Positions 1 through 64,000 of a stretch of 64,000 nt of DNA are shown in pieces. Position 1 is the stretch's first letter; every line of letters begins with the position of its first letter. A program made the position numbers and the translations under genes. The stretch covers positions 1 through 64,000 of the forward strand of contig JAGLDH010000008.1 in NCBI GenBank assembly GCA_023145835.1. Direction: 5' to 3'. This stretch comes from Methylococcales bacterium. Lineage in GTDB: Bacteria > Pseudomonadota > Gammaproteobacteria > Methylococcales > Methylomonadaceae. The notes under the pieces were generated by a model that searched no databases, was not told the origin of the DNA, and was given only the letters and a program-made list of their open reading frames with translations.

Positions 1-25
1 TCTAATCAACTTAATCAGAGGTTCC
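1..25. mobile_element. Terminal inverted repeat of an IS or MITE lying left of the window
   Basis: Read on the minus strand the first 25 bases begin GGAACCTCTGATTAAG. This closely resembles the right end of the 100-bp inserted element at 15976-16075, which reads GGAGCCTCTAATTAAG from its edge inward. It therefore looks like the outer end of a related element whose body lies before the window. Only one end is visible, so element type and boundary are inferred. Confidence 0.35.
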
Positions 26-164
26 TTGAGAAAGATGACTTTTTAAAATACGTAGAAAAATAATGATGTTAGTATAATTACAAATAAAAATAGAATGATT
101 TATCTGAGAAAATAAAGTAATTACTCTTAGGTGTCATTAAAAGTTAGAATTCAAAACCAAACTT

Positions 165-932
165 ATGAAAGAACCTATTGTTATTATTGGTATTGGTGAG
201 TTGGCAGGTGTTTTTGCTCATGGCTTTCTACGCTGTGGATACCCTGTCTACCCCATATTACGAGATATGAGTTTAGCTCAAGAATGTCAGCAAATTCCAT
301 CACCAAAATTAGTTTTAGTCACCGTACAAGAAAATGAACTTAATGCGCTGCTTGAGCAATTGCCAGACGAGTGGAATGATAAAGTGGGGTTAGTACAAAA
401 TGAATTGTTACCACGAGATTGGCAAGCCCATCAACTAGAAAATCCAACAGTGACAGTTGTCTGGTTTGAAAAGAAAAAAGAGTTAGAGTTGACAAATATT
501 CTTCAGTCACCAAGTTTTGGGCCAAATGCTGACATTATTTCTAAAGCATTACAAGCGGTTGATGTACCTGCACCCATTTTAACAAATGAGCAAAATTTAT
601 TATACGAACTGGTTAGAAAGGCTGTTTATATACTGACAGTCAATATTGCTGGATTAGTAAAAAATTGTACGGTTGAAAATTTATGGGATCAACACCAAAC
701 GTTAGCTCTAGAAATTGCAGAAGAAGTCATTCTTATACAAGAGTTTTTAGTTGGAAAAGAGCTATCTCATGAAAAATTAATTAATGGCATAGTTGAAGGT
801 ATTAAAGACTGTCCCCACCGATATTGTCTTGGTCGTAGTGCTTTGCCTCGATTAAAACGAGCGTTAAAAAACGCAGAGCAAGCGAATTTAAAAACGCCTA
901 AGTTGAGGGAAATAGCCGCGCTTTCAAAATAA
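165..932 (+). CDS. Putative NAD(P)-binding oxidoreductase, ketopantoate-reductase-like fold
   Basis: This 255-residue protein opens with a beta strand and a glycine-rich G9-I-G-E-L-A-G15 loop, typical of a Rossmann dinucleotide-binding domain. The C-terminal half is helical, with acidic and leucine-rich segments, as in the PanE/ApbA superfamily. I do not see the catalytic-domain signature well enough to assign ketopantoate reductase, and no pathway gene is adjacent. The next gene begins 9 bases after the stop and also has a Rossmann nucleotide loop, so the two probably form a transcription unit. No strong ribosome binding site precedes the ATG. Substrate and function are unknown. Confidence 0.6.
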   Translation: MKEPIVIIGIGELAGVFAHGFLRCGYPVYPILRDMSLAQECQQIPSPKLVLVTVQENELNALLEQLPDEWNDKVGLVQNELLPRDWQAHQLENPTVTVVWFEKKKELELTNILQSPSFGPNADIISKALQAVDVPAPILTNEQNLLYELVRKAVYILTVNIAGLVKNCTVENLWDQHQTLALEIAEEVILIQEFLVGKELSHEKLINGIVEGIKDCPHRYCLGRSALPRLKRALKNAEQANLKTPKLREIAALSK

Positions 933-941
933 GGGTATTAC

Positions 942-1727
942 ATTAAAACGATTAGCATATTAGGAAGCGGATGGCTTGGTCTGCCTTTAGCAAAAGAATT
1001 GTTAGAAAAAGGGTTTGGTATCAATGCTTCAACAACATCAAGTAATCGGCTAGATGAATTAGTTTCTATCAAGGTTAACCCATTTCTAATCGATATTAAA
1101 TCATTATCAGAAAATACCCCAATATTCCTGAAAGCAGATATTTTAATATGTAATATTACGGTTAAAAAGAGTGGTTATTTTGAATCCCTAATAAGTGAAA
1201 TAGAAAAATCTGATATTACCAAAGTTTTATTTGTGAGTTCAACCTCTGTTTATGGCAATATAAATAGAGTGATATCGGAAGAAGATGGGGTGGAATCAAT
1301 TCAAAATCCTTTGTTTAAAATTGAAAGTTTATTCAGAAAAAGTAGGGGATTTAAAACAACCATTGTTAGGTTTGGGGGGTTAATTGGATACAGTCGGAAC
1401 CCTGGGAAATTTTTTAGCAACGGGAAAATAGTTAAAAATTCAGAGGCCAATGTAAACCTTATTCATCGTGATGATTGTATTGGCATTATCAATCAAATTA
1501 TTAAGCAACAGGCTTGGGGAGATGTTTTTAATTGTTGTGCAGATACCCATCCAACAAAAAGGCAGTTTTATACACATGTCTCTGCAAAAAGTGGTCTCTC
1601 TGTACCAAATTTTGAAATCTCAGAAAATAAATCGTATAAAGTAATTAGCAATGAAAAAGTGAAGAAAGTTTTAAATTATAAATTTCTTCATGGCAATTTA
1701 ATGGATATAGTTTTTACTAAAAGTTAG
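942..1727 (+). CDS. yeeZ: YeeZ-type NAD-dependent epimerase/dehydratase (extended SDR), ATT start proposed
   Basis: The protein resembles E. coli YeeZ along its whole length: the nucleotide loop GSGWLGLPLA (residues 8-17), FVSSTSVYG, VRFGGLIG, NLIHRDDCIGII and a C-terminal FNCCADTHP segment are all in order. The first ATG-like or TTG codon (TTG at 999) lies after the nucleotide loop and would delete it. The frame opens right after the previous stop (930-932) and holds no ATG, GTG or TTG before the loop. ATT at 942, with AAGGG at 931-935 six bases upstream, gives IKTISILGSGWLG and matches the family N-terminus. Length would be 261 residues, close to YeeZ (about 274). The family's substrate is not established; it is annotated as a nucleoside-diphosphate-sugar epimerase-like protein. 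Confidence 0.75.
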   Translation: MKTISILGSGWLGLPLAKELLEKGFGINASTTSSNRLDELVSIKVNPFLIDIKSLSENTPIFLKADILICNITVKKSGYFESLISEIEKSDITKVLFVSSTSVYGNINRVISEEDGVESIQNPLFKIESLFRKSRGFKTTIVRFGGLIGYSRNPGKFFSNGKIVKNSEANVNLIHRDDCIGIINQIIKQQAWGDVFNCCADTHPTKRQFYTHVSAKSGLSVPNFEISENKSYKVISNEKVKKVLNYKFLHGNLMDIVFTKS

Positions 1728-1789
1728 TCGATTCGTTTTCGCTGTAAAGAATGATTTTTTGGAGCTTTTTCTTTAATTGTGATTAAAGC

Positions 1790-1942
1790 ATGCGTCGCCT
1801 AGAAGGCGTGTTAGAAAATTGTATTAAAGCTAATGATAATGCGATGATGGAGAGTAGTGAGGCGTACTAAAATCAGATGATCCTGCTAAGGCAAGGCAGA
1901 TGGCTTTCTTAGGTGCTTTATATTTGTTGAGTCAAGCAAGCT
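1790..1942 (+). pseudogene. Possible decayed short coding remnant
   Basis: A 24-codon ATG reading (MRRLEGVLENC...) stops at a TAA. After it, in another frame, comes a clean protein-like segment SDDPAKARQMAFLGALYL ending at 1942. Together they look like the tail of a frameshifted gene between YeeZ and tRNA-Lys, but I do not recognise the family and the segments are short. They could be chance ORFs. Nothing else is visible in 1728-1990. Confidence 0.2.
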
Positions 1943-1991
1943 AAGTGAATGGGTATATATTAATACTAGGATGATTTTTTCTTTCGGGCAT

Positions 1992-2017
1992 AAAAAAAGC
2001 AGTCCAGAATTAACTGC
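1992..2017 (-). terminator. Intrinsic terminator of tRNA-Lys
   Basis: On the minus strand GCAGT and ACTGC form a stem around a 9-base loop, followed directly by seven T residues. It lies 24 bases past the tRNA-Lys 3' end, the expected place for its terminator. Confidence 0.65.
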
Positions 2018-2040
2018 AACTACTTTATTCGTATATTTGA

Positions 2041-2116
2041 TGGTGGGTCGCGACGGATTCGAACCGTCGACCATCGCATTAAAAGTGCGGTGCTCTACCA
2101 ACTGAGCTAGCGACCC
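2041..2116 (-). tRNA. tRNA-Lys (anticodon UUU), CCA encoded
   Basis: The reverse complement gives a 76-base cloverleaf with acceptor arm GGGTCGC/GCGACCC, D-arm with AGCTCAGTTGGTAGAGC, anticodon loop CTTTTAA (anticodon TTT), T-arm with GGTTCGAATCC, discriminator A and an encoded CCA end. It stands alone, with its own downstream terminator at 1992-2017. Confidence 0.97.
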
Positions 2117-2339
2117 AACAAAGATTTACTATTATAATTAATTTATTCATTTTGGCAAGTATTTTTTTGTCTGTTTAAGTTGGATTAGACAGGGTAATAA
2201 ATTATCAATTTATTAAGTGGCTTAATATATGAACCTATTTGAGTACAGTTGTCTCTATTATTGTTTGAGGAAATCAGCAGAACAATATTTTGTTGTGCTG
2301 AAAATAATCAATAAAATGAGAGTTATGAGGAAATATGGT

Positions 2340-2915
2340 ATGAAATTAATACAATTAAATAAGCAAATTACACTAATGTTAACGTCTCTATTTATATTCA
2401 GTCAATATGCAAATGCGGCTGATATAAAGGCAGGAAAGGAGGCATCTACTCAGTGTGAAGGTTGTCATGGTATTAATGGTGATAGTCAAAGCTCACTTTT
2501 TCCTAAGCTGGTTGGGCAGAAAGGCTTGTATTTAGAGGCGCAACTAAAAAAGTTTAAATCAGGAGCGCGCTCAAACTCAATGATGAAAGGTGTCGCATCC
2601 AATTTAACAAAACAAAATATAGAAAATGTAGCTGCATTTTATGCAAGTCTTACTTCAAAAAAAGGTGTGGCTGGTGATTCAACTTTAGCAAAAAAAGGAG
2701 AGGCTAAAGTGGCTATGTGCCAAGGTTGTCATGGATCTTCTTTTGAGGGTAGGGGGGTTATGCCAAAGTTAGCAGGTCAACATCCTGACTACATTAAAAA
2801 GCAGTTAGTTAATTTTAAATCTAAAGCAAGAAAAGGTGAGCCTATGAATTCAATGACATCGTCTTTATCTGAAGAAGATATAAATGAAATATCAGCTTAT
2901 TTAGGTGGTTTATAA
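2340..2915 (+). CDS. Diheme cytochrome c4-type protein, periplasmic
   Basis: The mature protein has two c-type haem motifs, CEGCH at residues 39-43 and CQGCH at 127-131, in two homologous halves. Each half ends with a likely methionine ligand region (SNSMMKG and EPMNSM). This is the cytochrome c4 / class I diheme layout, a periplasmic electron carrier that usually feeds terminal oxidases. The start at 2340 follows a GAGG at 2327-2330 and gives a clean signal peptide cleaved after YANA (residue 26). The frame is open back to 2229, but that extension adds nonsense before the signal peptide. Length (191) is typical. No oxidase subunit is adjacent, so the partner is unknown. Confidence 0.88.
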   Translation: MKLIQLNKQITLMLTSLFIFSQYANAADIKAGKEASTQCEGCHGINGDSQSSLFPKLVGQKGLYLEAQLKKFKSGARSNSMMKGVASNLTKQNIENVAAFYASLTSKKGVAGDSTLAKKGEAKVAMCQGCHGSSFEGRGVMPKLAGQHPDYIKKQLVNFKSKARKGEPMNSMTSSLSEEDINEISAYLGGL

Positions 2916-2980
2916 AAGATTTATAACCATATTAAGTGGAGTGAGCTAATTCCTACTCTTCAAATAGGCTGATTTATGGT

Positions 2981-3151
2981 TATACTTCGCGTGGTGTCAC
3001 GGATGCAGTTTTCTATCAGTTGCTTTTCGCTGATAGGCTGCGTTGCTGAAATGGTTGTGTAGCTAGCCCAGCTATGCGCCCATTTCAGCGCCTTACTATC
3101 GACAAGAATCAACTCGCTATAAAATCCGCATCCGTGACTGCGCGAAGTATA
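2981..3151. repeat. 171-bp near-perfect long palindrome (family member 1)
   Basis: Left arm 2982-3054 (73 nt) and right arm 3080-3150 (71 nt) are reverse complements with a few mismatches. The outer 25 bases (ATACTTCGCG...TCACGGATGC) and the inner GCTGAAATGG pair well; the middle is imperfect. The 25-nt loop at 3055-3079, read on the minus strand, is GCGCATAGCTGGGCTAGCTA followed by CACAA. The same loop core and arm sizes recur at 6705-6866. It fills the gap between cytochrome c4 and the next gene, and the ORF readable on its minus strand is an artefact of the repeat. Confidence 0.85.
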
Positions 3152-3239
3152 ATCGTATTCAAATACTGGCTGAAGACAGCTAAAAATAGCAAAATGATTT
3201 ATCATAGGGCAAAAAAATGATAAGTTTTCTAAACCTATA

Positions 3240-5474
3240 ATGAACACAACGCTAAAACAGCCAATAGATCGAAACGTTTCTTTAATCGTATTATTTGCAG
3301 GTACATTATTCATCAGTGCAACATTGATGTTTGTCTTGCAACCTATGTTTGGTAAAACACTTTTACCTTTGTTGGGTGGCTCACCTGCTGTGTGGAATAC
3401 CTGTATGGTCTTTTATCAAACTATTGTGTTTTTTGGATATTTATATGCACATTTTTTATCGACGAAATTTAGCCCACATCGACAAATACAAATTCATGCG
3501 GTAGTTATTGCGATAAGTCTGATTGCGTTACCCATAGCGTTACCTGAAAATACTTTTCCACCAACAGACAGTGATCCGACTTTTTGGTTGATGTGGACTT
3601 TGTTTCTAGCTATTGGCTTGCCTTTTTTTGTTGTATCCACTACCTCTCCTTTGTTACAAAAATGGTTTTCAGGTGTGGGGCATCATACGAGTGAAGATCC
3701 TTATTATCTTTATGCTGCGAGTAATGCTGGCAGTATGATTGCTTTATTAAGTTACCCCTTTTTTTTAGAACCAAACATTGGTTTGCTCGATCAGAGAATT
3801 TTTTGGAGTATAGGGTTTGGCTTTTTATGCCTATTGGTTGCAGGTTGTGCATTTATTTTATGGCGCAATCAGCAAACAACGAGTGTAGAAAATGTAGTTG
3901 AGCTTGATACAGCAGAAGAATTATCTTTATCAAAAAAATTGCATTGGTTTGCGTTAGCTTTTGTTCCCTCTAGTTTATTGTTAGGGCTGACTAACTTTAT
4001 CAGTACAGATATAGCTTCAGCTCCTCTCTTGTGGATTATTCCACTGACTTTGTATTTATTAACCTTTATTCTAGTTTTTTCTAAATGGACAGATAAAATT
4101 CATTCCATAATGGTTTGGATTCAACCGGTTGTTTTATTGCCATTTATTGCTTATTCTTTTGTAGACCCTGGTGCATTACCTTACTGGTTGAACCTTATTT
4201 TACATTTACTTGCTTTTTTTATAGCAGTGATGGTCTGCCATGGAGAGTTAGCTAAAAATCGTCCACATACTCAACATTTAACTTATTTTTATCTGATTAT
4301 GTCGTTTGCAGGCATGTTAGGTGGAATGTTTAACACCTTTGTTGCACCGTTTGTTTTTAATGCAATTTATGAATACCCAATTATGATTGTGGCTGCATTA
4401 TTATTAAGGCCAGGGTTAATAAATTCACAGAAACCTGTTTTACAGGCAATGTTCCCTTTATTGTTATTGTGCCTAGGATTAGGTGTTTATTTTTTTAGTG
4501 ATAATTTATCTCAGGCACTAGTTTATGGTGTGACTAATGGTTTAATTCTACTTGCAGGATTAACTTATGCTTTTCGTTCACGACCTATTAGCTTAGCTTT
4601 ATTAGCGGGCGTTATTTTGTTTTTTGCCTTAGGGATACAGTATTTAATTTCAAACACTATTTACCAAGAACGTAGTTTTTTTGGTGTACTGTCAGTTAGA
4701 CAAAGTGTGTTGATGGATGAAAAAAAACAACCAGAAAAGTATCATGAATTATTTCATGGGACTACTAAACATGGGGCACAACGACTTGCAACTCATTTAC
4801 AAACTACACCACTGACTTATTACAGCCGACCTGGGCCGATGGGACAATTATTTAGCGCTTATGATAATCAAAGCAGTCAATGGGAAATTGGGGCGGTGGG
4901 TTTAGGTGCTGGCGCGTTAGCTTGTTATGCAAAACAACAGCAACATTGGACTCAATATGAGATTGATCCATTAGTCATAGAGGTCGCACAGAATACAGAT
5001 TATTTTACTTATTTAAAGCGATGCAGTAAAAACACAACCTTTACTGTAGGCGATGCACGTTTATCTTTAGCTAAGGAGCCAGATCAAAAATTTGATTTAT
5101 TGATTATGGATGCTTTTAGCTCTGACTCTGTTCCTACCCATTTATTAACCCGTGAAGCGATGGCACTTTATTTTACTAAACTTAAACCAAGCGGTATATT
5201 GGCATTCCATATTACCAATCGACATTTAGATTTAAAAAAAGTTATTGCTGACCATGTAAAACATTTAAAGCTAGCTGCATTAATACAAGAATTTAAGCCA
5301 AAACAAGAAATACCATTAGTCATTAATACTGATTGGGTAGTGATGGCCAAACAAGCTGATACATTGGCTCCATTACAAGAAAACACAACGGGGTCTTGGC
5401 AAAAACTCCCCTTATATTTTGATATGAAGCCATGGACAGATGACTTCACTAACATTATTGGAATCTGGAAATAA
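3240..5474 (+). CDS. Fused multi-spanning membrane / spermidine-synthase-like protein
   Basis: Residues 1 to about 490 form a hydrophobic domain with roughly a dozen predicted membrane spans. The C-terminal part (about 530-744) is a Rossmann-like domain with the spermidine synthase (PABS) layout: AVGLGAGALA as the nucleotide-binding loop, YEIDPLVIEVA, then GDARLSL and LLIMDAFSSDSVPTHL. This is the architecture called fused MFS/spermidine synthase. Substrate and aminopropyl transfer activity are not demonstrated for most members. The stop is one base before the lpxD start (TAATATG), so the two are probably co-transcribed. No clear Shine-Dalgarno precedes its ATG. Confidence 0.82.
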   Translation: MNTTLKQPIDRNVSLIVLFAGTLFISATLMFVLQPMFGKTLLPLLGGSPAVWNTCMVFYQTIVFFGYLYAHFLSTKFSPHRQIQIHAVVIAISLIALPIALPENTFPPTDSDPTFWLMWTLFLAIGLPFFVVSTTSPLLQKWFSGVGHHTSEDPYYLYAASNAGSMIALLSYPFFLEPNIGLLDQRIFWSIGFGFLCLLVAGCAFILWRNQQTTSVENVVELDTAEELSLSKKLHWFALAFVPSSLLLGLTNFISTDIASAPLLWIIPLTLYLLTFILVFSKWTDKIHSIMVWIQPVVLLPFIAYSFVDPGALPYWLNLILHLLAFFIAVMVCHGELAKNRPHTQHLTYFYLIMSFAGMLGGMFNTFVAPFVFNAIYEYPIMIVAALLLRPGLINSQKPVLQAMFPLLLLCLGLGVYFFSDNLSQALVYGVTNGLILLAGLTYAFRSRPISLALLAGVILFFALGIQYLISNTIYQERSFFGVLSVRQSVLMDEKKQPEKYHELFHGTTKHGAQRLATHLQTTPLTYYSRPGPMGQLFSAYDNQSSQWEIGAVGLGAGALACYAKQQQHWTQYEIDPLVIEVAQNTDYFTYLKRCSKNTTFTVGDARLSLAKEPDQKFDLLIMDAFSSDSVPTHLLTREAMALYFTKLKPSGILAFHITNRHLDLKKVIADHVKHLKLAALIQEFKPKQEIPLVINTDWVVMAKQADTLAPLQENTTGSWQKLPLYFDMKPWTDDFTNIIGIWK

Positions 5475-5475
5475 T

Positions 5476-6510
5476 ATGACACTGACTGTTAAAGAACTTG
5501 CTCAACTTTGTGATGCAGAAATACAAGGTGATAATACCTCTATAGAAATACTGGCTGCAGCAGATATTATGGCTGCAACAACAAACCAAGTTACTGTACT
5601 AAGTAGTAGTAAATATTCTAAATATTTAAAAGAAACGACTGCATCAGCTTGTTTTATATCAAGTCAATTCTCTACGGATGGTGCGCCTAAAAACTTGGTT
5701 TTTTTGTTATGTGACGACCCAGAAATTAGTTTTTTAAAAGCCGTTAGCGCATTACACCCTACGCCTAAATTGACTCGGTCTATTTCTAAACAAGCTTCAA
5801 TTGCTGACAATGTTACTTTAGGGAAAGATATTCATATTAGTGCTTTTTCTACTATTGAAGAGCACTCTACTATTGGTGATGAAACAGAAATTTTTGCGAG
5901 TGTCAGTGTAGGGCGTAATGTGACAATGGGTGAAAACTGTCGTATTTATCCTAATGTAGTTATCTATGATAATACTCAAATAGGAGATAATGTCATTATT
6001 CATTCTGGTACGATTATTGGGGCTGATGGGTTCGGTTATAAATACCGTAATAATGAGCACGTTAAAGTGCCTCATGTAGGAAATGTTATTATTGATGATA
6101 ATGTTGAAATTGGTGCAAATACTTGTATTGATAGAGGTGCTTTAGGCTCAACAACTATCGGAGCAGGTAGCAAAATTGATAACCTAGTACAGCTAGGCCA
6201 TAATAATCAAGTCGGTAAAAATGTCATTATTTGTGGTCAATCGGGTATTTCTGGATCATGTACGATAGGAGATGGCGTCGTTTTAGCTGGAGGTGTAGGC
6301 GTTGCAGATCATGTGAATATTGGTCATCAAACAGTAGTCATGGCAAGAACGGGTGTGGCGAGTAATGTTGAGCCTTGTTCACAAGTTTTTGGTAGCCCAG
6401 CTAAAGATAAAAAAGTCGCGTGGAGAGAGCTAGCTGCTCTAAGTAAATTACCTGCACTATTTAAAAAATTTAAAGAACTGGAAAGTAGAATTGGGAAGCT
6501 TGAGGAATAA
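5476..6510 (+). CDS. lpxD: UDP-3-O-acylglucosamine N-acyltransferase LpxD
   Basis: LpxD adds the N-linked acyl chain to UDP-3-O-acylglucosamine, the third step of lipid A synthesis, in the cytoplasm. The N-terminal 100 residues form the uridine-binding domain. From about residue 105 the sequence is a left-handed beta helix of hexapeptide repeats (for example IGDNVIIHSGTIIG), with the conserved GADGFGY segment and a helical C-terminus. The start at 5476 gives 344 residues, close to E. coli LpxD (341); the frame opens 36 bases earlier inside the previous gene. It is not beside bamA, fabZ or lpxA, the usual location, so it may be a second copy or a relocated gene. Confidence 0.9.
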   Translation: MTLTVKELAQLCDAEIQGDNTSIEILAAADIMAATTNQVTVLSSSKYSKYLKETTASACFISSQFSTDGAPKNLVFLLCDDPEISFLKAVSALHPTPKLTRSISKQASIADNVTLGKDIHISAFSTIEEHSTIGDETEIFASVSVGRNVTMGENCRIYPNVVIYDNTQIGDNVIIHSGTIIGADGFGYKYRNNEHVKVPHVGNVIIDDNVEIGANTCIDRGALGSTTIGAGSKIDNLVQLGHNNQVGKNVIICGQSGISGSCTIGDGVVLAGGVGVADHVNIGHQTVVMARTGVASNVEPCSQVFGSPAKDKKVAWRELAALSKLPALFKKFKELESRIGKLEE

Positions 6511-6704
6511 ATGTATTGTGATGAGAAAGGGTAAAGTTGTTACTTATATTAAATACAATAAGCAAACTAATTGACTCTGTCAGCTTTATCAATGAATCAA
6601 TATATTGGGTTAGGTATTTTGCCTTTTTTTATTGAGCTCATTTCAGACTCATTTTTTAATTGGAAAATACTGTTTAAGATGCTGATGACTACTACTCAGT
6701 ATAT

Positions 6705-6866
6705 TAAGTACCCAAGTAAAATTAATTTGACAATTTTACCCAGGATTTTTTTTCATTTTAGACACCGAATAAATAGGCGCATAGCAAGCTACGTAACTAT
6801 TTATTCGGTGTCTAAAATGGTAAAAAAGGTAAGCAAAAAGTTAAATTAATTTTACTTGGGTACTTA
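6705..6866. repeat. 162-bp near-perfect long palindrome (family member 2)
   Basis: Left arm 6705-6776 (72 nt) pairs with right arm 6797-6866 (70 nt). The outer 23 bases (TAAGTACCCAAGTAAAATTA...) and the inner 26 or so (ATTTTAGACACCGAATAAAT...) are perfect, with about 22 imperfect bases between. The 20-nt loop 6777-6796 is GCGCATAGCAAGCTACGTAA. Arm length, outer/inner pairing pattern and loop core match the palindrome at 2981-3151, but the arm sequences are unrelated. Confidence 0.85.
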
Positions 6867-6939
6867 TGAATCCATAAATGCCACCCACAATACTTATATA
6901 AACTAGATGTCTTCTGTGAATTCCTTGGTAAAATTGTCA

Positions 6940-7153
6940 ATTTGCTGCTGACAAGGTAGTAGAACTCGATGTTGAGTTACGTTATCAGGCCGCGTATTTA
7001 CAGAATCTGAATTTGATTGAACGTTTGTGGTGTTTCATCAAAAGTAGATACTGTTGTCGTAAATATTATGATAACTTCGGAATCTCTAAACCTAGTATTG
7101 CCCTACATATCCGTGAAGTACTCACTTCAAAAAAGAAATACAAAGTTTTGTGA
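6940..7153 (+). pseudogene. Remnant of an IS630-family transposase C-terminus
   Basis: The frame through 7001 reads ...AAYLQNLNLIERLWCFIKS, which matches the end of the IS630/Tc1-mariner DDE domain (usual form YSPNLNLIERLWKFFKK, carrying the catalytic glutamate). Decayed helical sequence follows, with stops at 7151 and 7157. No N-terminal half, start codon or inverted repeats are seen nearby, so this is a dead fragment next to the long palindrome. Confidence 0.6.
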
Positions 7154-7364
7154 CCATGAAGTTTCAATTATTATAAAAACCGAAAGCTTGATCGTGTAAA
7201 GTATAAATATTAAGGGTCTCTTTTTTGAGGTTGCTAGTAAGTTTTAAGCTTATTGAATTGTCTGATAGGGTGTTGTTTTTATAAACAAGACGATGAATTT
7301 TAATCGGTAATTTTTTTAGAAGCTAATAATTTAAGGTATGACTAGATTGAATAGTCCGTTTAAC

Positions 7365-7838
7365 TTATCGTTTCCAATGCCCTGATTTGCCCCCATCTTT
7401 TTCAAGTAGTTGAACTGATTGAATTATCATTCCGCGGTCTACAGCTTTACACATATCGTATATTGTCAATAACGCAATTTGTGTCCCAGTTAAAGCCTCC
7501 ATTTCTACGCCAGTTTGCCCATTAGTTTTGACAGTGGTTAGACAATGGATTCGATTGTTTTCTTCCTCTGCTGATAATTTTATGTCTACATGGGTAATTG
7601 GGAGTGGATGACACAGTGGAATTAAATCGGCTGTTTTTTTACTTGCCATGATCCCTGCAATTCTAGCAATACCCAGAACATCTCCTTTTTTATGATGGCC
7701 TGTAGTAATTAATTCCATCGTTTCAGGCTGCATTTCTATATAGCCTTCTACGATAGCTGTGCGTTGAGTGATAGTCTTTTTTCCAACATCAACCATATGA
7801 GCTTCGCCGGATTGATTAAAATGGGTAAGTTTAGTCAT
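7365..7838 (-). CDS. moaC: Cyclic pyranopterin monophosphate synthase MoaC
   Basis: MoaC converts the 3',8-cyclo-GTP made by MoaA into cyclic pyranopterin monophosphate in molybdenum cofactor synthesis. The sequence has the family landmarks MVDVGKK near the N-terminus, [11 protein letters not shown] with the active-site histidine, and MCKAVDRGM with the conserved aspartate and lysine. Length 157 is normal. It is transcribed away from moaD-moaE with 52 bases between the starts, so the two units share a control region. moaA and moaB are not in the window. Confidence 0.95.
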
Positions 7839-7890
7839 TTTTTTGTATAGTAGAGCCAGTTGATTTTATATTTTATAGGAACTTTTACTA

Positions 7891-8124
7891 ATGTCGATTA
7901 AAGTCCGCTATTTTGCTAGTTTAAAAGAATCCATTGGTCGCTCAGAAGAAGAGTTGGTTTTTAAGCAAACCCTATCGGTTTCTGATGTTTGGAAACAGGC
8001 CAATAAGAGTCAAAGTAGGCCTGATAATGTTTTGGCTGCAGTTAATATGGAATATGTTGGGTTTGATACTCTTGTGAATGATGATGATGAAGTGGCTTTT
8101 TTCCCCCCAGTAACAGGTGGATGA
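7891..8124 (+). CDS. moaD: Molybdopterin synthase sulfur carrier subunit MoaD
   Basis: A 77-residue ubiquitin-fold protein ending in the diagnostic Gly-Gly (PVTGG), which is adenylated by MoeB and carries the thiocarboxylate used to make the molybdopterin dithiolene. The N-terminal IKVRYFASLKESIG strand-helix is typical. Its stop overlaps the moaE start (ATGA at 8121-8124), implying translational coupling of the two subunits of one enzyme. Confidence 0.94.
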   Translation: MSIKVRYFASLKESIGRSEEELVFKQTLSVSDVWKQANKSQSRPDNVLAAVNMEYVGFDTLVNDDDEVAFFPPVTGG

Positions 8125-8576
8125 CTATGAATATTAAAATAGTTACAAAGCCTTTTGATCCATGGCAAGAAATACAACAGTTTCAAAAAACATTTTCTGA
8201 TATGAATGGAAAATTTGGGGCAACCAGTGTTTTTGTTGGAACAATGCGTGATTTTAATGATGGCGATGATATTAAAGGCATGACGTTAGAATATTACCCT
8301 GGGATGACAGAAAAACAGTTAGGTCAAATCATTACCGAAGCCATGAAAAAATGGTCGGTATTAAATGTATTAGTCGTACACCGGGTTGGAAATGTTTTTC
8401 CTGATGACGCCATTGTTCTAGTTTCTGTGTGGAGCTCTCATAGAGGTGATGCTTTTGATACGAGCCGATATATTATGGAAGCATTAAAGTCCAAAGCTCC
8501 TTTTTGGAAAAAAGAATTACTCGTATCAGATGAAAAGCGTTGGGTCAGAAATAATACTGATGGCTATAAAAATTAG
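8121..8576 (+). CDS. moaE: Molybdopterin synthase catalytic subunit MoaE
   Basis: MoaE is the large subunit of molybdopterin synthase and binds the pterin precursor while MoaD donates sulfur. The sequence shows GATSVFVGTMRDFNDG, LEYYPGMTE, the VVHRVG strand and KAPFWKKE with the catalytic lysines. The ATG at 8121 overlaps the moaD stop; a second ATG at 8127 is also possible. Length 151 matches the family. Confidence 0.94.
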   Translation: MTMNIKIVTKPFDPWQEIQQFQKTFSDMNGKFGATSVFVGTMRDFNDGDDIKGMTLEYYPGMTEKQLGQIITEAMKKWSVLNVLVVHRVGNVFPDDAIVLVSVWSSHRGDAFDTSRYIMEALKSKAPFWKKELLVSDEKRWVRNNTDGYKN

Positions 8577-8667
8577 ATCATGGATGACGCTTGCATTCAT
8601 TGAGTTATGCAGATTTTTAAAGTATTTCACGATATAATTAATGCCTTATTATAATTAGGATGACATT

Positions 8668-9093
8668 ATGAAAAGAAAATTAGGTGCAATAGTTTGTTTA
8701 CTTAGCTTTATGTTTGTTTCTACTTCACAAGCAGAAGACTGTTCTTTAACGTATACAATGAAGGGTTGGGCCGCTTTTTATAAAACGTATAAAGGAACGG
8801 GTACTGTCACCTGTCCTAGTGGTAAAAGTGCTAACGTAGCACTGAGTTTTACTGGTGGTGGGTTTACATTTGGTTCTTATGAAATTGTAGATGGAAAAGG
8901 GACTCTTCGTGGGATTGAATCCATTGATGATATTTTTGGTGGAGCTTTTTCATTAGATGGAGACGCAGGTTTTGGTAAATCTATTGAAGGTAGGTTAGTA
9001 TTAAGAGGAGCTCGAGGTGTCTCATTATCGGGAAAAGGAACGGGATATCACTTGGGGTGGGCAATGGGAAGTTTTAAAATAACAAGACCTTAG
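8668..9093 (+). CDS. Secreted conserved hypothetical protein
   Basis: A 141-residue protein with a clear signal peptide (lysines at 2-4, hydrophobic stretch, cleavage after SQA near residue 22). The mature part is rich in glycine and beta-forming residues, with GGGFTFGSYEIVDGKG, DDIFGGAF and a C-terminal GYHLGWAMGSFKI. This pattern faintly recalls the periplasmic DUF1134/EipA family, but I would not assign it. Two cysteines near the mature N-terminus (EDCS and VTCP) could form a disulfide. An AGGATGA precedes the ATG. It follows moaE by 91 bases and has no evident link to it. Confidence 0.65.
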   Translation: MKRKLGAIVCLLSFMFVSTSQAEDCSLTYTMKGWAAFYKTYKGTGTVTCPSGKSANVALSFTGGGFTFGSYEIVDGKGTLRGIESIDDIFGGAFSLDGDAGFGKSIEGRLVLRGARGVSLSGKGTGYHLGWAMGSFKITRP

Positions 9094-9142
9094 TTTGTTC
9101 CTGTCTCGTGATTTTTGTAGAGTTTAACCGCATAGCGTAAAT

Positions 9143-9681
9143 CTCGGGTGGCTTGCCCCCGAGCTGGATAGCTTACAATGGGGCTCTTTCCATTGTCAGG
9201 TATTCAGCTTATGGAGTTACAGAAGAATACGCATCATGTCTATCGATTAATGTATCATTTTGTATGGATACCCAAATATAGGCATAAGGTATTTAGTGAG
9301 CCTTATGATGAAGTACTAAAAAGGATTGTTGAGAAAATCGGGTATGACTATAATATTGATATTGTTGAATTAGAAATACCTGTAGATCATTTGCACATGG
9401 TTGTTCGTGGAGAACCAAAGATGTCACCGGGCGATGTGATGCAGATAATAAAAAGTATTTCTGCTCGAGAGTTTTTTCGGCGTTACCCGGAGATCAAAAA
9501 ACGATATTTCTGGGGTAGTAAACTATGGACACAAAGTTACTTTGTTGAAACTATAGGAAATGCCAATGAGGAAGTGATCAGAACTTATGTTCAGGGTCAG
9601 CTTACAGAGCATGAGAAAAAGGGTAATAAACCGCAACAGCTCGATTTGTTTTAAAACTCGGTTCGCTTGCGGCCGAGTTTT
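9143..9681 (+). mobile_element. IS200-type insertion sequence (tnpA only)
   Basis: A single Y1 transposase gene is flanked by two subterminal hairpins: CTCGGG/CCCGAG at 9143-9163 on the left and AAAACTCGG/CCGAGTTTT at 9653-9681 on the right. This is the IS200 organisation: no terminal inverted repeats, no tnpB, and hairpins recognised by TnpA. The right hairpin overlaps the tnpA stop and ends in a T-run, so it may also terminate transcription. Exact cleavage points are not determined; both ends lie within about 15 bases of these limits. Confidence 0.8.
9211..9654 (+). CDS. tnpA: IS200-family transposase TnpA (HUH, Y1)
   Basis: A 148-residue protein with the HUH metal-binding pair in PVDHLHMVV and the nucleophilic tyrosine in QSYFVETIG. 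Other family landmarks present are the N-terminal HHVYRLMYHFVWIPKYRHKV strand-helix and KSISAREFFRRYPEIK. Length equals typical IS200 TnpA (about 150), with no frameshift, so the enzyme looks intact. The ATG at 9211 is preferred over an in-frame upstream start at 9178, because the family begins at the HHVY segment. Confidence 0.9.
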   Translation: MELQKNTHHVYRLMYHFVWIPKYRHKVFSEPYDEVLKRIVEKIGYDYNIDIVELEIPVDHLHMVVRGEPKMSPGDVMQIIKSISAREFFRRYPEIKKRYFWGSKLWTQSYFVETIGNANEEVIRTYVQGQLTEHEKKGNKPQQLDLF

Positions 9682-9948
9682 TTATCGTAGAATTCCATTG
9701 GGACACAGTTTTATCTGTATAAAAAATGGCTTTTTAGCTGCATAGAATGACGCGTGGTCAGTAGCTTTAATCTCTGCTCGTTGTTGGGTAGATACCTTAA
9801 TTATATATTTACTCCAAAAGGTTAAATCTAATATTGAATCATCAGATACACTGTATATTATAGTTAACGGTTTTATATGGGCTACCAAAGCTTATGGAAC
9901 AATTAATACAAGTTCAGTATCTATTTATTGTGCAAATTTATTTATATT

Positions 9949-11166
9949 ATGAAAGAGTTTGATGTAGTCATTATTGGCGGTGGAATGGTGGGGGCTACTG
10001 TTGCTTGCAGTTTGGGAGGTAGTCATTTATCGGTTGCTATTATTGAACAAACTTTGCCCGAAAAGTTTTCTACAGAACAGCCGCATGATCTTCGTGTTTC
10101 TGCCTTAAGCATTGCATCAAAAAACATTCTTCAAACTATCGGAGCCTGGGATGGAGTTGTTAAAAGAAGGTTCTGCCCTTTTCGACGAATGCGTGTTTGG
10201 GAAACTGCTGGTGATACAGAATTTAATAGTGATGATATCGGTTATTCTGAATTAGGCTATATTGTTGAAAATAGAATAACACAATTGTCATTACTGGAAA
10301 ATCTAACGGAATTTACTAATGTAGAGCTTATTGCTCCTGTGAGTATTAAAGATATAAATTACTCACCTTTAGGAAAAACAATATTGCAATTGAGTGATGG
10401 CCGTTCGATACAAACTAAAGTAATGGTCGCCGCTGATGGAGGAAATTCGCGAGTAAGACAAACAGTTGGCCTTGGTGTGACAAGTTGGGATTATAAACAA
10501 CACGCTTTGGTGATTTATGTAGAAACTGATTACGAGCAACAAGATATAACTTGGCAGCGATTTGTTCCTAGTGGACCACAGGCTTTTTTACCACTAACAG
10601 GAAACTATGGATCTATTGTTTGGTATAATTCTGCAGATGAAGTACGGAGATTAAAAACTTTATCTAATGAAACTTTAATTAATGAATTAAGCCAAACGTT
10701 CCCTGAATGTCTAGGTAAAGTTAAACAAGTATTAGGCAAAGCAAGTTTTCCATTAAAGCGCCAGCATGCTCAGCAATACATAAAGCAGGGTGTTGCTTTG
10801 GTGGGTGATGCTGCTCATATGATTAACCCATTAGCTGGCCAAGGGGTTAATATTGGTTTATTAGATGCTGCCGCATTAGCTGAGGTGTTAATTGAAGCGA
10901 AGAATAAAGGCGATGAAATAGGCAGTATTTCGGTGTTGCAGCGCTATGAAAAAATGCGACGAAATGAAAACTTAAGAATGATGACAGTAATGGATGCTTT
11001 TTATCAAGTTTTCAGTAATGATATAGTTCCCGTTAAGTTTTTAAGAAATATGGGGCTAGGTCTTGCAGAACGTATTTTTCCAGCCAAAAAGAAAGTGATG
11101 AAAATGGCGATAGGATTGGAAGGAAAACTACCTAAGTTGGCACAAGGATTGTCGCTACAAAAATAA
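9949..11166 (+). CDS. ubiF: UbiF/UbiI-family FAD-dependent ubiquinone hydroxylase
   Basis: This flavoprotein monooxygenase hydroxylates the ubiquinone ring precursor. It has the FAD GxGxxG motif (IIGGGMVGATVA, residues 8-19), the DG motif (VAADGGNSRVRQ) and the second FAD motif VALVGDAAHMINPLAGQG. Compared with E. coli paralogues it is closest to UbiF: WQRFVPSGPQAFLPL and the following SIVWYNS match the same UbiF region. The exact ring position is an inference, since gammaproteobacteria differ in which UbiI/UbiF/UbiM set they keep. The start at 9949 gives MKEFDVVII and matches the family; no good ribosome binding site is visible. Length 405. Confidence 0.85.
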   Translation: MKEFDVVIIGGGMVGATVACSLGGSHLSVAIIEQTLPEKFSTEQPHDLRVSALSIASKNILQTIGAWDGVVKRRFCPFRRMRVWETAGDTEFNSDDIGYSELGYIVENRITQLSLLENLTEFTNVELIAPVSIKDINYSPLGKTILQLSDGRSIQTKVMVAADGGNSRVRQTVGLGVTSWDYKQHALVIYVETDYEQQDITWQRFVPSGPQAFLPLTGNYGSIVWYNSADEVRRLKTLSNETLINELSQTFPECLGKVKQVLGKASFPLKRQHAQQYIKQGVALVGDAAHMINPLAGQGVNIGLLDAAALAEVLIEAKNKGDEIGSISVLQRYEKMRRNENLRMMTVMDAFYQVFSNDIVPVKFLRNMGLGLAERIFPAKKKVMKMAIGLEGKLPKLAQGLSLQK

Positions 11167-11314
11167 TTATAAATAGGGTGAAAAGTAGGGAGTCAATAAT
11201 TAATAAATTTTAATCTTTTAGCTTTATAGACACCGGTTACCAAGTGAATAGATTACTTGAAAGATTACAAATTTATACTATTCTTCTAAAAGGTTTACTT
11301 ACACTGTAAAAATT

Positions 11315-11683
11315 ATGATACAGAAAAAATATTTTCCTCGTGTCGAAACAAAAATAGCTGCAGTTATTGAAAATGAAGAGGGAGTACATTTCAATGTTGT
11401 TGCTGTAGATGCATCTGCTGAAGGTGTGTCAATTCAATGTAATACTATCAAAAGAAATATTATTACGCCGGGAGGGCGATATATTTCTGAAGGAAAACCA
11501 ATTGAATTATTAGTTTGGTTACAACTACCTTTTGATGATGGACAATTTGAAACAATAGGTATTCGTTGTCATGTTACTTTTTCTAGGCGACTATCAAGTC
11601 ATGAATGTCAAATAGGGATGCGGTATTCAGATTTTGATCAGGGTGCATATGAAACGCTATTAAGATATTTACAACTTAGTTAA
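11315..11683 (+). CDS. PilZ-domain protein
   Basis: A 122-residue single-domain protein. A PRVETK segment near residue 9 corresponds to the PilZ RxxxR motif, followed by a beta-barrel with DASAEGVSIQC in place of the D/NxSxxG motif. The second arginine of RxxxR is replaced by lysine, so c-di-GMP binding could be weakened. The C-terminal IGMRYSDF is also typical of PilZ. It stands alone 148 bases after the ubiquinone hydroxylase gene, and its partner is unknown. Confidence 0.75.
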   Translation: MIQKKYFPRVETKIAAVIENEEGVHFNVVAVDASAEGVSIQCNTIKRNIITPGGRYISEGKPIELLVWLQLPFDDGQFETIGIRCHVTFSRRLSSHECQIGMRYSDFDQGAYETLLRYLQLS

Positions 11684-11993
11684 TGTTTATTTTCCATTGT
11701 CAGTCACTAGAATGACTGAAAGTAGGTGAGCTTCAATCATGATTAAACGCATTATTTTATCTTAAAAATCTCTATTAACATAGTATTTGATAGGTTTAAA
11801 CTTAGTCTATAAATTTATTAGAACCAATTGACCTTTCGCGTAATGTTCAAATAAAATGCATTTGTTCTGGTAACACTCCTAGGCACAACATGAAAGGAAC
11901 GAATTTTTTTGCAATTTCAAATCAATTATTGCAATAAATCAATGTCACCGGCCAGAAAAAAAATTCCAGTAAATAATTTGATATATTTTTCCT
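11684..11993. other. Intergenic gap with a small hairpin only
   Basis: This 310-base AT-rich gap separates the converging PilZ and M20 genes. I see a short hairpin TCAGTCA/TGACTGA at 11700-11719 without a T-run, and nothing that looks coding. Confidence 0.4.
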
Positions 11994-13172
11994 TTAATTT
12001 AAAAGCTTTTCAACTAACTTAACCCAATAACTAGCGCCTATGGTTAAGATATCATCATTAAAATCATAATGAGGATTATGTAATAAACAATCGCCATCAG
12101 ATGATCCATTACCTAACCAAACGTAACAACCTGGTTTTTCCTGCAACATAAAAGAGAAGTCTTCAGATCCCATGCTAGGTAGAGCATTTAAGTCTACATG
12201 ATCAATACCTACTAGGGCTTGAGCAACCTCAATAGCAATAGCTGTTTCTTCCTCGGAATTACTTGTGACAGGGTAGCCTGCATTTTCGGGATTAATGTTT
12301 ATTTGAGTACTTAAATTAAACCCTTGTGCAATTGACTCAACAATCTGCATCAGTTTTTCTTTGATTAATTGTTGAATGTTTGAATTAAAACAACGATAGG
12401 TTCCCCTTAATACAACAGAATCAGGAATGGCATTCCAAGTGTTTCCTCCATGGATTTGCGTAATACTTAACACCGCCGGATCAGCAGGGTTAATATTTCG
12501 ACTAACAACAGTTTGTAAAGCAGTAATTATTTGAGCAGCAGCGACCATCACATCGTTTCCCAGATGAGGCATGGCTGCATGGGTAGCTTGTCCTGATATA
12601 ACAATCTCGAAACAATCAAATGAAGCCATCATTGGCCCTGGTCTAATCGCAAAATGTCCCGCGGGTATATCGGGAAAATTATGTAAACCAAACACACGAT
12701 CAGCAGGAAATAATTGAAATAAACCTTCATCAATCATTTGTTTAGCACCGGCACGACCTTCTTCCGCAGGTTGAAAAATAAAATAAACTGTGCCATCAAA
12801 ATCATTATGATCTGCTAAATATTTTGCCGCCCCCAATAACATGGCAGAGTGCCCATCATGACCACAGGCATGCATTTTTCCAGTATTTTTAGATTTATAA
12901 GGAAGTGCATTTTTTTCTTCAATAAAAAGTGCATCCATATCTGCACGAAGAGCAATCTTTTTTGTACTTGTACCAGTACCAGACGATAAACTAGCAATAA
13001 CACCCGTTTTGGCTAACCCTTCGTACACTTTTAATCCAAAACTTTTCAATTTTGAACTAATAAACTGAGAGGTATTTATTTCCTCAAATGCTGTTTCGGG
13101 AAACTGGTGAAAATACTGACGCCACTGTTGCATTTCAGCATGCATTGCTTTAATTTCTTTATAAATAGTCAT
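11994..13172 (-). CDS. M20-family amidohydrolase (aminoacylase / hippurate-hydrolase type)
   Basis: A 392-residue M20D metallopeptidase-like hydrolase. Metal-binding landmarks are ALRADMDAL, MHACGHDGH and FQPAEEG, with GLHN and a C-terminal GSEDFSFML. The dimerisation insert carries GQATHAAMPHLGND. Members deacylate N-acyl amino acids or cleave hippurate, usually in the cytoplasm; the substrate here is not predictable. It is the last gene of a minus-strand run (glycosyltransferase, methyltransferase, SixA, M20), beginning 31 bases after the SixA stop, so it is probably co-transcribed. Confidence 0.88.
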   Translation of the reverse strand: MTIYKEIKAMHAEMQQWRQYFHQFPETAFEEINTSQFISSKLKSFGLKVYEGLAKTGVIASLSSGTGTSTKKIALRADMDALFIEEKNALPYKSKNTGKMHACGHDGHSAMLLGAAKYLADHNDFDGTVYFIFQPAEEGRAGAKQMIDEGLFQLFPADRVFGLHNFPDIPAGHFAIRPGPMMASFDCFEIVISGQATHAAMPHLGNDVMVAAAQIITALQTVVSRNINPADPAVLSITQIHGGNTWNAIPDSVVLRGTYRCFNSNIQQLIKEKLMQIVESIAQGFNLSTQININPENAGYPVTSNSEEETAIAIEVAQALVGIDHVDLNALPSMGSEDFSFMLQEKPGCYVWLGNGSSDGDCLLHNPHYDFNDDILTIGASYWVKLVEKLLN

Positions 13173-13203
13173 TATTTAAATGATTTACTATTGTTAATGA
13201 TGA

Positions 13204-13659
13204 TTAATTTATTACAGGCATGATCGTCCATTTTAGATACCAGTGATTAGTTTTATCCTGATCTAAACACACAATACCTGCATGTTGAAACTTAACAATA
13301 ATAAGGTTTTGGTTACCCGTAATTAGGTAAGACGTTAAACGTTCCAAAAAAGGTAGATGCCCAACAATCATTGTTTTGTCAGTCAATTGAAAATGATCAG
13401 CTAAATCTTTAACACTGTCTAATGGAGATAACCCTGAAACGCTTTCTAATTGAATTGATTTAAGATACCCGGAAAAAAGTTCAGCTGTTTGTAAGGCTCG
13501 CAATTTACCGCTATGGTAAATAGTCGACACTGTAATTCCTTCATTTTTAGCTGTTTTAGCCACTTGCATTATGGTTGCTCGGCCTTCTGAAGAGAGACTG
13601 CGATTAGGATCAACTTCTTTATCAAGGCATTGACCATGTTGTACTAGATAGAGTGCCAT
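13204..13659 (-). CDS. sixA: SixA-like histidine phosphatase with Gln in the RHG motif
   Basis: A 151-residue protein of the histidine phosphatase superfamily. SixA proteins remove phosphate from phosphohistidine. The catalytic motif reads LVQHGQ, so the phosphate-binding arginine of the usual RHG is glutamine, while the nucleophilic histidine remains. The later landmarks are intact: SGKLRALQTAE and VGHLPFLERL with the second histidine. A QHG subgroup exists among SixA-like proteins as I recall, so it may be active. It lies 5 bases after the methyltransferase stop. Confidence 0.8.
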   Translation of the reverse strand: MALYLVQHGQCLDKEVDPNRSLSSEGRATIMQVAKTAKNEGITVSTIYHSGKLRALQTAELFSGYLKSIQLESVSGLSPLDSVKDLADHFQLTDKTMIVGHLPFLERLTSYLITGNQNLIIVKFQHAGIVCLDQDKTNHWYLKWTIMPVIN

Positions 13660-13664
13660 TTAAT

Positions 13665-14336
13665 TTACCTCGTTTTTATACCAAAAATAGCGATGTGTCT
13701 GTCACTGATTGTTTTCATCTCAAGGTCAGTAAGACCAGCATTAAGTAATTGTTGTTCAATCTCTTTAGCCGTAAAAGCAGCTAATAATGAATTATAAAAA
13801 TCATGTTGTAGAACTTCTGGTTCATTTGCGGCGTATTGATTGACAATGGCTAAAGCGTCTTCTTTACATGGTGGACGAAACAGGTCAATGATTAATATTT
13901 TAGTGTTGGATGACGAATATTGTTTAATAGTTGTCCATAATATCTCAGGGTGATGAAGATGATGGAGAAGGCTATTACTAACAATGGAGGTGTATATTTT
14001 TTGTGGAATTGCACTACTAGGAAGAACACTTGTAATGAAATTAACTTGATCACTTGAATTAAGCTCTATTTTTTTTCTTTCATTAGCCAGTTTAATCATC
14101 TCAACAGAACCATCTATTCCAGTAACATTGATGTTAGGAAAATAATTAGCTAACTGAAAACTTATATTTCCTGGTCCACAGCCTAAATCAAGCATATGAC
14201 CTTTAATTTTTTGACAAGGAAAATACAGTTGAAAAGTACTTAAGAATAGTTTTTCGGCTTGTTCAAAATCAGCATTAGCATAGGCTTCAGCCTGTGCTTT
14301 ATCATCCATTAACTCAGGTTCAACAATTCTTTGCAT
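13665..14336 (-). CDS. Class I SAM-dependent methyltransferase
   Basis: A 223-residue protein with SAM motif I MLDLGCGPGN at about 48-57, a motif II acidic end in VTGIDGSVEM, and motif III around SNSLLHHLHHPE. The double histidine region (LLHHLHHP) is common in small-molecule methyltransferases. The start overlaps the glycosyltransferase by 17 bases, indicating translational coupling. The methyl acceptor is unknown; a product of the adjacent glycosyltransferase is one possibility. Confidence 0.8.
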   Translation of the reverse strand: MQRIVEPELMDDKAQAEAYANADFEQAEKLFLSTFQLYFPCQKIKGHMLDLGCGPGNISFQLANYFPNINVTGIDGSVEMIKLANERKKIELNSSDQVNFITSVLPSSAIPQKIYTSIVSNSLLHHLHHPEILWTTIKQYSSSNTKILIIDLFRPPCKEDALAIVNQYAANEPEVLQHDFYNSLLAAFTAKEIEQQLLNAGLTDLEMKTISDRHIAIFGIKTR

Positions 14337-15612
14337 TTTTAATGCCTACTCTTTTATCGTTATTAAAAGTCGATAAAATTAATTTCACCGCATTTTTAAC
14401 ACCTTGGTTCTCATCCATGTTTGAGCCAATTTTGATTGCATTTGTCTGATAATTATTATTAGAAAGCACTGTGTTTATACGTGCAGCTAATTGCTTTTCA
14501 TTCGCTTTTTTTGCTGGTAATGGCTTAGGAGCTAAGCCTAGCTGCTCTAATGTACAAGCCCAAAACAATTGTTCATCCATAAAAGGAATAACAATGGATG
14601 CTCGACCACAAAGCGATGCAGAATGTGTTGTTCCTGCTCCACCATGATGAACAATAGCTGCACAGTGTTTAAATAAAGTGTGATGTGGATGTCTGCCGAT
14701 AAAGAAAATATTATCTAGTTGACTATTTACGGAATATTTTTTTGAACTAGTTTGAATAATCGCACGACAACCCGCCAACTGTGTTGCGTTTATAAATAGC
14801 TCCATACTCCATTCTGGAACTGACTGCTGTAGGCTTCCAAATGTCATATAGACAGGTGCTGAACCTGAATCAAGAAATTGTTGTAAGTTTTTATTAATAG
14901 CCCAGGCATCATTTTTTGTGTTCATATTAAGAAATCCACAAGCATAATGTTGTTCTGGCCATTCGTTTCGTGTTGGACAAAAAATAGGGTCAACAGCGAC
15001 TAGATTCAATTGATCAGAACATAATAATTGAGATAAGACATGTTTTATTTTAGGTAATCCTTCATTGTCCCAAAGTTTGGTGAATTTGTTTTTTAAAAAG
15101 AAATCAAAACCATAATCGAATAAATACCATTGCAAGAGGTTGAGCCGTTTACCAAGATTGGGGAATCTAAAAGGTGGCTGGTTTGCTGATGGAATGACAG
15201 TGTGGCAGAAAGTCACACTATAAAAAGGTTTGTTTTGTTTAATGGCAGCAATTTTGAGAGGATAAAGAAAATGATGGCCAATGACTAAATCATTATTATC
15301 AACCAATTGTTTTGAGGTTTGGTAAATAATTGCTTCATAGGGAAAGAATGCAATATCAAGTAGTGCCTCTAACCATTGTAAAATATTCATCCGAAAGGTT
15401 TGTTGAGCAAATGCTTCAAGATCAAAATCTATGCATTCGGGAATCTGTTGATAACTGATATTGAATTCAGCGCATTCTTTAGCATAACTACGGTTATCAA
15501 GACTACTAACTACTAATGTTACTGTATGCCCTGCTTTTTGCAAACCGTCAGCTAATGCAATCATTGGTCTAATATCGCCATTAGATCCCCACGTTTGAAT
15601 ACCTATTTTCAT
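14320..15612 (-). CDS. GT1-type glycosyltransferase, sterol/lipid glucosyltransferase-like
   Basis: A 430-residue GT-B fold protein. The N-terminus MKIGIQTWGSNGDIRPMI with GHTVTLV is characteristic of UGT80/GT28-related glycosyltransferases that glucosylate sterols or similar lipids. The C-terminal donor-binding region shows VHHGGAGTTHSASLCG and IPFMDEQLFWA, matching the nucleotide-sugar motif. It is the first gene of the four-gene minus-strand run. Acceptor identity is not shown by the sequence; lipids, hopanoids or glycolipids are all possible. Confidence 0.8.
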   Translation of the reverse strand: MKIGIQTWGSNGDIRPMIALADGLQKAGHTVTLVVSSLDNRSYAKECAEFNISYQQIPECIDFDLEAFAQQTFRMNILQWLEALLDIAFFPYEAIIYQTSKQLVDNNDLVIGHHFLYPLKIAAIKQNKPFYSVTFCHTVIPSANQPPFRFPNLGKRLNLLQWYLFDYGFDFFLKNKFTKLWDNEGLPKIKHVLSQLLCSDQLNLVAVDPIFCPTRNEWPEQHYACGFLNMNTKNDAWAINKNLQQFLDSGSAPVYMTFGSLQQSVPEWSMELFINATQLAGCRAIIQTSSKKYSVNSQLDNIFFIGRHPHHTLFKHCAAIVHHGGAGTTHSASLCGRASIVIPFMDEQLFWACTLEQLGLAPKPLPAKKANEKQLAARINTVLSNNNYQTNAIKIGSNMDENQGVKNAVKLILSTFNNDKRVGIKNAKNC

Positions 15613-15692
15613 CGTTGTATTGTTTATTTAGAATTAAACGAAAACAAAATATAAACAATTTTATGCTTGATATCAATTATTTATAATAGAAC

Positions 15693-16170
15693 TTAACCTG
15701 TAGCAGTCTTGTGATTTGTCTGATCATATTCTAACCTGGCGTTGTAAATTTCATCTGTATGTTCATCGCTCCAGTTTACAATGGCCTCAAACAAGGGTTT
15801 AAGGCTTTCCGCAAGCTTAGTTAGCGTGTATTCAACACGAGGAGGAATATCTTCTATTGTGCTCGCACAACTACCCCATCTCTTTGTAATTATCGTAATT
15901 ATTGGGTTAACATTCTTTGAGAAACTCCTCCAATTGCAGGTAATAACAGATTAAAACGCATTTTTTCACCTTTAAGGAGCCTCTGGGAAAGTTGACATTA
16001 TAAAAAATAATGTTCAATTAATTCAATGTGTTATGGTCTATTGAATCGTTACTTTAAGACTTAATTAGAGGCTCCTTAAGGTTCCATAAAATCTCAGGCT
16101 TCAATCTACCTGCAATAATACCTAATGTATTTCCAATTGGACAAGAGAAATTGTATTGATGTTTAGCCAT
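15693..16170 (-). pseudogene. HxlR-family transcriptional regulator, interrupted and decayed
   Basis: Read on the minus strand from 16170, the N-terminal part (FSCPIGNTLGIIAGRLKPEI then LWNL) is a typical HxlR winged-helix start with the redox-sensing-type cysteine. It is cut by a 100-bp insertion at 15976-16075. Beyond it the gene resumes with KGEKMRFN, then GVSQRMLTQ, two in-frame stops where LR and E codons are expected, a frameshift, and finally PPRVEYTLTKLAESLKPLFE to a stop at 15693. Removing the insert and one target copy restores WNLKGEKMRFN. HxlR regulators typically control divergent oxidoreductase genes, and here pirin and FMN-reductase genes lie divergently. Confidence 0.85.
15976..16075. 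mobile_element. 100-bp MITE inserted in the HxlR gene, TTAA target duplication
   Basis: The element begins GGAGCCTCT (15976-15984) and ends AGAGGCTCC (16067-16075), a 9-bp perfect terminal inverted repeat. It is flanked by TTAA at 15972-15975 and 16076-16079. It has no coding capacity. A TTAA duplication fits the YTAR target described for the IS5 group, which is why I suspect an IS5-related parent. The end at window positions 1-25 looks related. Confidence 0.8.
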
Positions 16171-16221
16171 AATAAATTCATTAAATAGATAGTTATATGC
16201 TTTTTTAAGAGGATTAAAGTG

Positions 16222-16917
16222 ATGAATATTCAAATAATACAAAGAAATGATTTATCCCTTGGTGGGTTTGCCTGTTTAAAAGAGCACTGCCTTATTGTTG
16301 ATAAAAAAATAGGAGAGAACAATGAGACATGGGATGGTATTGGTCATTTTGTTTATTGGGCAGATGCTCAGTTTTTACCAAAAGGTGAAACCGGCTTGCA
16401 TCCTCATAAAGAAGTTGATGTCATTTCCATTATGGTTGAAGGATGTGTTATTCATGAAGGTTCTCTAGAGCAGGGTAAGTCTATGCATGCTAACCAAGTT
16501 CAGGTACAAAGAGTGGGAGGTGAAGGTTTTGAACATAATGAAATAAATCCCGATGATAAACCAAACCGTATGCTGCAACTTTGGGTGTTGCCTGAAACAG
16601 AAGGAGAAGCAGAAAAATATAAGTTTTATAATCTTGTGAATGGTAAGTTAATGTCAATTTATGGTGGAAATAAAACTCAAAATAACACACTAGATAGTCA
16701 TACCATTATAGAAGCAGGGATACTCAATACCGGCCAGAAAATCAATAGTGATGGTCAATTTATCGCCTGTATCATAAAAGGGGCGGGGGAACTTAATACT
16801 GAAAGTGTGATAGAAGGTGATCTTGTTCGTGTTGAAAACTTAGACTTTATGGCTACAACTGATGATGTGTTGTTATTTATAGTTAAACTTCCTACAGTCT
16901 CAGATGTAGATTTCTAA
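16222..16917 (+). CDS. Pirin-family bicupin protein (YhhW-like)
   Basis: A 231-residue pirin/quercetinase-type protein. The N-terminal cupin shows GLHPHKEVDVISIMVEG and HEG, giving the metal-binding histidines, and QLWVLPE is the usual family strand. The C-terminal cupin is less conserved, as in YhhW-type pirins. Some members oxidise quercetin, but the natural role is generally unknown. ATG at 16222 follows AAGAGGA; a GTG just upstream adds one residue. The gene is divergent from the broken HxlR regulator and is followed by an FMN-reductase gene, a common redox-stress neighbourhood. Confidence 0.85.
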   Translation: MNIQIIQRNDLSLGGFACLKEHCLIVDKKIGENNETWDGIGHFVYWADAQFLPKGETGLHPHKEVDVISIMVEGCVIHEGSLEQGKSMHANQVQVQRVGGEGFEHNEINPDDKPNRMLQLWVLPETEGEAEKYKFYNLVNGKLMSIYGGNKTQNNTLDSHTIIEAGILNTGQKINSDGQFIACIIKGAGELNTESVIEGDLVRVENLDFMATTDDVLLFIVKLPTVSDVDF

Positions 16918-16953
16918 TAAGTTGATTATTGTAGAAAGCGGTATTATTAAAAC

Positions 16954-17036
16954 AGTTATGTAGCTTGTTAGGTGTCTTTATTAGTGCCTTGTTCTCGACA
17001 AAAATTAGTTTGTTAGAAATTCCACATCCATGTCTA
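16954..17036. repeat. Decayed half-copy of the 2981-3151 palindrome
   Basis: Positions 16954-17036 align with the loop and right arm of the palindrome at 2981-3151. Shared words in order are TGTAGCT, GCCTT, CTCGACAA versus ATCGACAA, AAAAATTAG versus AAGAATCAA, and CCACATCCATGTC versus CCGCATCCGTGAC. The matching left arm is not recognisable, so the copy no longer folds. Confidence 0.6.
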
Positions 17037-17081
17037 CATCAACTATTCAATTGAAAATTTTTAAATATAAAAGGAAAAATA

Positions 17082-17657
17082 ATGGTAAAGATACTATTTT
17101 TAGCAGGTAGTGTAAGAAAACAATCCATCAATAAAAAGCTAGCTAAATTAGCTGCAAATATAGCGGAAGAACGTGGTGCTGAAATTACAGTGATTGATCT
17201 AAAAGATTATGAAATGCCACTTTATAATGGCGATTTTGAAATGGAGCAAGGTATTCCTGAAAATGCTAAGAAACTCAAGCAAGTTTTTATAGACCACGAT
17301 GGTTTTTTTATAGCATCTCCAGAATACAATAGTTCCTATTCTGCATTGTTAAAAAATACAATCGACTGGATGTCTAGAGCAGATAAAAAAAATGAAACAC
17401 CTTTGATTGCTTATAAAGGAAAGGTCGCGGCTTTAGGGGCAACGTCACCGGGAGCACTAGGTGGACTGCGAGGACTTGTCTCTTTAAGAATGTTACTTAG
17501 TAATATGGGTGTTACTGTTATTCCTTCTCAGGTTGCGATTAGTGCTGGTTTTAAGGCATTTGACTCTGAGGGAAAGTTGGTTGATGAAGGAAATACAAGT
17601 AGGCTGCAAGCCACTATTGATGAATTGCTTAGAACTGCTGGTAGATTAAAGGATTAG
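17082..17657 (+). CDS. NADPH-dependent FMN reductase-like flavoprotein
   Basis: A 191-residue flavodoxin-fold oxidoreductase. The phosphate loop FLAGSVRKQSINKKL binds FMN, SPEYNSSYSALLKNTIDW is the family signature, and ALGATSPGALGGLRG is the second FMN contact. Relatives reduce flavins, quinones, chromate or azo dyes with NAD(P)H. AAAAGGAAAAAT precedes the ATG. It follows the pirin gene by 164 bases with the decayed repeat between them, so co-transcription is possible but not certain. Confidence 0.88.
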   Translation: MVKILFLAGSVRKQSINKKLAKLAANIAEERGAEITVIDLKDYEMPLYNGDFEMEQGIPENAKKLKQVFIDHDGFFIASPEYNSSYSALLKNTIDWMSRADKKNETPLIAYKGKVAALGATSPGALGGLRGLVSLRMLLSNMGVTVIPSQVAISAGFKAFDSEGKLVDEGNTSRLQATIDELLRTAGRLKD

Positions 17658-18547
17658 TCATAATGGGTGGCTGGTACAGTCTTAAATATTTAGTATTTTA
17701 AGGCAGTATCAGACCTTGGATATTAAATACTTAACTGTTCCATATAAGAAAATTTAGCATAACGAATAATATTTCTTCGGACACGACGATACCAAAGACC
17801 ACGTTAACCTCATTTTATTCTAACCTTTGATATTCTTTCATCTTTAGGTTATCCCTTTGAAAACTGAGTTTTAGTAATCTTCTAACGATTAGAAATATCA
17901 TCACCTTCTGGTACTTTTCTAACCCAATAAAATAAACTCAAGTAACTCTGGTTATCTAGGCATTACACTTGCAATTTTTTATTACTTTCTGGTTTGTTGA
18001 GTGAAGAATTTAGCTCAAAATTATAAGTATTCATAAACTGTTAGCTACATAAATTCCAAAAGGTTTTATGCCTCCCTTTCAAATTATCTGAAATTTGTGA
18101 TGAATTACTCAAAAAACACCCCTTGTTGTCAGGATTATATGATTTAGTTCACAAATTTATTTTGAACTAAATCATATAATTCAAAACACTTATATTTAGT
18201 AGGGTTGGTGTCATCCCCCAAGTCTTGTTTCTTAAATTATTGGTTTAAAAGGATTTTGAATAATAATAGCTTTGTCCAATATGTCATGATTATGTTTTGT
18301 TGAAATGGAGTGGAGTTGGTGACTTGTATTTGAGGAGGCTGTGAGCTACAGGTTTTGAGTTTAATAAGTATGTTTCATAAGAGGGCTGGATCTCTTCTAA
18401 AATTCATTTTTTTATATATTGATATCAGCAAATTTTTATTAAGTTATTACCCCGAAAGGAAACGTTAATTAAAAAAAGAGAAATAATAAAACTATTGGTT
18501 TGAATAAAAAGAGTACTCAAGATTACATTCAACATAAGAGGATTAAA
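17658..18547. other. 890-base AT-rich region without recognised genes
   Basis: No protein-like reading frame is visible on either strand. The clear structure is the 18-bp palindrome at 18134-18180. The sequence directly upstream of the next gene is purine-rich and carries its ribosome binding site. The rest shows no tRNA, recognised riboswitch or inverted-repeat element. Confidence 0.4.
18134..18180. repeat. 18-bp perfect palindrome with 11-nt loop
   Basis: ATTATATGATTTAGTTCA (18134-18151) is the exact reverse complement of 18163-18180, separated by 11 AT-only or nearly AT-only bases. There is no T-run of terminator length beyond it. It could be a cruciform, a degenerate terminator or a protein site; its role is unknown. 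Confidence 0.7.
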
Positions 18548-19201
18548 ATGTATAAAAAAACAATATCTAAGACAATAAAGAAAATGATAATTGTGCCAAT
18601 TGGCGTAGCGTTAAGCTTAAGTTCAATACAAGTTTCTGCATCTCAGCCAGACCAACATGGGCCAAATAAATTATGCTTTCATATTGCTCCCACTCCCCAT
18701 CTTCCAGACCCAGAAGGTAGTTATATAGCCGTACGATTACATAAAGAAAAAGCACTTAATGTCAATGGCGCTAAATTAAAACTTAGAGAAGCCAGGGGAA
18801 TGGCTATCAGTAGAGCCGACATATCTGGAGGTGGATCTTGGGGTGAGTGGGTTGGAACACCTCTTACAGGAACATGTCACAAACATCATCGTAAAGTTCA
18901 GTGTAGCTTCCATTCAATTTCGAGCATTTCATCTCAACTTCCTTTACCCTTAGAGGGTACGTCCGTAACAACAGGAACAGGTCACTTAACTTTTGTACAT
19001 AACTTAAATGATAAAAAAACGATTATGTCACAAGATGGAGCGGTTAATGTTTCTTATTTTGATGTTGCCGGAAATCCAATTCCAGATAACTTAGCACCTT
19101 TACCAACATTTAAAAAAATTAAAAATATTATTACAAACGCTGAAAAAGTGAAGTGTAAAACAGTTCCTCATCCAGGAATTCCAGACTTTTCTATTCAATA
19201 A
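18548..19201 (+). CDS. Secreted protein of unknown function
   Basis: I do not recognise this 217-residue protein. It has a basic N-terminus and a hydrophobic stretch ending in VSASQ, a good signal peptide. The mature protein carries four cysteines (KLCFHI, GTCHKH, VQCSFH, VKCKTV), likely two disulfides. It also has a histidine-rich patch (CHKHHRK) and the glycine-rich segment SGGGSWGEW near the middle. The start at 18548 follows AAGAGGA by 7 bases; the frame is open back to 18500, but that extension lacks a purpose. It is preceded by an 890-base non-coding stretch and followed by decayed ORFs, so it sits in an accessory pocket. Confidence 0.6.
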   Translation: MYKKTISKTIKKMIIVPIGVALSLSSIQVSASQPDQHGPNKLCFHIAPTPHLPDPEGSYIAVRLHKEKALNVNGAKLKLREARGMAISRADISGGGSWGEWVGTPLTGTCHKHHRKVQCSFHSISSISSQLPLPLEGTSVTTGTGHLTFVHNLNDKKTIMSQDGAVNVSYFDVAGNPIPDNLAPLPTFKKIKNIITNAEKVKCKTVPHPGIPDFSIQ

Positions 19202-19271
19202 TTAATCATTAGGTTCCCCTGCTTTGTAGGGGACTTTCACTGTTGCTAGATATGTTAAACAGAGTAAAGAG

Positions 19272-19579
19272 ATGAGTTTTCTATCTGATGACGAAAGGCG
19301 GTATGGAAATAGACTTTTTGATCTTTGTTTGGAACAGTTAGGCAATGATAAGCAAAACGACTTACCGAAGACATTGCCTGAGGGAGTCAAGGTACGAATT
19401 AAAAATAATACCTATGCAAAAGCTCGAAAGGATGACAGCGTACGTTAGATGTTTGTCAAATTATTCATAACTTAATCTGTCCTCACTGGGCAACAGCCAA
19501 GGCGCCTGCTGTTGCTTTAGGCGTTCTCGAGAAATTCCTTTTCCTTGAAAGTATTCTGAATGGTCGTTTTGCTCAATAG
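19272..19579 (+). pseudogene. Frameshifted ORF remnant of unknown family
   Basis: A 58-codon ATG reading (MSFLSDDERRYGNRLFDLCL...RIKNN) stops at 19448. A second frame continues with protein-like sequence (ICPHWATAKAPAVALGVLEK...) to a stop at 19579. Joined by one frameshift they would give about 100 residues. I do not recognise the family. It may be a cargo or transposon-associated gene. Confidence 0.3.
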
Positions 19580-19701
19580 TCAGCAGTAAAAAAACTTGGA
19601 ATCGATGTGCTTCTTTTCTGATCGATGAATAGTTGGGGCTCAGTGCCAGTTTTGAAGCTTTGTTTTTTGTGGGATAGATAGACTGAGTATAAAGACTAGA
19701 G

Positions 19702-19729
19702 TAAATGAGGAAATCAGTATCCTCATTTA
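19702..19729. repeat. 10-bp hairpin beyond the glnD stop
   Basis: TAAATGAGGA (19702-19711) pairs perfectly with TCCTCATTTA (19720-19729). It lies just past the end of glnD on the minus strand, where a terminator is expected, but the bases after it in that direction do not form a T-run. Confidence 0.45.
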
Positions 19730-19743
19730 TTGATTAAAAAATA

Positions 19744-22404
19744 TTAACTTTCTTTTTCTTCTATTATTGAGATTAACTTGCTTTTAATATTTTTTAGCTT
19801 TTTTTCGTCAGTAATAGGGCGATCATTTGAGTCTGTAATATAAAACATATCTTCCACCCGACTACCAATGGTGGTTATTTTTGCGTCATGTAATTGAACA
19901 TTGAGATCTATAAAAAGTTGTCCTACTGATGCAAGTAATCCGGGGTGATCAGTTGTTACAAGTTCGATAATAGTATATTGATCGAAAGGGTCTTTATGGC
20001 AGATTATTTTACTGGCAATAGGAAAATGTTTAGCCTGTCGAGATTGTCGATGAATATTGAATTGTCCATTGACGGCATGATTACAAAGGTTGCTACGGAG
20101 AGTTTTGCAGATATGAATTTCTCTATCTAACTCTTTTATTGCTCCTCCTGATTGTTCAAGAACTTGAAAGCTATTCAGAACATATTGTTTCTTTGATGTT
20201 GACGTGATACTAGCAATTCGTGCATCCAGAATAGTCAGTCCAAGTTGGTCAAGTGTTGCTACACTGAACGTAAATATACTCTTGTCATTTTTTGCGAATA
20301 CGAAAATTTCTACACTGCCTCGTTGATTTTGTGGTCGTAAAATAACAAGTGGGAGTTCATCTGGTTTTGTCGATGCAATAGCGATGGTATGCCATGCAAT
20401 TTCTTCAGAAGAGTAGCGCAAGAAATAGTTGTCATCATAAAGTTGTCCCCACGTCTTTTTGAACGTCGCTTCTGATACTCCAAGCCCTATCAATTCTTCT
20501 TTTGCTTCTTGTTTGTTATCTGCTATTCGCTCTGATTTCTCAATAGGGTTTTGTAATCCAAGATGTAATGCACTATAGGTAAAAGTGTATAATTCTAATA
20601 GTAATGTGTCTTTCCAAGAATTCCATAAGCTTGGGTTCGTTGCTCTGATATCGGCGACAGTAAATAGATAAAGATGGTTGAGATAGTCAATACTCCCTAC
20701 TTGTAAAGCAAAGTCATGGATAACATCCGGATCACTAATATCCTTTCTTTGAGCAGTCATAGACATGACTAAATGATTGCGAACTAACCAAGTAACCAGT
20801 TTTGCATCAGACTTGGATAGTTTATGTTGGGTGCAGAATGATTGAACAATGTCTGCGCCTAAAACAGAATGGTCTCCCCCCATGCCTTTTGCAATATCGT
20901 GGAAAAGAGCAGCTAGGTATAAAATTTGGGGTTTATTAATGTTTAAAAATACATTGTTGCAAAACGGAAGTTCATTATCATGTTTTTCCAAAGAGAGTCT
21001 TCTTAAGTTTCTTAGTACAAAAAGCGTGTGAGCATCGACTGTATAGATATGAAATAAGTCATATTGCATACGAGCAACAATGTTGGCAAACGCGGGTATA
21101 TAAGCAGCTAGAATGCCATAGCGATTCATTCTTCGGAATTGGTCTGTTATTCCATTGGGTGATTTTAAGATAGAAAGGAAAAGCTTGTTAGCTGTTAGGT
21201 TATTTCTAAATTCATCGTCAATTAAGTGAATATTTTTACGGACTAGTCTTATGGTGCTTGCTCTTACACCTTTTAATGAAGGGTTCTGTTGGAGTAAGGG
21301 GAATATTTCTAGTAAGGCTAAAGGGTGGTTGTTAAATAGATCGATCTCTTTAGCCTCTAAATAACCATTGATTGATGTGAAATAAGGATTGTTTGGGTTA
21401 AGTTGTAATTCTTGAGGTGTATCACCTATCAGTTTTTCACTAAAAGCCTGAAGAAGCATTTCATTCATACGCTCAAGTTCCATTACTGTTGTAAAGTAAT
21501 GTTGCATAAAATTTTCTACATCAGGATGGTTGTTTTTATCAATAAACCCAAATTGTGTAGCTAGTTCACGTTGATAATCGAAAATAAGTCTATCTTCACA
21601 ACGATTAGTAAAAATATGTAAGGCATATCGTACATGCCAAAGAATATTTCGACAGGCGATAAGTTCGTTGTACTCTGATTTAGAAAAAAAACCGTATTTG
21701 ATGAGCTCTTTGAGTGTTTCTGCTTTATAGTGGTGTTGAAAAACCCAGGCAATATTTTGTAAGTCTCTTAGTCCACCGGGGCCCTCTTTCACATTGGGTT
21801 CAAGGTTATAGGCTGTGTCGTGGTATTTAGAATAACGTAATTGCTGTTCTTGCATTTTAGCGTCAAAATATTGCTCTGAAGGCCATATTTTTTCTTGGGA
21901 TAAATCGTTTTTTAAATTATTGAATAAATCTTGATTACCACAAATTAATCTTATTTCTAATAGATTAGTCATTATGGTTTGGTCTTCTTTCGATTTCTGG
22001 ATACATTCAGAAATAGTACGAACACTTTGGCCAGGTTTTAGTCCTATATCCCATAAACTATTAGAAAAAACCGATAAACTATCTTGAAATTCAATAGTTT
22101 CAGGGTTATTGATAAGGATAAGAATGTCTAAATCTGAATGTGGAAAGAGTTCTTTTCGACCATATCCTCCGGTGGCAATTAGGCTCAATTGTGAGGCGTG
22201 TTGCTTAAGAAAATGATTCCAGCAGAAAGTTAAAATATTGTCAATGAAAATAGCTTTTTCAAATAATAAAGACTCAATATCATCTTGCGGATTAAAATTT
22301 TTACGCTGATCTTCAAAATACTGTTGAATGATTTGTTTGATCAAATTTGGATTGTTGTCTTCAGAAAAAATCTTTTGAGGGTCTAGTGTTGAAAGAATAT
22401 TCAT
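19744..22404 (-). CDS. glnD: Bifunctional [protein-PII] uridylyltransferase / uridylyl-removing enzyme
   Basis: GlnD is the nitrogen-status sensor: it uridylylates PII proteins when glutamine is low and removes UMP when it is high. The nucleotidyltransferase domain shows TGGYGRKELFPHSDLDILIL at about residues 77-97. The HD domain has LFHDIAKGMGGDHS near the middle, and two ACT domains lie in the last 200 residues (ELVTTDHPGLLASVG is in the second). Length 886 matches E. coli GlnD (890). Its ATG overlaps the map stop by 4 bases (22401-22404), so it is translationally coupled to map. Confidence 0.95.
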   Translation of the reverse strand: MNILSTLDPQKIFSEDNNPNLIKQIIQQYFEDQRKNFNPQDDIESLLFEKAIFIDNILTFCWNHFLKQHASQLSLIATGGYGRKELFPHSDLDILILINNPETIEFQDSLSVFSNSLWDIGLKPGQSVRTISECIQKSKEDQTIMTNLLEIRLICGNQDLFNNLKNDLSQEKIWPSEQYFDAKMQEQQLRYSKYHDTAYNLEPNVKEGPGGLRDLQNIAWVFQHHYKAETLKELIKYGFFSKSEYNELIACRNILWHVRYALHIFTNRCEDRLIFDYQRELATQFGFIDKNNHPDVENFMQHYFTTVMELERMNEMLLQAFSEKLIGDTPQELQLNPNNPYFTSINGYLEAKEIDLFNNHPLALLEIFPLLQQNPSLKGVRASTIRLVRKNIHLIDDEFRNNLTANKLFLSILKSPNGITDQFRRMNRYGILAAYIPAFANIVARMQYDLFHIYTVDAHTLFVLRNLRRLSLEKHDNELPFCNNVFLNINKPQILYLAALFHDIAKGMGGDHSVLGADIVQSFCTQHKLSKSDAKLVTWLVRNHLVMSMTAQRKDISDPDVIHDFALQVGSIDYLNHLYLFTVADIRATNPSLWNSWKDTLLLELYTFTYSALHLGLQNPIEKSERIADNKQEAKEELIGLGVSEATFKKTWGQLYDDNYFLRYSSEEIAWHTIAIASTKPDELPLVILRPQNQRGSVEIFVFAKNDKSIFTFSVATLDQLGLTILDARIASITSTSKKQYVLNSFQVLEQSGGAIKELDREIHICKTLRSNLCNHAVNGQFNIHRQSRQAKHFPIASKIICHKDPFDQYTIIELVTTDHPGLLASVGQLFIDLNVQLHDAKITTIGSRVEDMFYITDSNDRPITDEKKLKNIKSKLISIIEEKES

Positions 22405-23165
22405 CTTTCTTCCTGACGTAAGGTTAATATTTCATTCCCTTCGGGCGTGACTAAAATAGTGTGTTCAAATTGGGCAGACAGACTACGATCTTTAGTGATA
22501 GCTGTCCAGCCGTCTTTGAGTACTTTGATATGCCTTTTACCAATATTGACCATAGGTTCAATGGTAAAAATCATGCCTACTTCTATAACTTCACCTTCAC
22601 CTGTTTTTCCAAAATGCATAACATGAGGGTCTTCATGAAAGTTTTTACCAATGCCATGGCCACAAAACTCTCTGACTATCGAATAACGATGGGATTCAGC
22701 ATGTTTTTGAATGGCATGACCTATATCACCAAAAGTCGCTCCTGGTTTTACTTGTTCTATGCCGAGCATTAGACATTCTTGAGTGATGTTGATGAGCCGT
22801 TTTGCATGTTGGCTAATGTCACCCACGCAGAACATTTTACTGGTATCGCCATGATAATCATTTTTAATAACGGTGATATCAATATTAATAATGTCACCTT
22901 TTTTTAATCTCTTGTCATTAGGAATTCCGTGACAAATAGTATAGTTGGTAGAAGTGCAAATTGATTTAGGGAAACCACGGTAATTTAGAGGAGCAGGTAT
23001 TGCTTGTTGCTCATTGACAATATAATCATGACAAATTTGATCAAGTTCATTAGTTGTAACGCCCGGTATCACAAATGGCTCAATCATTTCTAAAACTTCA
23101 GCAGCAAGTTTTCCAGCAATCCGCATTTTACTAATTTCGGACTCATTTTTGATAGTGATACTCAT
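22401..23165 (-). CDS. map: Type I methionine aminopeptidase
   Basis: Map removes the initiator methionine from nascent proteins. Metal ligands are visible in INIDITVIKNDYHGDTSKMF (two aspartates), GHGIGKNFHEDP (histidine), FTIEPM (glutamate) and SAQFEHTI (glutamate). Length 254 is normal. It precedes glnD, as in many gammaproteobacteria. rpsB, a common divergent neighbour, is absent and nrdR is divergent instead. Confidence 0.95.
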   Translation of the reverse strand: MSITIKNESEISKMRIAGKLAAEVLEMIEPFVIPGVTTNELDQICHDYIVNEQQAIPAPLNYRGFPKSICTSTNYTICHGIPNDKRLKKGDIINIDITVIKNDYHGDTSKMFCVGDISQHAKRLINITQECLMLGIEQVKPGATFGDIGHAIQKHAESHRYSIVREFCGHGIGKNFHEDPHVMHFGKTGEGEVIEVGMIFTIEPMVNIGKRHIKVLKDGWTAITKDRSLSAQFEHTILVTPEGNEILTLRQEER

Positions 23166-23370
23166 AGTCTAACTTGGTTATTTAAGAGGGGATGATATCC
23201 TTCGAAAGAAGGAATTTTTGTGAATAATATTTATAAGGACACAGATTTTATAACTTATATATAGTGTTTGTCATATTTTCTTAATTTTTGTGTTTGAAAA
23301 ATATAAACTAGAATGCGGATATGATGATTGTATTGTAGATAATAGTACACTAGCCTAATTCGATATTATT

Positions 23371-23392
23371 ATTCTATCATTTGGTATAGAAT
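23371..23392. promoter_or_regulatory. Short inverted repeat in the map-nrdR divergent region
   Basis: ATTCTAT and ATAGAAT (7 bp, 8-nt spacer) lie about 60 bases before the nrdR start in the 284-base divergent spacer. This could be an operator or a chance palindrome. I see no clear NrdR box. Confidence 0.25.
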
Positions 23393-23449
23393 GATTTGTT
23401 TTGTTATCTGTTGGCATGATTTCTGTCACGGAAAGAATTAGGTAAAAAC

Positions 23450-23902
23450 ATGCGATGTCCTTTTTGTGCCACTCAAGATACAAGAGTTATTGATTCTCGG
23501 TTGGCTAGTGATGGAGATCAAGTTAGACGGCGGCGCGAATGCTCCTCTTGTAAAGAACGATTTACCACTTATGAAGTGGCTGAATTAACGTTACCAAAAA
23601 TAATTAAACGTGATGGGGCAAGAGAAAGTTTTGATGAAAAAAAACTTCGTTCTGGGATGCACAGAGCATTAGAAAAACGACCTGTTAAGAGTGAAGATAT
23701 TGAGGCTGCTGTCAGTCGAATAAAGAAAGCAATGACGGCTACTGGAGATCGAGAAATTCAAGCTGATGACTTAGGTGAATTAGTGATGAAAGAGCTAAGT
23801 TCTTTAGATCATGTTGCTTTTGTTCGTTTTGCATCCGTTTATCGTAGTTTTCAGGATGTTAAGGAGTTTACCAAAATGATAGAAAATTTGCCAAAAAAAT
23901 GA
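23450..23902 (+). CDS. nrdR: Transcriptional repressor NrdR
   Basis: NrdR represses ribonucleotide reductase genes in response to ATP/dATP. The N-terminal zinc ribbon has MRCPFC near the start and CSSCKERF further on, with the RRRRE basic stretch between. An ATP-cone domain follows (about 50-140). Length 150 is standard. It leads the riboflavin gene cluster, a widely conserved arrangement, and its stop overlaps the ribD start by 4 bases. Confidence 0.96.
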
Positions 23903-24984
23903 GCTTAAACCAAGATGCTTTTTTTATGGCTAAAGCTTTAAAGTTGGCGGAAAAAGGATGTTATACAACAGACCCAAATCCTAACGTGGGGTGTGTCTTG
24001 GTTATGGATGGTAAGGTTGTTGCTGAAGGCTGGCATCACAAAGCAGGTGGCGATCATGCTGAAATTGTTGCATTAAAAAAAATTGATGATGCAAAAGGTG
24101 TGACGGCTTATGTTACGCTAGAACCATGTAGTCATCATGGAAAAACAGGCCCTTGCTGTGAGGCTTTAATAACCGCCGGTGTAAAACGAGTGGTTGTGGC
24201 AATGCAAGACCCTAATCCATTGGTCGCGGGTAAGGGTATAAAAAAAATGCAGGATGCGGGTTTGATTGTTGAATGTGGTGCATTAGAACGGGGTGCTGAA
24301 GGTTTAAATAAAGGGTATATTAAACGAATGATGACGGGGTTGCCGTTTATTCGCAGTAAATTGGGCATGAGTTTGGATGGTCGAACAGCGATGCCATCTG
24401 GAGAAAGCCAGTGGATTACATCATCACAATCCAGAGCAGATGTGCAAAAATTACGAGCGGAAAGTTCAGCTATATTGACGGGAATTAATACTGTTTTAGC
24501 GGATGATCCTTCTTTAAATGTTCGACTTGATATTGATGTGAAGCAGCCTGTTAGAGTTATACTTGATTCATCGTTACAAATGCCTTTAACTGCTAAAATG
24601 TTATCGTTAGCAGGAGAAAACTGGATATTAACGTGTAGTGATGATGAGCAAAAAATTAAAAGCTTAGAAAATGTAGGCTTTCAAGTTTTTCAGATTAATA
24701 ATAAAGAGAACCAATTAGATTTAGACGCGACTATGGCTTTTTTAGGAAAAAAACAAATTAATACAGTTTTAATAGAAGCTGGGGCAATCCTAAATGGTGC
24801 TTTGTTGAATCAAAAATTAGTTGATGAATGGATAGTTTATATGGCTCCTTGTATTTTAGGTGATCAAGGGCGTGGTTTATTTCATTTGCCAGGAATGCAG
24901 AAAATGATAGATAAAAAACAATTGAATATGATCTCAGTTAGACAAGTAGGGGCAGATATAAAGTTGATTTTTAATACTCAATAG
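23899..24984 (+). CDS. ribD: Bifunctional riboflavin deaminase/reductase RibD
   Basis: RibD deaminates and then reduces the pyrimidine intermediate of riboflavin synthesis. The N-terminal deaminase (1-145) shows the zinc motifs HAEIVAL and [15 protein letters not shown]. The reductase domain follows from about residue 147 ([14 protein letters not shown]), with NADPH-binding [18 protein letters not shown]. Length 361 is typical. The start overlaps nrdR by 4 bases, and ribE follows after 8 bases. Confidence 0.95.
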
Positions 24985-24992
24985 AAACTAAT

Positions 24993-25649
24993 ATGTTTAC
25001 AGGAATTATTTTAGCAGTAGGTAAAATAGCCGCGATCCAACCGCAAGGCGGGGATTTTCAATTGAAGATAGAAACAGGAAAACTTTCTATTGAAGAGGCT
25101 AACCTAGGTGATAGCATAGCGGTTAATGGTGTTTGTTTAACTGTAGTGGAATTAGGTAAAAACTATTTTTATGCGGATGTATCTAATGAAACTATGTCTC
25201 GCACTATTTTAAAATCTTCATCTGTAGGGACGGCCGTTAATTTGGAGTTAGCATTAACTCCCACTACACGATTAGGTGGGCATATAGTTAGTGGGCATGT
25301 TGATGGGTTGGGCGTTGTAATTTCAAAGAATCAAGATGGTCGTTCATTTAAATATACATTTGAAATACAGGGTGATTTAGCAAAGTACATTGCTGAAAAA
25401 GGGTCTATTTGTATTAATGGTGTTAGTTTGACTGTAAATGAAGTTAATGGCACTCAATTTTGTGTCAATATTGTTCCTCATACATTACAGGAAACGACAT
25501 TAGGTGAATTGGAAGTGGGAACAAAAGTAAACTTTGAGGTGGACTTATTAGCAAGATATATGGAGAGATTAATGAAAGGTGAAGCGGCAGCTCAAGCACC
25601 CCATGGTGTGACTAAAGAATTATTGCAAAACTCTGGTTTTTTTAAATGA
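24993..25649 (+). CDS. ribE: Riboflavin synthase alpha chain
   Basis: This enzyme dismutates two 6,7-dimethyl-8-ribityllumazine molecules into riboflavin. The two tandem lumazine-binding barrels are visible as MFTGII at residue 1, DSIAVNGVCLTVV and GGHIVSGHVDG, then the second copy with SICINGVSLTVNEV and NIVPHTLQETT. Length 218 is normal. No FMN riboswitch is seen upstream. The stop overlaps the ribBA start (ATGA at 25646-25649). Confidence 0.95.
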   Translation: MFTGIILAVGKIAAIQPQGGDFQLKIETGKLSIEEANLGDSIAVNGVCLTVVELGKNYFYADVSNETMSRTILKSSSVGTAVNLELALTPTTRLGGHIVSGHVDGLGVVISKNQDGRSFKYTFEIQGDLAKYIAEKGSICINGVSLTVNEVNGTQFCVNIVPHTLQETTLGELEVGTKVNFEVDLLARYMERLMKGEAAAQAPHGVTKELLQNSGFFK

Positions 25650-26749
25650 ATACAACAGAAGAAATCATAGAAGATTTACGTCAAGGTAAAATGGTCATCA
25701 TTATGGATGATGAGGATCGTGAAAATGAAGGTGACTTAGTCATGGCGGCATCATTTGCTGAGCCTAAAGATATTAATTTTATGGCAAAGTATGGGCGTGG
25801 CTTAATCTGTTTGACGTTAACACGTGATAGATGTCAGCAGCTTAGACTGCCTTTAATGGTGAATGAAAATAAAACAGCTCATTCTACTAATTTTACTGTG
25901 TCTATTGAAGCTGCAAAGGGTGTCACGACGGGTATATCTGCAGCCGACCGAGCTTTAACAGTACAAGCAGCTGTAGCTAAAAATGCAACACCTGATGATT
26001 TGATTCAACCGGGGCATATATTTCCTCTTATGGCACAAGCAGGAGGTGTGCTTAATCGAGCTGGTCATACAGAGGCTGGGTGTGATTTATCAAGATTAGC
26101 TGGCGTAGAACCTGCAGCTGTAATAGTTGAAATATTGAATGAAGATGGCTCGATGGCAAGGCGTACAGATCTAGAGGTGTTTGCAAAACAACATAATCTT
26201 AAAATGGGCACAATTGCTGATTTGATTCATTATAGAATTCAGCATGAAAATACCCTAGAACGAATTAGTGAATGTAATTACCCAACAGAGTATGGTGATT
26301 TTATGCTCTATGCTTATCAGGATATGAATGATGATAATGTTCATTTAGCATTAGTTATGGGAGATGTGTCGGGTGAAAAGCCTGTTTTAGTTAGGGTTCA
26401 TGCTAGAAACTTATTGGATGATTTATTTTCATCAAAAAGATCTGATAGTTCAATAGCTATAACTGAGGCTATGACAAAAATTGCAGAAGAAGGTCGAGGT
26501 ATTTTGGTTGTTATTAGACAAAATGAGGATAACAAATCGTTGGTTGAGCATATTCACCAATATCATATGCTTGATAATGGTGTTGTTCAGACAGAGCAAT
26601 CTGATAAAAAATCGGATTGGCGTACAACAGGAACAGGTGCTAGAATTTTAGCTGACTTAGGTGTGTGTCAGTTAAAAGTAATGGGTGCAGAAAAAAAATA
26701 TTTTGGACTTTCTGGATATAATCTAGAAGTCGTAGAGCACACTGAATAG
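25646..26749 (+). CDS. ribBA: DHBP synthase RibB fused to a degenerate GTP cyclohydrolase II-like domain
   Basis: Residues 1-200 are 3,4-dihydroxy-2-butanone 4-phosphate synthase: MDDEDRENEGDLVMAA, the TNFTVSIEA region, RAGHTEAGCDL and CLTL are intact. Residues 205-367 align with GTP cyclohydrolase II (VRVHARNLLDDLFSS, RGILVVIRQ, RTTGTGARILADLGV). The zinc-binding cysteines of the usual GDvFgSlrCDC segment are absent (here LLDDLFSSKRSDSS), so this half is probably not a functional cyclohydrolase. A separate ribA should then exist elsewhere. Length 367 matches other RibBX-type proteins. Confidence 0.92.
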   Translation: MNTTEEIIEDLRQGKMVIIMDDEDRENEGDLVMAASFAEPKDINFMAKYGRGLICLTLTRDRCQQLRLPLMVNENKTAHSTNFTVSIEAAKGVTTGISAADRALTVQAAVAKNATPDDLIQPGHIFPLMAQAGGVLNRAGHTEAGCDLSRLAGVEPAAVIVEILNEDGSMARRTDLEVFAKQHNLKMGTIADLIHYRIQHENTLERISECNYPTEYGDFMLYAYQDMNDDNVHLALVMGDVSGEKPVLVRVHARNLLDDLFSSKRSDSSIAITEAMTKIAEEGRGILVVIRQNEDNKSLVEHIHQYHMLDNGVVQTEQSDKKSDWRTTGTGARILADLGVCQLKVMGAEKKYFGLSGYNLEVVEHTE

Positions 26750-26806
26750 AAAAGTGAATTTACTATAATTTCGCTTTGAGCCTTAATTTAGAATAAGTAG
26801 AGAAAA

Positions 26807-27283
26807 ATGTCGACAATAGAAATAATAGAAGGAAATTTATCAGCTCAAGGTGGTAAATTTTGTATTGTAGCCTCTCGTTTTAACAGCTTTATAGTGGAGC
26901 AGCTAGAAGGTGGAGCTATTGATGCCCTGATTCGGCATGGTGCTAATAAAGACGATATTCGTTTGGTAAAAGCTCCAGGGGCGTTTGAACTGCCTATGGT
27001 TGTTCAACGTGTTGCGACAACAAAGAAATATGATGCAATTATAGCTTTAGGGGCAGTTATTCGTGGTGGAACACCTCATTTTGAATATGTCGCGGGTGAA
27101 TGTGTAAAAGGGATTGCTTCTGTTTCTTTGCAATATGATGTGCCAGTTAGTTTTGGTGTATTGACTGTTGATAGTATTGAGCAAGCCATAGAGCGTGCAG
27201 GGACGAAAGCAGGAAACAAAGGAGCAGAAGCCGCAATGTCTGCTATTGAAATGGTTAGTTTATTTAATAACTTGGAAGCTTAA
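26807..27283 (+). CDS. ribH: 6,7-dimethyl-8-ribityllumazine synthase
   Basis: RibH condenses the RibB and RibD products to lumazine and forms an icosahedral or pentameric shell. The family shows [26 protein letters not shown], the [14 protein letters not shown] active-site segment with the catalytic histidine, and [14 protein letters not shown]. Length 158 is standard. It overlaps the nusB start by one base. Confidence 0.95.
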
Positions 27284-27720
27284 TGAGTTCGGCAAAAACA
27301 AACGCAAGAAGGTGTGCTGTCCAAGCTCTTTATCAATGGCAGGTGTCGGGTGAGAGTTTGAGTAGGATAGAAATGAATTTCTTGGAGGAAGAGCGGTTGA
27401 AAGGAGCGCAGAAAAAATATTTTTCTGAGATTTTTCATGGAGTACCGAAGCAACTTAATGTAATTGATGAGGCATTAACTGAATTTGTTGACAGACCCGT
27501 GGAGAAAATAGATCCAGTTGAACGGGCAATTTTAAGAATTGGTACTTACGAATTGATTAACCGGCTGGATATACCCTATAAAGTGATCATAAATGAAGGT
27601 GTAAATTTGGCTAAGTTTTTTGGTGCAGATGGTAGTCATAAATATGTTAATGGTATTTTAGATAAGGTTTCTAAAAAAAAACGTGCATTGGAAATTAATG
27701 CTAAGTTAGATAAAAAATAA
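27283..27720 (+). CDS. nusB: Transcription antitermination protein NusB
   Basis: NusB with S10 binds boxA RNA in rRNA antitermination. The all-helical sequence begins RRCAVQALYQWQVSG and contains FVDRPVEKIDPVERAILRIG and INEGVNLAKFFGADGSHKYVNG, the family's conserved helices. Length 145 fits. Coupling to ribH is the usual gammaproteobacterial order. Confidence 0.95.
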   Translation: MSSAKTNARRCAVQALYQWQVSGESLSRIEMNFLEEERLKGAQKKYFSEIFHGVPKQLNVIDEALTEFVDRPVEKIDPVERAILRIGTYELINRLDIPYKVIINEGVNLAKFFGADGSHKYVNGILDKVSKKKRALEINAKLDKK

Positions 27721-27733
27721 TGGGTGCTGGGAA

Positions 27734-28669
27734 GTGTCTATTTCAGAGTTTGGATTAATTGAGAAATATTTCATAAAAAAAATACAAAGAGGATCTGTTA
27801 ACCGGATAGGAATTGGGGACGATTGTGCTTTAATAGATGTGCCTTTAGGCTATGAGCTTGTGATAACAACTGATACTATGGTCGAAGGAGTGCATTTCTT
27901 TTCTGGTGCAGACCCTAGGTTATTAGGACAGAAATTATTAGCAGTTAATTTAAGTGATTTAGCTGCAATGGGAGCAGAGCCAACTTCAGTTACATTAGCG
28001 TTAACTTTGCGTGAAGTTAATGAAAGCTGGTTAAAAGAATTTTCGGAAGGATTCTTAGGTTTAGCAAATCAATTTTCTGTTGATTTGATTGGTGGAGATA
28101 CAACTTCTGGTGCGCTAATACTGACGGTTCAGGCTGTGGGGTTAGTTCCTAAAGGACGAGCAATGCTTCGGTCTTCTGCACAAATAGATGATTTTATCTT
28201 TGTTACAGGAAACCTTGGTGATGCTGGATTGGGGTTTAAAATAGAAAAAGGTAATGACTGTTTTTCTTCTGATGATGCATTGAAAAAATTTCATCAGCCT
28301 TTTCCAAAAATAAATGAAGGACTTGCAATAAGAGATTGTGCAAATTCTTGTATTGATATTTCGGATGGGTTGGCATCAGATTTAAAGCATATCCTGAAAC
28401 AAAGTGGCGTCGGAGCTAAATTAGATTGGGATAAGATACCTTTGTCTAAGGGTGTCAAAAGATATATTGATACAACTGGAGATTGGCAGATGCCTTTGTC
28501 TGCAGGAGAAGATTATGAATTATGTTTTACGGTGAGCCCTGATAAGGTTGATTCAATTGATATAGATTGTACTCATGTGGGTGTGATTGAAGCAAAAGCT
28601 GGATTAAGAATTCAGCGGCTAGGTAAAACTGAAGAGTTGGTGGTAAAAGGGTTTGAACATTTTTCTTGA
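27734..28669 (+). CDS. thiL: Thiamine-monophosphate kinase
   Basis: ThiL phosphorylates thiamine monophosphate to thiamine diphosphate. Landmarks are the N-terminal FGLIEKYF, GIGDDCALI, TTDTMVEGVHF, KLLAVNLSDLAAMGAEP, GGDTTSG and CIDISDGLASDL, with LSAGEDYELCF near the C-terminus. The start is GTG at 27734, preceded by TGGGTG, and gives 311 residues as expected. It follows nusB by 13 bases. Confidence 0.94.
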   Translation: MSISEFGLIEKYFIKKIQRGSVNRIGIGDDCALIDVPLGYELVITTDTMVEGVHFFSGADPRLLGQKLLAVNLSDLAAMGAEPTSVTLALTLREVNESWLKEFSEGFLGLANQFSVDLIGGDTTSGALILTVQAVGLVPKGRAMLRSSAQIDDFIFVTGNLGDAGLGFKIEKGNDCFSSDDALKKFHQPFPKINEGLAIRDCANSCIDISDGLASDLKHILKQSGVGAKLDWDKIPLSKGVKRYIDTTGDWQMPLSAGEDYELCFTVSPDKVDSIDIDCTHVGVIEAKAGLRIQRLGKTEELVVKGFEHFS

Positions 28670-28709
28670 TACAGCATATGGTAAAAATAAATTGTCAGTT
28701 AGGCAGATT

Positions 28710-29150
28710 ATGTCTACGCCCGTTTTATTTTTAGCCTTTGGGTTTGGTTCTGGGTTAGTTAAAAAAATGCCTGGAACTATGGGTACGGTGGCTGCAATTC
28801 CTATTTACCTGATCTTTATTCAAGCTGAGTTATGGGTATATAGTGTTCTAACAGTTTTCTCTGTGTTAATCGGATTTGTTATTTGTGGTCGTGCTGCTGA
28901 CTTGTTGGGCGAACATGATTTTGGCGGAATTGTGTGGGATGAGATTGCAGGATTTCTGATAACTATGTGGTTGGTTCCTTTTTCGTGGTATTCAGTTTTA
29001 GTAGGGTTTGCATTGTTTAGATTTTTTGATATTGTTAAGCCATGGCCAATAAAATGGGTCGATCAAAAGGTTGATGGAGGACTCGGTATTATGCTTGATG
29101 ATGTAATGGCGGGCATCATGGCTGGAATAATACTATATTATGTGGTGTAA
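28710..29150 (+). CDS. pgpA: Phosphatidylglycerophosphatase A
   Basis: PgpA dephosphorylates phosphatidylglycerol phosphate at the inner membrane. The family signatures FLAFGFGSGL, PGTMGTVAAIP, GGIVWDEIAGF, FRFFDIVKPWPI and GIMLDDVMAGI are present with 3-4 membrane spans. The ATG at 28710 gives 146 residues. Homologues suggest a few more N-terminal residues, so TTG at 28692 could be the true start; TTG at 28653 overlaps thiL and has poor ribosome-binding spacing. It is the last gene of the rib-nusB-thiL run. Confidence 0.9.
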   Translation: MSTPVLFLAFGFGSGLVKKMPGTMGTVAAIPIYLIFIQAELWVYSVLTVFSVLIGFVICGRAADLLGEHDFGGIVWDEIAGFLITMWLVPFSWYSVLVGFALFRFFDIVKPWPIKWVDQKVDGGLGIMLDDVMAGIMAGIILYYVV

Positions 29151-29231
29151 AATAACTGAGATGATATATGTTGAGTACACGGTAATACATGGACTGATAA
29201 ATTTAATAGATGGAAATAAAAAATATTTAGC

Positions 29232-29259
29232 TTGCTAAAGTATAAATAATCCTTATAAT
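29232..29259 (+). promoter_or_regulatory. Predicted sigma-70 promoter for tRNA-fMet
   Basis: TTGCTA (29232-29237) and TATAAT (29254-29259) are spaced by 16 bases and lie 14 bases before the tRNA. Confidence 0.55.
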
Positions 29260-29272
29260 GGAACAAATCAAT

Positions 29273-29349
<77 letters not shown>

Positions 29350-29610
29350 AATCAATCGGCAGTTTTCAATTGACCTTAAGTAGAGAGATCTTCCTATTGG
29401 TCGTCAGAAGCATATAAATAACAGCTTAAATAATTTCTTGTAAATAATTGGCAATGTTTTTATCCTTACATGTTTGTCTTGATGCTCTTAGTTCCTTTTT
29501 AGGTTTGATTTTAGAGTTTTAAGTTAAGTAATTATTTGTTTGGATAAAGCAGATCATGGGTTGCAGAGTTAATTTAAGAAAATATATTCCAGTATAGTTG
29601 GTGAGAAAGA

Positions 29611-29640
29611 TTGTACTTGCTAAAAGCGATAATGTATAAT
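29611..29640 (+). promoter_or_regulatory. Predicted sigma-70 promoter of the rimP-nusA-infB operon
   Basis: TTGTAC (29611-29616) and TATAAT (29635-29640) are separated by 18 bases. Transcription from here would begin near 29647 and produce a leader of about 200 nt before rimP. Confidence 0.55.
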
Positions 29641-29749
29641 ATCTGCCATTAATATGGATCGTTTGTTCTTTCATGTGTAACGATTGTTTTTGTCTCATGA
29701 AAAAGGTAGGTGCTTGTTTGTTCCCGTCTTTAGTAGACAAGCTTTAGTG

Positions 29750-29771
29750 AAGCCCCTTTTTGGGGTTTTTT
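29750..29771 (+). terminator. Leader terminator/attenuator 1
   Basis: AAGCCCC pairs with GGGGTTT (one G-U) around five T residues and is followed by a T-rich run. It lies in the rimP leader, downstream of the predicted promoter. Confidence 0.6.
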
Positions 29772-29808
29772 GTTTTCTGGGCTTGAGAAGATTAAGCCGA
29801 TTTTATGG

Positions 29809-29830
29809 AAGAGCCAGTGGCTCTTTTTTT
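29809..29830 (+). terminator. Leader terminator/attenuator 2
   Basis: AGAGCC and GGCTCT form a 6-bp stem with a 3-nt loop, followed by seven T residues, 25 bases before the rimP ATG. Together with the previous hairpin it forms a tandem arrangement that transcription must read through to reach nusA. Confidence 0.7.
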
Positions 29831-29855
29831 ATGGGTATAAGAAAAGTGAGGCAAT

Positions 29856-30341
29856 ATGAAGCAGGCTCCTGAGCATTTGGTGGATTTAATTGAACCAATT
29901 GTAGAAGGCTTGGGGTATGAATGTATTGGAATTGAATACAACCCACATCCTAAAAATGGTCTGCTAAGAGTTTATATTGACGCTGAGCAGGGTGTTCTGC
30001 TTGAAGACTGTACTAAGGTGAGTCATCAGATTAGTGGAATGCTTGATGTTGAAGACCCTATTTCCGATAATTATGAGTTAGAAGTTTCTTCTCCTGGTAT
30101 AGATAGACCTTTTTTTAAATTAAGTCAGTTTGAGCAATTTATTGGCAGTACAGTGACAGTGAATTTATTTAAACCCATAAATAAACAAAGAAAAATTACA
30201 GGTCAGATTATAAATGTTGAAGAAGGTATTATTTTTCTTCAACTAGCAGACCAAAGTATAGAAATTCCATTTCAGGTAATGAGCAAGGCTCGGCTGGTGC
30301 CTGAATATTTGATTAAAAAAGGAGGGCGTAATGGAAAATAA
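29856..30341 (+). CDS. rimP: Ribosome maturation factor RimP
   Basis: RimP helps assemble the 30S subunit. The sequence shows GYECIGIEYNP, LLRVYIDAEQGV, LEDCTKVSHQISGMLD and the EVSSPGIDRPFF signature, then a C-terminal Sm-like barrel. Length 161 is slightly over E. coli (150). GTGAGG precedes the ATG. Its stop lies 11 bases past the nusA start, so the two are coupled. Confidence 0.94.
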   Translation: MKQAPEHLVDLIEPIVEGLGYECIGIEYNPHPKNGLLRVYIDAEQGVLLEDCTKVSHQISGMLDVEDPISDNYELEVSSPGIDRPFFKLSQFEQFIGSTVTVNLFKPINKQRKITGQIINVEEGIIFLQLADQSIEIPFQVMSKARLVPEYLIKKGGRNGK

Positions 30342-31848
30342 AGAAATTTTATTGGTTGCAGATGTTTTTGCAAATGAAAAGGATATCGATAAAGAAATTG
30401 TCTTTGAGGCACTGGAGTCAGCATTAGCTGCTGCAGCTATAAAGCGTCATGATAATCAAATTAGTGCCCGAGTTAAAATTGATCGAACAACTGGAGAATA
30501 TAAAACATTTCGTCGCTGGGAAGTAATGGCTGAAAATAATGAGATTGATGGAGATCTTGAGTTTCCAGCCTCTCAAACGTTACTTGAAGTAGCTCAGATG
30601 GATGACTCTGATGTTGAAGTAGGTGATTTTGTTGAAGAAGAAGTTGATTCTGTTGCATTTTGTCGAATAGCAGCCCAAACAGCTAAACAAGTCATTATTC
30701 AAAAAATCAGAGAAGCTGAGCGTAAAAAAATAGTTGAAGCATATAAAGATAGAGTAGGCGAATTAATTACTGGATCAGTCAAACGACTGGAAAAAGGGAG
30801 TGTTTATCTGGATCTGGGAGGGCATGTTGAGGCCTATATTGCTCGATCAGATATGATTCCTAGAGAATCGATTCGGATTGGAGATCGTGTTCGGGGTTAC
30901 TTAAAAGAAGTTCGTTCGGAAGTTCGGGGTCCTCAATTATTTATAAGTCGGTCAGCTCCAGAATTATTGATTGCACTATTTAAACTTGAAGTGCCAGAAG
31001 TAGGAGAGGGGTTAATTGATGTTTTGGCTGCTGCTAGAGACCCTGGGTCAAGGGCAAAAATAGCGGTTAGAAGTAATGACCCAAGACTAGACCCAGTGGG
31101 AGCTTGTGTGGGAATGAGAGGTTCAAGAGTTCAAACTGTTTCAAATGAACTGGCTGGTGAACGAGTAGATATAATATTATGGAATGAAAATGATGCTCAG
31201 TTTGTTATTAATGCTATGTCTCCAGCAGAAATAGAATCGATTGTTGTTGATGAAGATAAACACAGTATTGATATATCTGTTGCAACGGATAATTTATCAC
31301 AAGCGATAGGGCGAGGTGGGCAAAATGTTCGCTTGGCAACTGAGCTGACAGGGTGGGAGCTGAATGTTCGTGATGCGAACGAAGCCGACTCTTTAAATGA
31401 AGAGGAAGTTGAAAAAACAAAACAAATCTTTATTGATCAACTGGATGTTGATGAGGAAATTGCAGATGTATTGGTTGAAGTGGGCTTAACCAATGTTGAA
31501 GAAATTGCTTATATTCCAGTTGAAGAAATGATGGAAATAGATGGGTTTGATGAAGAGTTGGTAGAAGCATTAAGAAGTAGGGCAAAAGATGCTGTATTAA
31601 TTAATGCGATTGCATCAGAAGAAGCTATCGAAACTTCTGAACCAGCCCAGGATCTTTTGAATATGGAAGGAATGGATGAGGACTTAGCTCATGAAATGGC
31701 TGCAAAAGAAATTATTACGATGGAAAACTTAGCTGAGCAAGCGGTTGATGATCTTTTGATTTTTTCAGGAGTGGATGAAAAACGAGCAGGGCAATTGATT
31801 ATGAAGGCACGCGAACCATGGTTCGCAAATGGCGAGGGTGAAGGGTAG
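30331..31848 (+). CDS. nusA: Transcription termination/antitermination protein NusA
   Basis: NusA binds RNA polymerase and modulates pausing, termination and antitermination. Order: N-terminal RNAP-binding domain (1-130), S1 domain from about residue 138 (ITGSVKRLEKGSVYLDLG), two KH domains (VGACVGMRGSRVQ and SQAIGRGGQNVRLA), then two acidic C-terminal AR repeats (from about 365). Length 505 is close to E. coli (495). The attenuators upstream of rimP would allow NusA to control its own operon. Confidence 0.96.
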   Translation: MENKEILLVADVFANEKDIDKEIVFEALESALAAAAIKRHDNQISARVKIDRTTGEYKTFRRWEVMAENNEIDGDLEFPASQTLLEVAQMDDSDVEVGDFVEEEVDSVAFCRIAAQTAKQVIIQKIREAERKKIVEAYKDRVGELITGSVKRLEKGSVYLDLGGHVEAYIARSDMIPRESIRIGDRVRGYLKEVRSEVRGPQLFISRSAPELLIALFKLEVPEVGEGLIDVLAAARDPGSRAKIAVRSNDPRLDPVGACVGMRGSRVQTVSNELAGERVDIILWNENDAQFVINAMSPAEIESIVVDEDKHSIDISVATDNLSQAIGRGGQNVRLATELTGWELNVRDANEADSLNEEEVEKTKQIFIDQLDVDEEIADVLVEVGLTNVEEIAYIPVEEMMEIDGFDEELVEALRSRAKDAVLINAIASEEAIETSEPAQDLLNMEGMDEDLAHEMAAKEIITMENLAEQAVDDLLIFSGVDEKRAGQLIMKAREPWFANGEGEG

Positions 31849-31854
31849 GTTGAT

Positions 31855-34638
31855 ATGAGTGAAAAAACAGTAAAAGAATTAGCGGAAATGATTAAGATAC
31901 CTCTGGATCGCTTTCTAGAACAATTAAAAGAAGCTGGCATTTCTGCTTCTGATCCTGATGATTTAGTTAATGAGAAAGACCGTGTTAGTTTGTTAGACCA
32001 CCTTAGGAAAAGGCACGGTAAAGTAGTAGAAGAAGAAGAAAAAAAAGAAAAAACACCAAAAAAAATAACGTTAAAACGTAGAAAAGTTTCGGAATTAACA
32101 CAATCAAAAGGAGCTGGTGCAGCAGCAAAAACTGTTAGTGTTGAAGTACGAAAAAAAAGAACTTATGTAAAACGTAGCGAATCTGTTGTTACTGAAGAAG
32201 AAAAAGAAATTGATCGTGTAAAACATGTATTGGAAGAGCAAAAACAGCAAATAGCCGCAGAAAAAGAAGAGTGGAAGAAGCATGAAGAAAGTATTGGTGC
32301 ATCTCGAGAAGAGAATAAAAAGAATGAAGACAAAATATTGAGTGCTGATGAAACTAAAAAACAAGATGAAGAAACAAAAGAAAATGGCACGAGTACGGAA
32401 AATAAAATAAACAACATTTCTTCTGATGTTGAAAGTAGTGAAGTTTCTAGCGAGAAAAAAGAAGGGTTAACGAGTGAAAGTAAACCTGAAAGTTCAGAAG
32501 TTAATTCTCTTTCTGAAGAAGAAATAAAGGCAAAGCGTTTAGAGGCTGAGAAAAAAGCTCGCTTAGAAGCTTCGATAGAAAGAAATGCAGCGAAGGTAAG
32601 AAAGCAGGCTGAAGCCAAAAAACAAACGTTACATAAAAAGAAGCATGTGGGGGCAGCTGCAGCTGCAGCTAAAAATAGACCTGGAGGAGCGGCAAAAAAT
32701 ACTGGAACACCCGCATCTGCAGATAAAAGAAGGGGGTTTGCTCCTGGCCGAGGTCAGGCAATGCCAACAGGGGCTAGTAAAAAATTAAAAGGTAAAAAAG
32801 GAAAGCAAAAACGAATTCAATTAGCAGCAGAGGATGCTAAGCATCAATTTGAAAAACCTGTTGAAGCTATCATTAGAGATGTTGCTATCCCTGAAACCAT
32901 TATCGTTTCTGAACTTGCTTTAAAGATGAGTGTTAAGGCAGGTGAGGTAATCAAGCAATTAATGAAGCTTGGTATTATGACTACCATTAACCAAGTAATT
33001 GACCAAGAAACTGCGGTTATATTAGTTGAAGAGATGGGGCATAAGCCTATTATGCAAAGTGACGATGACTTAGAAAAAGAAATGCTTGCAGATGTACTTG
33101 ATCAGGAAGAGGCGGATAGTCGGGAAAAATCTCCAAGAGCACCTATTGTTACTATTATGGGGCATGTTGATCATGGGAAAACCTCACTTTTAGATTACAT
33201 TCGTAAAACCCGTGTTGCATCAGGTGAGGCTGGAGGGATTACCCAACATATTGGTGCGTATCAGGTTAAAACAGACCATGGGAGTGTGACTTTTCTGGAT
33301 ACTCCTGGACATGCTGCATTTACTGCAATGAGAGCTCGTGGAGCAGAAGTTACTGATGTTGTTATTGTTGTGGTGGCTGCAGATGATGGGGTGATGCCTC
33401 AGACAAAAGAAGCGATTGAGCATGCTAAGGCTGCAAAAGTTCCTTTGATTGTTGCCATCAATAAAATGGATAAGCCTGAAGCTAATCCTGAAAAAGTGAT
33501 GCAAGAAATGGCTAGCCTTGACGTAATTCCAGAGGACTGGGGTGGAGATGTTCAGTTTCTTAAGGTTTCAGCAAAAACAGGTGAGGGTATTGATGCGCTG
33601 ATCGAGTCATTGATTTTACAAACTGAAATATTAGAGTTGAAAGCACCTGTTGAAGGATCGGCATCTGGTTTTGTTATTGAGTCAAGACTTGACAAAGGGC
33701 GCGGAGCTGTTGCAACTATTTTGGTTCAAAAAGGAACTTTGAAAAAAGGACAAATTGTTTTATGTGGACATGAATATGGACGTATTCGTGCTATGTTTGA
33801 TGAAAGTGGGAATGCAATTGAGGACGCTGGACCTTCTGCTCCTGTTGAAATTCTTGGATTATCAGGAACACCAGAAGCCGGGGATGAATTTCTTTTTGCT
33901 CAGAATGAAAAGGCTGCTAAGGAGTTGGCAGAGCATAGAGAAGAAAGAAAGCGTTCTAGTAAACATGCAGCTCAGCAAGCATCTAAACTTGAGGAAGTAT
34001 TCTCTAAAATGGAAGCTGGTGATACTTCTACCTTAAATTTAGTAATAAAAACGGATGTGCAGGGTAGTTTGGAAGCGTTGCGTGAATCACTTATTCACTT
34101 ATCCAATGACGAAGTTTCTGTCAAGTGTGTTTATGGCGGAGTTGGTGGTATTAATGAAGGGGATGCGAATCTTGCCTTAGCATCAGGAGCTATTTTAATT
34201 GGATTTAATGTTCGTGCTGATGCCGCTGCACGAAAATTAATTTCTGAATCAGAAATTGATTTACATTATTATAGTATTATTTATGAGGCAATTGATGAAG
34301 TTAAGCGTGCAATAAACGGCATGTTAGCTCCTGAAATACAAGAGAAAATTGTTGGCTTGGCTGAAGTTAGAGATGTGTTTAAGTCACCAAAAATTGGAGC
34401 TATTGCTGGATGTATGGTTATTGACGGTTTTGTTAAAAGAAGTCTACCGATTAGAGTGCTACGTGATAATGTTGTAATTTACGAAGGACAGCTTGAATCA
34501 TTACGTCGATTTAAAGATGATGTGAATGATGTAAAAATGGGAATGGAATGTGGTATTGGTGTGAAAAATTACAACGATGTTAAAAATGGTGATCAAATAG
34601 AAGTATTTGAGCGTATTGAAGTAAAAAGAGAGTTGTAA
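31855..34638 (+). CDS. infB: Translation initiation factor IF-2
   Basis: IF-2 is the GTPase that places initiator tRNA on the ribosome. Residues 1-50 are the IF2N domain ([20 protein letters not shown]). Residues 60-310 are a highly charged lysine/glutamate-rich linker, and a second IF2N-like helix set follows. The G domain begins near residue 432 with [14 protein letters not shown], followed by DTPGHAAF and NKMDKPEA. Domains II-IV and C-terminal binding of fMet-tRNA follow to residue 927. A putative alternative start could exist inside the linker, as in E. coli, but I cannot fix one. Confidence 0.96.
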
Positions 34639-34644
34639 TTAAGC

Positions 34645-35007
34645 ATGGCTAAAGAATATGGGCGTAGTGAACGAGTTTCTTCACAAATGCAAAAAGAACT
34701 TGCTTATGTTTTACATCGAGAGATTGAAGATCCTCGGTTAGGCTTTATTACAGTTAATGAAGTTGTTGTCTCTAAAGATTTAGCGATGGCTAAAATTTAT
34801 GTGACAATCTTAAATGCTGATAATATCGAAAAAGCTAATAGTATTAATGCTTTGAACGAACTGGCTCCTATGATTCGACATCAAGTAGCAAAAAGAATGC
34901 GCTTAAGGCATATTTCTAATTTTAAGTTTTATTATGATAATTCATTTGATACTGGAATGAGAATTGCTGAACTATTGATTGATCATAATAAAAAAGAACA
35001 AGGATAG
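34645..35007 (+). CDS. rbfA: 30S ribosome-binding factor RbfA
   Basis: RbfA assists maturation of the 16S rRNA 5' end, notably in the cold. The KH-like fold shows the RVSSQMQKELAYVLHREIED helix and the LGFITVNEVVVSKDLAMAKI strands; the family's FYYDNSFDTGMRIAELL segment closes the domain. Length 120. It follows infB by 6 bases, the normal order. Confidence 0.95.
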   Translation: MAKEYGRSERVSSQMQKELAYVLHREIEDPRLGFITVNEVVVSKDLAMAKIYVTILNADNIEKANSINALNELAPMIRHQVAKRMRLRHISNFKFYYDNSFDTGMRIAELLIDHNKKEQG

Positions 35008-35078
35008 AGAGCTATTAGAAATTTAGTTTGATACTTGAAGTTGTATATTAAATATTTTTTAACTAAAGGGAGTCTTTG

Positions 35079-35996
35079 TTGAGTAAAAGGAAATCTGGGC
35101 GTAATATTCATGGCATATTGCTATTAAATAAGCGGCTAGGTGTTTCTTCTAACCGTGCTTTGCAAGAGATTAGGCGACTGTATAATGCAAATAAGGCTGG
35201 GCATACAGGAAGCTTAGATCCTATGGCTTCTGGCTTGTTACCTTTGTGTTTTGGTGAAGCAACGAAAGTTTCTGCAATGATGCTTGATGATGATAAGCGT
35301 TATCAAGTTATTGTGAAGTTAGGTGTGATGACAGATACTGGTGATTCTGAAGGAAAAATTATTGCTGAAAAAAGAGTGCCGGATTTATCATTAGAAGAAA
35401 TAGAAGATTGTTTACAAAGTTTTACTGGGAAAATTGATCAAATTCCACCTATGTATTCTGCTTTAAAGCATAATGGAAGGAAGCTATATGAAATAGCGAG
35501 GGAAGGGAAAACAATTGAACGTAAAGCTCGTAGAATTACAATTTATGAATTAAAACTACTCGATGTAACTAAGGATAGTTTGACTTTAGATGTGTTATGT
35601 TCAAAAGGAACTTATATTCGTTCTTTGGCTGAGGATATTGGTCATAAATTTGGTTGTGGGGGAACTGTTTCACAGTTAAAGAGAACACAAGCGGGTATAT
35701 TTAAAATAGAAGATTCGTTAGCTCTTGATGAATTACAGGAAATGAACTTAGATGAATTGATGAAATGTTTGATCTGTGTAGATGAACCATTAAATGAAAT
35801 TCCGAAAATTTTATTATCTGTTTCACAAGCAGTATTGATTAAACATGGCCAACAGTTACAAATAGAAGAAACTTTACCTATTTCCGGCATGGTTCGTATG
35901 TATAGTGAACAGGTGTTTTTAGGCTTGGGTGAAATGCTGTTGGATGGTAAACTAATACCGAAAAAAATTTTTAACTTACAGAGTGATGTTGCTTAA
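35079..35996 (+). CDS. truB: tRNA pseudouridine(55) synthase TruB
   Basis: TruB makes pseudouridine 55 in the tRNA T-loop. The catalytic aspartate is in GHTGSLDPMASGLLP, and YEIAREG, KGTYIRSLAEDIG and the C-terminal PUA-like domain follow. The start is TTG: two consecutive TTG codons (35076, 35079) follow AAAGGGAG, and the second gives better spacing. The product is about 305 residues. A 70-base gap separates it from rbfA. Confidence 0.94.
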   Translation: MSKRKSGRNIHGILLLNKRLGVSSNRALQEIRRLYNANKAGHTGSLDPMASGLLPLCFGEATKVSAMMLDDDKRYQVIVKLGVMTDTGDSEGKIIAEKRVPDLSLEEIEDCLQSFTGKIDQIPPMYSALKHNGRKLYEIAREGKTIERKARRITIYELKLLDVTKDSLTLDVLCSKGTYIRSLAEDIGHKFGCGGTVSQLKRTQAGIFKIEDSLALDELQEMNLDELMKCLICVDEPLNEIPKILLSVSQAVLIKHGQQLQIEETLPISGMVRMYSEQVFLGLGEMLLDGKLIPKKIFNLQSDVA

Positions 35997-36111
35997 CTTA
36001 CTTGTAAGCCTCTCAGAGTGAAAGAAAAACTCTACTAAATAGATCAAATCTATTCTGAGAATAAAAAACATATGCTTCTACGCCCTATTGTGGAAGCAAT
36101 GTTGTTGAGTC

Positions 36112-36131
36112 AATCACGAAAGTGATTTTTT
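36112..36131 (+). terminator. Intrinsic terminator between truB and rpsO
   Basis: AATCAC and GTGATT form a stem with a GAAA tetraloop, followed by a T-run. Another hairpin precedes it (GCTTCTAC/GTGGAAGC at 36073-36096). These lie in the rpsO leader and may be an attenuator, or the site where S15 regulates its own mRNA. Confidence 0.6.
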
Positions 36132-36159
36132 TATAATAATTTAGTCTATAGGGATTAAA

Positions 36160-36429
36160 ATGCCATTTACAGCAGAACAAAAAAAAGCAGTTGTTGAAGA
36201 ATATCGGTTATCGGAAAGTGATACCGGCTCATCTGAAGTACAAGTTGCTTTATTAACAGCACATATCGCTCATTTAACACCGCATTTTGCAGAACACAAA
36301 AAAGATAATCATTCTCGTAGAGGATTATTGCGCATGGTCAATCAGCGTCGTAAGTTATTAGATTATCTAAAAAAGAAAGACGTAGCACGTTATCGGTCAC
36401 TTATTGAACGATTGGGCTTACGTAAGTAA
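36160..36429 (+). CDS. rpsO: 30S ribosomal protein S15
   Basis: S15 binds the central domain of 16S rRNA early in 30S assembly. The helical sequence has the conserved [28 protein letters not shown] and [14 protein letters not shown] segments. Length 89 is the family norm. It is followed by a hairpin and then pnp, the classical rpsO-pnp pair. Confidence 0.97.
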
Positions 36430-36433
36430 TAAA

Positions 36434-36473
36434 TGAAGCGGCAATTGATGTAATTAATTGTCGTTTTTTTAAT
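36434..36473 (+). terminator. rpsO-pnp intergenic hairpin with T-run
   Basis: CGGCAATT pairs with AATTGTCG around a short loop, followed by seven T residues. In enterobacteria this region holds both the rpsO terminator and RNase III sites controlling pnp; which of these acts here is not shown. Confidence 0.55.
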
Positions 36474-36540
36474 GTTTTATAATGGAGAAGAGTTTATAAA
36501 CCTTCTTCTTAATTAACAATTTTTGTTAAGGATCTTAATA

Positions 36541-38622
36541 GTGACTCCTATCCGGAAAGAATTTAAATACGGTGATCATCTTGTAACACTTGAAACAGGT
36601 GAAATTGCCCGTCAAGCAAGTGGAACAGTATTGATTAATGTTGAAGGTACCTCCATACTTGTTGCAGTTGTTGGTAAGAAAGAGGCCGCAGGAGGGGATT
36701 TTTTTCCTTTAACAGTCAATTATCAAGAGAAAGCCTATGCTGCTGGGAAAATACCTGGTGGATTCTTTAAAAGAGAAGGGCGACCTACAGAAAAAGAAAC
36801 ACTGACTTCGCGTTTAATAGATAGACCGATTCGTCCTTTGTTTCCTAATGGATATACTAATGAAGTACAAATAGTAGCAACCGTTGTTTCTTTGAATCCT
36901 GAAATTGATACTGAGATTCCTGCTTTATTAGGTGCATCAGCTGCTTTAGCAGTTTCTGGACTTCCTTTTAATGGGCCAATAGGTGCTGCAAGTGTTGGTT
37001 ATAAAGATGGAGCTTACTTATTAAATCCAACTAAAGAACAACTTGAAGAATCTCAATTAGAATTAGTTGTTGCTGGAACAGAACATGCTGTTTTAATGGT
37101 TGAATCTGAGGCAGATTTATTGTCAGAAGACGTTATGTTAGGCGCTGTTTTATTTGGGCACGAGCAAATGCAATGTGCAATTCAGGCAATTAATGAATTT
37201 GCAGCAGAAGTCGCTGCTCCAGCTTATGAATGGGTAGCATCAGAAATAGATACAACTTTACAAGGGTTGGTGAAAGGACAAGTTGAGTCCGGTATTCAAG
37301 CGGCTTATAAAATTGCTGAAAAAATGGTAAGACAAGATGAGCTGTCAGCGATTCGAACTTCATGTGTAGAAAAACTAACTGCTGATGATGAATATCAAGA
37401 AGGTGATATCAGAGATATTATCGAACACTTGGAAAAAGAAATTGTACGTGGCTCTATTTTGAATGAAAGAGTACGTATTGATGGTCGAGACCTTTCAACA
37501 GTAAGAGCAATTTCTGTCAAAACAGGTGTGTTAGAAAGAACGCATGGCTCTGCTTTATTTACAAGGGGTGAAACACAAGCATTAGTTGTTGCTACTCTTG
37601 GAACAGAGCGTGATGCTCAAATTATTGATAGTTTGGCGGGTGAATATAAAGAACCTTTTATGTTGCATTATAATTTTCCTCCATATTGTGTCGGTGAAAC
37701 GGGCTTTGTAGGATCACCTAAACGTCGTGAAATTGGACACGGTCGTTTGGCTAAACGTGGTGTTGCAGCTGTTTTACCAGATATGGATGATTTTCCTTAC
37801 ACTATTCGAGTAGTTTCTGAAATAACAGAATCTAATGGATCAAGTTCTATGGCTTCTGTCTGTGGTAGTAGCCTTGCATTAATGGATGCAGGTGTGCCGA
37901 CTAAAACTCCTGTTGCAGGTATTGCAATGGGTTTAATTAAAGAAGGTGATAATTTTGCTGTTTTATCAGATATTCTAGGTGATGAAGATCATTTAGGTGA
38001 TATGGATTTTAAAGTAGCAGGATCAATAGATGGAATTACAGCGCTTCAGATGGATATTAAGATTGATGGCATTACTTCTGAAATTATGCAGGCAGCTTTA
38101 GAACAAGCAAAAGAAGGGCGTTTATTTATTTTGGGTGAAATGAATAAAGCATTAGCGAGTACTCGCGAAGAAATGTCTGATTTTGCACCAAGAATAATTA
38201 GTTTTAAAATTGACCCTAGTAAAATTCGTGAAGTCATTGGTAAAGGTGGGGCAACGATTCGTAGTATTACAGAAAAAACAGGTGCAAGTGTTGACTTAAC
38301 TGATGATGGTGTTGTTAAGGTTGCTTCTGTTGATAAAGCTGCTGGTGAAGAAGCAAAACGGATTATCGAAGAAATTACTGCTGAAGTTGAAGTAGGTAAA
38401 ATCTATGATGGTAAGGTTGCTAGACTAATGGACTTTGGTGCATTTGTTACTATTTTGCCAGGAAAAGATGGGTTAGTGCATATTTCACAAATATCTGATG
38501 AGCGAGTAGAAAAAGTAAGTGATAAGTTATCAGAAGGTGATACAGTAAAAGTTAAGGTACTTGAAATAGACCGTCAGGGTCGAGTCAGATTAAGTATGAA
38601 AGAAGTTGGTAAAGAAGATTAA
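36541..38622 (+). CDS. pnp: Polyribonucleotide nucleotidyltransferase (PNPase)
   Basis: PNPase degrades RNA 3' to 5' with phosphate and is part of the degradosome. Two RNase PH-like domains are seen ([19 protein letters not shown] and [20 protein letters not shown]). A helical linker lies between them, with a C-terminal KH domain ([15 protein letters not shown]) and an S1 domain ([13 protein letters not shown]). The start is GTG at 36541, preceded by AAGGA; this gives [13 protein letters not shown], matching the family. The frame is open 18 bases further upstream. Length 693. Confidence 0.95.
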
Positions 38623-38645
38623 CTCTTTCAATTAATGTACAAAAA

Positions 38646-38668
38646 AAGGGCCTTTTGGCCCTTTTTTT
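38646..38668 (+). terminator. Intrinsic terminator after pnp
   Basis: AAGGGCC and GGCCCTT form a strong stem around TTTT, followed by a run of T. It closes the rimP-to-pnp block. Confidence 0.85.
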
Positions 38669-38696
38669 GTGGGAATTGAATTTTTTGGAAATAATA

Positions 38697-39335
38697 ATGT
38701 TTTTGAAACAGATATTTGATCCGGAGTGTAAAGCATGTTCACGGCTTGATACTTTTTTATCAGAAGTTAAAAAAAAATACCCTGCTTATTATGCGCGTCC
38801 AGTTGCTCCCTTTGGTGATAAAAATGCAAAACTATTGATTGTTGGTTTAGCACCTGGAATGCATGGAGCTAATGCAACAGGCCGCCCTTTTACGGGAGAC
38901 TACTCAGGGCTTTTATTGTATGAAATGTTATTTAATTTTGGATATAGTAATCAAAAAAAATCTGAGACTCCTACTGATAGATTGGTTTTGAATGACTGTC
39001 GTATTACTAATGCAGTAAAATGCCTACCTCCTCAAAATAAACCAACAGGAGCGGAAATCAATCAATGCAATCACTTTTTATCAGAAGAAATTAAAATTTT
39101 ACCTAATAAGTCTGTCATTATGGTTCTTGGTAATATTGCTCATCGAGCAGTTTTGAAAGCTTATGGCTTAAAGCTTAGTACTGTTAAATTTGCGCATAAT
39201 AAAAAATTTGAATTACCCGATGGAAAAATGCTAGTTAGTTCATATCACTGTAGTCGTTATAATGTCCAAACTAAGAGACTAACTAAAAAAATGTTTGCTG
39301 ATGTTTTTTTGACGATTCAAGGTCTAATGGTCTAA
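38697..39335 (+). CDS. Family 5 (UDGb-type) uracil-DNA glycosylase
   Basis: A 212-residue DNA-repair glycosylase that removes uracil and often hypoxanthine from DNA. The motif GLAPGMHGANATGRPFTGDY is the UDGb motif 1. The iron-sulfur cluster cysteines are visible in ECKACSRL near residue 10, in the KCLPP segment and in NQC. The C-terminal motif usually reads HPSR; here it is SSYHCSRYN, a Pro-to-Cys change next to the active-site histidine. ATG at 38697 is chosen over the upstream frame, which runs into the terminator. Confidence 0.85.
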   Translation: MFLKQIFDPECKACSRLDTFLSEVKKKYPAYYARPVAPFGDKNAKLLIVGLAPGMHGANATGRPFTGDYSGLLLYEMLFNFGYSNQKKSETPTDRLVLNDCRITNAVKCLPPQNKPTGAEINQCNHFLSEEIKILPNKSVIMVLGNIAHRAVLKAYGLKLSTVKFAHNKKFELPDGKMLVSSYHCSRYNVQTKRLTKKMFADVFLTIQGLMV

Positions 39336-39338
39336 ATA

Positions 39339-41180
39339 ATGGCTGAGATAGAGTCTCTTTCAGATTTTGATATAAAGATTTTTTTAAAGAATCTAACAAA
39401 ATGTCCTGGTATTTATAAAATGCTAAATGCTAAGGGTGAAATTATATATATCGGTAAGGCTAAAAATTTAAAAAACCGAGTATCTAGTTATTTTAGAACC
39501 AAAGTTGCTTCTCCAAAACAGCAGGCAATGTTGGGTAAAATTACTAGAATAGAAGTAACTGTTACAAATACTGAAGGTGAGGCTTTATTATTGGAAAGCC
39601 AGCAAATAAAAAGGTATAAGCCTCGTTATAATATATGTCTTCGAGATGATAAATCTTACCCTTATTTGTTTATTTCCAGTTACCATGATTACCCACAAAT
39701 AACGTTTCATAGAGGTGCAAAAAAGAAACGAGGAAAGTATTTTGGGCCATACCCTAGTGCAGGAGCCGTAAAAGAAACTCTAAAGTTGTTACAAAAAATT
39801 TTCCCAATCAGACAGTGTGAAGATTCATATTATAACAATCGAACACGGCCATGTTTGCAACATCAAATTGAGCGATGTACCGCTCCTTGTGTTGGATTGA
39901 TTAATAAACAAGATTATGCTGAAGATGTACATAATATAGTTTTATTTTTAGAGGGGAAAGGTAATTTATTGATTGATCATTTAATCGGTCAAATGGAAAA
40001 GGCATCAAAAAATCTTGAGTTTGAACGGGCTGTCGTTTTTCGTGATCAGATTACTCGATTAAGAACAGTTTTGGAAAAGCATTTTGTTCATGGTGAGAAA
40101 GGGGATGTGGATATTATCGCTTGTTCTAGTAAAGCCGGAATTGCTTGTGTGCAAGTGTTCTTTATACGTAATGGACAAAACTTAGGAAATAAATTATTTT
40201 TTCCAAAAATAACAGAAGATTACACCCCAGAAAATATCTTACAGGCATTTATTCCACAATATTATCTGGAGAGACAACCTCCCTATGAGTTAATAGTGAG
40301 TCATCCATTGCTAGAGTCAGGTTTGTTGATTGAAGTACTTTCTAAACAAGCAAAGCATACTGTGACTATCTCAGACAATGTGAGAGGGGAACGTCTAAGA
40401 TGGTTGCGTATGTCTCAAATGAATGCTGAAAATTCTTTGCAGAGTAAGTTGGCGGATAAACAGGGAATTTACAATCGTTATCTTAATTTACAAGAAGAAT
40501 TAGGATGTATTAATTTACCTAAAAGACTCGAGTGTTTTGATATTAGTCATACTCAAGGCGATCAAACAGTTGCATCTTGCGTGGTTTTTGATCGGGAAGG
40601 GCCTTTAAAGTCTGCATATCGTAGATTTAATATTGAAGGAATTACACCGGGTGATGATTATGCCGCTATGTATCAAGCTATTTATAGGCGATTTAAACGT
40701 TTAAAAAAAGGTGAGCATCTATCGCCAGATATCCTTTTTATAGATGGAGGAAAAGGACAAGTTAATGAAGCAAGTAAGGCTTTAAAGGAATTAGATGTAA
40801 ATGATGTTATGATAATCGGTGTTTCTAAAGGTCCTGATAGAAAAGCAGGAATGGAAAAAATGATTTTGGTTGAGCAAGAACAACCTATCGATATAACGCC
40901 GGGAGCGAGTGCTTTATTATTGATTCAGCATATACGTGATGAAGCGCATCGGTTTGCAATTACAGGGCATAGACAGAGAAGAGCAAAGGCAAAAAAAGAA
41001 TCTGTATTAGAACGTATTGTTGGCTTGGGATCAAAAAGAAGACAGCTTTTATTAAAGCAGTTTGGTGGTTTACAAGGCGTATCTAATGCTGGGATTGATG
41101 CACTTGCTAGAATTGACGGAATTAGTCAACAATTAGCACAACGAATTTACGATAACTTTCATCATCAAGATGACTATTGA
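39339..41180 (+). CDS. uvrC: Excinuclease ABC subunit C
   Basis: UvrC makes both incisions in nucleotide excision repair. The N-terminal GIY-YIG nuclease is seen as GIYKMLNAKGEIIYIGKAKN, followed by the cysteine cluster (RPCLQHQIERCTAPC), the UVR motif (LEFERAVVFRDQI) and the RNase H-like 5' nuclease (ECFDISHTQG, LFIDGGKGQVNEA). A helix-hairpin-helix pair is at the end (FGGLQGVSNAGIDALARIDG). Length 613 is normal. It overlaps pgsA by 11 bases. Confidence 0.96.
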   Translation: MAEIESLSDFDIKIFLKNLTKCPGIYKMLNAKGEIIYIGKAKNLKNRVSSYFRTKVASPKQQAMLGKITRIEVTVTNTEGEALLLESQQIKRYKPRYNICLRDDKSYPYLFISSYHDYPQITFHRGAKKKRGKYFGPYPSAGAVKETLKLLQKIFPIRQCEDSYYNNRTRPCLQHQIERCTAPCVGLINKQDYAEDVHNIVLFLEGKGNLLIDHLIGQMEKASKNLEFERAVVFRDQITRLRTVLEKHFVHGEKGDVDIIACSSKAGIACVQVFFIRNGQNLGNKLFFPKITEDYTPENILQAFIPQYYLERQPPYELIVSHPLLESGLLIEVLSKQAKHTVTISDNVRGERLRWLRMSQMNAENSLQSKLADKQGIYNRYLNLQEELGCINLPKRLECFDISHTQGDQTVASCVVFDREGPLKSAYRRFNIEGITPGDDYAAMYQAIYRRFKRLKKGEHLSPDILFIDGGKGQVNEASKALKELDVNDVMIIGVSKGPDRKAGMEKMILVEQEQPIDITPGASALLLIQHIRDEAHRFAITGHRQRRAKAKKESVLERIVGLGSKRRQLLLKQFGGLQGVSNAGIDALARIDGISQQLAQRIYDNFHHQDDY

Positions 41181-41730
41181 ATTTAATTTACCTACTAATC
41201 TAACTTTATTACGTATTGGATTAATTCCTTTATTAGCGATTACATTTTACTTGCCTTGGGAATATTCAAATGTCGCGAGTACTTGCTTATTTGCCATTGC
41301 TGCATTTACTGACTGGCTGGATGGATATTTAGCAAGAAAAATGAGTCTTGAAACGGCTTTTGGTGCTTTTCTTGATCCGGTTGCGGATAAATTAATGGTA
41401 GCAGTAGTCTTGGTGTTGATTGTTCAGCAACAGGCTAGTGTAACCTTGGCAATCTCTTCTGCGATAATTATTGGAAGAGAGATTACAATTGCTTCTTTGC
41501 GAGAATGGATGGCGGAAATTGGGCAAAAAGCAAAAGTAAAGGTGTCTGCTCTTGGCAAATGGAAAACGACGGTTCAAATGTCAGCCATTGGTTTTTTGTT
41601 GTATAGAGACGATTTGTTTGGTTTACCTATTAATTTAATTGGATATTGGTTGCTATATATAGCTGCATTTTTAACCTTGTGGTCAATGATAAACTATTTA
41701 TCAGCTGCCTTTTCTACCCTAGATGAATAG
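41170..41730 (+). CDS. pgsA: CDP-diacylglycerol-glycerol-3-phosphate 3-phosphatidyltransferase
   Basis: PgsA makes phosphatidylglycerol phosphate at the inner membrane. The CDP-alcohol phosphotransferase motif is intact: DWLDGYLARK, then GAFLDPVADK. There are about five membrane spans. Length 186 matches E. coli (182). uvrC-pgsA is a conserved pair. The N-terminus begins in the uvrC stop region (ATGACTATTGA). Confidence 0.95.
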   Translation: MTIEFNLPTNLTLLRIGLIPLLAITFYLPWEYSNVASTCLFAIAAFTDWLDGYLARKMSLETAFGAFLDPVADKLMVAVVLVLIVQQQASVTLAISSAIIIGREITIASLREWMAEIGQKAKVKVSALGKWKTTVQMSAIGFLLYRDDLFGLPINLIGYWLLYIAAFLTLWSMINYLSAAFSTLDE

Positions 41731-41771
41731 GTTCCTTTTTTAGGAAATATAAAAGTTGTAAGAAAATTTAA

Positions 41772-42371
41772 ATGGATATGGATAATAAAAATACTGCAGC
41801 GAAGTCCGCAACACAGGATGAAATACTTTTAGCATCACTAAAGTTATTTTCAGAAAAAGGATATTTCAATACATCCTTAACTGATATTAAAGATGCGGTA
41901 GGAATTAAAACTACCAGTGGAATTTACCAACACTTTAAAAACAAGCAAGCTATTGCAGAGGAGTTATTTGATAACATCCTAGATAGCCTGAGTGTATCTA
42001 TAGATGATATTCGACGAAGAAATAGAAACGCATCAGAACAGTTAAGAGAAATTGTTGATTTATTATTTAATTTAACTGATGAAGCTCCAGAAGTTGTTCA
42101 GTTTTTATTAGTTGTTAATCGAAAAGAAATTTTACCAGAGGGAAAGGCATTAGTAGAAACAGTGCCTTTTAACAAAATTAGGAGGGTGATACAAAATGGG
42201 ATTAAAGATGGAGAAATTCGATCTATTGACCCACTACTAGCTTATAATTATTTTTTTGGAATTATTAGTCATACGTTAAGTTTAGTCCTTTCAGGGGTAT
42301 TATCTAAATCAGCGGATAGTTATCAATCTCAAGTTTGGCTAGTTGCATGGGGTAGTATTGCAAAAAAATAA
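41772..42371 (+). CDS. TetR/AcrR-family transcriptional regulator
   Basis: A 199-residue repressor. Residues 15-62 form the TetR helix-turn-helix (EILLASLKLFSEKGYFNTSL and IYQHFKNKQAIAEELF). The rest is a helical ligand-binding domain typical of regulators controlling efflux or metabolic genes. Its target is unknown, and no neighbouring gene is divergent. It follows pgsA by 41 bases and may be transcribed separately. Confidence 0.9.
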   Translation: MDMDNKNTAAKSATQDEILLASLKLFSEKGYFNTSLTDIKDAVGIKTTSGIYQHFKNKQAIAEELFDNILDSLSVSIDDIRRRNRNASEQLREIVDLLFNLTDEAPEVVQFLLVVNRKEILPEGKALVETVPFNKIRRVIQNGIKDGEIRSIDPLLAYNYFFGIISHTLSLVLSGVLSKSADSYQSQVWLVAWGSIAKK

Positions 42372-43003
42372 TTAATAAAAAGGTACTTATGGTTATTTAC
42401 TGTGATTTTAAACTCTTTAAATCATTTAATATTTGTTGGCTATGTTGTGATGGAGTTATTTTTCTGTGGATTTTAGCTATATTTTCTTGAGAGCTAAATA
42501 ATAAAACTATTTACAATATTTGATAAAGCTTATTTTCAATAGAATATTATAAAGATTACTTGTCTTATTTTGCATATCAATGAGTAAAGGAAAAGGACGC
42601 TGTTATTTATTTACAAAAGGAACATGACTTTCTTCATCATCTGTATTTATTCCCAAAAGCTGTGTATTCATTACTGTAATAATAGAAAAATTACTTCTAT
42701 TATTACAGGCTTCTATAGAACGTCTTGGAGTAATATCTTTCGGATAAAAAAACAGGATGCCCCATTGTCTTTGGTCGTTAGATAAATTATGTTTTTTTGA
42801 ATATGGTCTCATAATGAAAAATCAGGTGCTTTATCATTGATTCTGATTAGTTGCATAATATTAAAACTCAGTTAATGTTTATAAGGGATAAATATTAGAA
42901 ACTAGATTTGGAGTAAAGCATCATTTTTTTTAAATATAAAAAAATATTAAAGACTAAATTTACGATTGGCTTTACTGAATACATTTAATTTGGAAGGAAT
43001 AAC
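42372..43003. other. Non-coding 632-base gap with one strong hairpin
   Basis: The gap holds a perfect 14-bp inverted repeat CTGTAATAATAGAA / TTCTATTATTACAG at 42674-42687 and 42695-42708 (7-nt loop). A 69-codon minus-strand reading at 42603-42812 spans this palindrome. It lacks a convincing family signature, so I do not call it a gene. Otherwise I see only AT-rich sequence and the ribosome binding site of the next gene. Confidence 0.45.
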
Positions 43004-43189
43004 ATGGGAGAAGTTGTTCAATTAAAAAGGAAAAAGGTCTTAGATAAGCATAAAGGGAATACTCTGTGCAGAAGTGGGTTTCATAGGTGGATGATTATAA
43101 AAAAACAGCAGTTTGATGTAAAACAGGGGAAGTTAATCACTGTTTATCAATGTACTCGCTGCCAAAAAACTAAAAACAGACTATTGTAA
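43004..43189 (+). CDS. Small zinc-ribbon protein of unknown function
   Basis: A 61-residue basic protein: lysine/arginine-rich N-terminus (MGEVVQLKRKKVLDKHKG), then LCRSGFHRW, and a C-terminal CTRCQKTK. The CRSGFH / CTRC arrangement is a likely treble-clef or zinc-ribbon site. I recall similar short proteins in gammaproteobacteria, but no function is established. GGAAGGA sits 6 bases before the ATG. zapE starts 4 bases after the stop, so they form a unit. Confidence 0.75.
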   Translation: MGEVVQLKRKKVLDKHKGNTLCRSGFHRWMIIKKQQFDVKQGKLITVYQCTRCQKTKNRLL

Positions 43190-43193
43190 ATAC

Positions 43194-44333
43194 ATGTTTG
43201 ATTATTTATTAAAGCAGTCGAAGCAATCTTTTAATCATTCGCAATTAGGAAGTGATTTATTAGATAAGAAATACAAAGAATTAGTTGTTAAGCATCATAT
43301 TCAGCATGATGATGAGCAAATCAAAGTATTAGGGCACCTACAACATCTTCTCGATAATATTTCTGAAATAGTCAATACTGAGCCCCCCTCTGTTTTTAAT
43401 CGACTACTATCTAAATCGTCAAAAACAACAAAAAGCTTATATATTTATGGTGATGTAGGGCGAGGAAAATCAATGTTGATGGATGTGTTTTTTGAAGCAT
43501 GTCCCTTTGAATTAAAGCGCAGGGTTCATTTTCATTCGTTTATGCAAGAAATAAATTCCTATATGCATCAGTGGCGAAAAAAAAATGAAGGAGACCCTCT
43601 TCCATCATTAGCAAAAAAGATAAGGCAAGAAACTTTGCTTTTCTGTTTTGATGAGTTTCATGTGACAGATATTGCAGATGCAATGCTGCTTTCTAGGCTG
43701 TTTTCTCGTTTGTTAAAATTAGGTGTAATTTTTGTAGCAACTTCAAATCAACACCCTGATGATTTATACAAAAATGGATTACAAAGAGAGTTATTTTTAC
43801 CCTTTATAGAATTGATAAAACAATCGGCGGTGATATTAGAGCTTCTTGCGAAAGAGGACTATAGACTTTCATATTTTAAATCGATAAAAACTGGATTTTA
43901 TTTAACATCTGAAGATGATGATGGAAGCTGTTTTTTACATAAAAAGTTTAATGAACTGACTAATAATGGTAGTACGGAAGTAACCGTATTAGTTGTCAAT
44001 GGTCGAGAGGTAAGATTTACAAAGGTACATGGGGACATTTTGTTTTCTTCATTTGGCGAATTATGCGCCAGAAATCTAGGGCCAGCTGATTATTTAGAGA
44101 TAGCCAAGGAATTTAAAATAATTTTTATAGCCAATATTCCTTCTTTTTCTTCAGAAATAAAGGACAAAATCAAAAGGTTTGTTACTTTAATAGATGCTTT
44201 ATATGAACAAAAAATAAAAGTGATTTGTACAATAGCAATCGTTGTAGAGGATCTATACTTGGAAGGTTTTGATTTTAAAAGAACGCGATCTCGGTTAATT
44301 GAAATGCAATCAGAGCGATATTATTCAATGTAG
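43194..44333 (+). CDS. zapE: Cell-division AFG1-family ATPase ZapE
   Basis: ZapE is an FtsZ-associated AAA+ ATPase of the AFG1 family. The Walker A motif is GDVGRGKSML at about residue 86, Walker B is LLFCFDEFHVTDIADA, and the sensor region is FVATSNQHPDDLY. Length 379 matches the family (375 in E. coli). Its start is 4 bases after the small zinc-ribbon gene. It acts at the division site near the inner membrane, by family knowledge. Confidence 0.9.
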   Translation: MFDYLLKQSKQSFNHSQLGSDLLDKKYKELVVKHHIQHDDEQIKVLGHLQHLLDNISEIVNTEPPSVFNRLLSKSSKTTKSLYIYGDVGRGKSMLMDVFFEACPFELKRRVHFHSFMQEINSYMHQWRKKNEGDPLPSLAKKIRQETLLFCFDEFHVTDIADAMLLSRLFSRLLKLGVIFVATSNQHPDDLYKNGLQRELFLPFIELIKQSAVILELLAKEDYRLSYFKSIKTGFYLTSEDDDGSCFLHKKFNELTNNGSTEVTVLVVNGREVRFTKVHGDILFSSFGELCARNLGPADYLEIAKEFKIIFIANIPSFSSEIKDKIKRFVTLIDALYEQKIKVICTIAIVVEDLYLEGFDFKRTRSRLIEMQSERYYSM

Positions 44334-44406
44334 GCTTCCTTTTTATGTTTTATAGAGAACTATGGTTATAATGAATCTTTGATAATTTTTGTGAAGGAAT
44401 ATAATA

Positions 44407-45099
44407 ATGAATACACAACAAATTTTAGAAGCATTACTAAATTCAGGAAAAGATTTGGTCGAAAAAGGGAAGACTTTAGCTGAAGCTAAATTAAATATTC
44501 CAGATGACCCTGATAAACGAAAAGCTATGATGGATGGAGCGAGTAAAGGTGCTTTAGCTGCTGGTGCTCTAGCTGTCTTATTAGGAACTAATGCAGGTCG
44601 TAAGGTAACAGGTACGACACTTAAATTAGGAAGTCTTGCTGCAATTGGTGGCGTAGCATATAAAGCATTTGAAAACTGGCAGAAGAAACAAACAAATCAA
44701 ACGATGGAACATGCAGGAGAAACAGCTGACCAGTTATCAGATGAGGAAGCAAGTGAAAAAAGAAGCCGAATTTTATTAAAAGCAATGATTGCTTCGGCAA
44801 AAGCTGATGGACATATTGATGAACAAGAAAAGAATATAATTTCTCAATATGCTGAAAAACTTGGATTAGATATCTCAGTTGCAAATTTCATTAACAATGA
44901 ATTAACAACGGCTTTGGATGCTAATGATGTCGCTGCTGAGGCTGATTCTCCTGAAGCGGCTGCAGAGCTTTATTTAGTGTCTAGAATGACGCTTAATTTA
45001 GATAATGATAAAGAACGTAAATATCTTGATCAGTTAGCTCAAGCGTTAGGGTTAGCTCCTGATTTAATTATTGAATTGGAACAACAAGTAACTGCCTGA
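44407..45099 (+). CDS. DUF533 / TerB-like membrane-associated protein
   Basis: A 230-residue protein of the YebE/DUF533 family. Residues 1-55 are helical and charged. An alanine/glycine-rich hydrophobic segment with ALAVLLGTNAGRKVTG is followed by ALAAIGGVAYKAFENW. The C-terminal 110 residues resemble the TerB fold (AMIASAKADGHIDEQEKNII). Function is unknown. ATATGAT-type spacing gives a plausible ribosome binding site (GAAGGA). An intrinsic terminator follows. Confidence 0.85.
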   Translation: MNTQQILEALLNSGKDLVEKGKTLAEAKLNIPDDPDKRKAMMDGASKGALAAGALAVLLGTNAGRKVTGTTLKLGSLAAIGGVAYKAFENWQKKQTNQTMEHAGETADQLSDEEASEKRSRILLKAMIASAKADGHIDEQEKNIISQYAEKLGLDISVANFINNELTTALDANDVAAEADSPEAAAELYLVSRMTLNLDNDKERKYLDQLAQALGLAPDLIIELEQQVTA

Positions 45100-45132
45100 T
45101 TTTAACTTGTTGTTCTGATACACTTCTTTTGT

Positions 45133-45160
45133 AGAGCGGACTTTAGTTCGCTCTTTTTTT
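45133..45160 (+). terminator. Intrinsic terminator after the DUF533 gene
   Basis: AGAGCG pairs with CGCTCT around a 10-nt loop, followed by about eight T residues. Confidence 0.75.
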
Positions 45161-45235
45161 ATCAAAACAATTTTACTTTTTTGGCTAAAATAAAATCCTG
45201 TAAAGTTATTTTGTTTGAAAGTACTGGTTAAGTGA

Positions 45236-47041
45236 ATGAATAATAATTATTGGCAACATGGTTTAATAGGCGAAGTTGTTTCTAATGTAAATCAGAGCTG
45301 CCATATTGTTAACTTATATACTGGGCAAGCTTATGATATTTATACTGAAATTGAGAATCTAAATATATCTACAGGACAAATTATACAGTTTATTTTGGTT
45401 GAAGATATCCCAAAAGAAATCACCTTACTCGCTTCAAGTGGAAGTGCTCAGGCACAATTGTATAAAATTGTTGCAGAGAAAAAACTAATGCCGTTTTTTT
45501 CATCATCCATTCAAGCTGAAGTAGAAGAAATTCTAATTGATACTGGGATTGATGACCCTATATTAGATAACCAAGAGATGTTGGCTTTTTGTACGATTGA
45601 TGGTGCAGATACTCTAGATCTTGATCAGGCATTACACGTAGAAAAAACACAGACTGGATATAAAGTTAGGTATGCAATAGCGGATGCAGCATATTATATA
45701 AAACCAGGATCTGCATTATTTGAAGAAGCATTAAAACGAGGAACAAGTTATTATTTACCTGGATTAATGATTCCCATGTTACCTCGAAAACTATGCGTGG
45801 ATGTGATTTCATTAAACGAAAATGTATCTCGAAGAGCGGTTGTCTTTGAAATCATTTTGGATTTCAACGGACATCATATAAAAACTAATATTGTTCGAGC
45901 AAGGATAAAAAGCTGTGGCAAACTTTCTTTTAAGGAAGTAGAAAATTTTTTTGAAAGACCCGCTGAATCGATAAGGAATGATAAACAATTGGCAACAAGT
46001 CTTACCTTGTTTAAAGAAGTTGGACTTCTGAGATTAAAGCTTGCAGAAGAGAGAAATATAGCGCGTTTCCATCGGACAGAGGTAAATATTAAGCTAGGCA
46101 AAGATGGATTGGTTTTTAATCTATTAGACAATGTTAGAAATGATGTTGAGCTGTATAACGAACAATTTTCTTTACTTTGTAATATTGCTGGAGCCCAATT
46201 ATTAGCTGAAAAAGATGAATCATTTACTAAGTTCATTCAGCCAATTTATAAAGTACATCCCCCACCAGATAGTGACAAGTTAAAACAATTTGAAGATTCA
46301 ATTAAACAACTAATTCAAGTGCATGGGTTAGATGCTAAATGTTGGCATTGGCATAATAGTGGAGATGTAACCTTATCTGAATACTTAAAAAAACTTCCAG
46401 AAATCGGAGCAGAAAGTAGAATCACACAAGCGATTCATAGACAAGCATTATTAATGAATAATCGATCTTCATTTTCTGAAAAACCAGGGAGACATTTTGG
46501 GGTAGGAGCTGATGTTTATGCTAGGTTTTCCGCTCCTATGAGAGAAATTGTGGGGGTTTTTTTACATAAGGAACTTATGGAAAAAATTGTCGGTTGTGAT
46601 TCACAGTGCTCTGATAAGCAAGATAAAATACTTAGGACGCAAATAATTCAAGAAGCTAATCGAGCAAAAAATATTCAACGTCAATTAACCAATGAAGCTA
46701 ACTTGTTGGTTATAGATCAGATCTTTACTGCTGATTATGAGCGTTCAAAAGAGAGTGTTCCATTACATACAGGAACAGTAATAGGGTTAGGACGAGATAA
46801 ACTCTATATTTTACTTGATGATATTTCGATTGAAATAAAACTATACATTCGTCCATTAGAAGTTCTTTGGAAAGTTCCTCTTAAAATAGACAGTGATCAA
46901 TTGTCGTTAATTAATAGTGATAGTCAAGAAAGAATAGTGAGTCTGGGTGATGAAGTAGAAATATCTGTTATTGACAAAGACCAAGGTAAACATCGTTGGA
47001 TTTTTCAATTAATTAATAAAGAGCCGTTTGCTCGAAATTAA
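45236..47041 (+). CDS. RNB-domain ribonuclease (RNase II/R-type, DLDQ variant)
   Basis: A 601-residue RNB protein. The catalytic metal-site segment reads TIDGADTLDLDQAL, where E. coli RNase II has TIDSASTEDMDDAL, so the last of the four aspartates is glutamine. Later RNB blocks YYLPGLMIPMLPRKL, SLNENVSRRAV and the ARFSAPMRE motif near the end are present. The DLDQ form is known to me from other RNB proteins. There is no obvious S1 domain of full RNase R length. It starts 136 bases after the DUF533 stop and is followed by a DUF389 gene after 9 bases. Confidence 0.82.
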   Translation: MNNNYWQHGLIGEVVSNVNQSCHIVNLYTGQAYDIYTEIENLNISTGQIIQFILVEDIPKEITLLASSGSAQAQLYKIVAEKKLMPFFSSSIQAEVEEILIDTGIDDPILDNQEMLAFCTIDGADTLDLDQALHVEKTQTGYKVRYAIADAAYYIKPGSALFEEALKRGTSYYLPGLMIPMLPRKLCVDVISLNENVSRRAVVFEIILDFNGHHIKTNIVRARIKSCGKLSFKEVENFFERPAESIRNDKQLATSLTLFKEVGLLRLKLAEERNIARFHRTEVNIKLGKDGLVFNLLDNVRNDVELYNEQFSLLCNIAGAQLLAEKDESFTKFIQPIYKVHPPPDSDKLKQFEDSIKQLIQVHGLDAKCWHWHNSGDVTLSEYLKKLPEIGAESRITQAIHRQALLMNNRSSFSEKPGRHFGVGADVYARFSAPMREIVGVFLHKELMEKIVGCDSQCSDKQDKILRTQIIQEANRAKNIQRQLTNEANLLVIDQIFTADYERSKESVPLHTGTVIGLGRDKLYILLDDISIEIKLYIRPLEVLWKVPLKIDSDQLSLINSDSQERIVSLGDEVEISVIDKDQGKHRWIFQLINKEPFARN

Positions 47042-47050
47042 ATAGACATT

Positions 47051-48976
47051 ATGAGTGAGTCCACAAAAATTTATCTTATCTATTCACCTGCCGTGGAAGA
47101 TCGGCTAGAATTAGTGATCCAGCATGAGTTAATTGTTGAACAAAATATTAACGTTAGAAATGTAAAGCTGTCAGAAATGTCTTCTATACATATTCATGAT
47201 GGATTAAATCATGCTTTGTTATGGGTTGAGCAAAAAGATTATCCTCAAGCACTACAGATTGCTTATCAGAAAAAAATGTCACTTGGTTTTTTACCTGTTA
47301 CAGGGGATAAGCTGTCACAATTCTTGAAAAATTTAGATTTACCAGAAAAATTTAATGATTGTTTAGAAGAGGCTCTACATGAAAAACCTTTTCCTATGGA
47401 TTTGATTGAATGTAATGGCGAAATTGTTATCAATGGCGTTAATTTAGAAAATCAAACTACAATGTCGGAATTTGTTGGTGACAGTAATGACTGTACTGGT
47501 ATTAACAAAATAAAATTTCAGTTTACACGTTTTTTTCATGCATTTTCTTTAACACCTCATCCAGTGACCATTGTTACAGGCAAAGAAAAAAAACTAACAA
47601 CAGCTATTACTGGCATGGTATTGCTGGATTTCCACAAAAAAGGCGCGTTATTAAATCAGTTTAAAGAGTCAATCTCATTAAGGGATAGACGTATATCTGT
47701 GGTGTTCTTTGCACCTCAATCTATTTTGTCGTACTTACATTTATCTTTTTCTGGTTTTTTATCAACTAAAAAGCAAAACTTGTTTCAACAACTGGGCTAT
47801 ATCCGAACAGAGTCATTAATGATTCAAACATCGGTTGATACTCATTATTTAGTTAACAATAAACCTTTAACAACGCGGGAGTTACATCTTAAAACATTAA
47901 GTGATGGGCTTTTTGTTAATGCTGGAGAGGCATTTAGAAAAAGACAAGAATTTAGTGATGACAAAGAAAATATTAGTTGTGATTATTTACCACAACAAGA
48001 AGATAGGGTTAAATATTTAAGTGGGACGCTACCTTTTTTTCCTCATGCAGTGGAGACAGATTTTAAAGAGCTGTTTCTGACTTTAAAAGAGAGTGCTAAC
48101 ATGAGTGGTACCTACATTTTGTTAATGGTACTGAGTTCATTGTTGGCTACATTAGGTCTGTTTTTAAATAGTCCTTCTGTCGTTATTGGCGCAATGGTTT
48201 TAGCGCCCTTGATGTCGCCCATTATTTCTGGGTCGATGGGGATGCTACGTTCTGATTTAGAATTAAGTAGGAAAGCATTTTCTACTTTATTTATAGGAAT
48301 GATGACGGCACTATCATTGTCTGCTTTAATGGCTTATATTTTACCTTTTCAAGATCTGACGAATGAAATTGAAGGCCGCTTACATCCGTCAACTTTAGAT
48401 TTGTTGGTTGCTGTATTGTCGGGTGTCGCAGGTGCTTTTGCTAATGCAAATGAGAATATAGCTAAAAGTTTACCCGGTGTCGCCATAGCGGTGGCATTAG
48501 TGCCTCCTCTTTGTGTTTCAGGGATAGGGATAGGCTGGTTAAATTATGAAGTTTTTTACGGGGCTATGTTACTTTTTTTAACCAACTTAACGGGCATCAT
48601 CATGGCTGCTGGATTGTCATTTATGGTCATGGGGTTTGCTCCATTTTCTAGAGCCAAGAAAGGTATTATGATTTCGGTTTTTTTAGTTGCTATGATTTCT
48701 GTCCCATTATTTCTTTCTTTTGAAAATATGCAGAAAATGGCAGAAGTCAAAAAGCAGCTACATAGCCAAAATTATGAGATTTCAGGGCACACTTTACAAT
48801 TAAGGAATATAAAGCTGCGTGCAGGAACTCCTTTAAGAGTCAGTGCTGATTTATTAAGTACGCAAATGCTTGATGCTAAGTTATTGAGCCAGTTTGAACA
48901 ACAGTTGTCAATTCAGTTGAAGCAGCCCGTTAAAGTCAATTTTTCGGTTCATATGATTACTGAGCGCTATTTATAG
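47051..48976 (+). CDS. DUF389 membrane protein with DAGK-like N-terminal region
   Basis: Residues 1 to about 290 are soluble. The segment GFLPVTGDKLSQFLKNLDLP and the later DLIECNGEIVINGVNLEN recall diacylglycerol/lipid kinase folds, but the nucleotide-binding GGDGT is not seen. From about 345 the protein is the DUF389 (TIGR00341) membrane domain: GTYILLMVLSSLLATLGL, SPSVVIGAMVLAPLMSPI, SGVAGAFANANENI, with eight or so spans. A C-terminal soluble tail of 90 residues follows. Function of the family is not known. It begins 9 bases after the RNB gene. Confidence 0.75.
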   Translation: MSESTKIYLIYSPAVEDRLELVIQHELIVEQNINVRNVKLSEMSSIHIHDGLNHALLWVEQKDYPQALQIAYQKKMSLGFLPVTGDKLSQFLKNLDLPEKFNDCLEEALHEKPFPMDLIECNGEIVINGVNLENQTTMSEFVGDSNDCTGINKIKFQFTRFFHAFSLTPHPVTIVTGKEKKLTTAITGMVLLDFHKKGALLNQFKESISLRDRRISVVFFAPQSILSYLHLSFSGFLSTKKQNLFQQLGYIRTESLMIQTSVDTHYLVNNKPLTTRELHLKTLSDGLFVNAGEAFRKRQEFSDDKENISCDYLPQQEDRVKYLSGTLPFFPHAVETDFKELFLTLKESANMSGTYILLMVLSSLLATLGLFLNSPSVVIGAMVLAPLMSPIISGSMGMLRSDLELSRKAFSTLFIGMMTALSLSALMAYILPFQDLTNEIEGRLHPSTLDLLVAVLSGVAGAFANANENIAKSLPGVAIAVALVPPLCVSGIGIGWLNYEVFYGAMLLFLTNLTGIIMAAGLSFMVMGFAPFSRAKKGIMISVFLVAMISVPLFLSFENMQKMAEVKKQLHSQNYEISGHTLQLRNIKLRAGTPLRVSADLLSTQMLDAKLLSQFEQQLSIQLKQPVKVNFSVHMITERYL

Positions 48977-49039
48977 TTTTGTTAAAAAAGATGAACTTAC
49001 TATTATGTTAGATAATAGTAAATTCATCGTTGTGAAAGA

Positions 49040-49732
49040 TTATTGCTTGGTCAATGTCCAGGTTCCAGTATCATTTAAGGCTGGCCATTGATAAGAGCCG
49101 CTAAAAGTTTTATTGTCGTTGGAAATAGTGCCATTAAAGCTGATCTCAGATGCAAAGTCTAATAATTCAATAACTAATACAACATTGTTTCCATTTATCT
49201 GCCCTGTCAAATTACCACTAATAGAACCTAGCATACTATCAATGAATATCTCCCCTGTTAACTGGTTTCCATTTTGCGTGAAATCACCTGATAATGGAGC
49301 ATTAAAGTTAGTTGATATATTGCTAGTGGTTGAGCCTATGTAATCTCCAGTAAAAAGCTCTGGTTTTTCTTCTTCTGCAGCTAATATGGACCAAATGCCA
49401 TCAGCACCTAATAATAATTTGACATTATTATAGTTAGTGCTGTTATTGACAGTAACTGTAGGGAAAAAAACTATGCCAGTTAATGAATCATAATTTGAGA
49501 CGCTTGCTGAACTATTGTTTATCGTATTGTTTTCAGGTTCTGCAGCCAATATTGACCATATTTTATTTGCGTTTAATAACAATTGGACATTGTTATATGC
49601 AACGTTGTTGTCAACAGTGACTCTAGGGAAAAAAACAATGCTGCTTGCTACATCATAATTAGGGTTTGCTGCAAAGACACAGTTAGATATAAAGATTAAT
49701 AGGATAAAAATTTTTTTCATTTTATATTCCAT
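49040..49732 (-). CDS. Secreted protein with duplicated repeat and lipocalin-like tail
   Basis: A 230-residue hypothetical protein. The N-terminus (MKKIFILLIFISNCVFAANP) is a signal peptide cleaved after residue 22-24; MKKIF at 49720 may be the start rather than MEYKMKK. The mature part has two tandem copies of about 43 residues (IVFFPRVTVDN...NNVQLLL...IWSILAAEPE and IVFFPTVTVNN...NNVKLLL...IWSILAAEEE). A beta-rich C-terminal region follows with GDYIGSTTS and several TGxxxG-like turns. I recognise no family. It is isolated between operons. Confidence 0.6.
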   Translation of the reverse strand: MEYKMKKIFILLIFISNCVFAANPNYDVASSIVFFPRVTVDNNVAYNNVQLLLNANKIWSILAAEPENNTINNSSASVSNYDSLTGIVFFPTVTVNNSTNYNNVKLLLGADGIWSILAAEEEKPELFTGDYIGSTTSNISTNFNAPLSGDFTQNGNQLTGEIFIDSMLGSISGNLTGQINGNNVVLVIELLDFASEISFNGTISNDNKTFSGSYQWPALNDTGTWTLTKQ

Positions 49733-49824
49733 GTTCAGAGGTGTATATGGAAAGTTAGTCTAAATTAGTAATAAAACAAGTTACTATTCTTGATTTTACA
49801 GGGAAACTGAGCTTAAAAATATAC

Positions 49825-50027
49825 CTGATGAGAAAGAATCTTCAGCCAAAATATATTCCACTAATAAATAAGACCTAATAGTTTCCGACCATAACCTACA
49901 AAAGGCTTTCTAGCTTATGAACCCTCTCGAAATTCCATTTTCCTCGTTGGCTAGGTATTCCACTGTTTCATCGCTGAAATTGATTTATAGAGAGTTCTCC
50001 GTGTTTGGCTGAAGATTCTTTTAATCA
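49825..50027. mobile_element. 203-bp MITE-like element with 18-26 bp inverted repeats
   Basis: AAAGAATCTTCAGCCAAA (49833-49850) and its exact reverse complement (50004-50021) bound a roughly 190-bp segment. CTGAT/ATCAG extends the arms outwards after a short mismatch, to 49825 and 50027. The interior contains no intact ORF. In minus orientation one short reading (FSDETVEYLANEENG) looks like the edge of a lost gene. No target duplication is clear. Confidence 0.65.
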
Positions 50028-50185
50028 GTAAAATATATGTAAATAGAAGGCAGTTTGATTGATTTTTATCTTGGAGCTATGAAATGTATTAAAGAATCAT
50101 AAAATTAAAGAAAAAGGCTTTTGGTGGGGGTTGAATAAAGATGGCATAATAAGCATAATCAAATCATTATATTTACAAATACTAT

Positions 50186-51163
50186 ATGTTGTTCAATATT
50201 GTTGCTTTAGTTGTCGGACTGGTCGTATTAGTTATTTCGGCAGATAAATTCATCACTGGTACTGTCACGATTGCAAGAAAGTTAGGAATATCACCCTTGT
50301 TAATAGGGTTAACGATTGTTGGGTTAGGAACATCTGCGCCAGAAATATTGGTTTCTGCCATTGCATCTTGGCAAGGAAATACAGGTTTAGCAGTGGGTAA
50401 TGCATTAGGGTCAAATATCGCTAATGTTGGGTTGATTCTTGGGTGTACAGCCCTTATATCTCCATTAGCATTTAAGTCAGAATTACTTAGACGAGAATTA
50501 CCTATTTTAATAGTTGTTAGTTTTATTTGTTATTTTTTAGCTTTTGATGGATTAACTAAAGTTGACGGTATTATTATGTTAATGATGCTTGCAGCTTTTT
50601 TAAGTTGGTTAATTCATTCTGCCAGACAAGATCAGAAAAAAAAATCTTTACATGATCCATTGGCAGAGGAGTTGATCAATGAAATGCCCGTAGATGTTTC
50701 TGAGAAAAAAGCATGGATATATTTTTCTGCTGGGTTAATAGGATTATTAGTAAGTTCAAGGCTCTTAGTTTGGGCAGCTGTTAATATTGCTGAATATTAT
50801 GGAGTGAGTGATTTGGTGATTGGACTAACTATCGTTGCATTAGGTACTAGTTTGCCAGAGTTAGCTGCATCTATTAGTAGTGTATTAAAAAATGAGGATG
50901 AGCTCGCTGTAGGTAATGTTATTGGGTCTAATATGTACAATCTATTGGCAGTCTTTTCATTACCTGGGTTAATAGCGCCTGGCCCAGTTGCTGAAACTGT
51001 TCTAAATCGTGATTTCCCTGTTATGTTGGGCTTTACGGGTATTTTATTTATTTTAGGATATGGGTTGACAAAATCTGGACATATTAACCGCCTGGAAGGA
51101 GGAGGATTGTTACTGGGATATTTTGTCTACCAGTGGATAGTCTATCAAAGTGCAACCCTTTAA
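50186..51163 (+). CDS. yrbG: Calcium/sodium antiporter (YrbG-type CaCA)
   Basis: An integral membrane cation/Ca2+ exchanger, 325 residues with about ten spans. The two alpha-repeats are clear: GLGTSAPEILVSAIASWQGN with GNALGSNIANVGLILG near residues 50-100, and ALGTSLPELAASISS with GNVIGSNMYNLL in the second half. It leads the kdsD-lpt-rpoN gene block, exactly where yrbG lies in E. coli. Its stop overlaps the kdsD start by one base. Confidence 0.93.
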   Translation: MLFNIVALVVGLVVLVISADKFITGTVTIARKLGISPLLIGLTIVGLGTSAPEILVSAIASWQGNTGLAVGNALGSNIANVGLILGCTALISPLAFKSELLRRELPILIVVSFICYFLAFDGLTKVDGIIMLMMLAAFLSWLIHSARQDQKKKSLHDPLAEELINEMPVDVSEKKAWIYFSAGLIGLLVSSRLLVWAAVNIAEYYGVSDLVIGLTIVALGTSLPELAASISSVLKNEDELAVGNVIGSNMYNLLAVFSLPGLIAPGPVAETVLNRDFPVMLGFTGILFILGYGLTKSGHINRLEGGGLLLGYFVYQWIVYQSATL

Positions 51164-52143
51164 TGATGGATACTCAAGATCAAAACCTTATAGACTTAGG
51201 GTTAGCTGTCATAAATACTGAGGCAAAAGCAGTGAGTGCATTAGAGCAAAAAATTAATCATGACTTTGTTCATGCATGCCACTTGATGCTTAATTGTAAA
51301 GGAAGAGTCATTGTGACTGGGATGGGTAAGTCTGGTCATATTGCTGGAAAGATCGCAGCGACATTAGCAAGTACTGGGACACCTGCTTTTTTTGTTCACT
51401 CTGGTGAAGCGAGTCATGGTGATTTAGGGATGATTACTTCTCAAGATGTTGTCTTGGCACTGTCTAATTCAGGGGAGACAGGAGAGGTATTAACAATTTT
51501 GCCTATTATTAAACGGATAGATGTTCCTTTTATTGCGATGACAGGAAACCCTGAATCAGCATTGGCAAAGTTTTCAACTGTACACCTTGATGTTGCTGTA
51601 GAGCAGGAAGCCTGCCCTTTAGGGCTTGCCCCTACATCAAGCACAACTGCAGCTTTAGTAATGGGAGATGCATTAGCCGTTTCTTTGTTGGAAACAAAAG
51701 GTTTTACTCGAGATGATTTTGCACTGTCTCATCCTGGTGGTAGTTTAGGTAAACGTTTATTGTTAATGGTCAATGATGTAATGCACTCTGGAAGAGACGT
51801 TCCTTCTGTATTTAAAAATGCTTTGGTAAGTGATGCTTTGTTAGAAATGACAGAAAAAAAACTAGGGATGACAGCTGTTATTAATCAAGAAAATCAGGTT
51901 GTTGGTATGTTTACAGATGGTGATTTAAGACGAATGATAGGAAAAAATCTTGATATTCATAAAACCAAAATAGCAGATGTGATGACTTCTAATTGCATGG
52001 TTATTAAAGCTGATATTCTAGCTGCTGAAGCCATGAAAGTAATGCAACAGAAAAGAATTAATGCTCTTTTGATTGTTGATGAACAAAATAAATTATCTGG
52101 AGCTTTGAATATGCATGACTTAATACGTGCTGGAATAGTGTAG
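51163..52143 (+). CDS. kdsD: D-arabinose 5-phosphate isomerase KdsD
   Basis: KdsD converts ribulose 5-phosphate to arabinose 5-phosphate, the precursor of the LPS sugar Kdo. The SIS domain contains VIVTGMGKSGHIAGKIAATL, ASHGDLGM and LALSNSGET, and the second half carries two CBS domains (MHSGRDVPSV and IADVMTSN). ATG at 51163 gives MMDTQDQN and 326 residues, matching E. coli (328). kdsC follows immediately. Confidence 0.95.
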   Translation: MMDTQDQNLIDLGLAVINTEAKAVSALEQKINHDFVHACHLMLNCKGRVIVTGMGKSGHIAGKIAATLASTGTPAFFVHSGEASHGDLGMITSQDVVLALSNSGETGEVLTILPIIKRIDVPFIAMTGNPESALAKFSTVHLDVAVEQEACPLGLAPTSSTTAALVMGDALAVSLLETKGFTRDDFALSHPGGSLGKRLLLMVNDVMHSGRDVPSVFKNALVSDALLEMTEKKLGMTAVINQENQVVGMFTDGDLRRMIGKNLDIHKTKIADVMTSNCMVIKADILAAEAMKVMQQKRINALLIVDEQNKLSGALNMHDLIRAGIV

Positions 52144-52668
52144 ATGCAAGAAATTATTGAGAAAGCCAAAAAGTTAAAATTATTGATTCTTGATGTTGAT
52201 GGGGTTTTAACAGATGGACGTTTGTTTTTTGATGATCAGGGTAAAGAGTATAAATGTTTTCATGCACGTGATGGACATGGAATCAAACTTTTGCGTGAAA
52301 CAGGCGTTGAGATCGCTGTAATTTCTGGTCGAAAATCTAACTCTGTTTCAATACGAATGAATAACTTAGGTGTTGAACATGTCTATCAAGGACATGAAAA
52401 TAAAATTGCAGCATTTAATGAAATTATTCAAAAAATGTCACTGAAACCAGAACAAGTTGCTCATGTTGGCGATGATTTATTAGATTTGCCAATAATGACC
52501 CGAGTTGGGTTGTCTATTGCGGTAGATGATGCAAATGAAGCAGTTAAAGAATATGCTGATTGGTGTACAACGACGATGGGAGGACTTGGGGCTGTTAGAG
52601 AAGTATGTGATTTTATAATGAAATCTCAAGGAACATTTGACGATATATTAAAGCGTTATTTGCAATGA
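52144..52668 (+). CDS. kdsC: Kdo-8-phosphate phosphatase KdsC
   Basis: A HAD phosphatase that makes free Kdo from Kdo-8-phosphate. The motifs LILDVDGVLTDGRL (nucleophile aspartate), VISGRKS and VGDDLLDLPIM are intact. Length 174 is short, as expected for this C0-type HAD, which lacks a cap. It starts right after the kdsD stop and overlaps lptC by 4 bases. Confidence 0.94.
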   Translation: MQEIIEKAKKLKLLILDVDGVLTDGRLFFDDQGKEYKCFHARDGHGIKLLRETGVEIAVISGRKSNSVSIRMNNLGVEHVYQGHENKIAAFNEIIQKMSLKPEQVAHVGDDLLDLPIMTRVGLSIAVDDANEAVKEYADWCTTTMGGLGAVREVCDFIMKSQGTFDDILKRYLQ

Positions 52669-53231
52669 CAAGCAAACAAATTAGAATTTACTCGATTCTT
52701 TTTATTGTAGGGATTGGTTCTTGGTTAGCAGCCTATTTTTTTGAAGTAAAACAAATCAGTGAGGTTGTCGCTGTAGACCACAGCCCCGATTACTTTAGTA
52801 CGGACTATACTAAAAAAGAAATGGATCAAAATGGAATGCTAAAAAGTGAACTGTATACAGCTAAAATGATTCATTATGGTGATGATAAGACGACAGAGCT
52901 AGATCACCCTGTTATGACATTATACAATTCTGAAGCTCCGCCTTGGATTATTAAATCACAAGGTGGGTGGTTAGCTGCTGATAGAAACCATTTATTACTG
53001 ACAGGTAAAGTTTTTATTAGTAGAGAGGAAACTGAAAATAATACACTGTTTAAAATTAATACCTCTGAGTTAAAGGTAACGTTATCAACTAATTTTGCTA
53101 CAACGGCTAATTGGGCTGAATTAATAGATGGATCAAATAGAACAGAGGGAATAGGGTTAGCAGCTGTTTTTGTAGAACCCCTAAAAATAAAGTTTTTGTC
53201 ACATGTTAAAGGGCGATATGAATTTAATTAA
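52665..53231 (+). CDS. lptC: LPS export protein LptC
   Basis: LptC is the single-span inner-membrane component that passes LPS from LptBFG to LptA. An N-terminal transmembrane helix (about residues 5-26, IYSILFIVGIGSWLAAYF) is followed by a beta-jellyroll with HSPDYFSTDYTK, ARMI-like SELYTAKMIHYGDD and LTGKVFISRE. Length 188 is typical. It overlaps kdsC by 4 bases and lptA by 14 bases. Confidence 0.92.
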   Translation: MTSKQIRIYSILFIVGIGSWLAAYFFEVKQISEVVAVDHSPDYFSTDYTKKEMDQNGMLKSELYTAKMIHYGDDKTTELDHPVMTLYNSEAPPWIIKSQGGWLAADRNHLLLTGKVFISREETENNTLFKINTSELKVTLSTNFATTANWAELIDGSNRTEGIGLAAVFVEPLKIKFLSHVKGRYEFN

Positions 53232-53724
53232 AATTATTATATTTACACTTTTATTTTCATGCAATCATTCTGCATGGGCACTGAAAAGTGATGCAGAGCA
53301 ACCCGTGTTGATAGATTCAAATACTGCAAGTTATGATGATAAAGAGGGAACTAGCACGTATATCGGTAATGTCATTACCGTCCAAGGAAGTTTACATATA
53401 GAGTCAGACAAATTAGTTATTTATTTTATTGATGGCGATATTGATAAAATGGTCTTTACGGGTAAGCCGACTACATTTAGACAGCGTCCAGGAAAGGGAA
53501 AAGAAGAAATTCATGGAGAGGGTTTAACAGGAGAATATTATCCAAATCAGAATAAATTAGTTTTGATTGAAGAAGCTGTTGTTTCCCAAGGAAATAATCG
53601 TTCGGAGAGTCGATTAATAACTTATGATAGCAAAAATTCTATTATTAAAGCAGGAGAGCAATCGTCTGATTCAAAAAGGGTTCATTCCGTGTTTAAACCC
53701 AGAGCGAAAGGAAACAAAAAATAG
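53218..53724 (+). CDS. lptA: Periplasmic LPS-binding protein LptA
   Basis: LptA bridges the periplasm in LPS transport. A signal peptide (MNLIKIIIFTLLFSCNHSAWA) is cleaved near residue 21, followed by the OstA-like jellyroll: VLIDSNTASYDDKEGTSTYIG, then MVFTGKPTTFRQRPG and TGEYYPNQNKLVL. ATG at 53218 is preferred; the frame is open to 53203. Length 168. It is co-translated with lptC and lptB. Confidence 0.94.
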   Translation: MNLIKIIIFTLLFSCNHSAWALKSDAEQPVLIDSNTASYDDKEGTSTYIGNVITVQGSLHIESDKLVIYFIDGDIDKMVFTGKPTTFRQRPGKGKEEIHGEGLTGEYYPNQNKLVLIEEAVVSQGNNRSESRLITYDSKNSIIKAGEQSSDSKRVHSVFKPRAKGNKK

Positions 53725-54450
53725 ATGACTCGATTGACAGGAAAACAACTAGTCAAAAATTATAATAATCGAAATGTTGTTGATGGTGTCACGTTACATG
53801 TAGATACAGGTGAAGTTGTTGGGCTATTGGGGCCAAATGGGGCAGGTAAAACAACTAGTTTTTATATGTTGGTTGGATTAGTTAAGGCTGATAGAGGTGA
53901 AATCTATATCGATGATAAGGATGTGACTTACTACCCAATGCATGATCGAGCTAGGCTTGGTGTTGGATATCTAGCTCAGGAACCTTCGGTTTTTCGTAAA
54001 TTAACTGTTGCTGATAATTTACGAGCAGTGATACAAATTAACTCAAAAATAAGAAAAGGCCAAGCTGAGATATTAATTGATGATTTGTTAGAAGAATTTA
54101 GTATTTCACACTTAAGGAACCAAGTTGCTTTAGGGCTTTCTGGAGGTGAACGTCGACGAGTTGAAATAGCTAGAGCATTAGCTACAGATCCTCAATTTAT
54201 TTTATTAGATGAACCTTTTGCTGGGGTAGATCCTATTTCAGTCATTGATTTACAAAAGATAATTGCACACCTTAAACAAAGAGGGATTGGTGTGCTAATC
54301 ACTGAGCATAAAGTAAGAGCTACCCTAGAAATTTGTGATCGAGCGTATATACTTAATGGTGGGATCGTTATTGCTGAGGGAACAACAAAAGACATCGTAG
54401 CAAATTCAGAGGTTAGGAAAGTATATTTGGGTGATAATTTTAGTCTTTAG
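53725..54450 (+). CDS. lptB: LPS export ABC transporter ATP-binding protein LptB
   Basis: LptB is the ATPase that powers LPS extraction from the inner membrane. It has Walker [10 protein letters not shown], the [15 protein letters not shown] signature, Walker [14 protein letters not shown] and the switch histidine in VLITEHKVR. Length 241 equals E. coli. It starts immediately at the lptA stop. Confidence 0.96.
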
Positions 54451-54531
54451 TTTGTTTCCAAGTGACATATTGATCGTCTGTCAAGATGATCTGTACAAAG
54501 TTGCCAGTGAATTAATTAAGTTAGAGGTTTA

Positions 54532-55983
54532 ATGAAGCAGTCTTTACAATTACGTATTGGTCAGAGTTTGACAATGACGCCGCAATTACAACAGGCGATT
54601 AAATTGTTACAACTATCAACTCTAGATCTACAGCAGGAAATTCAACAAGCTCTTGAATCAAATATGATGCTTGAGGTTGATGAGGAGCCTGTAAATGACC
54701 AAGAAAATAGTGTAAGAGATCAAGAAGAGTCAAAAAAAAGCGAAAGCGAGACAGTTACTAGTGAAGGATCACAAACAGATATGCCCGATGAGCTACCTGT
54801 TGATTCCAATTGGGACGATATTTATGAGAATACTCAACCAATTACTGTATTAGCGTCGGAGGCAATTGAATTTGAAACTCAACATAGTCAATCAGAAACG
54901 CTACTAGATCATTTATTGCAACAATTAGGCATGCTATCAATTTCTGATAGAGATCATGCTATTGCTATTTCTATTATAGATTCTATTAATAAAGACGGTT
55001 ATCTATGTGAGACTATTGATGATATTTATCTAGGGTTACAGGCACAATTAGAAGACTTAGAGCTAGATGAGGTCGAAGGAGTTCTGCATAGAGTCCAAAA
55101 TTTTGATCCTATTGGGGTCGCAGCAAAAGACCTGGCTGACTGTTTGATGATACAGTTACTCCAATTGCCAGAAATAACCCCCTTTAAAAATGAAGCGCTG
55201 GATGTGGTTAGGCGGCATTTAGAATTGTTGGGAACACATGATCAGGCACGATTAATGCGCCGGCTTGGATTGTCTGAGTTACAATTAAGAGAAGCAGTTG
55301 CTTTAATCAGAACACTAAACCCAAAACCAGGAACAAGCATACAAAATGTAGAATCAAATTATATTGTTCCAGACGTTTTTGTAAAAAAACAAAAAGGGCA
55401 ATGGAGAGTAAGGTTAAACCCAGATATTTCACCAAGGTTACGCGTAAATTCAGCTTATTCAAAAATGATAAAAAGAGCTGATAATAGTAAAGAAAATGTT
55501 AGTATGAAGGAGCATTTACAAGAAGCGCGATGGTTTATAAAAAGTTTACATAGTCGAAATGACACATTGTTACGTGTTGCAGAAAGTATCATAGAAAAGC
55601 AAGATGGCTTTCTTGAGCATGGAGCAATAGCTATGAAACCGATGGTATTAAGAGATATAGCGGAAGAGTTAGAATTGCACGAATCAACAATATCTCGAGT
55701 TACCACACAGAAATATATGCATACACCTAACGGTATAGTAGAATTCAAATACTTCTTTTCTAGTCATGTGACAACAGAGGGTGGAGGAGAATGTTCGGCA
55801 ACTGCAATAAGAGCTCTTATTAAAGAGTTAGTGGAAAATGAAAATCCTGCAAAGCCATTAAGTGATAGTAAAGTGACAGATATATTAAAGGAGAAAGGGA
55901 TAAATATTGCTAGACGTACTATAGCTAAGTATCGAGAAGCCATGTCTATCCCATCATCAAGCCAGAGAAAGCGTCTTTTATGA
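54532..55983 (+). CDS. rpoN: RNA polymerase sigma-54 factor RpoN
   Basis: Sigma-54 directs RNA polymerase to -24/-12 promoters activated by enhancer-binding ATPases. The N-terminal activator-responsive region shows LRIGQSLTMTPQLQQAIKLL. A long acidic region spans residues 50-110, then the core-binding domain, the helix-turn-helix (ELHESTISRVTTQKY) and the RpoN box ARRTIAKYREAM at the end. Length 483 fits. It lies 81 bases after lptB, and hpf follows. Confidence 0.96.
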   Translation: MKQSLQLRIGQSLTMTPQLQQAIKLLQLSTLDLQQEIQQALESNMMLEVDEEPVNDQENSVRDQEESKKSESETVTSEGSQTDMPDELPVDSNWDDIYENTQPITVLASEAIEFETQHSQSETLLDHLLQQLGMLSISDRDHAIAISIIDSINKDGYLCETIDDIYLGLQAQLEDLELDEVEGVLHRVQNFDPIGVAAKDLADCLMIQLLQLPEITPFKNEALDVVRRHLELLGTHDQARLMRRLGLSELQLREAVALIRTLNPKPGTSIQNVESNYIVPDVFVKKQKGQWRVRLNPDISPRLRVNSAYSKMIKRADNSKENVSMKEHLQEARWFIKSLHSRNDTLLRVAESIIEKQDGFLEHGAIAMKPMVLRDIAEELELHESTISRVTTQKYMHTPNGIVEFKYFFSSHVTTEGGGECSATAIRALIKELVENENPAKPLSDSKVTDILKEKGINIARRTIAKYREAMSIPSSSQRKRLL

Positions 55984-56015
55984 CGGTAATATGTTTTTAA
56001 TAAGGAGTTGATTTT

Positions 56016-56306
56016 ATGCAAGTAAGTATAACAGGGCACCACATTGAGGTAACTGATTCATTAAGAGCCCATGTTGATGAAAAAATAGGTAAGTTAAAAC
56101 GCCATTTTGATAATGTGACTGATGTACATGTAATTTTAACAGTAGAGAAGCTTGAGCAAAAAGCTGAAGCGACGGTACAAATTAGTGGAGCCAAGTTATT
56201 TGCAGAGGATACAAAAGAAGATATGTATAAAGCAATAGATAATATGGTTGATAAATTAGATCGTCAAATTATCAAGCATAAAGAAAAAACAGGGAATCAT
56301 CGATAA
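56016..56306 (+). CDS. hpf: Short ribosome hibernation promoting factor HPF
   Basis: HPF binds the 30S A/P region and promotes inactive 100S dimers in stationary phase. The 96-residue protein has QVSITGHHIEVTDSLRAHVDEKI, then VHVILTVEKLEQKAEATV and EDMYKAIDNMVDKLDRQI, the S30AE fold. It follows rpoN by 32 bases. Two hairpins follow, and mgtE rather than the usual ptsN lies beyond them. Confidence 0.94.
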   Translation: MQVSITGHHIEVTDSLRAHVDEKIGKLKRHFDNVTDVHVILTVEKLEQKAEATVQISGAKLFAEDTKEDMYKAIDNMVDKLDRQIIKHKEKTGNHR

Positions 56307-56313
56307 AAAAATG

Positions 56314-56364
56314 ACTATTTAGCGTATTTTATAGTTAAGGGTTGTGAAAAATACGCTAAATAGT
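56314..56364 (+). terminator. Strong 17-bp hairpin after hpf
   Basis: ACTATTTAGCGTATTTT pairs perfectly with 56348-56364 around a 17-nt loop. A second hairpin AATAAAGGTAAA / TTTACCTTTATT follows at 56365-56401. A T-run is short, so these may be terminators or 3'-end stabilisers for the rpoN-hpf transcript. Confidence 0.5.
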
Positions 56365-56509
56365 AATAAAGGTAAAAAGGTAAAAAATCTTTACCTTTAT
56401 TCTGCAGTTTTTGCGATAATTCACCAAACGACAAGTATCTTTATAGTAAGTACTTTAATTACACTAAGAGAGAGTCATTAGCCCTTAATTTATTTTCACA
56501 CACCTGCTT

Positions 56510-57871
56510 ATGCCATCATCCACAATAAATAAAGAACATAGTAAAAATTTATTAACTCAGGTTTCTGAATTATTAGTGATGGGAACTAAGGTTGAGATAA
56601 GGAATCTTATCCATTCTTTGTATCCAGCGGAAACTGCAAATATACTTGAGTCCTTAGATTTAGAACAAAGAGTAAGAGTATGGCGTGTTATTCCTCCTAG
56701 TGTGATGGGGGAAATTCTGGTTCGAGTGAATACAGAAGTCGGTCAAGGTTTATTGAAAGTCACTGATAGACGTGATTTGATCAAAGCGACAGAAAACCTT
56801 GAGTCAGATGATATGGTTGATTTGCTCCACGCATTACCAGAACCATTATTGTCTGAAGTAATGGAGTCTATAGGGGTGCATGAACGTAATAGGCTTGAGT
56901 CTGCACTTACCTATGATGATCATACGGCAGGTGGCCTAATGTCTTTGGATGTATTGACAATTCGACCAGATGTCACTCTTGATGTCGTGATGAATTACTT
57001 AAAAAAACGTGGGGGGATGCCTTCTTCAACCCATAACTTGATTGTTGTTGATGCTTCTGACCACTTTTTGGGGGTTTTATCCTTACCAGATTTACTGACA
57101 AATGACCCTCAAACAAAAGTTTCAGATGCAATGGATATCAGAGTTCGGGCAATTCCTTTTACAATGTCGGCGACAGATGTAGCGATGTTATTTGAACAAC
57201 GTCAAATTTTGTCAGCCCCTGTGGTAGCAGAAAATGGTCGCTTAATGGGACGTATAACAATTGATGATGTCGTCGGTGTTATAAGGGAAGAAGCTGATCA
57301 TACGATTATGAGTATGGCTGGTCTGGATGAGGAGCAAGATATGTTTGCTCCTGTTATGACCAGTGCTAAACGTCGAGCTGTATGGTTGGGCGTAAATTTA
57401 GTGACTGCCTTTTTAGCTTCATGGGTTATTGGTTTATTTGAAGCAACCTTAGAAGAAATTGTTGCTTTGGCAGTGCTTATGCCAATTGTTGCTAGTATGG
57501 GAGGGATCGCAGGAAGCCAAACTTTAACCTTGGTTGTTAGAGGGTTGGCTTTGCGACAGGTAAGTCATTCTAATGCTTCACAATTATTGGTTAAAGAATT
57601 GTCGGTAGGTATTGTTAATGGCGTGGTATGGGCGGTTGTTGTTGCGTGTATTGCAAGCCTTTGGTTTCAGGATGTAAGTCTAGGCATGTTGCTAGGTGGA
57701 GCCATGGTGATAAATTTGGTTTGTGCTGCTTTAGCCGGGGCAAGTATTCCTCTTATGCTAGATAAAATGGGAATTGATCCTGCATTAGCTGGAGGCGTGT
57801 TATTAACAACGGTAACAGACTGTATTGGATTTATGGCCTTTTTAGGTTTGGCAACTGTTTTCTTGATGTAG
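56510..57871 (+). CDS. mgtE: Magnesium transporter MgtE
   Basis: MgtE is a Mg2+ channel gated by its cytoplasmic domain. Residues 1-130 form the N (superhelical) domain. Two CBS domains follow (GGLMSLDVLTIRPDV and RAIPFTMSATDVAML), and the last 180 residues hold five membrane spans with GIAGSQTLTLVVRGLA. Length 453 is the family norm. It lies about 200 bases after hpf, so it is probably a separate unit. Confidence 0.93.
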   Translation: MPSSTINKEHSKNLLTQVSELLVMGTKVEIRNLIHSLYPAETANILESLDLEQRVRVWRVIPPSVMGEILVRVNTEVGQGLLKVTDRRDLIKATENLESDDMVDLLHALPEPLLSEVMESIGVHERNRLESALTYDDHTAGGLMSLDVLTIRPDVTLDVVMNYLKKRGGMPSSTHNLIVVDASDHFLGVLSLPDLLTNDPQTKVSDAMDIRVRAIPFTMSATDVAMLFEQRQILSAPVVAENGRLMGRITIDDVVGVIREEADHTIMSMAGLDEEQDMFAPVMTSAKRRAVWLGVNLVTAFLASWVIGLFEATLEEIVALAVLMPIVASMGGIAGSQTLTLVVRGLALRQVSHSNASQLLVKELSVGIVNGVVWAVVVACIASLWFQDVSLGMLLGGAMVINLVCAALAGASIPLMLDKMGIDPALAGGVLLTTVTDCIGFMAFLGLATVFLM

Positions 57872-57893
57872 AAAAAATTTAAAACGAATAGTA

Positions 57894-57928
57894 AGCGCAT
57901 CAATTCTTTTTGGTGATGCGCTCTTTTT
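57894..57928. terminator. Terminator between converging mgtE and lipase genes
   Basis: AGCGCATCA (57894-57902) pairs with TGATGCGCT (57914-57922), followed by CTTTTT on the plus strand. The short gap and converging genes suggest it may serve both directions. Confidence 0.7.
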
Positions 57929-57933
57929 AGATT

Positions 57934-59163
57934 TTACCAACCGCCACTATAAACTGTTAATAGAGCTAAGGCATTATTGATTAATGGTTCCATACCATGC
58001 TTGTTAAACCTTAAAGAATCTAACTTAGGTAAACGGTCAGGTCTAACTTCTAGTTTATTAAAGTCAAACTGAACCAACGGTGTAACATGAGATGATCCAA
58101 AATAGATCTTGCCCGCTGATTCGTCAGTATTAGAAATAGGATCGTGAATATCTGTTAATACATAGATTGAGTTAAATAGTTCTTGGGTGGTTAATTTTTT
58201 TGGATGAGCATCAAAAAATTTCTCAGGCACGGGAGCTGAGTTAAAAGCAAAAGTTTCTAATCCTAAAGATGCACCAATGGCTTGGGCTAAACTACCCCCT
58301 AAAGAATGCCCTGTAACTGTTATCTTTCTTCCTTCAGAACGACTTAACATGTCTTGAGCATAACTAAAAGCATCATCAAATTGTTCATCTACCTGACCAA
58401 CTGCAAGGAGAGCATCGGCAGCTAAATCTAAAAAAGACTCTTTTCTTTCACTGAATGAACATGAAAACCCTGAGCAAGCTTCTGTTCCACGAAACGCTAG
58501 CACTAATTCATCGGTGTTTTTATTGTAATAAACACCTGCTTGCATACCAGAATCTTTTTCATGTAGTTCAACTAACTCCCATGGAGAAGGAAGAGTGTTA
58601 TTAAAATCATAAACAATATTTGCCAAGTGTGCGAAAGGAATCGACTGGCCAAGTAAATCAACACCTCTACGTTCATTTTTGTTTAACATACCGTAAGGCT
58701 TCCATGTCTGGTTGGGTATGTAGTCAGGGTTAATGAATATATTTGCAGTTGTTAGCTCAAATAAATTTTTATCAGGTTTATAAACTAAGTTGGCTGAGTA
58801 GCGTTCGGTTCCATATTGTTGGGGTATATCAACGGTAGGGAGTGATAATTCACCTGAATTAGGGGAATACGTAGAGCTGTTTGTTTCTGCTGTACGGTTA
58901 GCAGGCTCTGCACTGATGAGTTTAAATGAATTAGGTTGTTCGGGTGCTAATGATTGTAATGCAGCTTTATAAATTTGAGTGCCAGAACTATCTGTTACTT
59001 TAATCGTTTCTAGGCAAACAATACCTGCTGATCCAATAAAAGTAGTCGGCGCTGTCGTATTAGCACATTCTTGTGGATGGGCCAGGGCAATATTAGGTGC
59101 CCCAATTAAACTTGTTATTGCAGAAATAAATAAGGAGGTTCGTTTTATGTTGTTTTTATCCAT
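57934..59163 (-). CDS. Secreted class 3 (Mbeclin-type) lipase-like hydrolase
   Basis: A 409-residue exported alpha/beta hydrolase. The signal peptide has the charged stretch NNIKR, a hydrophobic core and cleavage after ALA at about residue 29. The lipase class 3 region (about 190-320) shows ELVLAFRGTEAC, the serine nucleophile in VTGHSLGGSLAQAIG, AFNSAPVP and a DIHDPIS aspartate. The C-terminal histidine candidate is in FGSSHVTP. Residues 30-130 are an unassigned beta-rich N-terminal extension. Substrate is unknown. Nothing adjacent is functionally linked. Confidence 0.8.
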   Translation of the reverse strand: MDKNNIKRTSLFISAITSLIGAPNIALAHPQECANTTAPTTFIGSAGIVCLETIKVTDSSGTQIYKAALQSLAPEQPNSFKLISAEPANRTAETNSSTYSPNSGELSLPTVDIPQQYGTERYSANLVYKPDKNLFELTTANIFINPDYIPNQTWKPYGMLNKNERRGVDLLGQSIPFAHLANIVYDFNNTLPSPWELVELHEKDSGMQAGVYYNKNTDELVLAFRGTEACSGFSCSFSERKESFLDLAADALLAVGQVDEQFDDAFSYAQDMLSRSEGRKITVTGHSLGGSLAQAIGASLGLETFAFNSAPVPEKFFDAHPKKLTTQELFNSIYVLTDIHDPISNTDESAGKIYFGSSHVTPLVQFDFNKLEVRPDRLPKLDSLRFNKHGMEPLINNALALLTVYSGGW

Positions 59164-59226
59164 TTTGGCATTTTATGTGTGTAAAGTTACGTTAAGATAT
59201 TAATCAGCCTGTGACTATTTTAGTAT

Positions 59227-59892
59227 TTATAAATTCAAATAGTTATCTAGCTCATGTAAACGTTCTGGTGAGCCAATATCAAGCCAAAAGCCGTCAAAAC
59301 TTTCACCTGATACATTGTTTTTCGACATCGCATTGCGTAGCAAAGGGGCAAGTTTAATTTTTCCAGGAGGTGTGTTTTTGAATAGTTTTGGATTAAATAA
59401 ACCTATTCCACTATACGTTAACATCGGTTGACCATCCACAGCAATAAGTCCGCTAGATGTTAAATGAAAATCGCCTTCAGGATGATGAGCAGGATTAGGG
59501 ATTAGTACAAGATAAGCCAGATCAAATGACTTATTTTGTAATTGAGAAAAATCATAATCGTTTGCAATATCTCCATTAACAACTAGAAAAGGCTCTGTTC
59601 CTAAAATAGGAAGAGCATTAATAATACCTCCCGCTGTTTCTAAAGCTGCAATACCTTCATCTGAGTAACTTATTGATGCCCCAAATCGTTGTCCAAAGCC
59701 TAGTGTCTCGATAATTTGATGACCCAAATAGGCTATATTGATCACTATTTCAGTAAATCCTGAGAAAACTAATTGTTCAATAGTTTTCTGAATGATTGGT
59801 TTTCCACCGGCTAGTAATAATGGCTTTGGTGTTGTATCGGTTAAAGGACGCATTCTTTCACCACGTCCAGCGGCTAAAATCATTGCTTTCAC
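59227..59892 (-). CDS. murU: N-acetylmuramate-1-phosphate uridylyltransferase MurU
   Basis: MurU couples MurNAc-1-phosphate to UTP, giving UDP-MurNAc in peptidoglycan recycling. The nucleotidyltransferase signature is AAGRGERMRPLTDTTPKPLL, with VNGDIANDYD carrying the metal aspartate and DGFWLDIGSPERL at the end. Length 221 fits MurU. It overlaps amgK by 4 bases, the standard pairing. Confidence 0.88.
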   Translation of the reverse strand: MKAMILAAGRGERMRPLTDTTPKPLLLAGGKPIIQKTIEQLVFSGFTEIVINIAYLGHQIIETLGFGQRFGASISYSDEGIAALETAGGIINALPILGTEPFLVVNGDIANDYDFSQLQNKSFDLAYLVLIPNPAHHPEGDFHLTSSGLIAVDGQPMLTYSGIGLFNPKLFKNTPPGKIKLAPLLRNAMSKNNVSGESFDGFWLDIGSPERLHELDNYLNL

Positions 59893-60884
59893 TGTAGGCT
59901 CCTAAACGCAGGTAAAATAGATTGGGTTAAAAATACATTAAATTCTGTAAGCTCAGGGTATTGACTAGAAACTTGGCTAACATAAGTCATCGTGAGAGGA
60001 ATGTCATTTAAATAGCTAGATTTATTATCGCGAATATGTAGACGAGAAAAAATACCAATGGCCTTTAAATGTCGTTGTAATCCCATTAAATCAAACCAGC
60101 GGATAAATGTGTCCAAATCAGCAGAAAATAAATCTGATTGAGATAGCTGTTGATAATAAAGTTTCACCCATTGGTAAACTTGTTGTTCAGGCCAAGCAAT
60201 ATAACAATCACGTAACAATGAAACCAGGTCGTAAGTGATAGAGCCGATGACAGCATCTTGAAAATCAATAATACCAAGGGAGTTATTATCTAAAACCATT
60301 AAATTTCTTGAATGAAAATCACGATGAACACAAACCTGGGGTTGTTCTAAAGCGGATTTAATTAAAAGATCATTTAAGCGATCTTTTATTTTATTAGGTA
60401 TAGATAGATTGAGATGTTTTTCTAAAAACCAATTATAAAATAAATCTAATTCTTGATTTAGTAACGTTTTATCATAAGAGGGTAATTGACTCTCAGTGAT
60501 AGAAGTTTTAGTTTGTAGAGTGTATAGACTGTCAAATGCACTTTGGTAATAATTTGATGCATTTTTACTATTGAGTCGGTCAAGTAAACAATGGGAGCCA
60601 AAATCTTCTAATAACAAAAATCCTTGAGTAAGGTCTTGATGATAAATTTCAGGAACATTAACATTTGATGCTTTAAATAATGCAGCAATACGGATGAAAG
60701 GCTCGGTATTTTCTTTTTCAGGCGGAGCATCCATAACGATATTTTGCCCTTTTTTATGATTGACTCTGAAATAACGTCTAAAACTGGCATCACTAGATGC
60801 GGGTTCAAATTTAAAGACGTCTAATTTAAGTTTGTGATTTAGCCAATCAAGGATTGATAAAGCACGAGGGTCTGTAATTGACAT
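59889..60884 (-). CDS. amgK: Anomeric MurNAc/GlcNAc kinase AmgK
   Basis: AmgK phosphorylates MurNAc at C1; its product is the substrate of MurU. The aminoglycoside-phosphotransferase fold shows SSDASFRRYFRV for the nucleotide loop, the catalytic VCVHRDFHSRNLMVL, and IIDFQDAVIG for the magnesium site. Length 331 is typical. The amgK-murU pair next to lptD, facing away from it, is the Pseudomonas arrangement and supports the assignment. Confidence 0.9.
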   Translation of the reverse strand: MSITDPRALSILDWLNHKLKLDVFKFEPASSDASFRRYFRVNHKKGQNIVMDAPPEKENTEPFIRIAALFKASNVNVPEIYHQDLTQGFLLLEDFGSHCLLDRLNSKNASNYYQSAFDSLYTLQTKTSITESQLPSYDKTLLNQELDLFYNWFLEKHLNLSIPNKIKDRLNDLLIKSALEQPQVCVHRDFHSRNLMVLDNNSLGIIDFQDAVIGSITYDLVSLLRDCYIAWPEQQVYQWVKLYYQQLSQSDLFSADLDTFIRWFDLMGLQRHLKAIGIFSRLHIRDNKSSYLNDIPLTMTYVSQVSSQYPELTEFNVFLTQSILPAFRSLQ

Positions 60885-61166
60885 AATGTTTAAAGAGCTT
60901 ATTTAAAATATAAGATTAAGGTAAATAATAGAGAAAAAGGTTCAGCTCATTAGCACCAAAGCATAAGAATAGCTAAAATTTTTCTAGTTTTCTTATCTCT
61001 ATGCAAATGATTTCAATCATAGTAAGAAAGAACTATACGCTTTTTGAGTATATTTAAACAGAATACCAAGCGTGGTAAATCCCTTAAAGTAGCATATGAA
61101 CGATACAGGAGGTGCTGATTAACAGCTATAGCATTCTGTTTATTACTGCAAAGACATAAAGATGTA

Positions 61167-61349
61167 CCTGATTACCCACAAGCTTCCGCCATATTAACGG
61201 ATATTTTATAAGTCATTGAAAAATTTCCTATATTTAATTATGAAAATCCAACTTAAACTTTTTCTTCGATTGGGTTAAAAATATAACTACTATATTTCAT
61301 AATGTTACATCTAGCTTCCTAAAGTGGCGGAAGCTTGTGGGTAATCAGG
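61167..61349. mobile_element. 183-bp MITE with 25-bp inverted repeats and 8-bp target duplication
   Basis: CCTGATTACCCACAAGCTTC begins a 25-bp repeat (61167-61191) that is the exact reverse complement of 61325-61349. The element is flanked on both sides by AAGATGTA, at 61159-61166 and 61350-61357, a perfect 8-bp target duplication. The 133-bp interior has no ORF. It sits in the lptD-amgK divergent spacer, about 110 bases before lptD. Confidence 0.9.
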
Positions 61350-61466
61350 AAGATGTATAAAAAAATCTTATGCAAGCTATAGAACTAATTTCATACGCAC
61401 TCTTAAACTGATGTAAAATAACTGGCTATTTTATTCTAATATTGTCAACATTACAGGCACGGATTT

Positions 61467-64000
61467 ATGTTCTTCCGACTTTTCTTTATTTTTTTTCTAT
61501 TTTTGACAATAGATCTTAGTTTTGCCGACGATCATGATTGGAGTTGTGAGAAAGGGGAGGAGAACGGATGGTCATGTGGAGGTAATGATGTACATGATAA
61601 AACAAGAAAACAGGAGTCTTCCTCACCTAAGTCAAATGATAAACCAGGTGTTTCAGCAGATTCAATAAAAAAAACAATTATTACAGATAAACCACCCAAA
61701 ACATCGGAAAAAAACTCAGGTTGGAATTGTTACACAGGGGATGCAGACGAAAAATGGAATTGTAGTTTAAAAGGGGTTGACCCTAAAGGTAGAACACGAA
61801 TAATTAAGGATGATGAAGATTCCTTTAGTCTATTTTCTGATGCCTTTGATTTCAATAAAGAACAGAACTTTAAAACGCTTCAATCCCAATTAGCTTATGA
61901 TCCATGGAAAAACTGTGGAGCATCGTCGCGGGGCAAGTATACCTATATTCAAGAGAAAGATATTAGAAATACGGTTCCTATGGATGTGACAGCTGATTAT
62001 TCAGAAGTTTTTGATAAGGAAATTACTAGCTTTTTTGGAAATGTAGAAATAACGCGTGCTGATCAAAAAGTCTTATCAGATAGAGCAAGTTTTGATATTG
62101 TTTCAGAAACGATGGATGCACAAGGACAAGTTTCTTATACTGAAAATGAGGTTTCCCTCTTTAGTGATACTGCACTATTAAATTTAAATACAAATGAAGC
62201 CCGCTTAAGGAATGCAATTTTTATTTCTCCATCAGGGCCTATTAGAGGGAGTGCTGATGTTGTTTACCGAGATAGTAATGTTTTATCTCGTTATAAAAAA
62301 GTAGCGTTTACCAGTTGTGCGCCGGGGAACCAAGACTGGGTCATGCATGCTGATAGACTGAAAATGAACAAGCAGACAGGAAAGGGCGCGGCTAAACATA
62401 CATGGCTAGAGATTAAAGGAGTTCCTCTTTTATATATTCCTTATGTTTCTTTCCCTATGGATGATAGAAGAATGACTGGTGTATTATCACCTTCTTTTGG
62501 TAGCAAAGATGAAAATGGTTTTGATCTTACTGTTCCCTATTACTGGAATATTGCACCAAACTATGATCTTATTGTCAGACCAAGATATATGTCAAAACGT
62601 GGCGGCATGATAGGGGGTGAGTTTCGATATTTGACCGAAATGACAAATGGGGAGGTAGGAATAGAATTTTTGCCTTATGATCTATTAAAAAAAGAACAGA
62701 GATACTCAGGAACTTTTAAAAATAGAACTGTGTTTTCACCTCATTGGACGAGTAATATTGATTTGAATTATGTGTCTGATAATGAATATTTTGATGATTT
62801 GAATAATGCTCTTGGAATTTCCAATGATAGATATCTTCAAAGCCAAGCAGATTTAAAATATAGAAGGGAAGGTATTTCATTTAGTACGCATTTAGAATCG
62901 TATCAAACGATAGATAAAATAGTTAAAAGTGAGAATAAACCGTATCAAAAATTACCCCAAATCACTTTGAACTTAGATCATTCATTTGATGATTGGCCTG
63001 TAGATATTGCTTTAAAGAATGAATATGTTAACTTTTATCGCCGTAATGGACGAGTGAGAGGACATCGAATAAACGTGCAGCCTTCTATTGCTGTTCCTTT
63101 AAAAACAGCGGGGTCTTTTATTACGCCAAAGGTTTCATTAAAACATACTCAGTACTTTTTAAGTAATCAAAAAAAAGACACAGAAAACAGTATTAGTCGA
63201 ACATTACCCATTTTTTCTGTTGATAGTGGCTTGATTTTTGAACGGGATTTTAAATCTAAAGACTCAAATTATATGCATACGATAGAACCTCGTCTATTCT
63301 ATCTATATATTCCTAATAAAAATCAAGATGACATTCCTACATTTGATTCATCCCTTTATGACTATAGTTATAGTAGTTTGTTTAGAGAAAATAGTTTTAG
63401 TGGGAATGATAGAGTTCAAGATGCTAATCAAATATCAATGGCTATCACTTCAAGATTAATTGATTCAAAATCAGGACAGGAACGCCTAAAATTAAGTGTG
63501 GGAGAAATTTTTTATTTTAGAGATAGAGAAGTCACGTTACCCAATAAAAATATAGAGAGAAGAGATTTTTCAAACTTGATAGCTGAGTTAAGTGGACATA
63601 TTACAAAAAAATTATCATTTTCAACTGGGATACATTGGGATCCGTATGAAAATGATCTTGCACGAGGTCATGCGAAACTCACTTATAGAGAAGGCTCTGA
63701 GAAAATTGTTAATTTAGGCTATCGATATAGAGGTGAGGATCCAATTAATAATGATTTAGAAAGTGAGATTAGAAGTATTAATCGAACAGATGTTTCATTT
63801 CGTTGGCCAATAATAGATGATTGGTATGGCGTTGGGCGTTGGCAATATTCCATAAAATATCACTCAACCACTGAAAGTTTTTTAGGGTTAGAAAAAGAAA
63901 GCTGTTGTTGGCGTTTTCGTTTTATATGGAGAAGGTTTTCTAGTACGTTGCTAGATGATACTAATCCATTGTTAAATCTTGAAGATAATGAAATGGACGA
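61467..64000 (+). CDS. lptD: LPS-assembly protein LptD (runs off the window)
   Basis: LptD inserts LPS into the outer membrane together with LptE. The start at 61467 gives a signal peptide (MFFRLFFIFFLFLTIDLSFA). Two WSC/WNC-containing repeats follow, then the OstA jellyroll (DVTADYSEVF, TSFFGNVEITRADQ) and the beta-barrel from about residue 300 (LLYIPYVSFPMDDRR). The C-terminal cysteine pair CCWRFRF at about 812 matches the pair used for the LptD disulfides. About 844 residues are in the window and the stop is beyond it. The open frame was verified to the last base. Confidence 0.93.
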   Translation, partial: MFFRLFFIFFLFLTIDLSFADDHDWSCEKGEENGWSCGGNDVHDKTRKQESSSPKSNDKPGVSADSIKKTIITDKPPKTSEKNSGWNCYTGDADEKWNCSLKGVDPKGRTRIIKDDEDSFSLFSDAFDFNKEQNFKTLQSQLAYDPWKNCGASSRGKYTYIQEKDIRNTVPMDVTADYSEVFDKEITSFFGNVEITRADQKVLSDRASFDIVSETMDAQGQVSYTENEVSLFSDTALLNLNTNEARLRNAIFISPSGPIRGSADVVYRDSNVLSRYKKVAFTSCAPGNQDWVMHADRLKMNKQTGKGAAKHTWLEIKGVPLLYIPYVSFPMDDRRMTGVLSPSFGSKDENGFDLTVPYYWNIAPNYDLIVRPRYMSKRGGMIGGEFRYLTEMTNGEVGIEFLPYDLLKKEQRYSGTFKNRTVFSPHWTSNIDLNYVSDNEYFDDLNNALGISNDRYLQSQADLKYRREGISFSTHLESYQTIDKIVKSENKPYQKLPQITLNLDHSFDDWPVDIALKNEYVNFYRRNGRVRGHRINVQPSIAVPLKTAGSFITPKVSLKHTQYFLSNQKKDTENSISRTLPIFSVDSGLIFERDFKSKDSNYMHTIEPRLFYLYIPNKNQDDIPTFDSSLYDYSYSSLFRENSFSGNDRVQDANQISMAITSRLIDSKSGQERLKLSVGEIFYFRDREVTLPNKNIERRDFSNLIAELSGHITKKLSFSTGIHWDPYENDLARGHAKLTYREGSEKIVNLGYRYRGEDPINNDLESEIRSINRTDVSFRWPIIDDWYGVGRWQYSIKYHSTTESFLGLEKESCCWRFRFIWRRFSSTLLDDTNPLLNLEDNEMD

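Follow-up and report, generated by a model that had tools for sequence, protein, structure and literature searches.

Background

MITEs are usually viewed as passive transposon leftovers, and an unconstrained interior is typical of them, although it is not part of a strict definition. IS630/Tc1-mariner-like elements use a TA-type target. REPs measure about 20–40 nt, have neither terminal repeats nor target duplication, and are linked to RAYT/Y1 transposases; Y1 enzymes leave no target duplication. Transposases that recognize hairpins also exist, such as the TnpA of IS200/IS605. ERIC sequences are enterobacterial and measure about 127 bp. Integron attC sites, likewise imperfect palindromes, have conserved R'/R'' boxes and depend on an integron integrase. 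Intrinsic terminators combine a G+C-rich hairpin with a T run behind it and stand at a fixed place downstream of a gene.

Closest in overall form are two groups of repeats. For the first, comprising Correia/NEMIS, ERIC (RU-1) and YPAL (RU-2), the excerpts of PMC2229807 used here state that NEMIS transcripts have been proposed as RNase III substrates. The second consists of the MITEs of “Ca. Thiomargarita nelsonii”, for which the excerpts of PMC4853749 used here describe TATA ends, a long hairpin and occurrence on more than 100 contigs, and mention the IS630 family.

Palindromic elements in the window and their copies

We analyzed a window of 64,000 nt from a Methylococcales bacterium (GCA_023145835.1, contig JAGLDH010000008.1, positions 1 to 64,000). 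It contains two long palindromes, elements A and B, with the following features.

2981–3151, core on the minus strand: element A, a family A palindrome of 171 nt with ends TATACTTCGCG / CGCGAAGTATA
2981–2997, plus strand: left terminal inverted repeat of element A
3054–3080, minus strand: apical part of element A, GGCGCATAGC...GCTAC.CAAC, 27 nt
3135–3151, minus strand: right terminal inverted repeat of element A, TATACTTCGCGCAGTCA, 0 mismatches
6705–6866, core on the plus strand: element B, a family B palindrome of 162 nt with ends TAAGTACCC / GGGTACTTA
6742–6745, plus strand: recurrent internal loop of element B, left side, AGGA
6776–6797, plus strand: apical core of element B, GGCGCATAGCAAGCTACGTAAC, corresponding to columns 60–81 of alignment A1
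6828–6833, plus strand: recurrent internal loop of element B, right side, GGTAAG

The first-pass annotation had placed both palindromes at these coordinates and described a paired outer arm, an imperfect middle and a paired inner arm, all of which we confirmed. As single strands, element A in the minus-strand reading folded at -76.0 kcal/mol (z -9.2) and element B in the plus-strand reading at -78.3 kcal/mol (z -14.7), and none of the 200 dinucleotide-preserving shuffles of each was as good. The loop that the two were said to share is indeed present in both, but on different strands: GGCGCATAGC..GCTAC belongs to the minus strand of A, from 3080 down to 3054, whereas B carries it on the plus strand at 6776–6797. 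The elements are therefore opposite in orientation, and their loops agree only when A is read on the minus strand. The apical part of A is 5 nt longer than that of most copies. The two sides of the internal loop form tandem G.A in many families, with the column consensus AGGATTTTT / AAAAAGACAAG in alignment A1; the right side is GACAAG in most other B copies and GGTAAG in element B itself.

The element is repeated, as had been noticed, but a count of two is far too low, since A and B each belong to a multi-copy family. A covariance model of the core (E <= 0.01) gave 56 matches, two of which were the second strand of a listed place, and thus at least 54 core-bearing places in the source genome, a lower bound for which 150 of 1740 first-look candidates were scored. 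Further copies are therefore many. Element A has near-full-length relatives in the same genome at 69–87% identity, and element B has 13 more copies at 92–98%, 12 of them complete and one truncated after 136 of the 162 nt. The loop also occurs in family C (ends GGACTGAGGA) and in singletons, e.g., L054 and L056. Elements usually measure 156–171 nt between the outer repeats (longer in Bacteroidales) and have no coding capacity; derivatives of 38–64 bp retain little except the ends. Many copies seemed to lie at contig ends, an uncounted impression.

Mobility

Elements A and B are MITE-like transposons. Like MITEs, they carry terminal inverted repeats, and the families related to them by the core show target duplication. 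GG/GA ends between TNA triplets, a frame that we imposed, were found in 59 of 151 distinct elements, and the middle base of the triplet was identical on both flanks in 53 of these 59 (29 TTA, 23 TAA, and 1 TCA). Two Clostridia genomes contain paralogous repeats with base-exact empty sites (L145 versus L294 and L295; L266 versus L121), where a single TAA stands in place of TAA-element-TAA in the filled copy. In families A (TA/TATA) and B (TA), the target duplication is inseparable from the ends.

Element A is also not a fixed feature of its neighborhood, the ordinary outcome against which its mobility had been weighed. In the relative G005, a cytochrome gene (52% identical) and the 744-residue gene (78%) are separated by 151 nt that lack the element, whereas the corresponding junction in the window spans 324 nt including the 171-nt element A; this empty site is not base-exact. 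The inverted-repeat ends, the equal flanking triplets and the base-exact empty sites of sister families thus bear out the earlier suggestion of a mobile element.

Most elements are intergenic; of the 74 that were classed outside the genus, 5 lay within a reading frame. Both orientations and all gene arrangements occur, with a weak orientation bias (47 sense, 29 antisense, p 0.05) that was likewise weak in a count on fewer loci from both sets (33 sense, 16 antisense).

Spread across bacteria

The loop was found in at least 118 contigs from methanotrophs, “Ca. Venteria”, Bacteroidales, Clostridia and SAR324; these are mostly metagenome bins, so single phylum assignments may be wrong. Copies also occur in Methylomicrobium sp. 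wino1 and Clostridium sp. MCC353, which do not carry a metagenome-bin label. A simple arithmetic estimate gives about 4 stretches with the loop pattern expected by chance, against at least 118 observed. The loop lay at the tip of a palindrome in 92 of 114 testable matches, beyond all 100 shuffles, and the palindrome test was failed by the other 22 exact matches, including both SAR324 loci and several from Bacteroidales. The core was present in 14 of the 274 genomes sampled from the class, and in 22 genomes picked for having a copy the matches numbered from 1 to at least 150 per genome (150 scored). No viral contig carried the exact core, and distant blastn against phage and plasmid collections with four queries, two per collection, gave no match. 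A query that included neighboring sequence matched mostly lepA.

Covariation and strand asymmetry

Alignment A1 comprises 41 rows; 11 loci with insertions or odd arms had been removed beforehand, and 11 of 52 non-redundant cores were dropped by eye. Two-sided changes occurred in 34 of 43 pairs, the covariation score was 0.442 (0.172 in shuffles and 0.12–0.17 in slid controls), and 349 cells were two-sided (142 in shuffles and 100–171 in slid controls), figures that the omission of these cores and loci biases toward structure. That the tip is invariant in A1 follows in part from the choice of contigs, which were picked with the tip pattern, and the tip varies in copies found by the covariance model. 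Its shape is GGC-(stem)-CNNG-(stem)-AAC. Below it, a middle loop CAAGGC / AACGC is present in many families and lost in some, which are fully paired there, and an internal loop GGA / GAC adjoins a U5/A5 helix. Mismatched internal loops are kept at fixed distances across phyla. The interior is thus not unconstrained as in typical MITEs, given a covarying fold and recurrent loops across phyla, and the proposal of a structural element maintained by compensatory change fits these data well.

Of 79 non-redundant elements, 64 folded more stably as the strand reading GGCGCATAGC than as the complementary strand, a number that rose to 68 when the arms alone were folded (RNA parameters). Isolated mismatches on this strand were G.T in 87 cases, A.C in 20 and other in 114. 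Within ten families, with one orientation counted per element, distinct one-sided events comprised 144 G.T and 89 A.C (p 4e-4). G.T exceeded A.C in eight of the ten families, slightly so in the family holding A (32/27) and in a Bacteroidaceae family (6/5); one family had a tie (3/3), and in the one that includes family B the order was reversed (14/17).

The first-pass annotation had offered, as its other option, a mobile hairpin that copies its arms from one strand. As the main cause this fares poorly because it would erase the conserved mismatched loops and predicts equal strands, while one strand folds clearly better; as the sole cause we reject it in view of the strand asymmetry together with the retained mismatched loops. 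Arm copying may act alongside selection, given that the middle loop is gone from some families. Covariation and the better folding of the GGCGCATAGC strand favor selection on the folded strand over arm copying, and RNA is probably the form in which it is selected.

IS630-like remnants and the search for an autonomous partner

Three further features of the window concern possible transposases.

6950–7150, plus strand: C-terminal fragment, decayed, of an IS630-like (DDE_3-like) transposase with an open stretch of 67 codons
7189–7205, minus strand: family-A-like terminal repeat closing the transposase remnant, TATACTTTACACGATCA, 4 of 17 bases differing
9178–9651: Y1 transposase gene

By tblastn the fragment is related to sequences in L377 and L378 (E 9e-11 and 1e-6), and its match to Pfam DDE_3 was sub-threshold (E 0.063). 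The remnant in the window adjoins element B and, like that of L377, ends in a family-A-like repeat; 20 of 26 and 22 of 26 bases of these ends, respectively, equal the form in Methylomicrobium. The third remnant, L378, shows no A-type end. In such remnants a transposase fragment stands beside an A-type end and the hairpin core is absent, and decayed IS630-like remnants of this kind were the only partners found with family A ends. Other families have different ends, and the same core is therefore combined with two or more types of transposon end.

Limited searches revealed no complete autonomous partner. In the two contigs of G257, the exact 11-mer TATACTTCGCG occurred at 34 sites, but no two of these faced each other at the spacing of a transposon. 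Pfam DDE_Tnp_1 had 50 matches in G000, G257 and G085 and none in G005; inverted repeats found at 22 of the 30 loci examined (9/9, 12/32 and 9/9 for the three genomes; best two repeats each) were not of the A, B or TWA type. Five candidate pairs of TWA ends at 600–3500 nt were present among L001–L226 and the window, and their longest frames were not transposase-like by eye. The end TWAGGAACTGT had 97 and 50 sites in two Clostridia genomes, from which we examined 40 of the solo sites together with 10 regions that had paired sites or sites at contig ends. Among the solo sites, one has a good partner end, with which it bounds an ordinary element, and two others bound miniatures; at transposon spacing, no partner was found at the examined loci except one 9-of-12 match (L311). 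The 123 frames of at least 120 residues at these 50 loci matched 188 Pfam and 1493 NCBIfam families, and no transposase was among the 25 commonest families inspected.

Nor was any gene found linked to the elements among the reading frames of the 118 pattern loci; the first-pass annotation had recommended looking for a transposase or nuclease. All-against-all blastp of the 1742 frames gave a widest cluster of 12 frames from 10 loci, of sensor-protein type by eye, followed by one of 5 loci; no cluster was transposase-like by eye.

Interpretation

We consider it probable, with real room for doubt, that A and B belong to a widespread class of MITE-like elements that combine ends mobilized in trans with a hairpin on one strand that aids propagation, most likely as RNA. 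The outer layer would consist of the terminal inverted repeats, on which a trans-acting transposase would perform cut-and-paste transposition. For family A this was most likely an IS630/Tc1-mariner-like enzyme acting at TA-type sites; several other families have different ends and 3-bp TWA target duplications. The inner layer would be a rod-shaped hairpin folded by the strand reading GGCGCATAGC. Ends and arm letters of the elements turn over while paired changes keep the fold. The folded strand, most likely RNA from read-through, may serve propagation of the element; a host or transposase protein might bind it, for instance. We suggest this role since individual old copies drift, yet selection shows when families are compared.

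A bolder version is rather improbable in our judgment. It holds that the hairpin is an RNA replicator module, present in at least four phyla, that rides on unrelated transposon ends (IS630-like and TWA-duplicating) and promotes its own mobilization in trans, swapping ends and rewriting arms while keeping its fold; the RNA might, for instance, hold the transposase or its mRNA.

A hairpin of single-stranded DNA is the alternative that fares best, and we regard it as possible though somewhat doubtful. At the replication fork one strand would extrude, and its conserved tip and loops would be bound by a host factor or transposase, directing the element to transpose. Covariation, strand identity and a function in spreading the element, not in serving host genes, would all follow from this; the weak orientation preference relative to genes suits it, as does the Y1 transposase gene in the window. 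However, mismatches of G.U type are the ones tolerated, a better fit to RNA (G.T wobble occurs in DNA hairpins too), and target duplications with terminal repeats point to DDE rather than Y1 enzymes. This alternative overlaps with the explanation we favor, which leaves RNA or DNA open, and confidence in the two is not exclusive.

We think it unlikely that the elements are ordinary MITEs, i.e., internally deleted transposons with palindromes preserved because the arms correct each other at the DNA level (through template switching or conversion between them) and with a functionless, slow-evolving core that was inherited and horizontally transferred. Terminal repeats, target duplications, many decayed copies and the 38–64 bp derivatives all agree with this, as do the fully paired middle in some families and a strand bias that is small in family A and absent in family B. 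Yet correction predicts equal strands, against the 64 of 79 elements that fold better on one strand and the overall excess of G.T over A.C; mismatched loops persist at fixed distances across phyla, and plain descent leaves a conserved core under different ends unexplained.

Host-selected transcription terminators or mRNA-stability hairpins of neighboring genes would suit the mostly intergenic position, the very strong fold and the slight sense preference, but a T run is absent after both A and B, and the mixed orientations and gene arrangements, the absence at the G005 junction and the exact empty sites of sister families largely refute a terminator or fixed host element, leaving it very improbable.

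What sets these elements apart from the usual view of MITEs is that the interior, rather than the ends, is kept from gammaproteobacteria to Bacteroidales and Clostridia and bears marks of selection on a folded strand. If our explanation is correct, an unknown host or transposase partner recognizes the hairpin in very different bacteria, a class of mobile structured RNA is ready for testing, and the competition of non-autonomous elements for trans-supplied enzymes becomes easier to explain. A useful repeat annotation would also result.

Comparison with known systems

A literature search for similar systems or the core letters found no description (most subscription papers and bioRxiv preprints lay outside its scope). 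The elements resemble Rfam structured RNAs in having a consensus structure, covariation and a strand sense, and no Rfam 15 family reached the gathering threshold in window positions 2500–7500 or in the elements of 15 loci from four groups; hairpins had only miRNA-type sub-threshold hits, and a hit to Clostridiales-1 is a separate neighbor about 310 nt from the element. With REP/BIME sequences served by Y1 transposases and with IS200/IS605 ends they share repeated hairpins and a conserved tip, but at about 160 nt, with terminal repeats and target duplication, they differ in size, ends and duplication, in agreement with the first impression that they are not REPs. The TA-type target and the family-A-like terminal repeat in two decayed remnants recall IS630/Tc1-mariner elements, whereas the TWA families have other ends.

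By description, the Thiomargarita MITEs are similar in being gammaproteobacterial with TATA-type ends and a long hairpin; the excerpts of PMC4853749 report no core common to different taxa. Like Correia/NEMIS, ERIC and YPAL as portrayed in the excerpts of PMC2229807, the elements are short, multi-copy, intergenic and palindromic, with terminal repeats or target duplication. Those repeats, as far as the same excerpts go, are each confined to few genera and have one set of ends, whereas the present core is common to families with different ends, both in one genome and across phyla, and its fold is kept by paired changes. The elements had also been judged unlike a standard MITE: their anatomy is that of a MITE, and it is the cross-phylum core under different ends that is non-standard.

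Palindromes and their copies in the window genome

Both long palindromes of the first-pass annotation are present, and the loop common to them is found in both, read from opposite strands:

2981–3151, minus strand: element A, family A; fold −76.0 kcal/mol, z −9.2
6705–6866, plus strand: element B, family B; fold −78.3 kcal/mol, z −14.7

None of 200 shuffles folded equally well in either case. Further inverted repeats with arms of 20–40 nt lie at 61157–61359, 48982–49036, 18134–18180 and 56311–56367.

Blastn with element A against the window genome gave 35 matches, several being both strands or pieces of one copy, with nearly full-length relatives at 69–87% identity. Element B has 14 copies counting itself, 13 full-length, plus fragments, and is matched in eight of nine genomes of the genus, the window genome counted. 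Family C, which has different ends, and the singletons L054 and L056 carry the same apical letters as A and B. The 116-nt core was also modelled by covariance (model R1), which gave 56 matches (E ≤ 0.01; 150 of 1740 candidates scored), representing at least 54 core places. Miniatures of 38–64 bp, comprising little beyond two ends, were also seen, with family B ends in the window genome (L036, L037, L042, L046, L050 and L052) and GGAACTGT ends in a Lachnospiraceae genome (L291, L292 and L293).

Distribution across taxa

Across the species-level genome collection, the pattern GGCGCATAGCNNGCTAYGNAAC occurs in at least 118 stretches, against about four expected by chance on our arithmetic. Hosts by record title, many of them metagenome bins, are Methylococcales (several genera, Bathymodiolus symbionts), Ca. 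Venteria ishoeyi, Bacteroidales, Lachnospiraceae and other Clostridia, a Selenomonadales bin and SAR324. Among the matches listed, 122 were exact; eight with less than 40 nt of flank were set aside, and 92 of the 114 tested had complementary arms beyond all 100 shuffles. Some of the remaining 22 are copies in which an insertion interrupts one arm; Bacteroidales types and both SAR324 loci are also among them. In a sample of 274 genomes from the class, with 13 candidates scored in each, R1 matched in 14; it also matched in all 22 genomes reached via loci, which were selected for having a copy, with 1 to at least 150 matches each (150 being the number of candidates scored; SAR324 bin, 145). The exact core was not found in viral contigs, and four blastn queries matched no phage or plasmid.

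Conserved structure and folded strand

For a hand-drawn 43-pair structure in an alignment of 41 diverse cores, the share of paired cells was 79.7% (against 62.1 in shuffles and 41–45 when slid), two-sided cells numbered 349 (142 and 100–171), and covariation scored 0.442 (0.172 and 0.12–0.17). These figures are biased towards structure: it was drawn in part from the sequences that test it, 11 loci were first set aside and 11 of 52 cores then dropped by eye, and the shuffles ignore kinship among cores. Two-sided change affected 34 of the 43 pairs, which supports the suggestion of a structural element maintained by compensatory change. The tip letters of this alignment are fixed by the contig selection pattern; R1-found copies in other gammaproteobacteria have the tip stem altered on both sides, e.g. 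CATAC-GTATG (L196) and ATGTAG-CTACAT (L194). Recurrent unpaired features are a 2x2 step GC/AA beneath the tip, CAAGGC / AACGC at the middle in many families, and GGA / GAC beside U5/A5 in most families other than A and Bacteroidales.

Other short repeats (CGACTG..GGATGCAGGAGGTAGAG.. among them) are inserted in the arms of several elements (left arm in L075, L091, L105, L118 and L134; right arm in L115 and L160; also L077 and L135), several at the middle internal loop, and are possibly a nested element preferring that loop. L290 (512–807) holds a GGAACTG-type element with a second palindrome (TAGTAAACGACAAA..) within its arm.

On the GGCGCATAGC strand, which reads the core letters, mismatches flanked by Watson–Crick pairs were G.T in 87 cases, A.C in 20 and other in 114 (inner 45 nt, 61 elements). 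Distinct one-sided events across ten families numbered 144 G.T and 89 A.C (p 4e-4), with 133 compensated; G.T exceeded A.C in eight of ten families, barely in the family-A cluster (32/27), and was reversed in the family-B cluster (14/17). Of 79 non-redundant elements, 64 had this strand as the stabler of the two (mean 9.8 kcal/mol, p 3e-11); the arms alone gave 68 of 79. Tolerance of G.U is typical of RNA, and our best guess is that the folded strand is RNA with a role in mobilisation, though it may instead be a single-stranded DNA hairpin. DNA-level arm correction, such as the copying of arms from one strand proposed in the annotation, does not predict the strand difference. Because the bias is weak or absent in old local copies, selection on the propagating lineage is suggested, rather than on each insertion.

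Mobility

When ends starting GG or GA were sought between TNA triplets, a frame imposed by the search, 59 of 151 distinct elements had them, with equal flanking triplets in 53 (TTA 29, TAA 23, TCA 1). The middle triplet base is not part of the palindrome, because it is equal, not complementary, on both sides. Pre-insertion sites were found in two Clostridia genomes, within other copies of the hit repeat: filled sites read TAA-element-TAA and empty sites a single TAA (L145 vs L294 and L295; L266 vs L121). In L121, an Rfam Clostridiales-1 RNA (726–887, 131 bits), apparently unrelated, lies ~310 nt from one element.

At the junction corresponding to element A in the relative G005 (L219), 151 nt separate the cytochrome gene (52% identical) from the 744-residue gene (78%), against 324 nt in the window. 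R1 found no match at this junction, whose flanks are too diverged for base-exact placement; element A is not present at this site in all relatives. The 744-residue gene matched no Pfam family. The linked transposase or nuclease that had been proposed as a thing to look for did not emerge, no neighbouring protein recurring in more than 10 of 118 loci. Within 76 co-directional gene pairs (genes being long frames only), 47 elements were sense and 29 antisense (p 0.05); orientation relative to genes is close to free.

Ends and a candidate transposase

Family A has the ends TATACTTCGCGCGGTCA. Relevant to them is one further feature of the window:

6950–7150: decayed transposase fragment, 84 nt past element B, motif LNLIERLW

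The motif is one of IS630-type enzymes; Pfam DDE_3 matched only below threshold (E 0.063). Shortly past the reading frame, a family-A-like repeat closes both this fragment and its relative in L377, matching a Methylomicrobium form at 20/26 and 22/26 bases, respectively; in a third relative, L378, the A-type repeat was not seen. Since the first two remnants end in such a repeat, the enzyme of family A was most likely IS630-like and has since decayed in the copies observed; the age and divergence of the family A copies fit this. The ends of other families are GGAACTG, GGAGTGAGG, GGACTGAGG and similar, with TWA duplication, and limited searches found no enzyme for them. A single core therefore occurs with two or more kinds of ends. 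L289 (646 to ~830) appears by eye to be a hybrid, GGAACTG type on the left and AGAGCGTGTTT type on the right, and may have captured an exchange of ends by way of the core.

The window also holds an IS200-type Y1 transposase gene at 9178–9651 (Pfam Y1_Tnp, 134 bits). Another inverted-repeat element, at 15972–16079 with ends TTAAGGAGCCTCT, appears to represent a MITE family of its own whose site is of TTAA type; related ends occur at window position 29 (minus) and in L052, L057 and L044, the shorter L057 copy having TAGCTTGCTA near its centre.

Comparison with known systems

The observation holds up and merits further work, with good support for both mobility and a conserved folded strand. No Rfam 15 family matched the elements, and no description of the core letters or of such a system was found in the open literature, a scope outside which most subscription papers and bioRxiv preprints fall. 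The first-pass view that this is not a standard MITE fails on anatomy, which is the same as that of a bacterial MITE, and holds for the rest: compared with descriptions of the best known MITEs (PMC2229807) and of the Thiomargarita MITEs (PMC4853749), what is new here is the cross-phylum core, its conservation by paired change, its strand sense and its combination with different ends.
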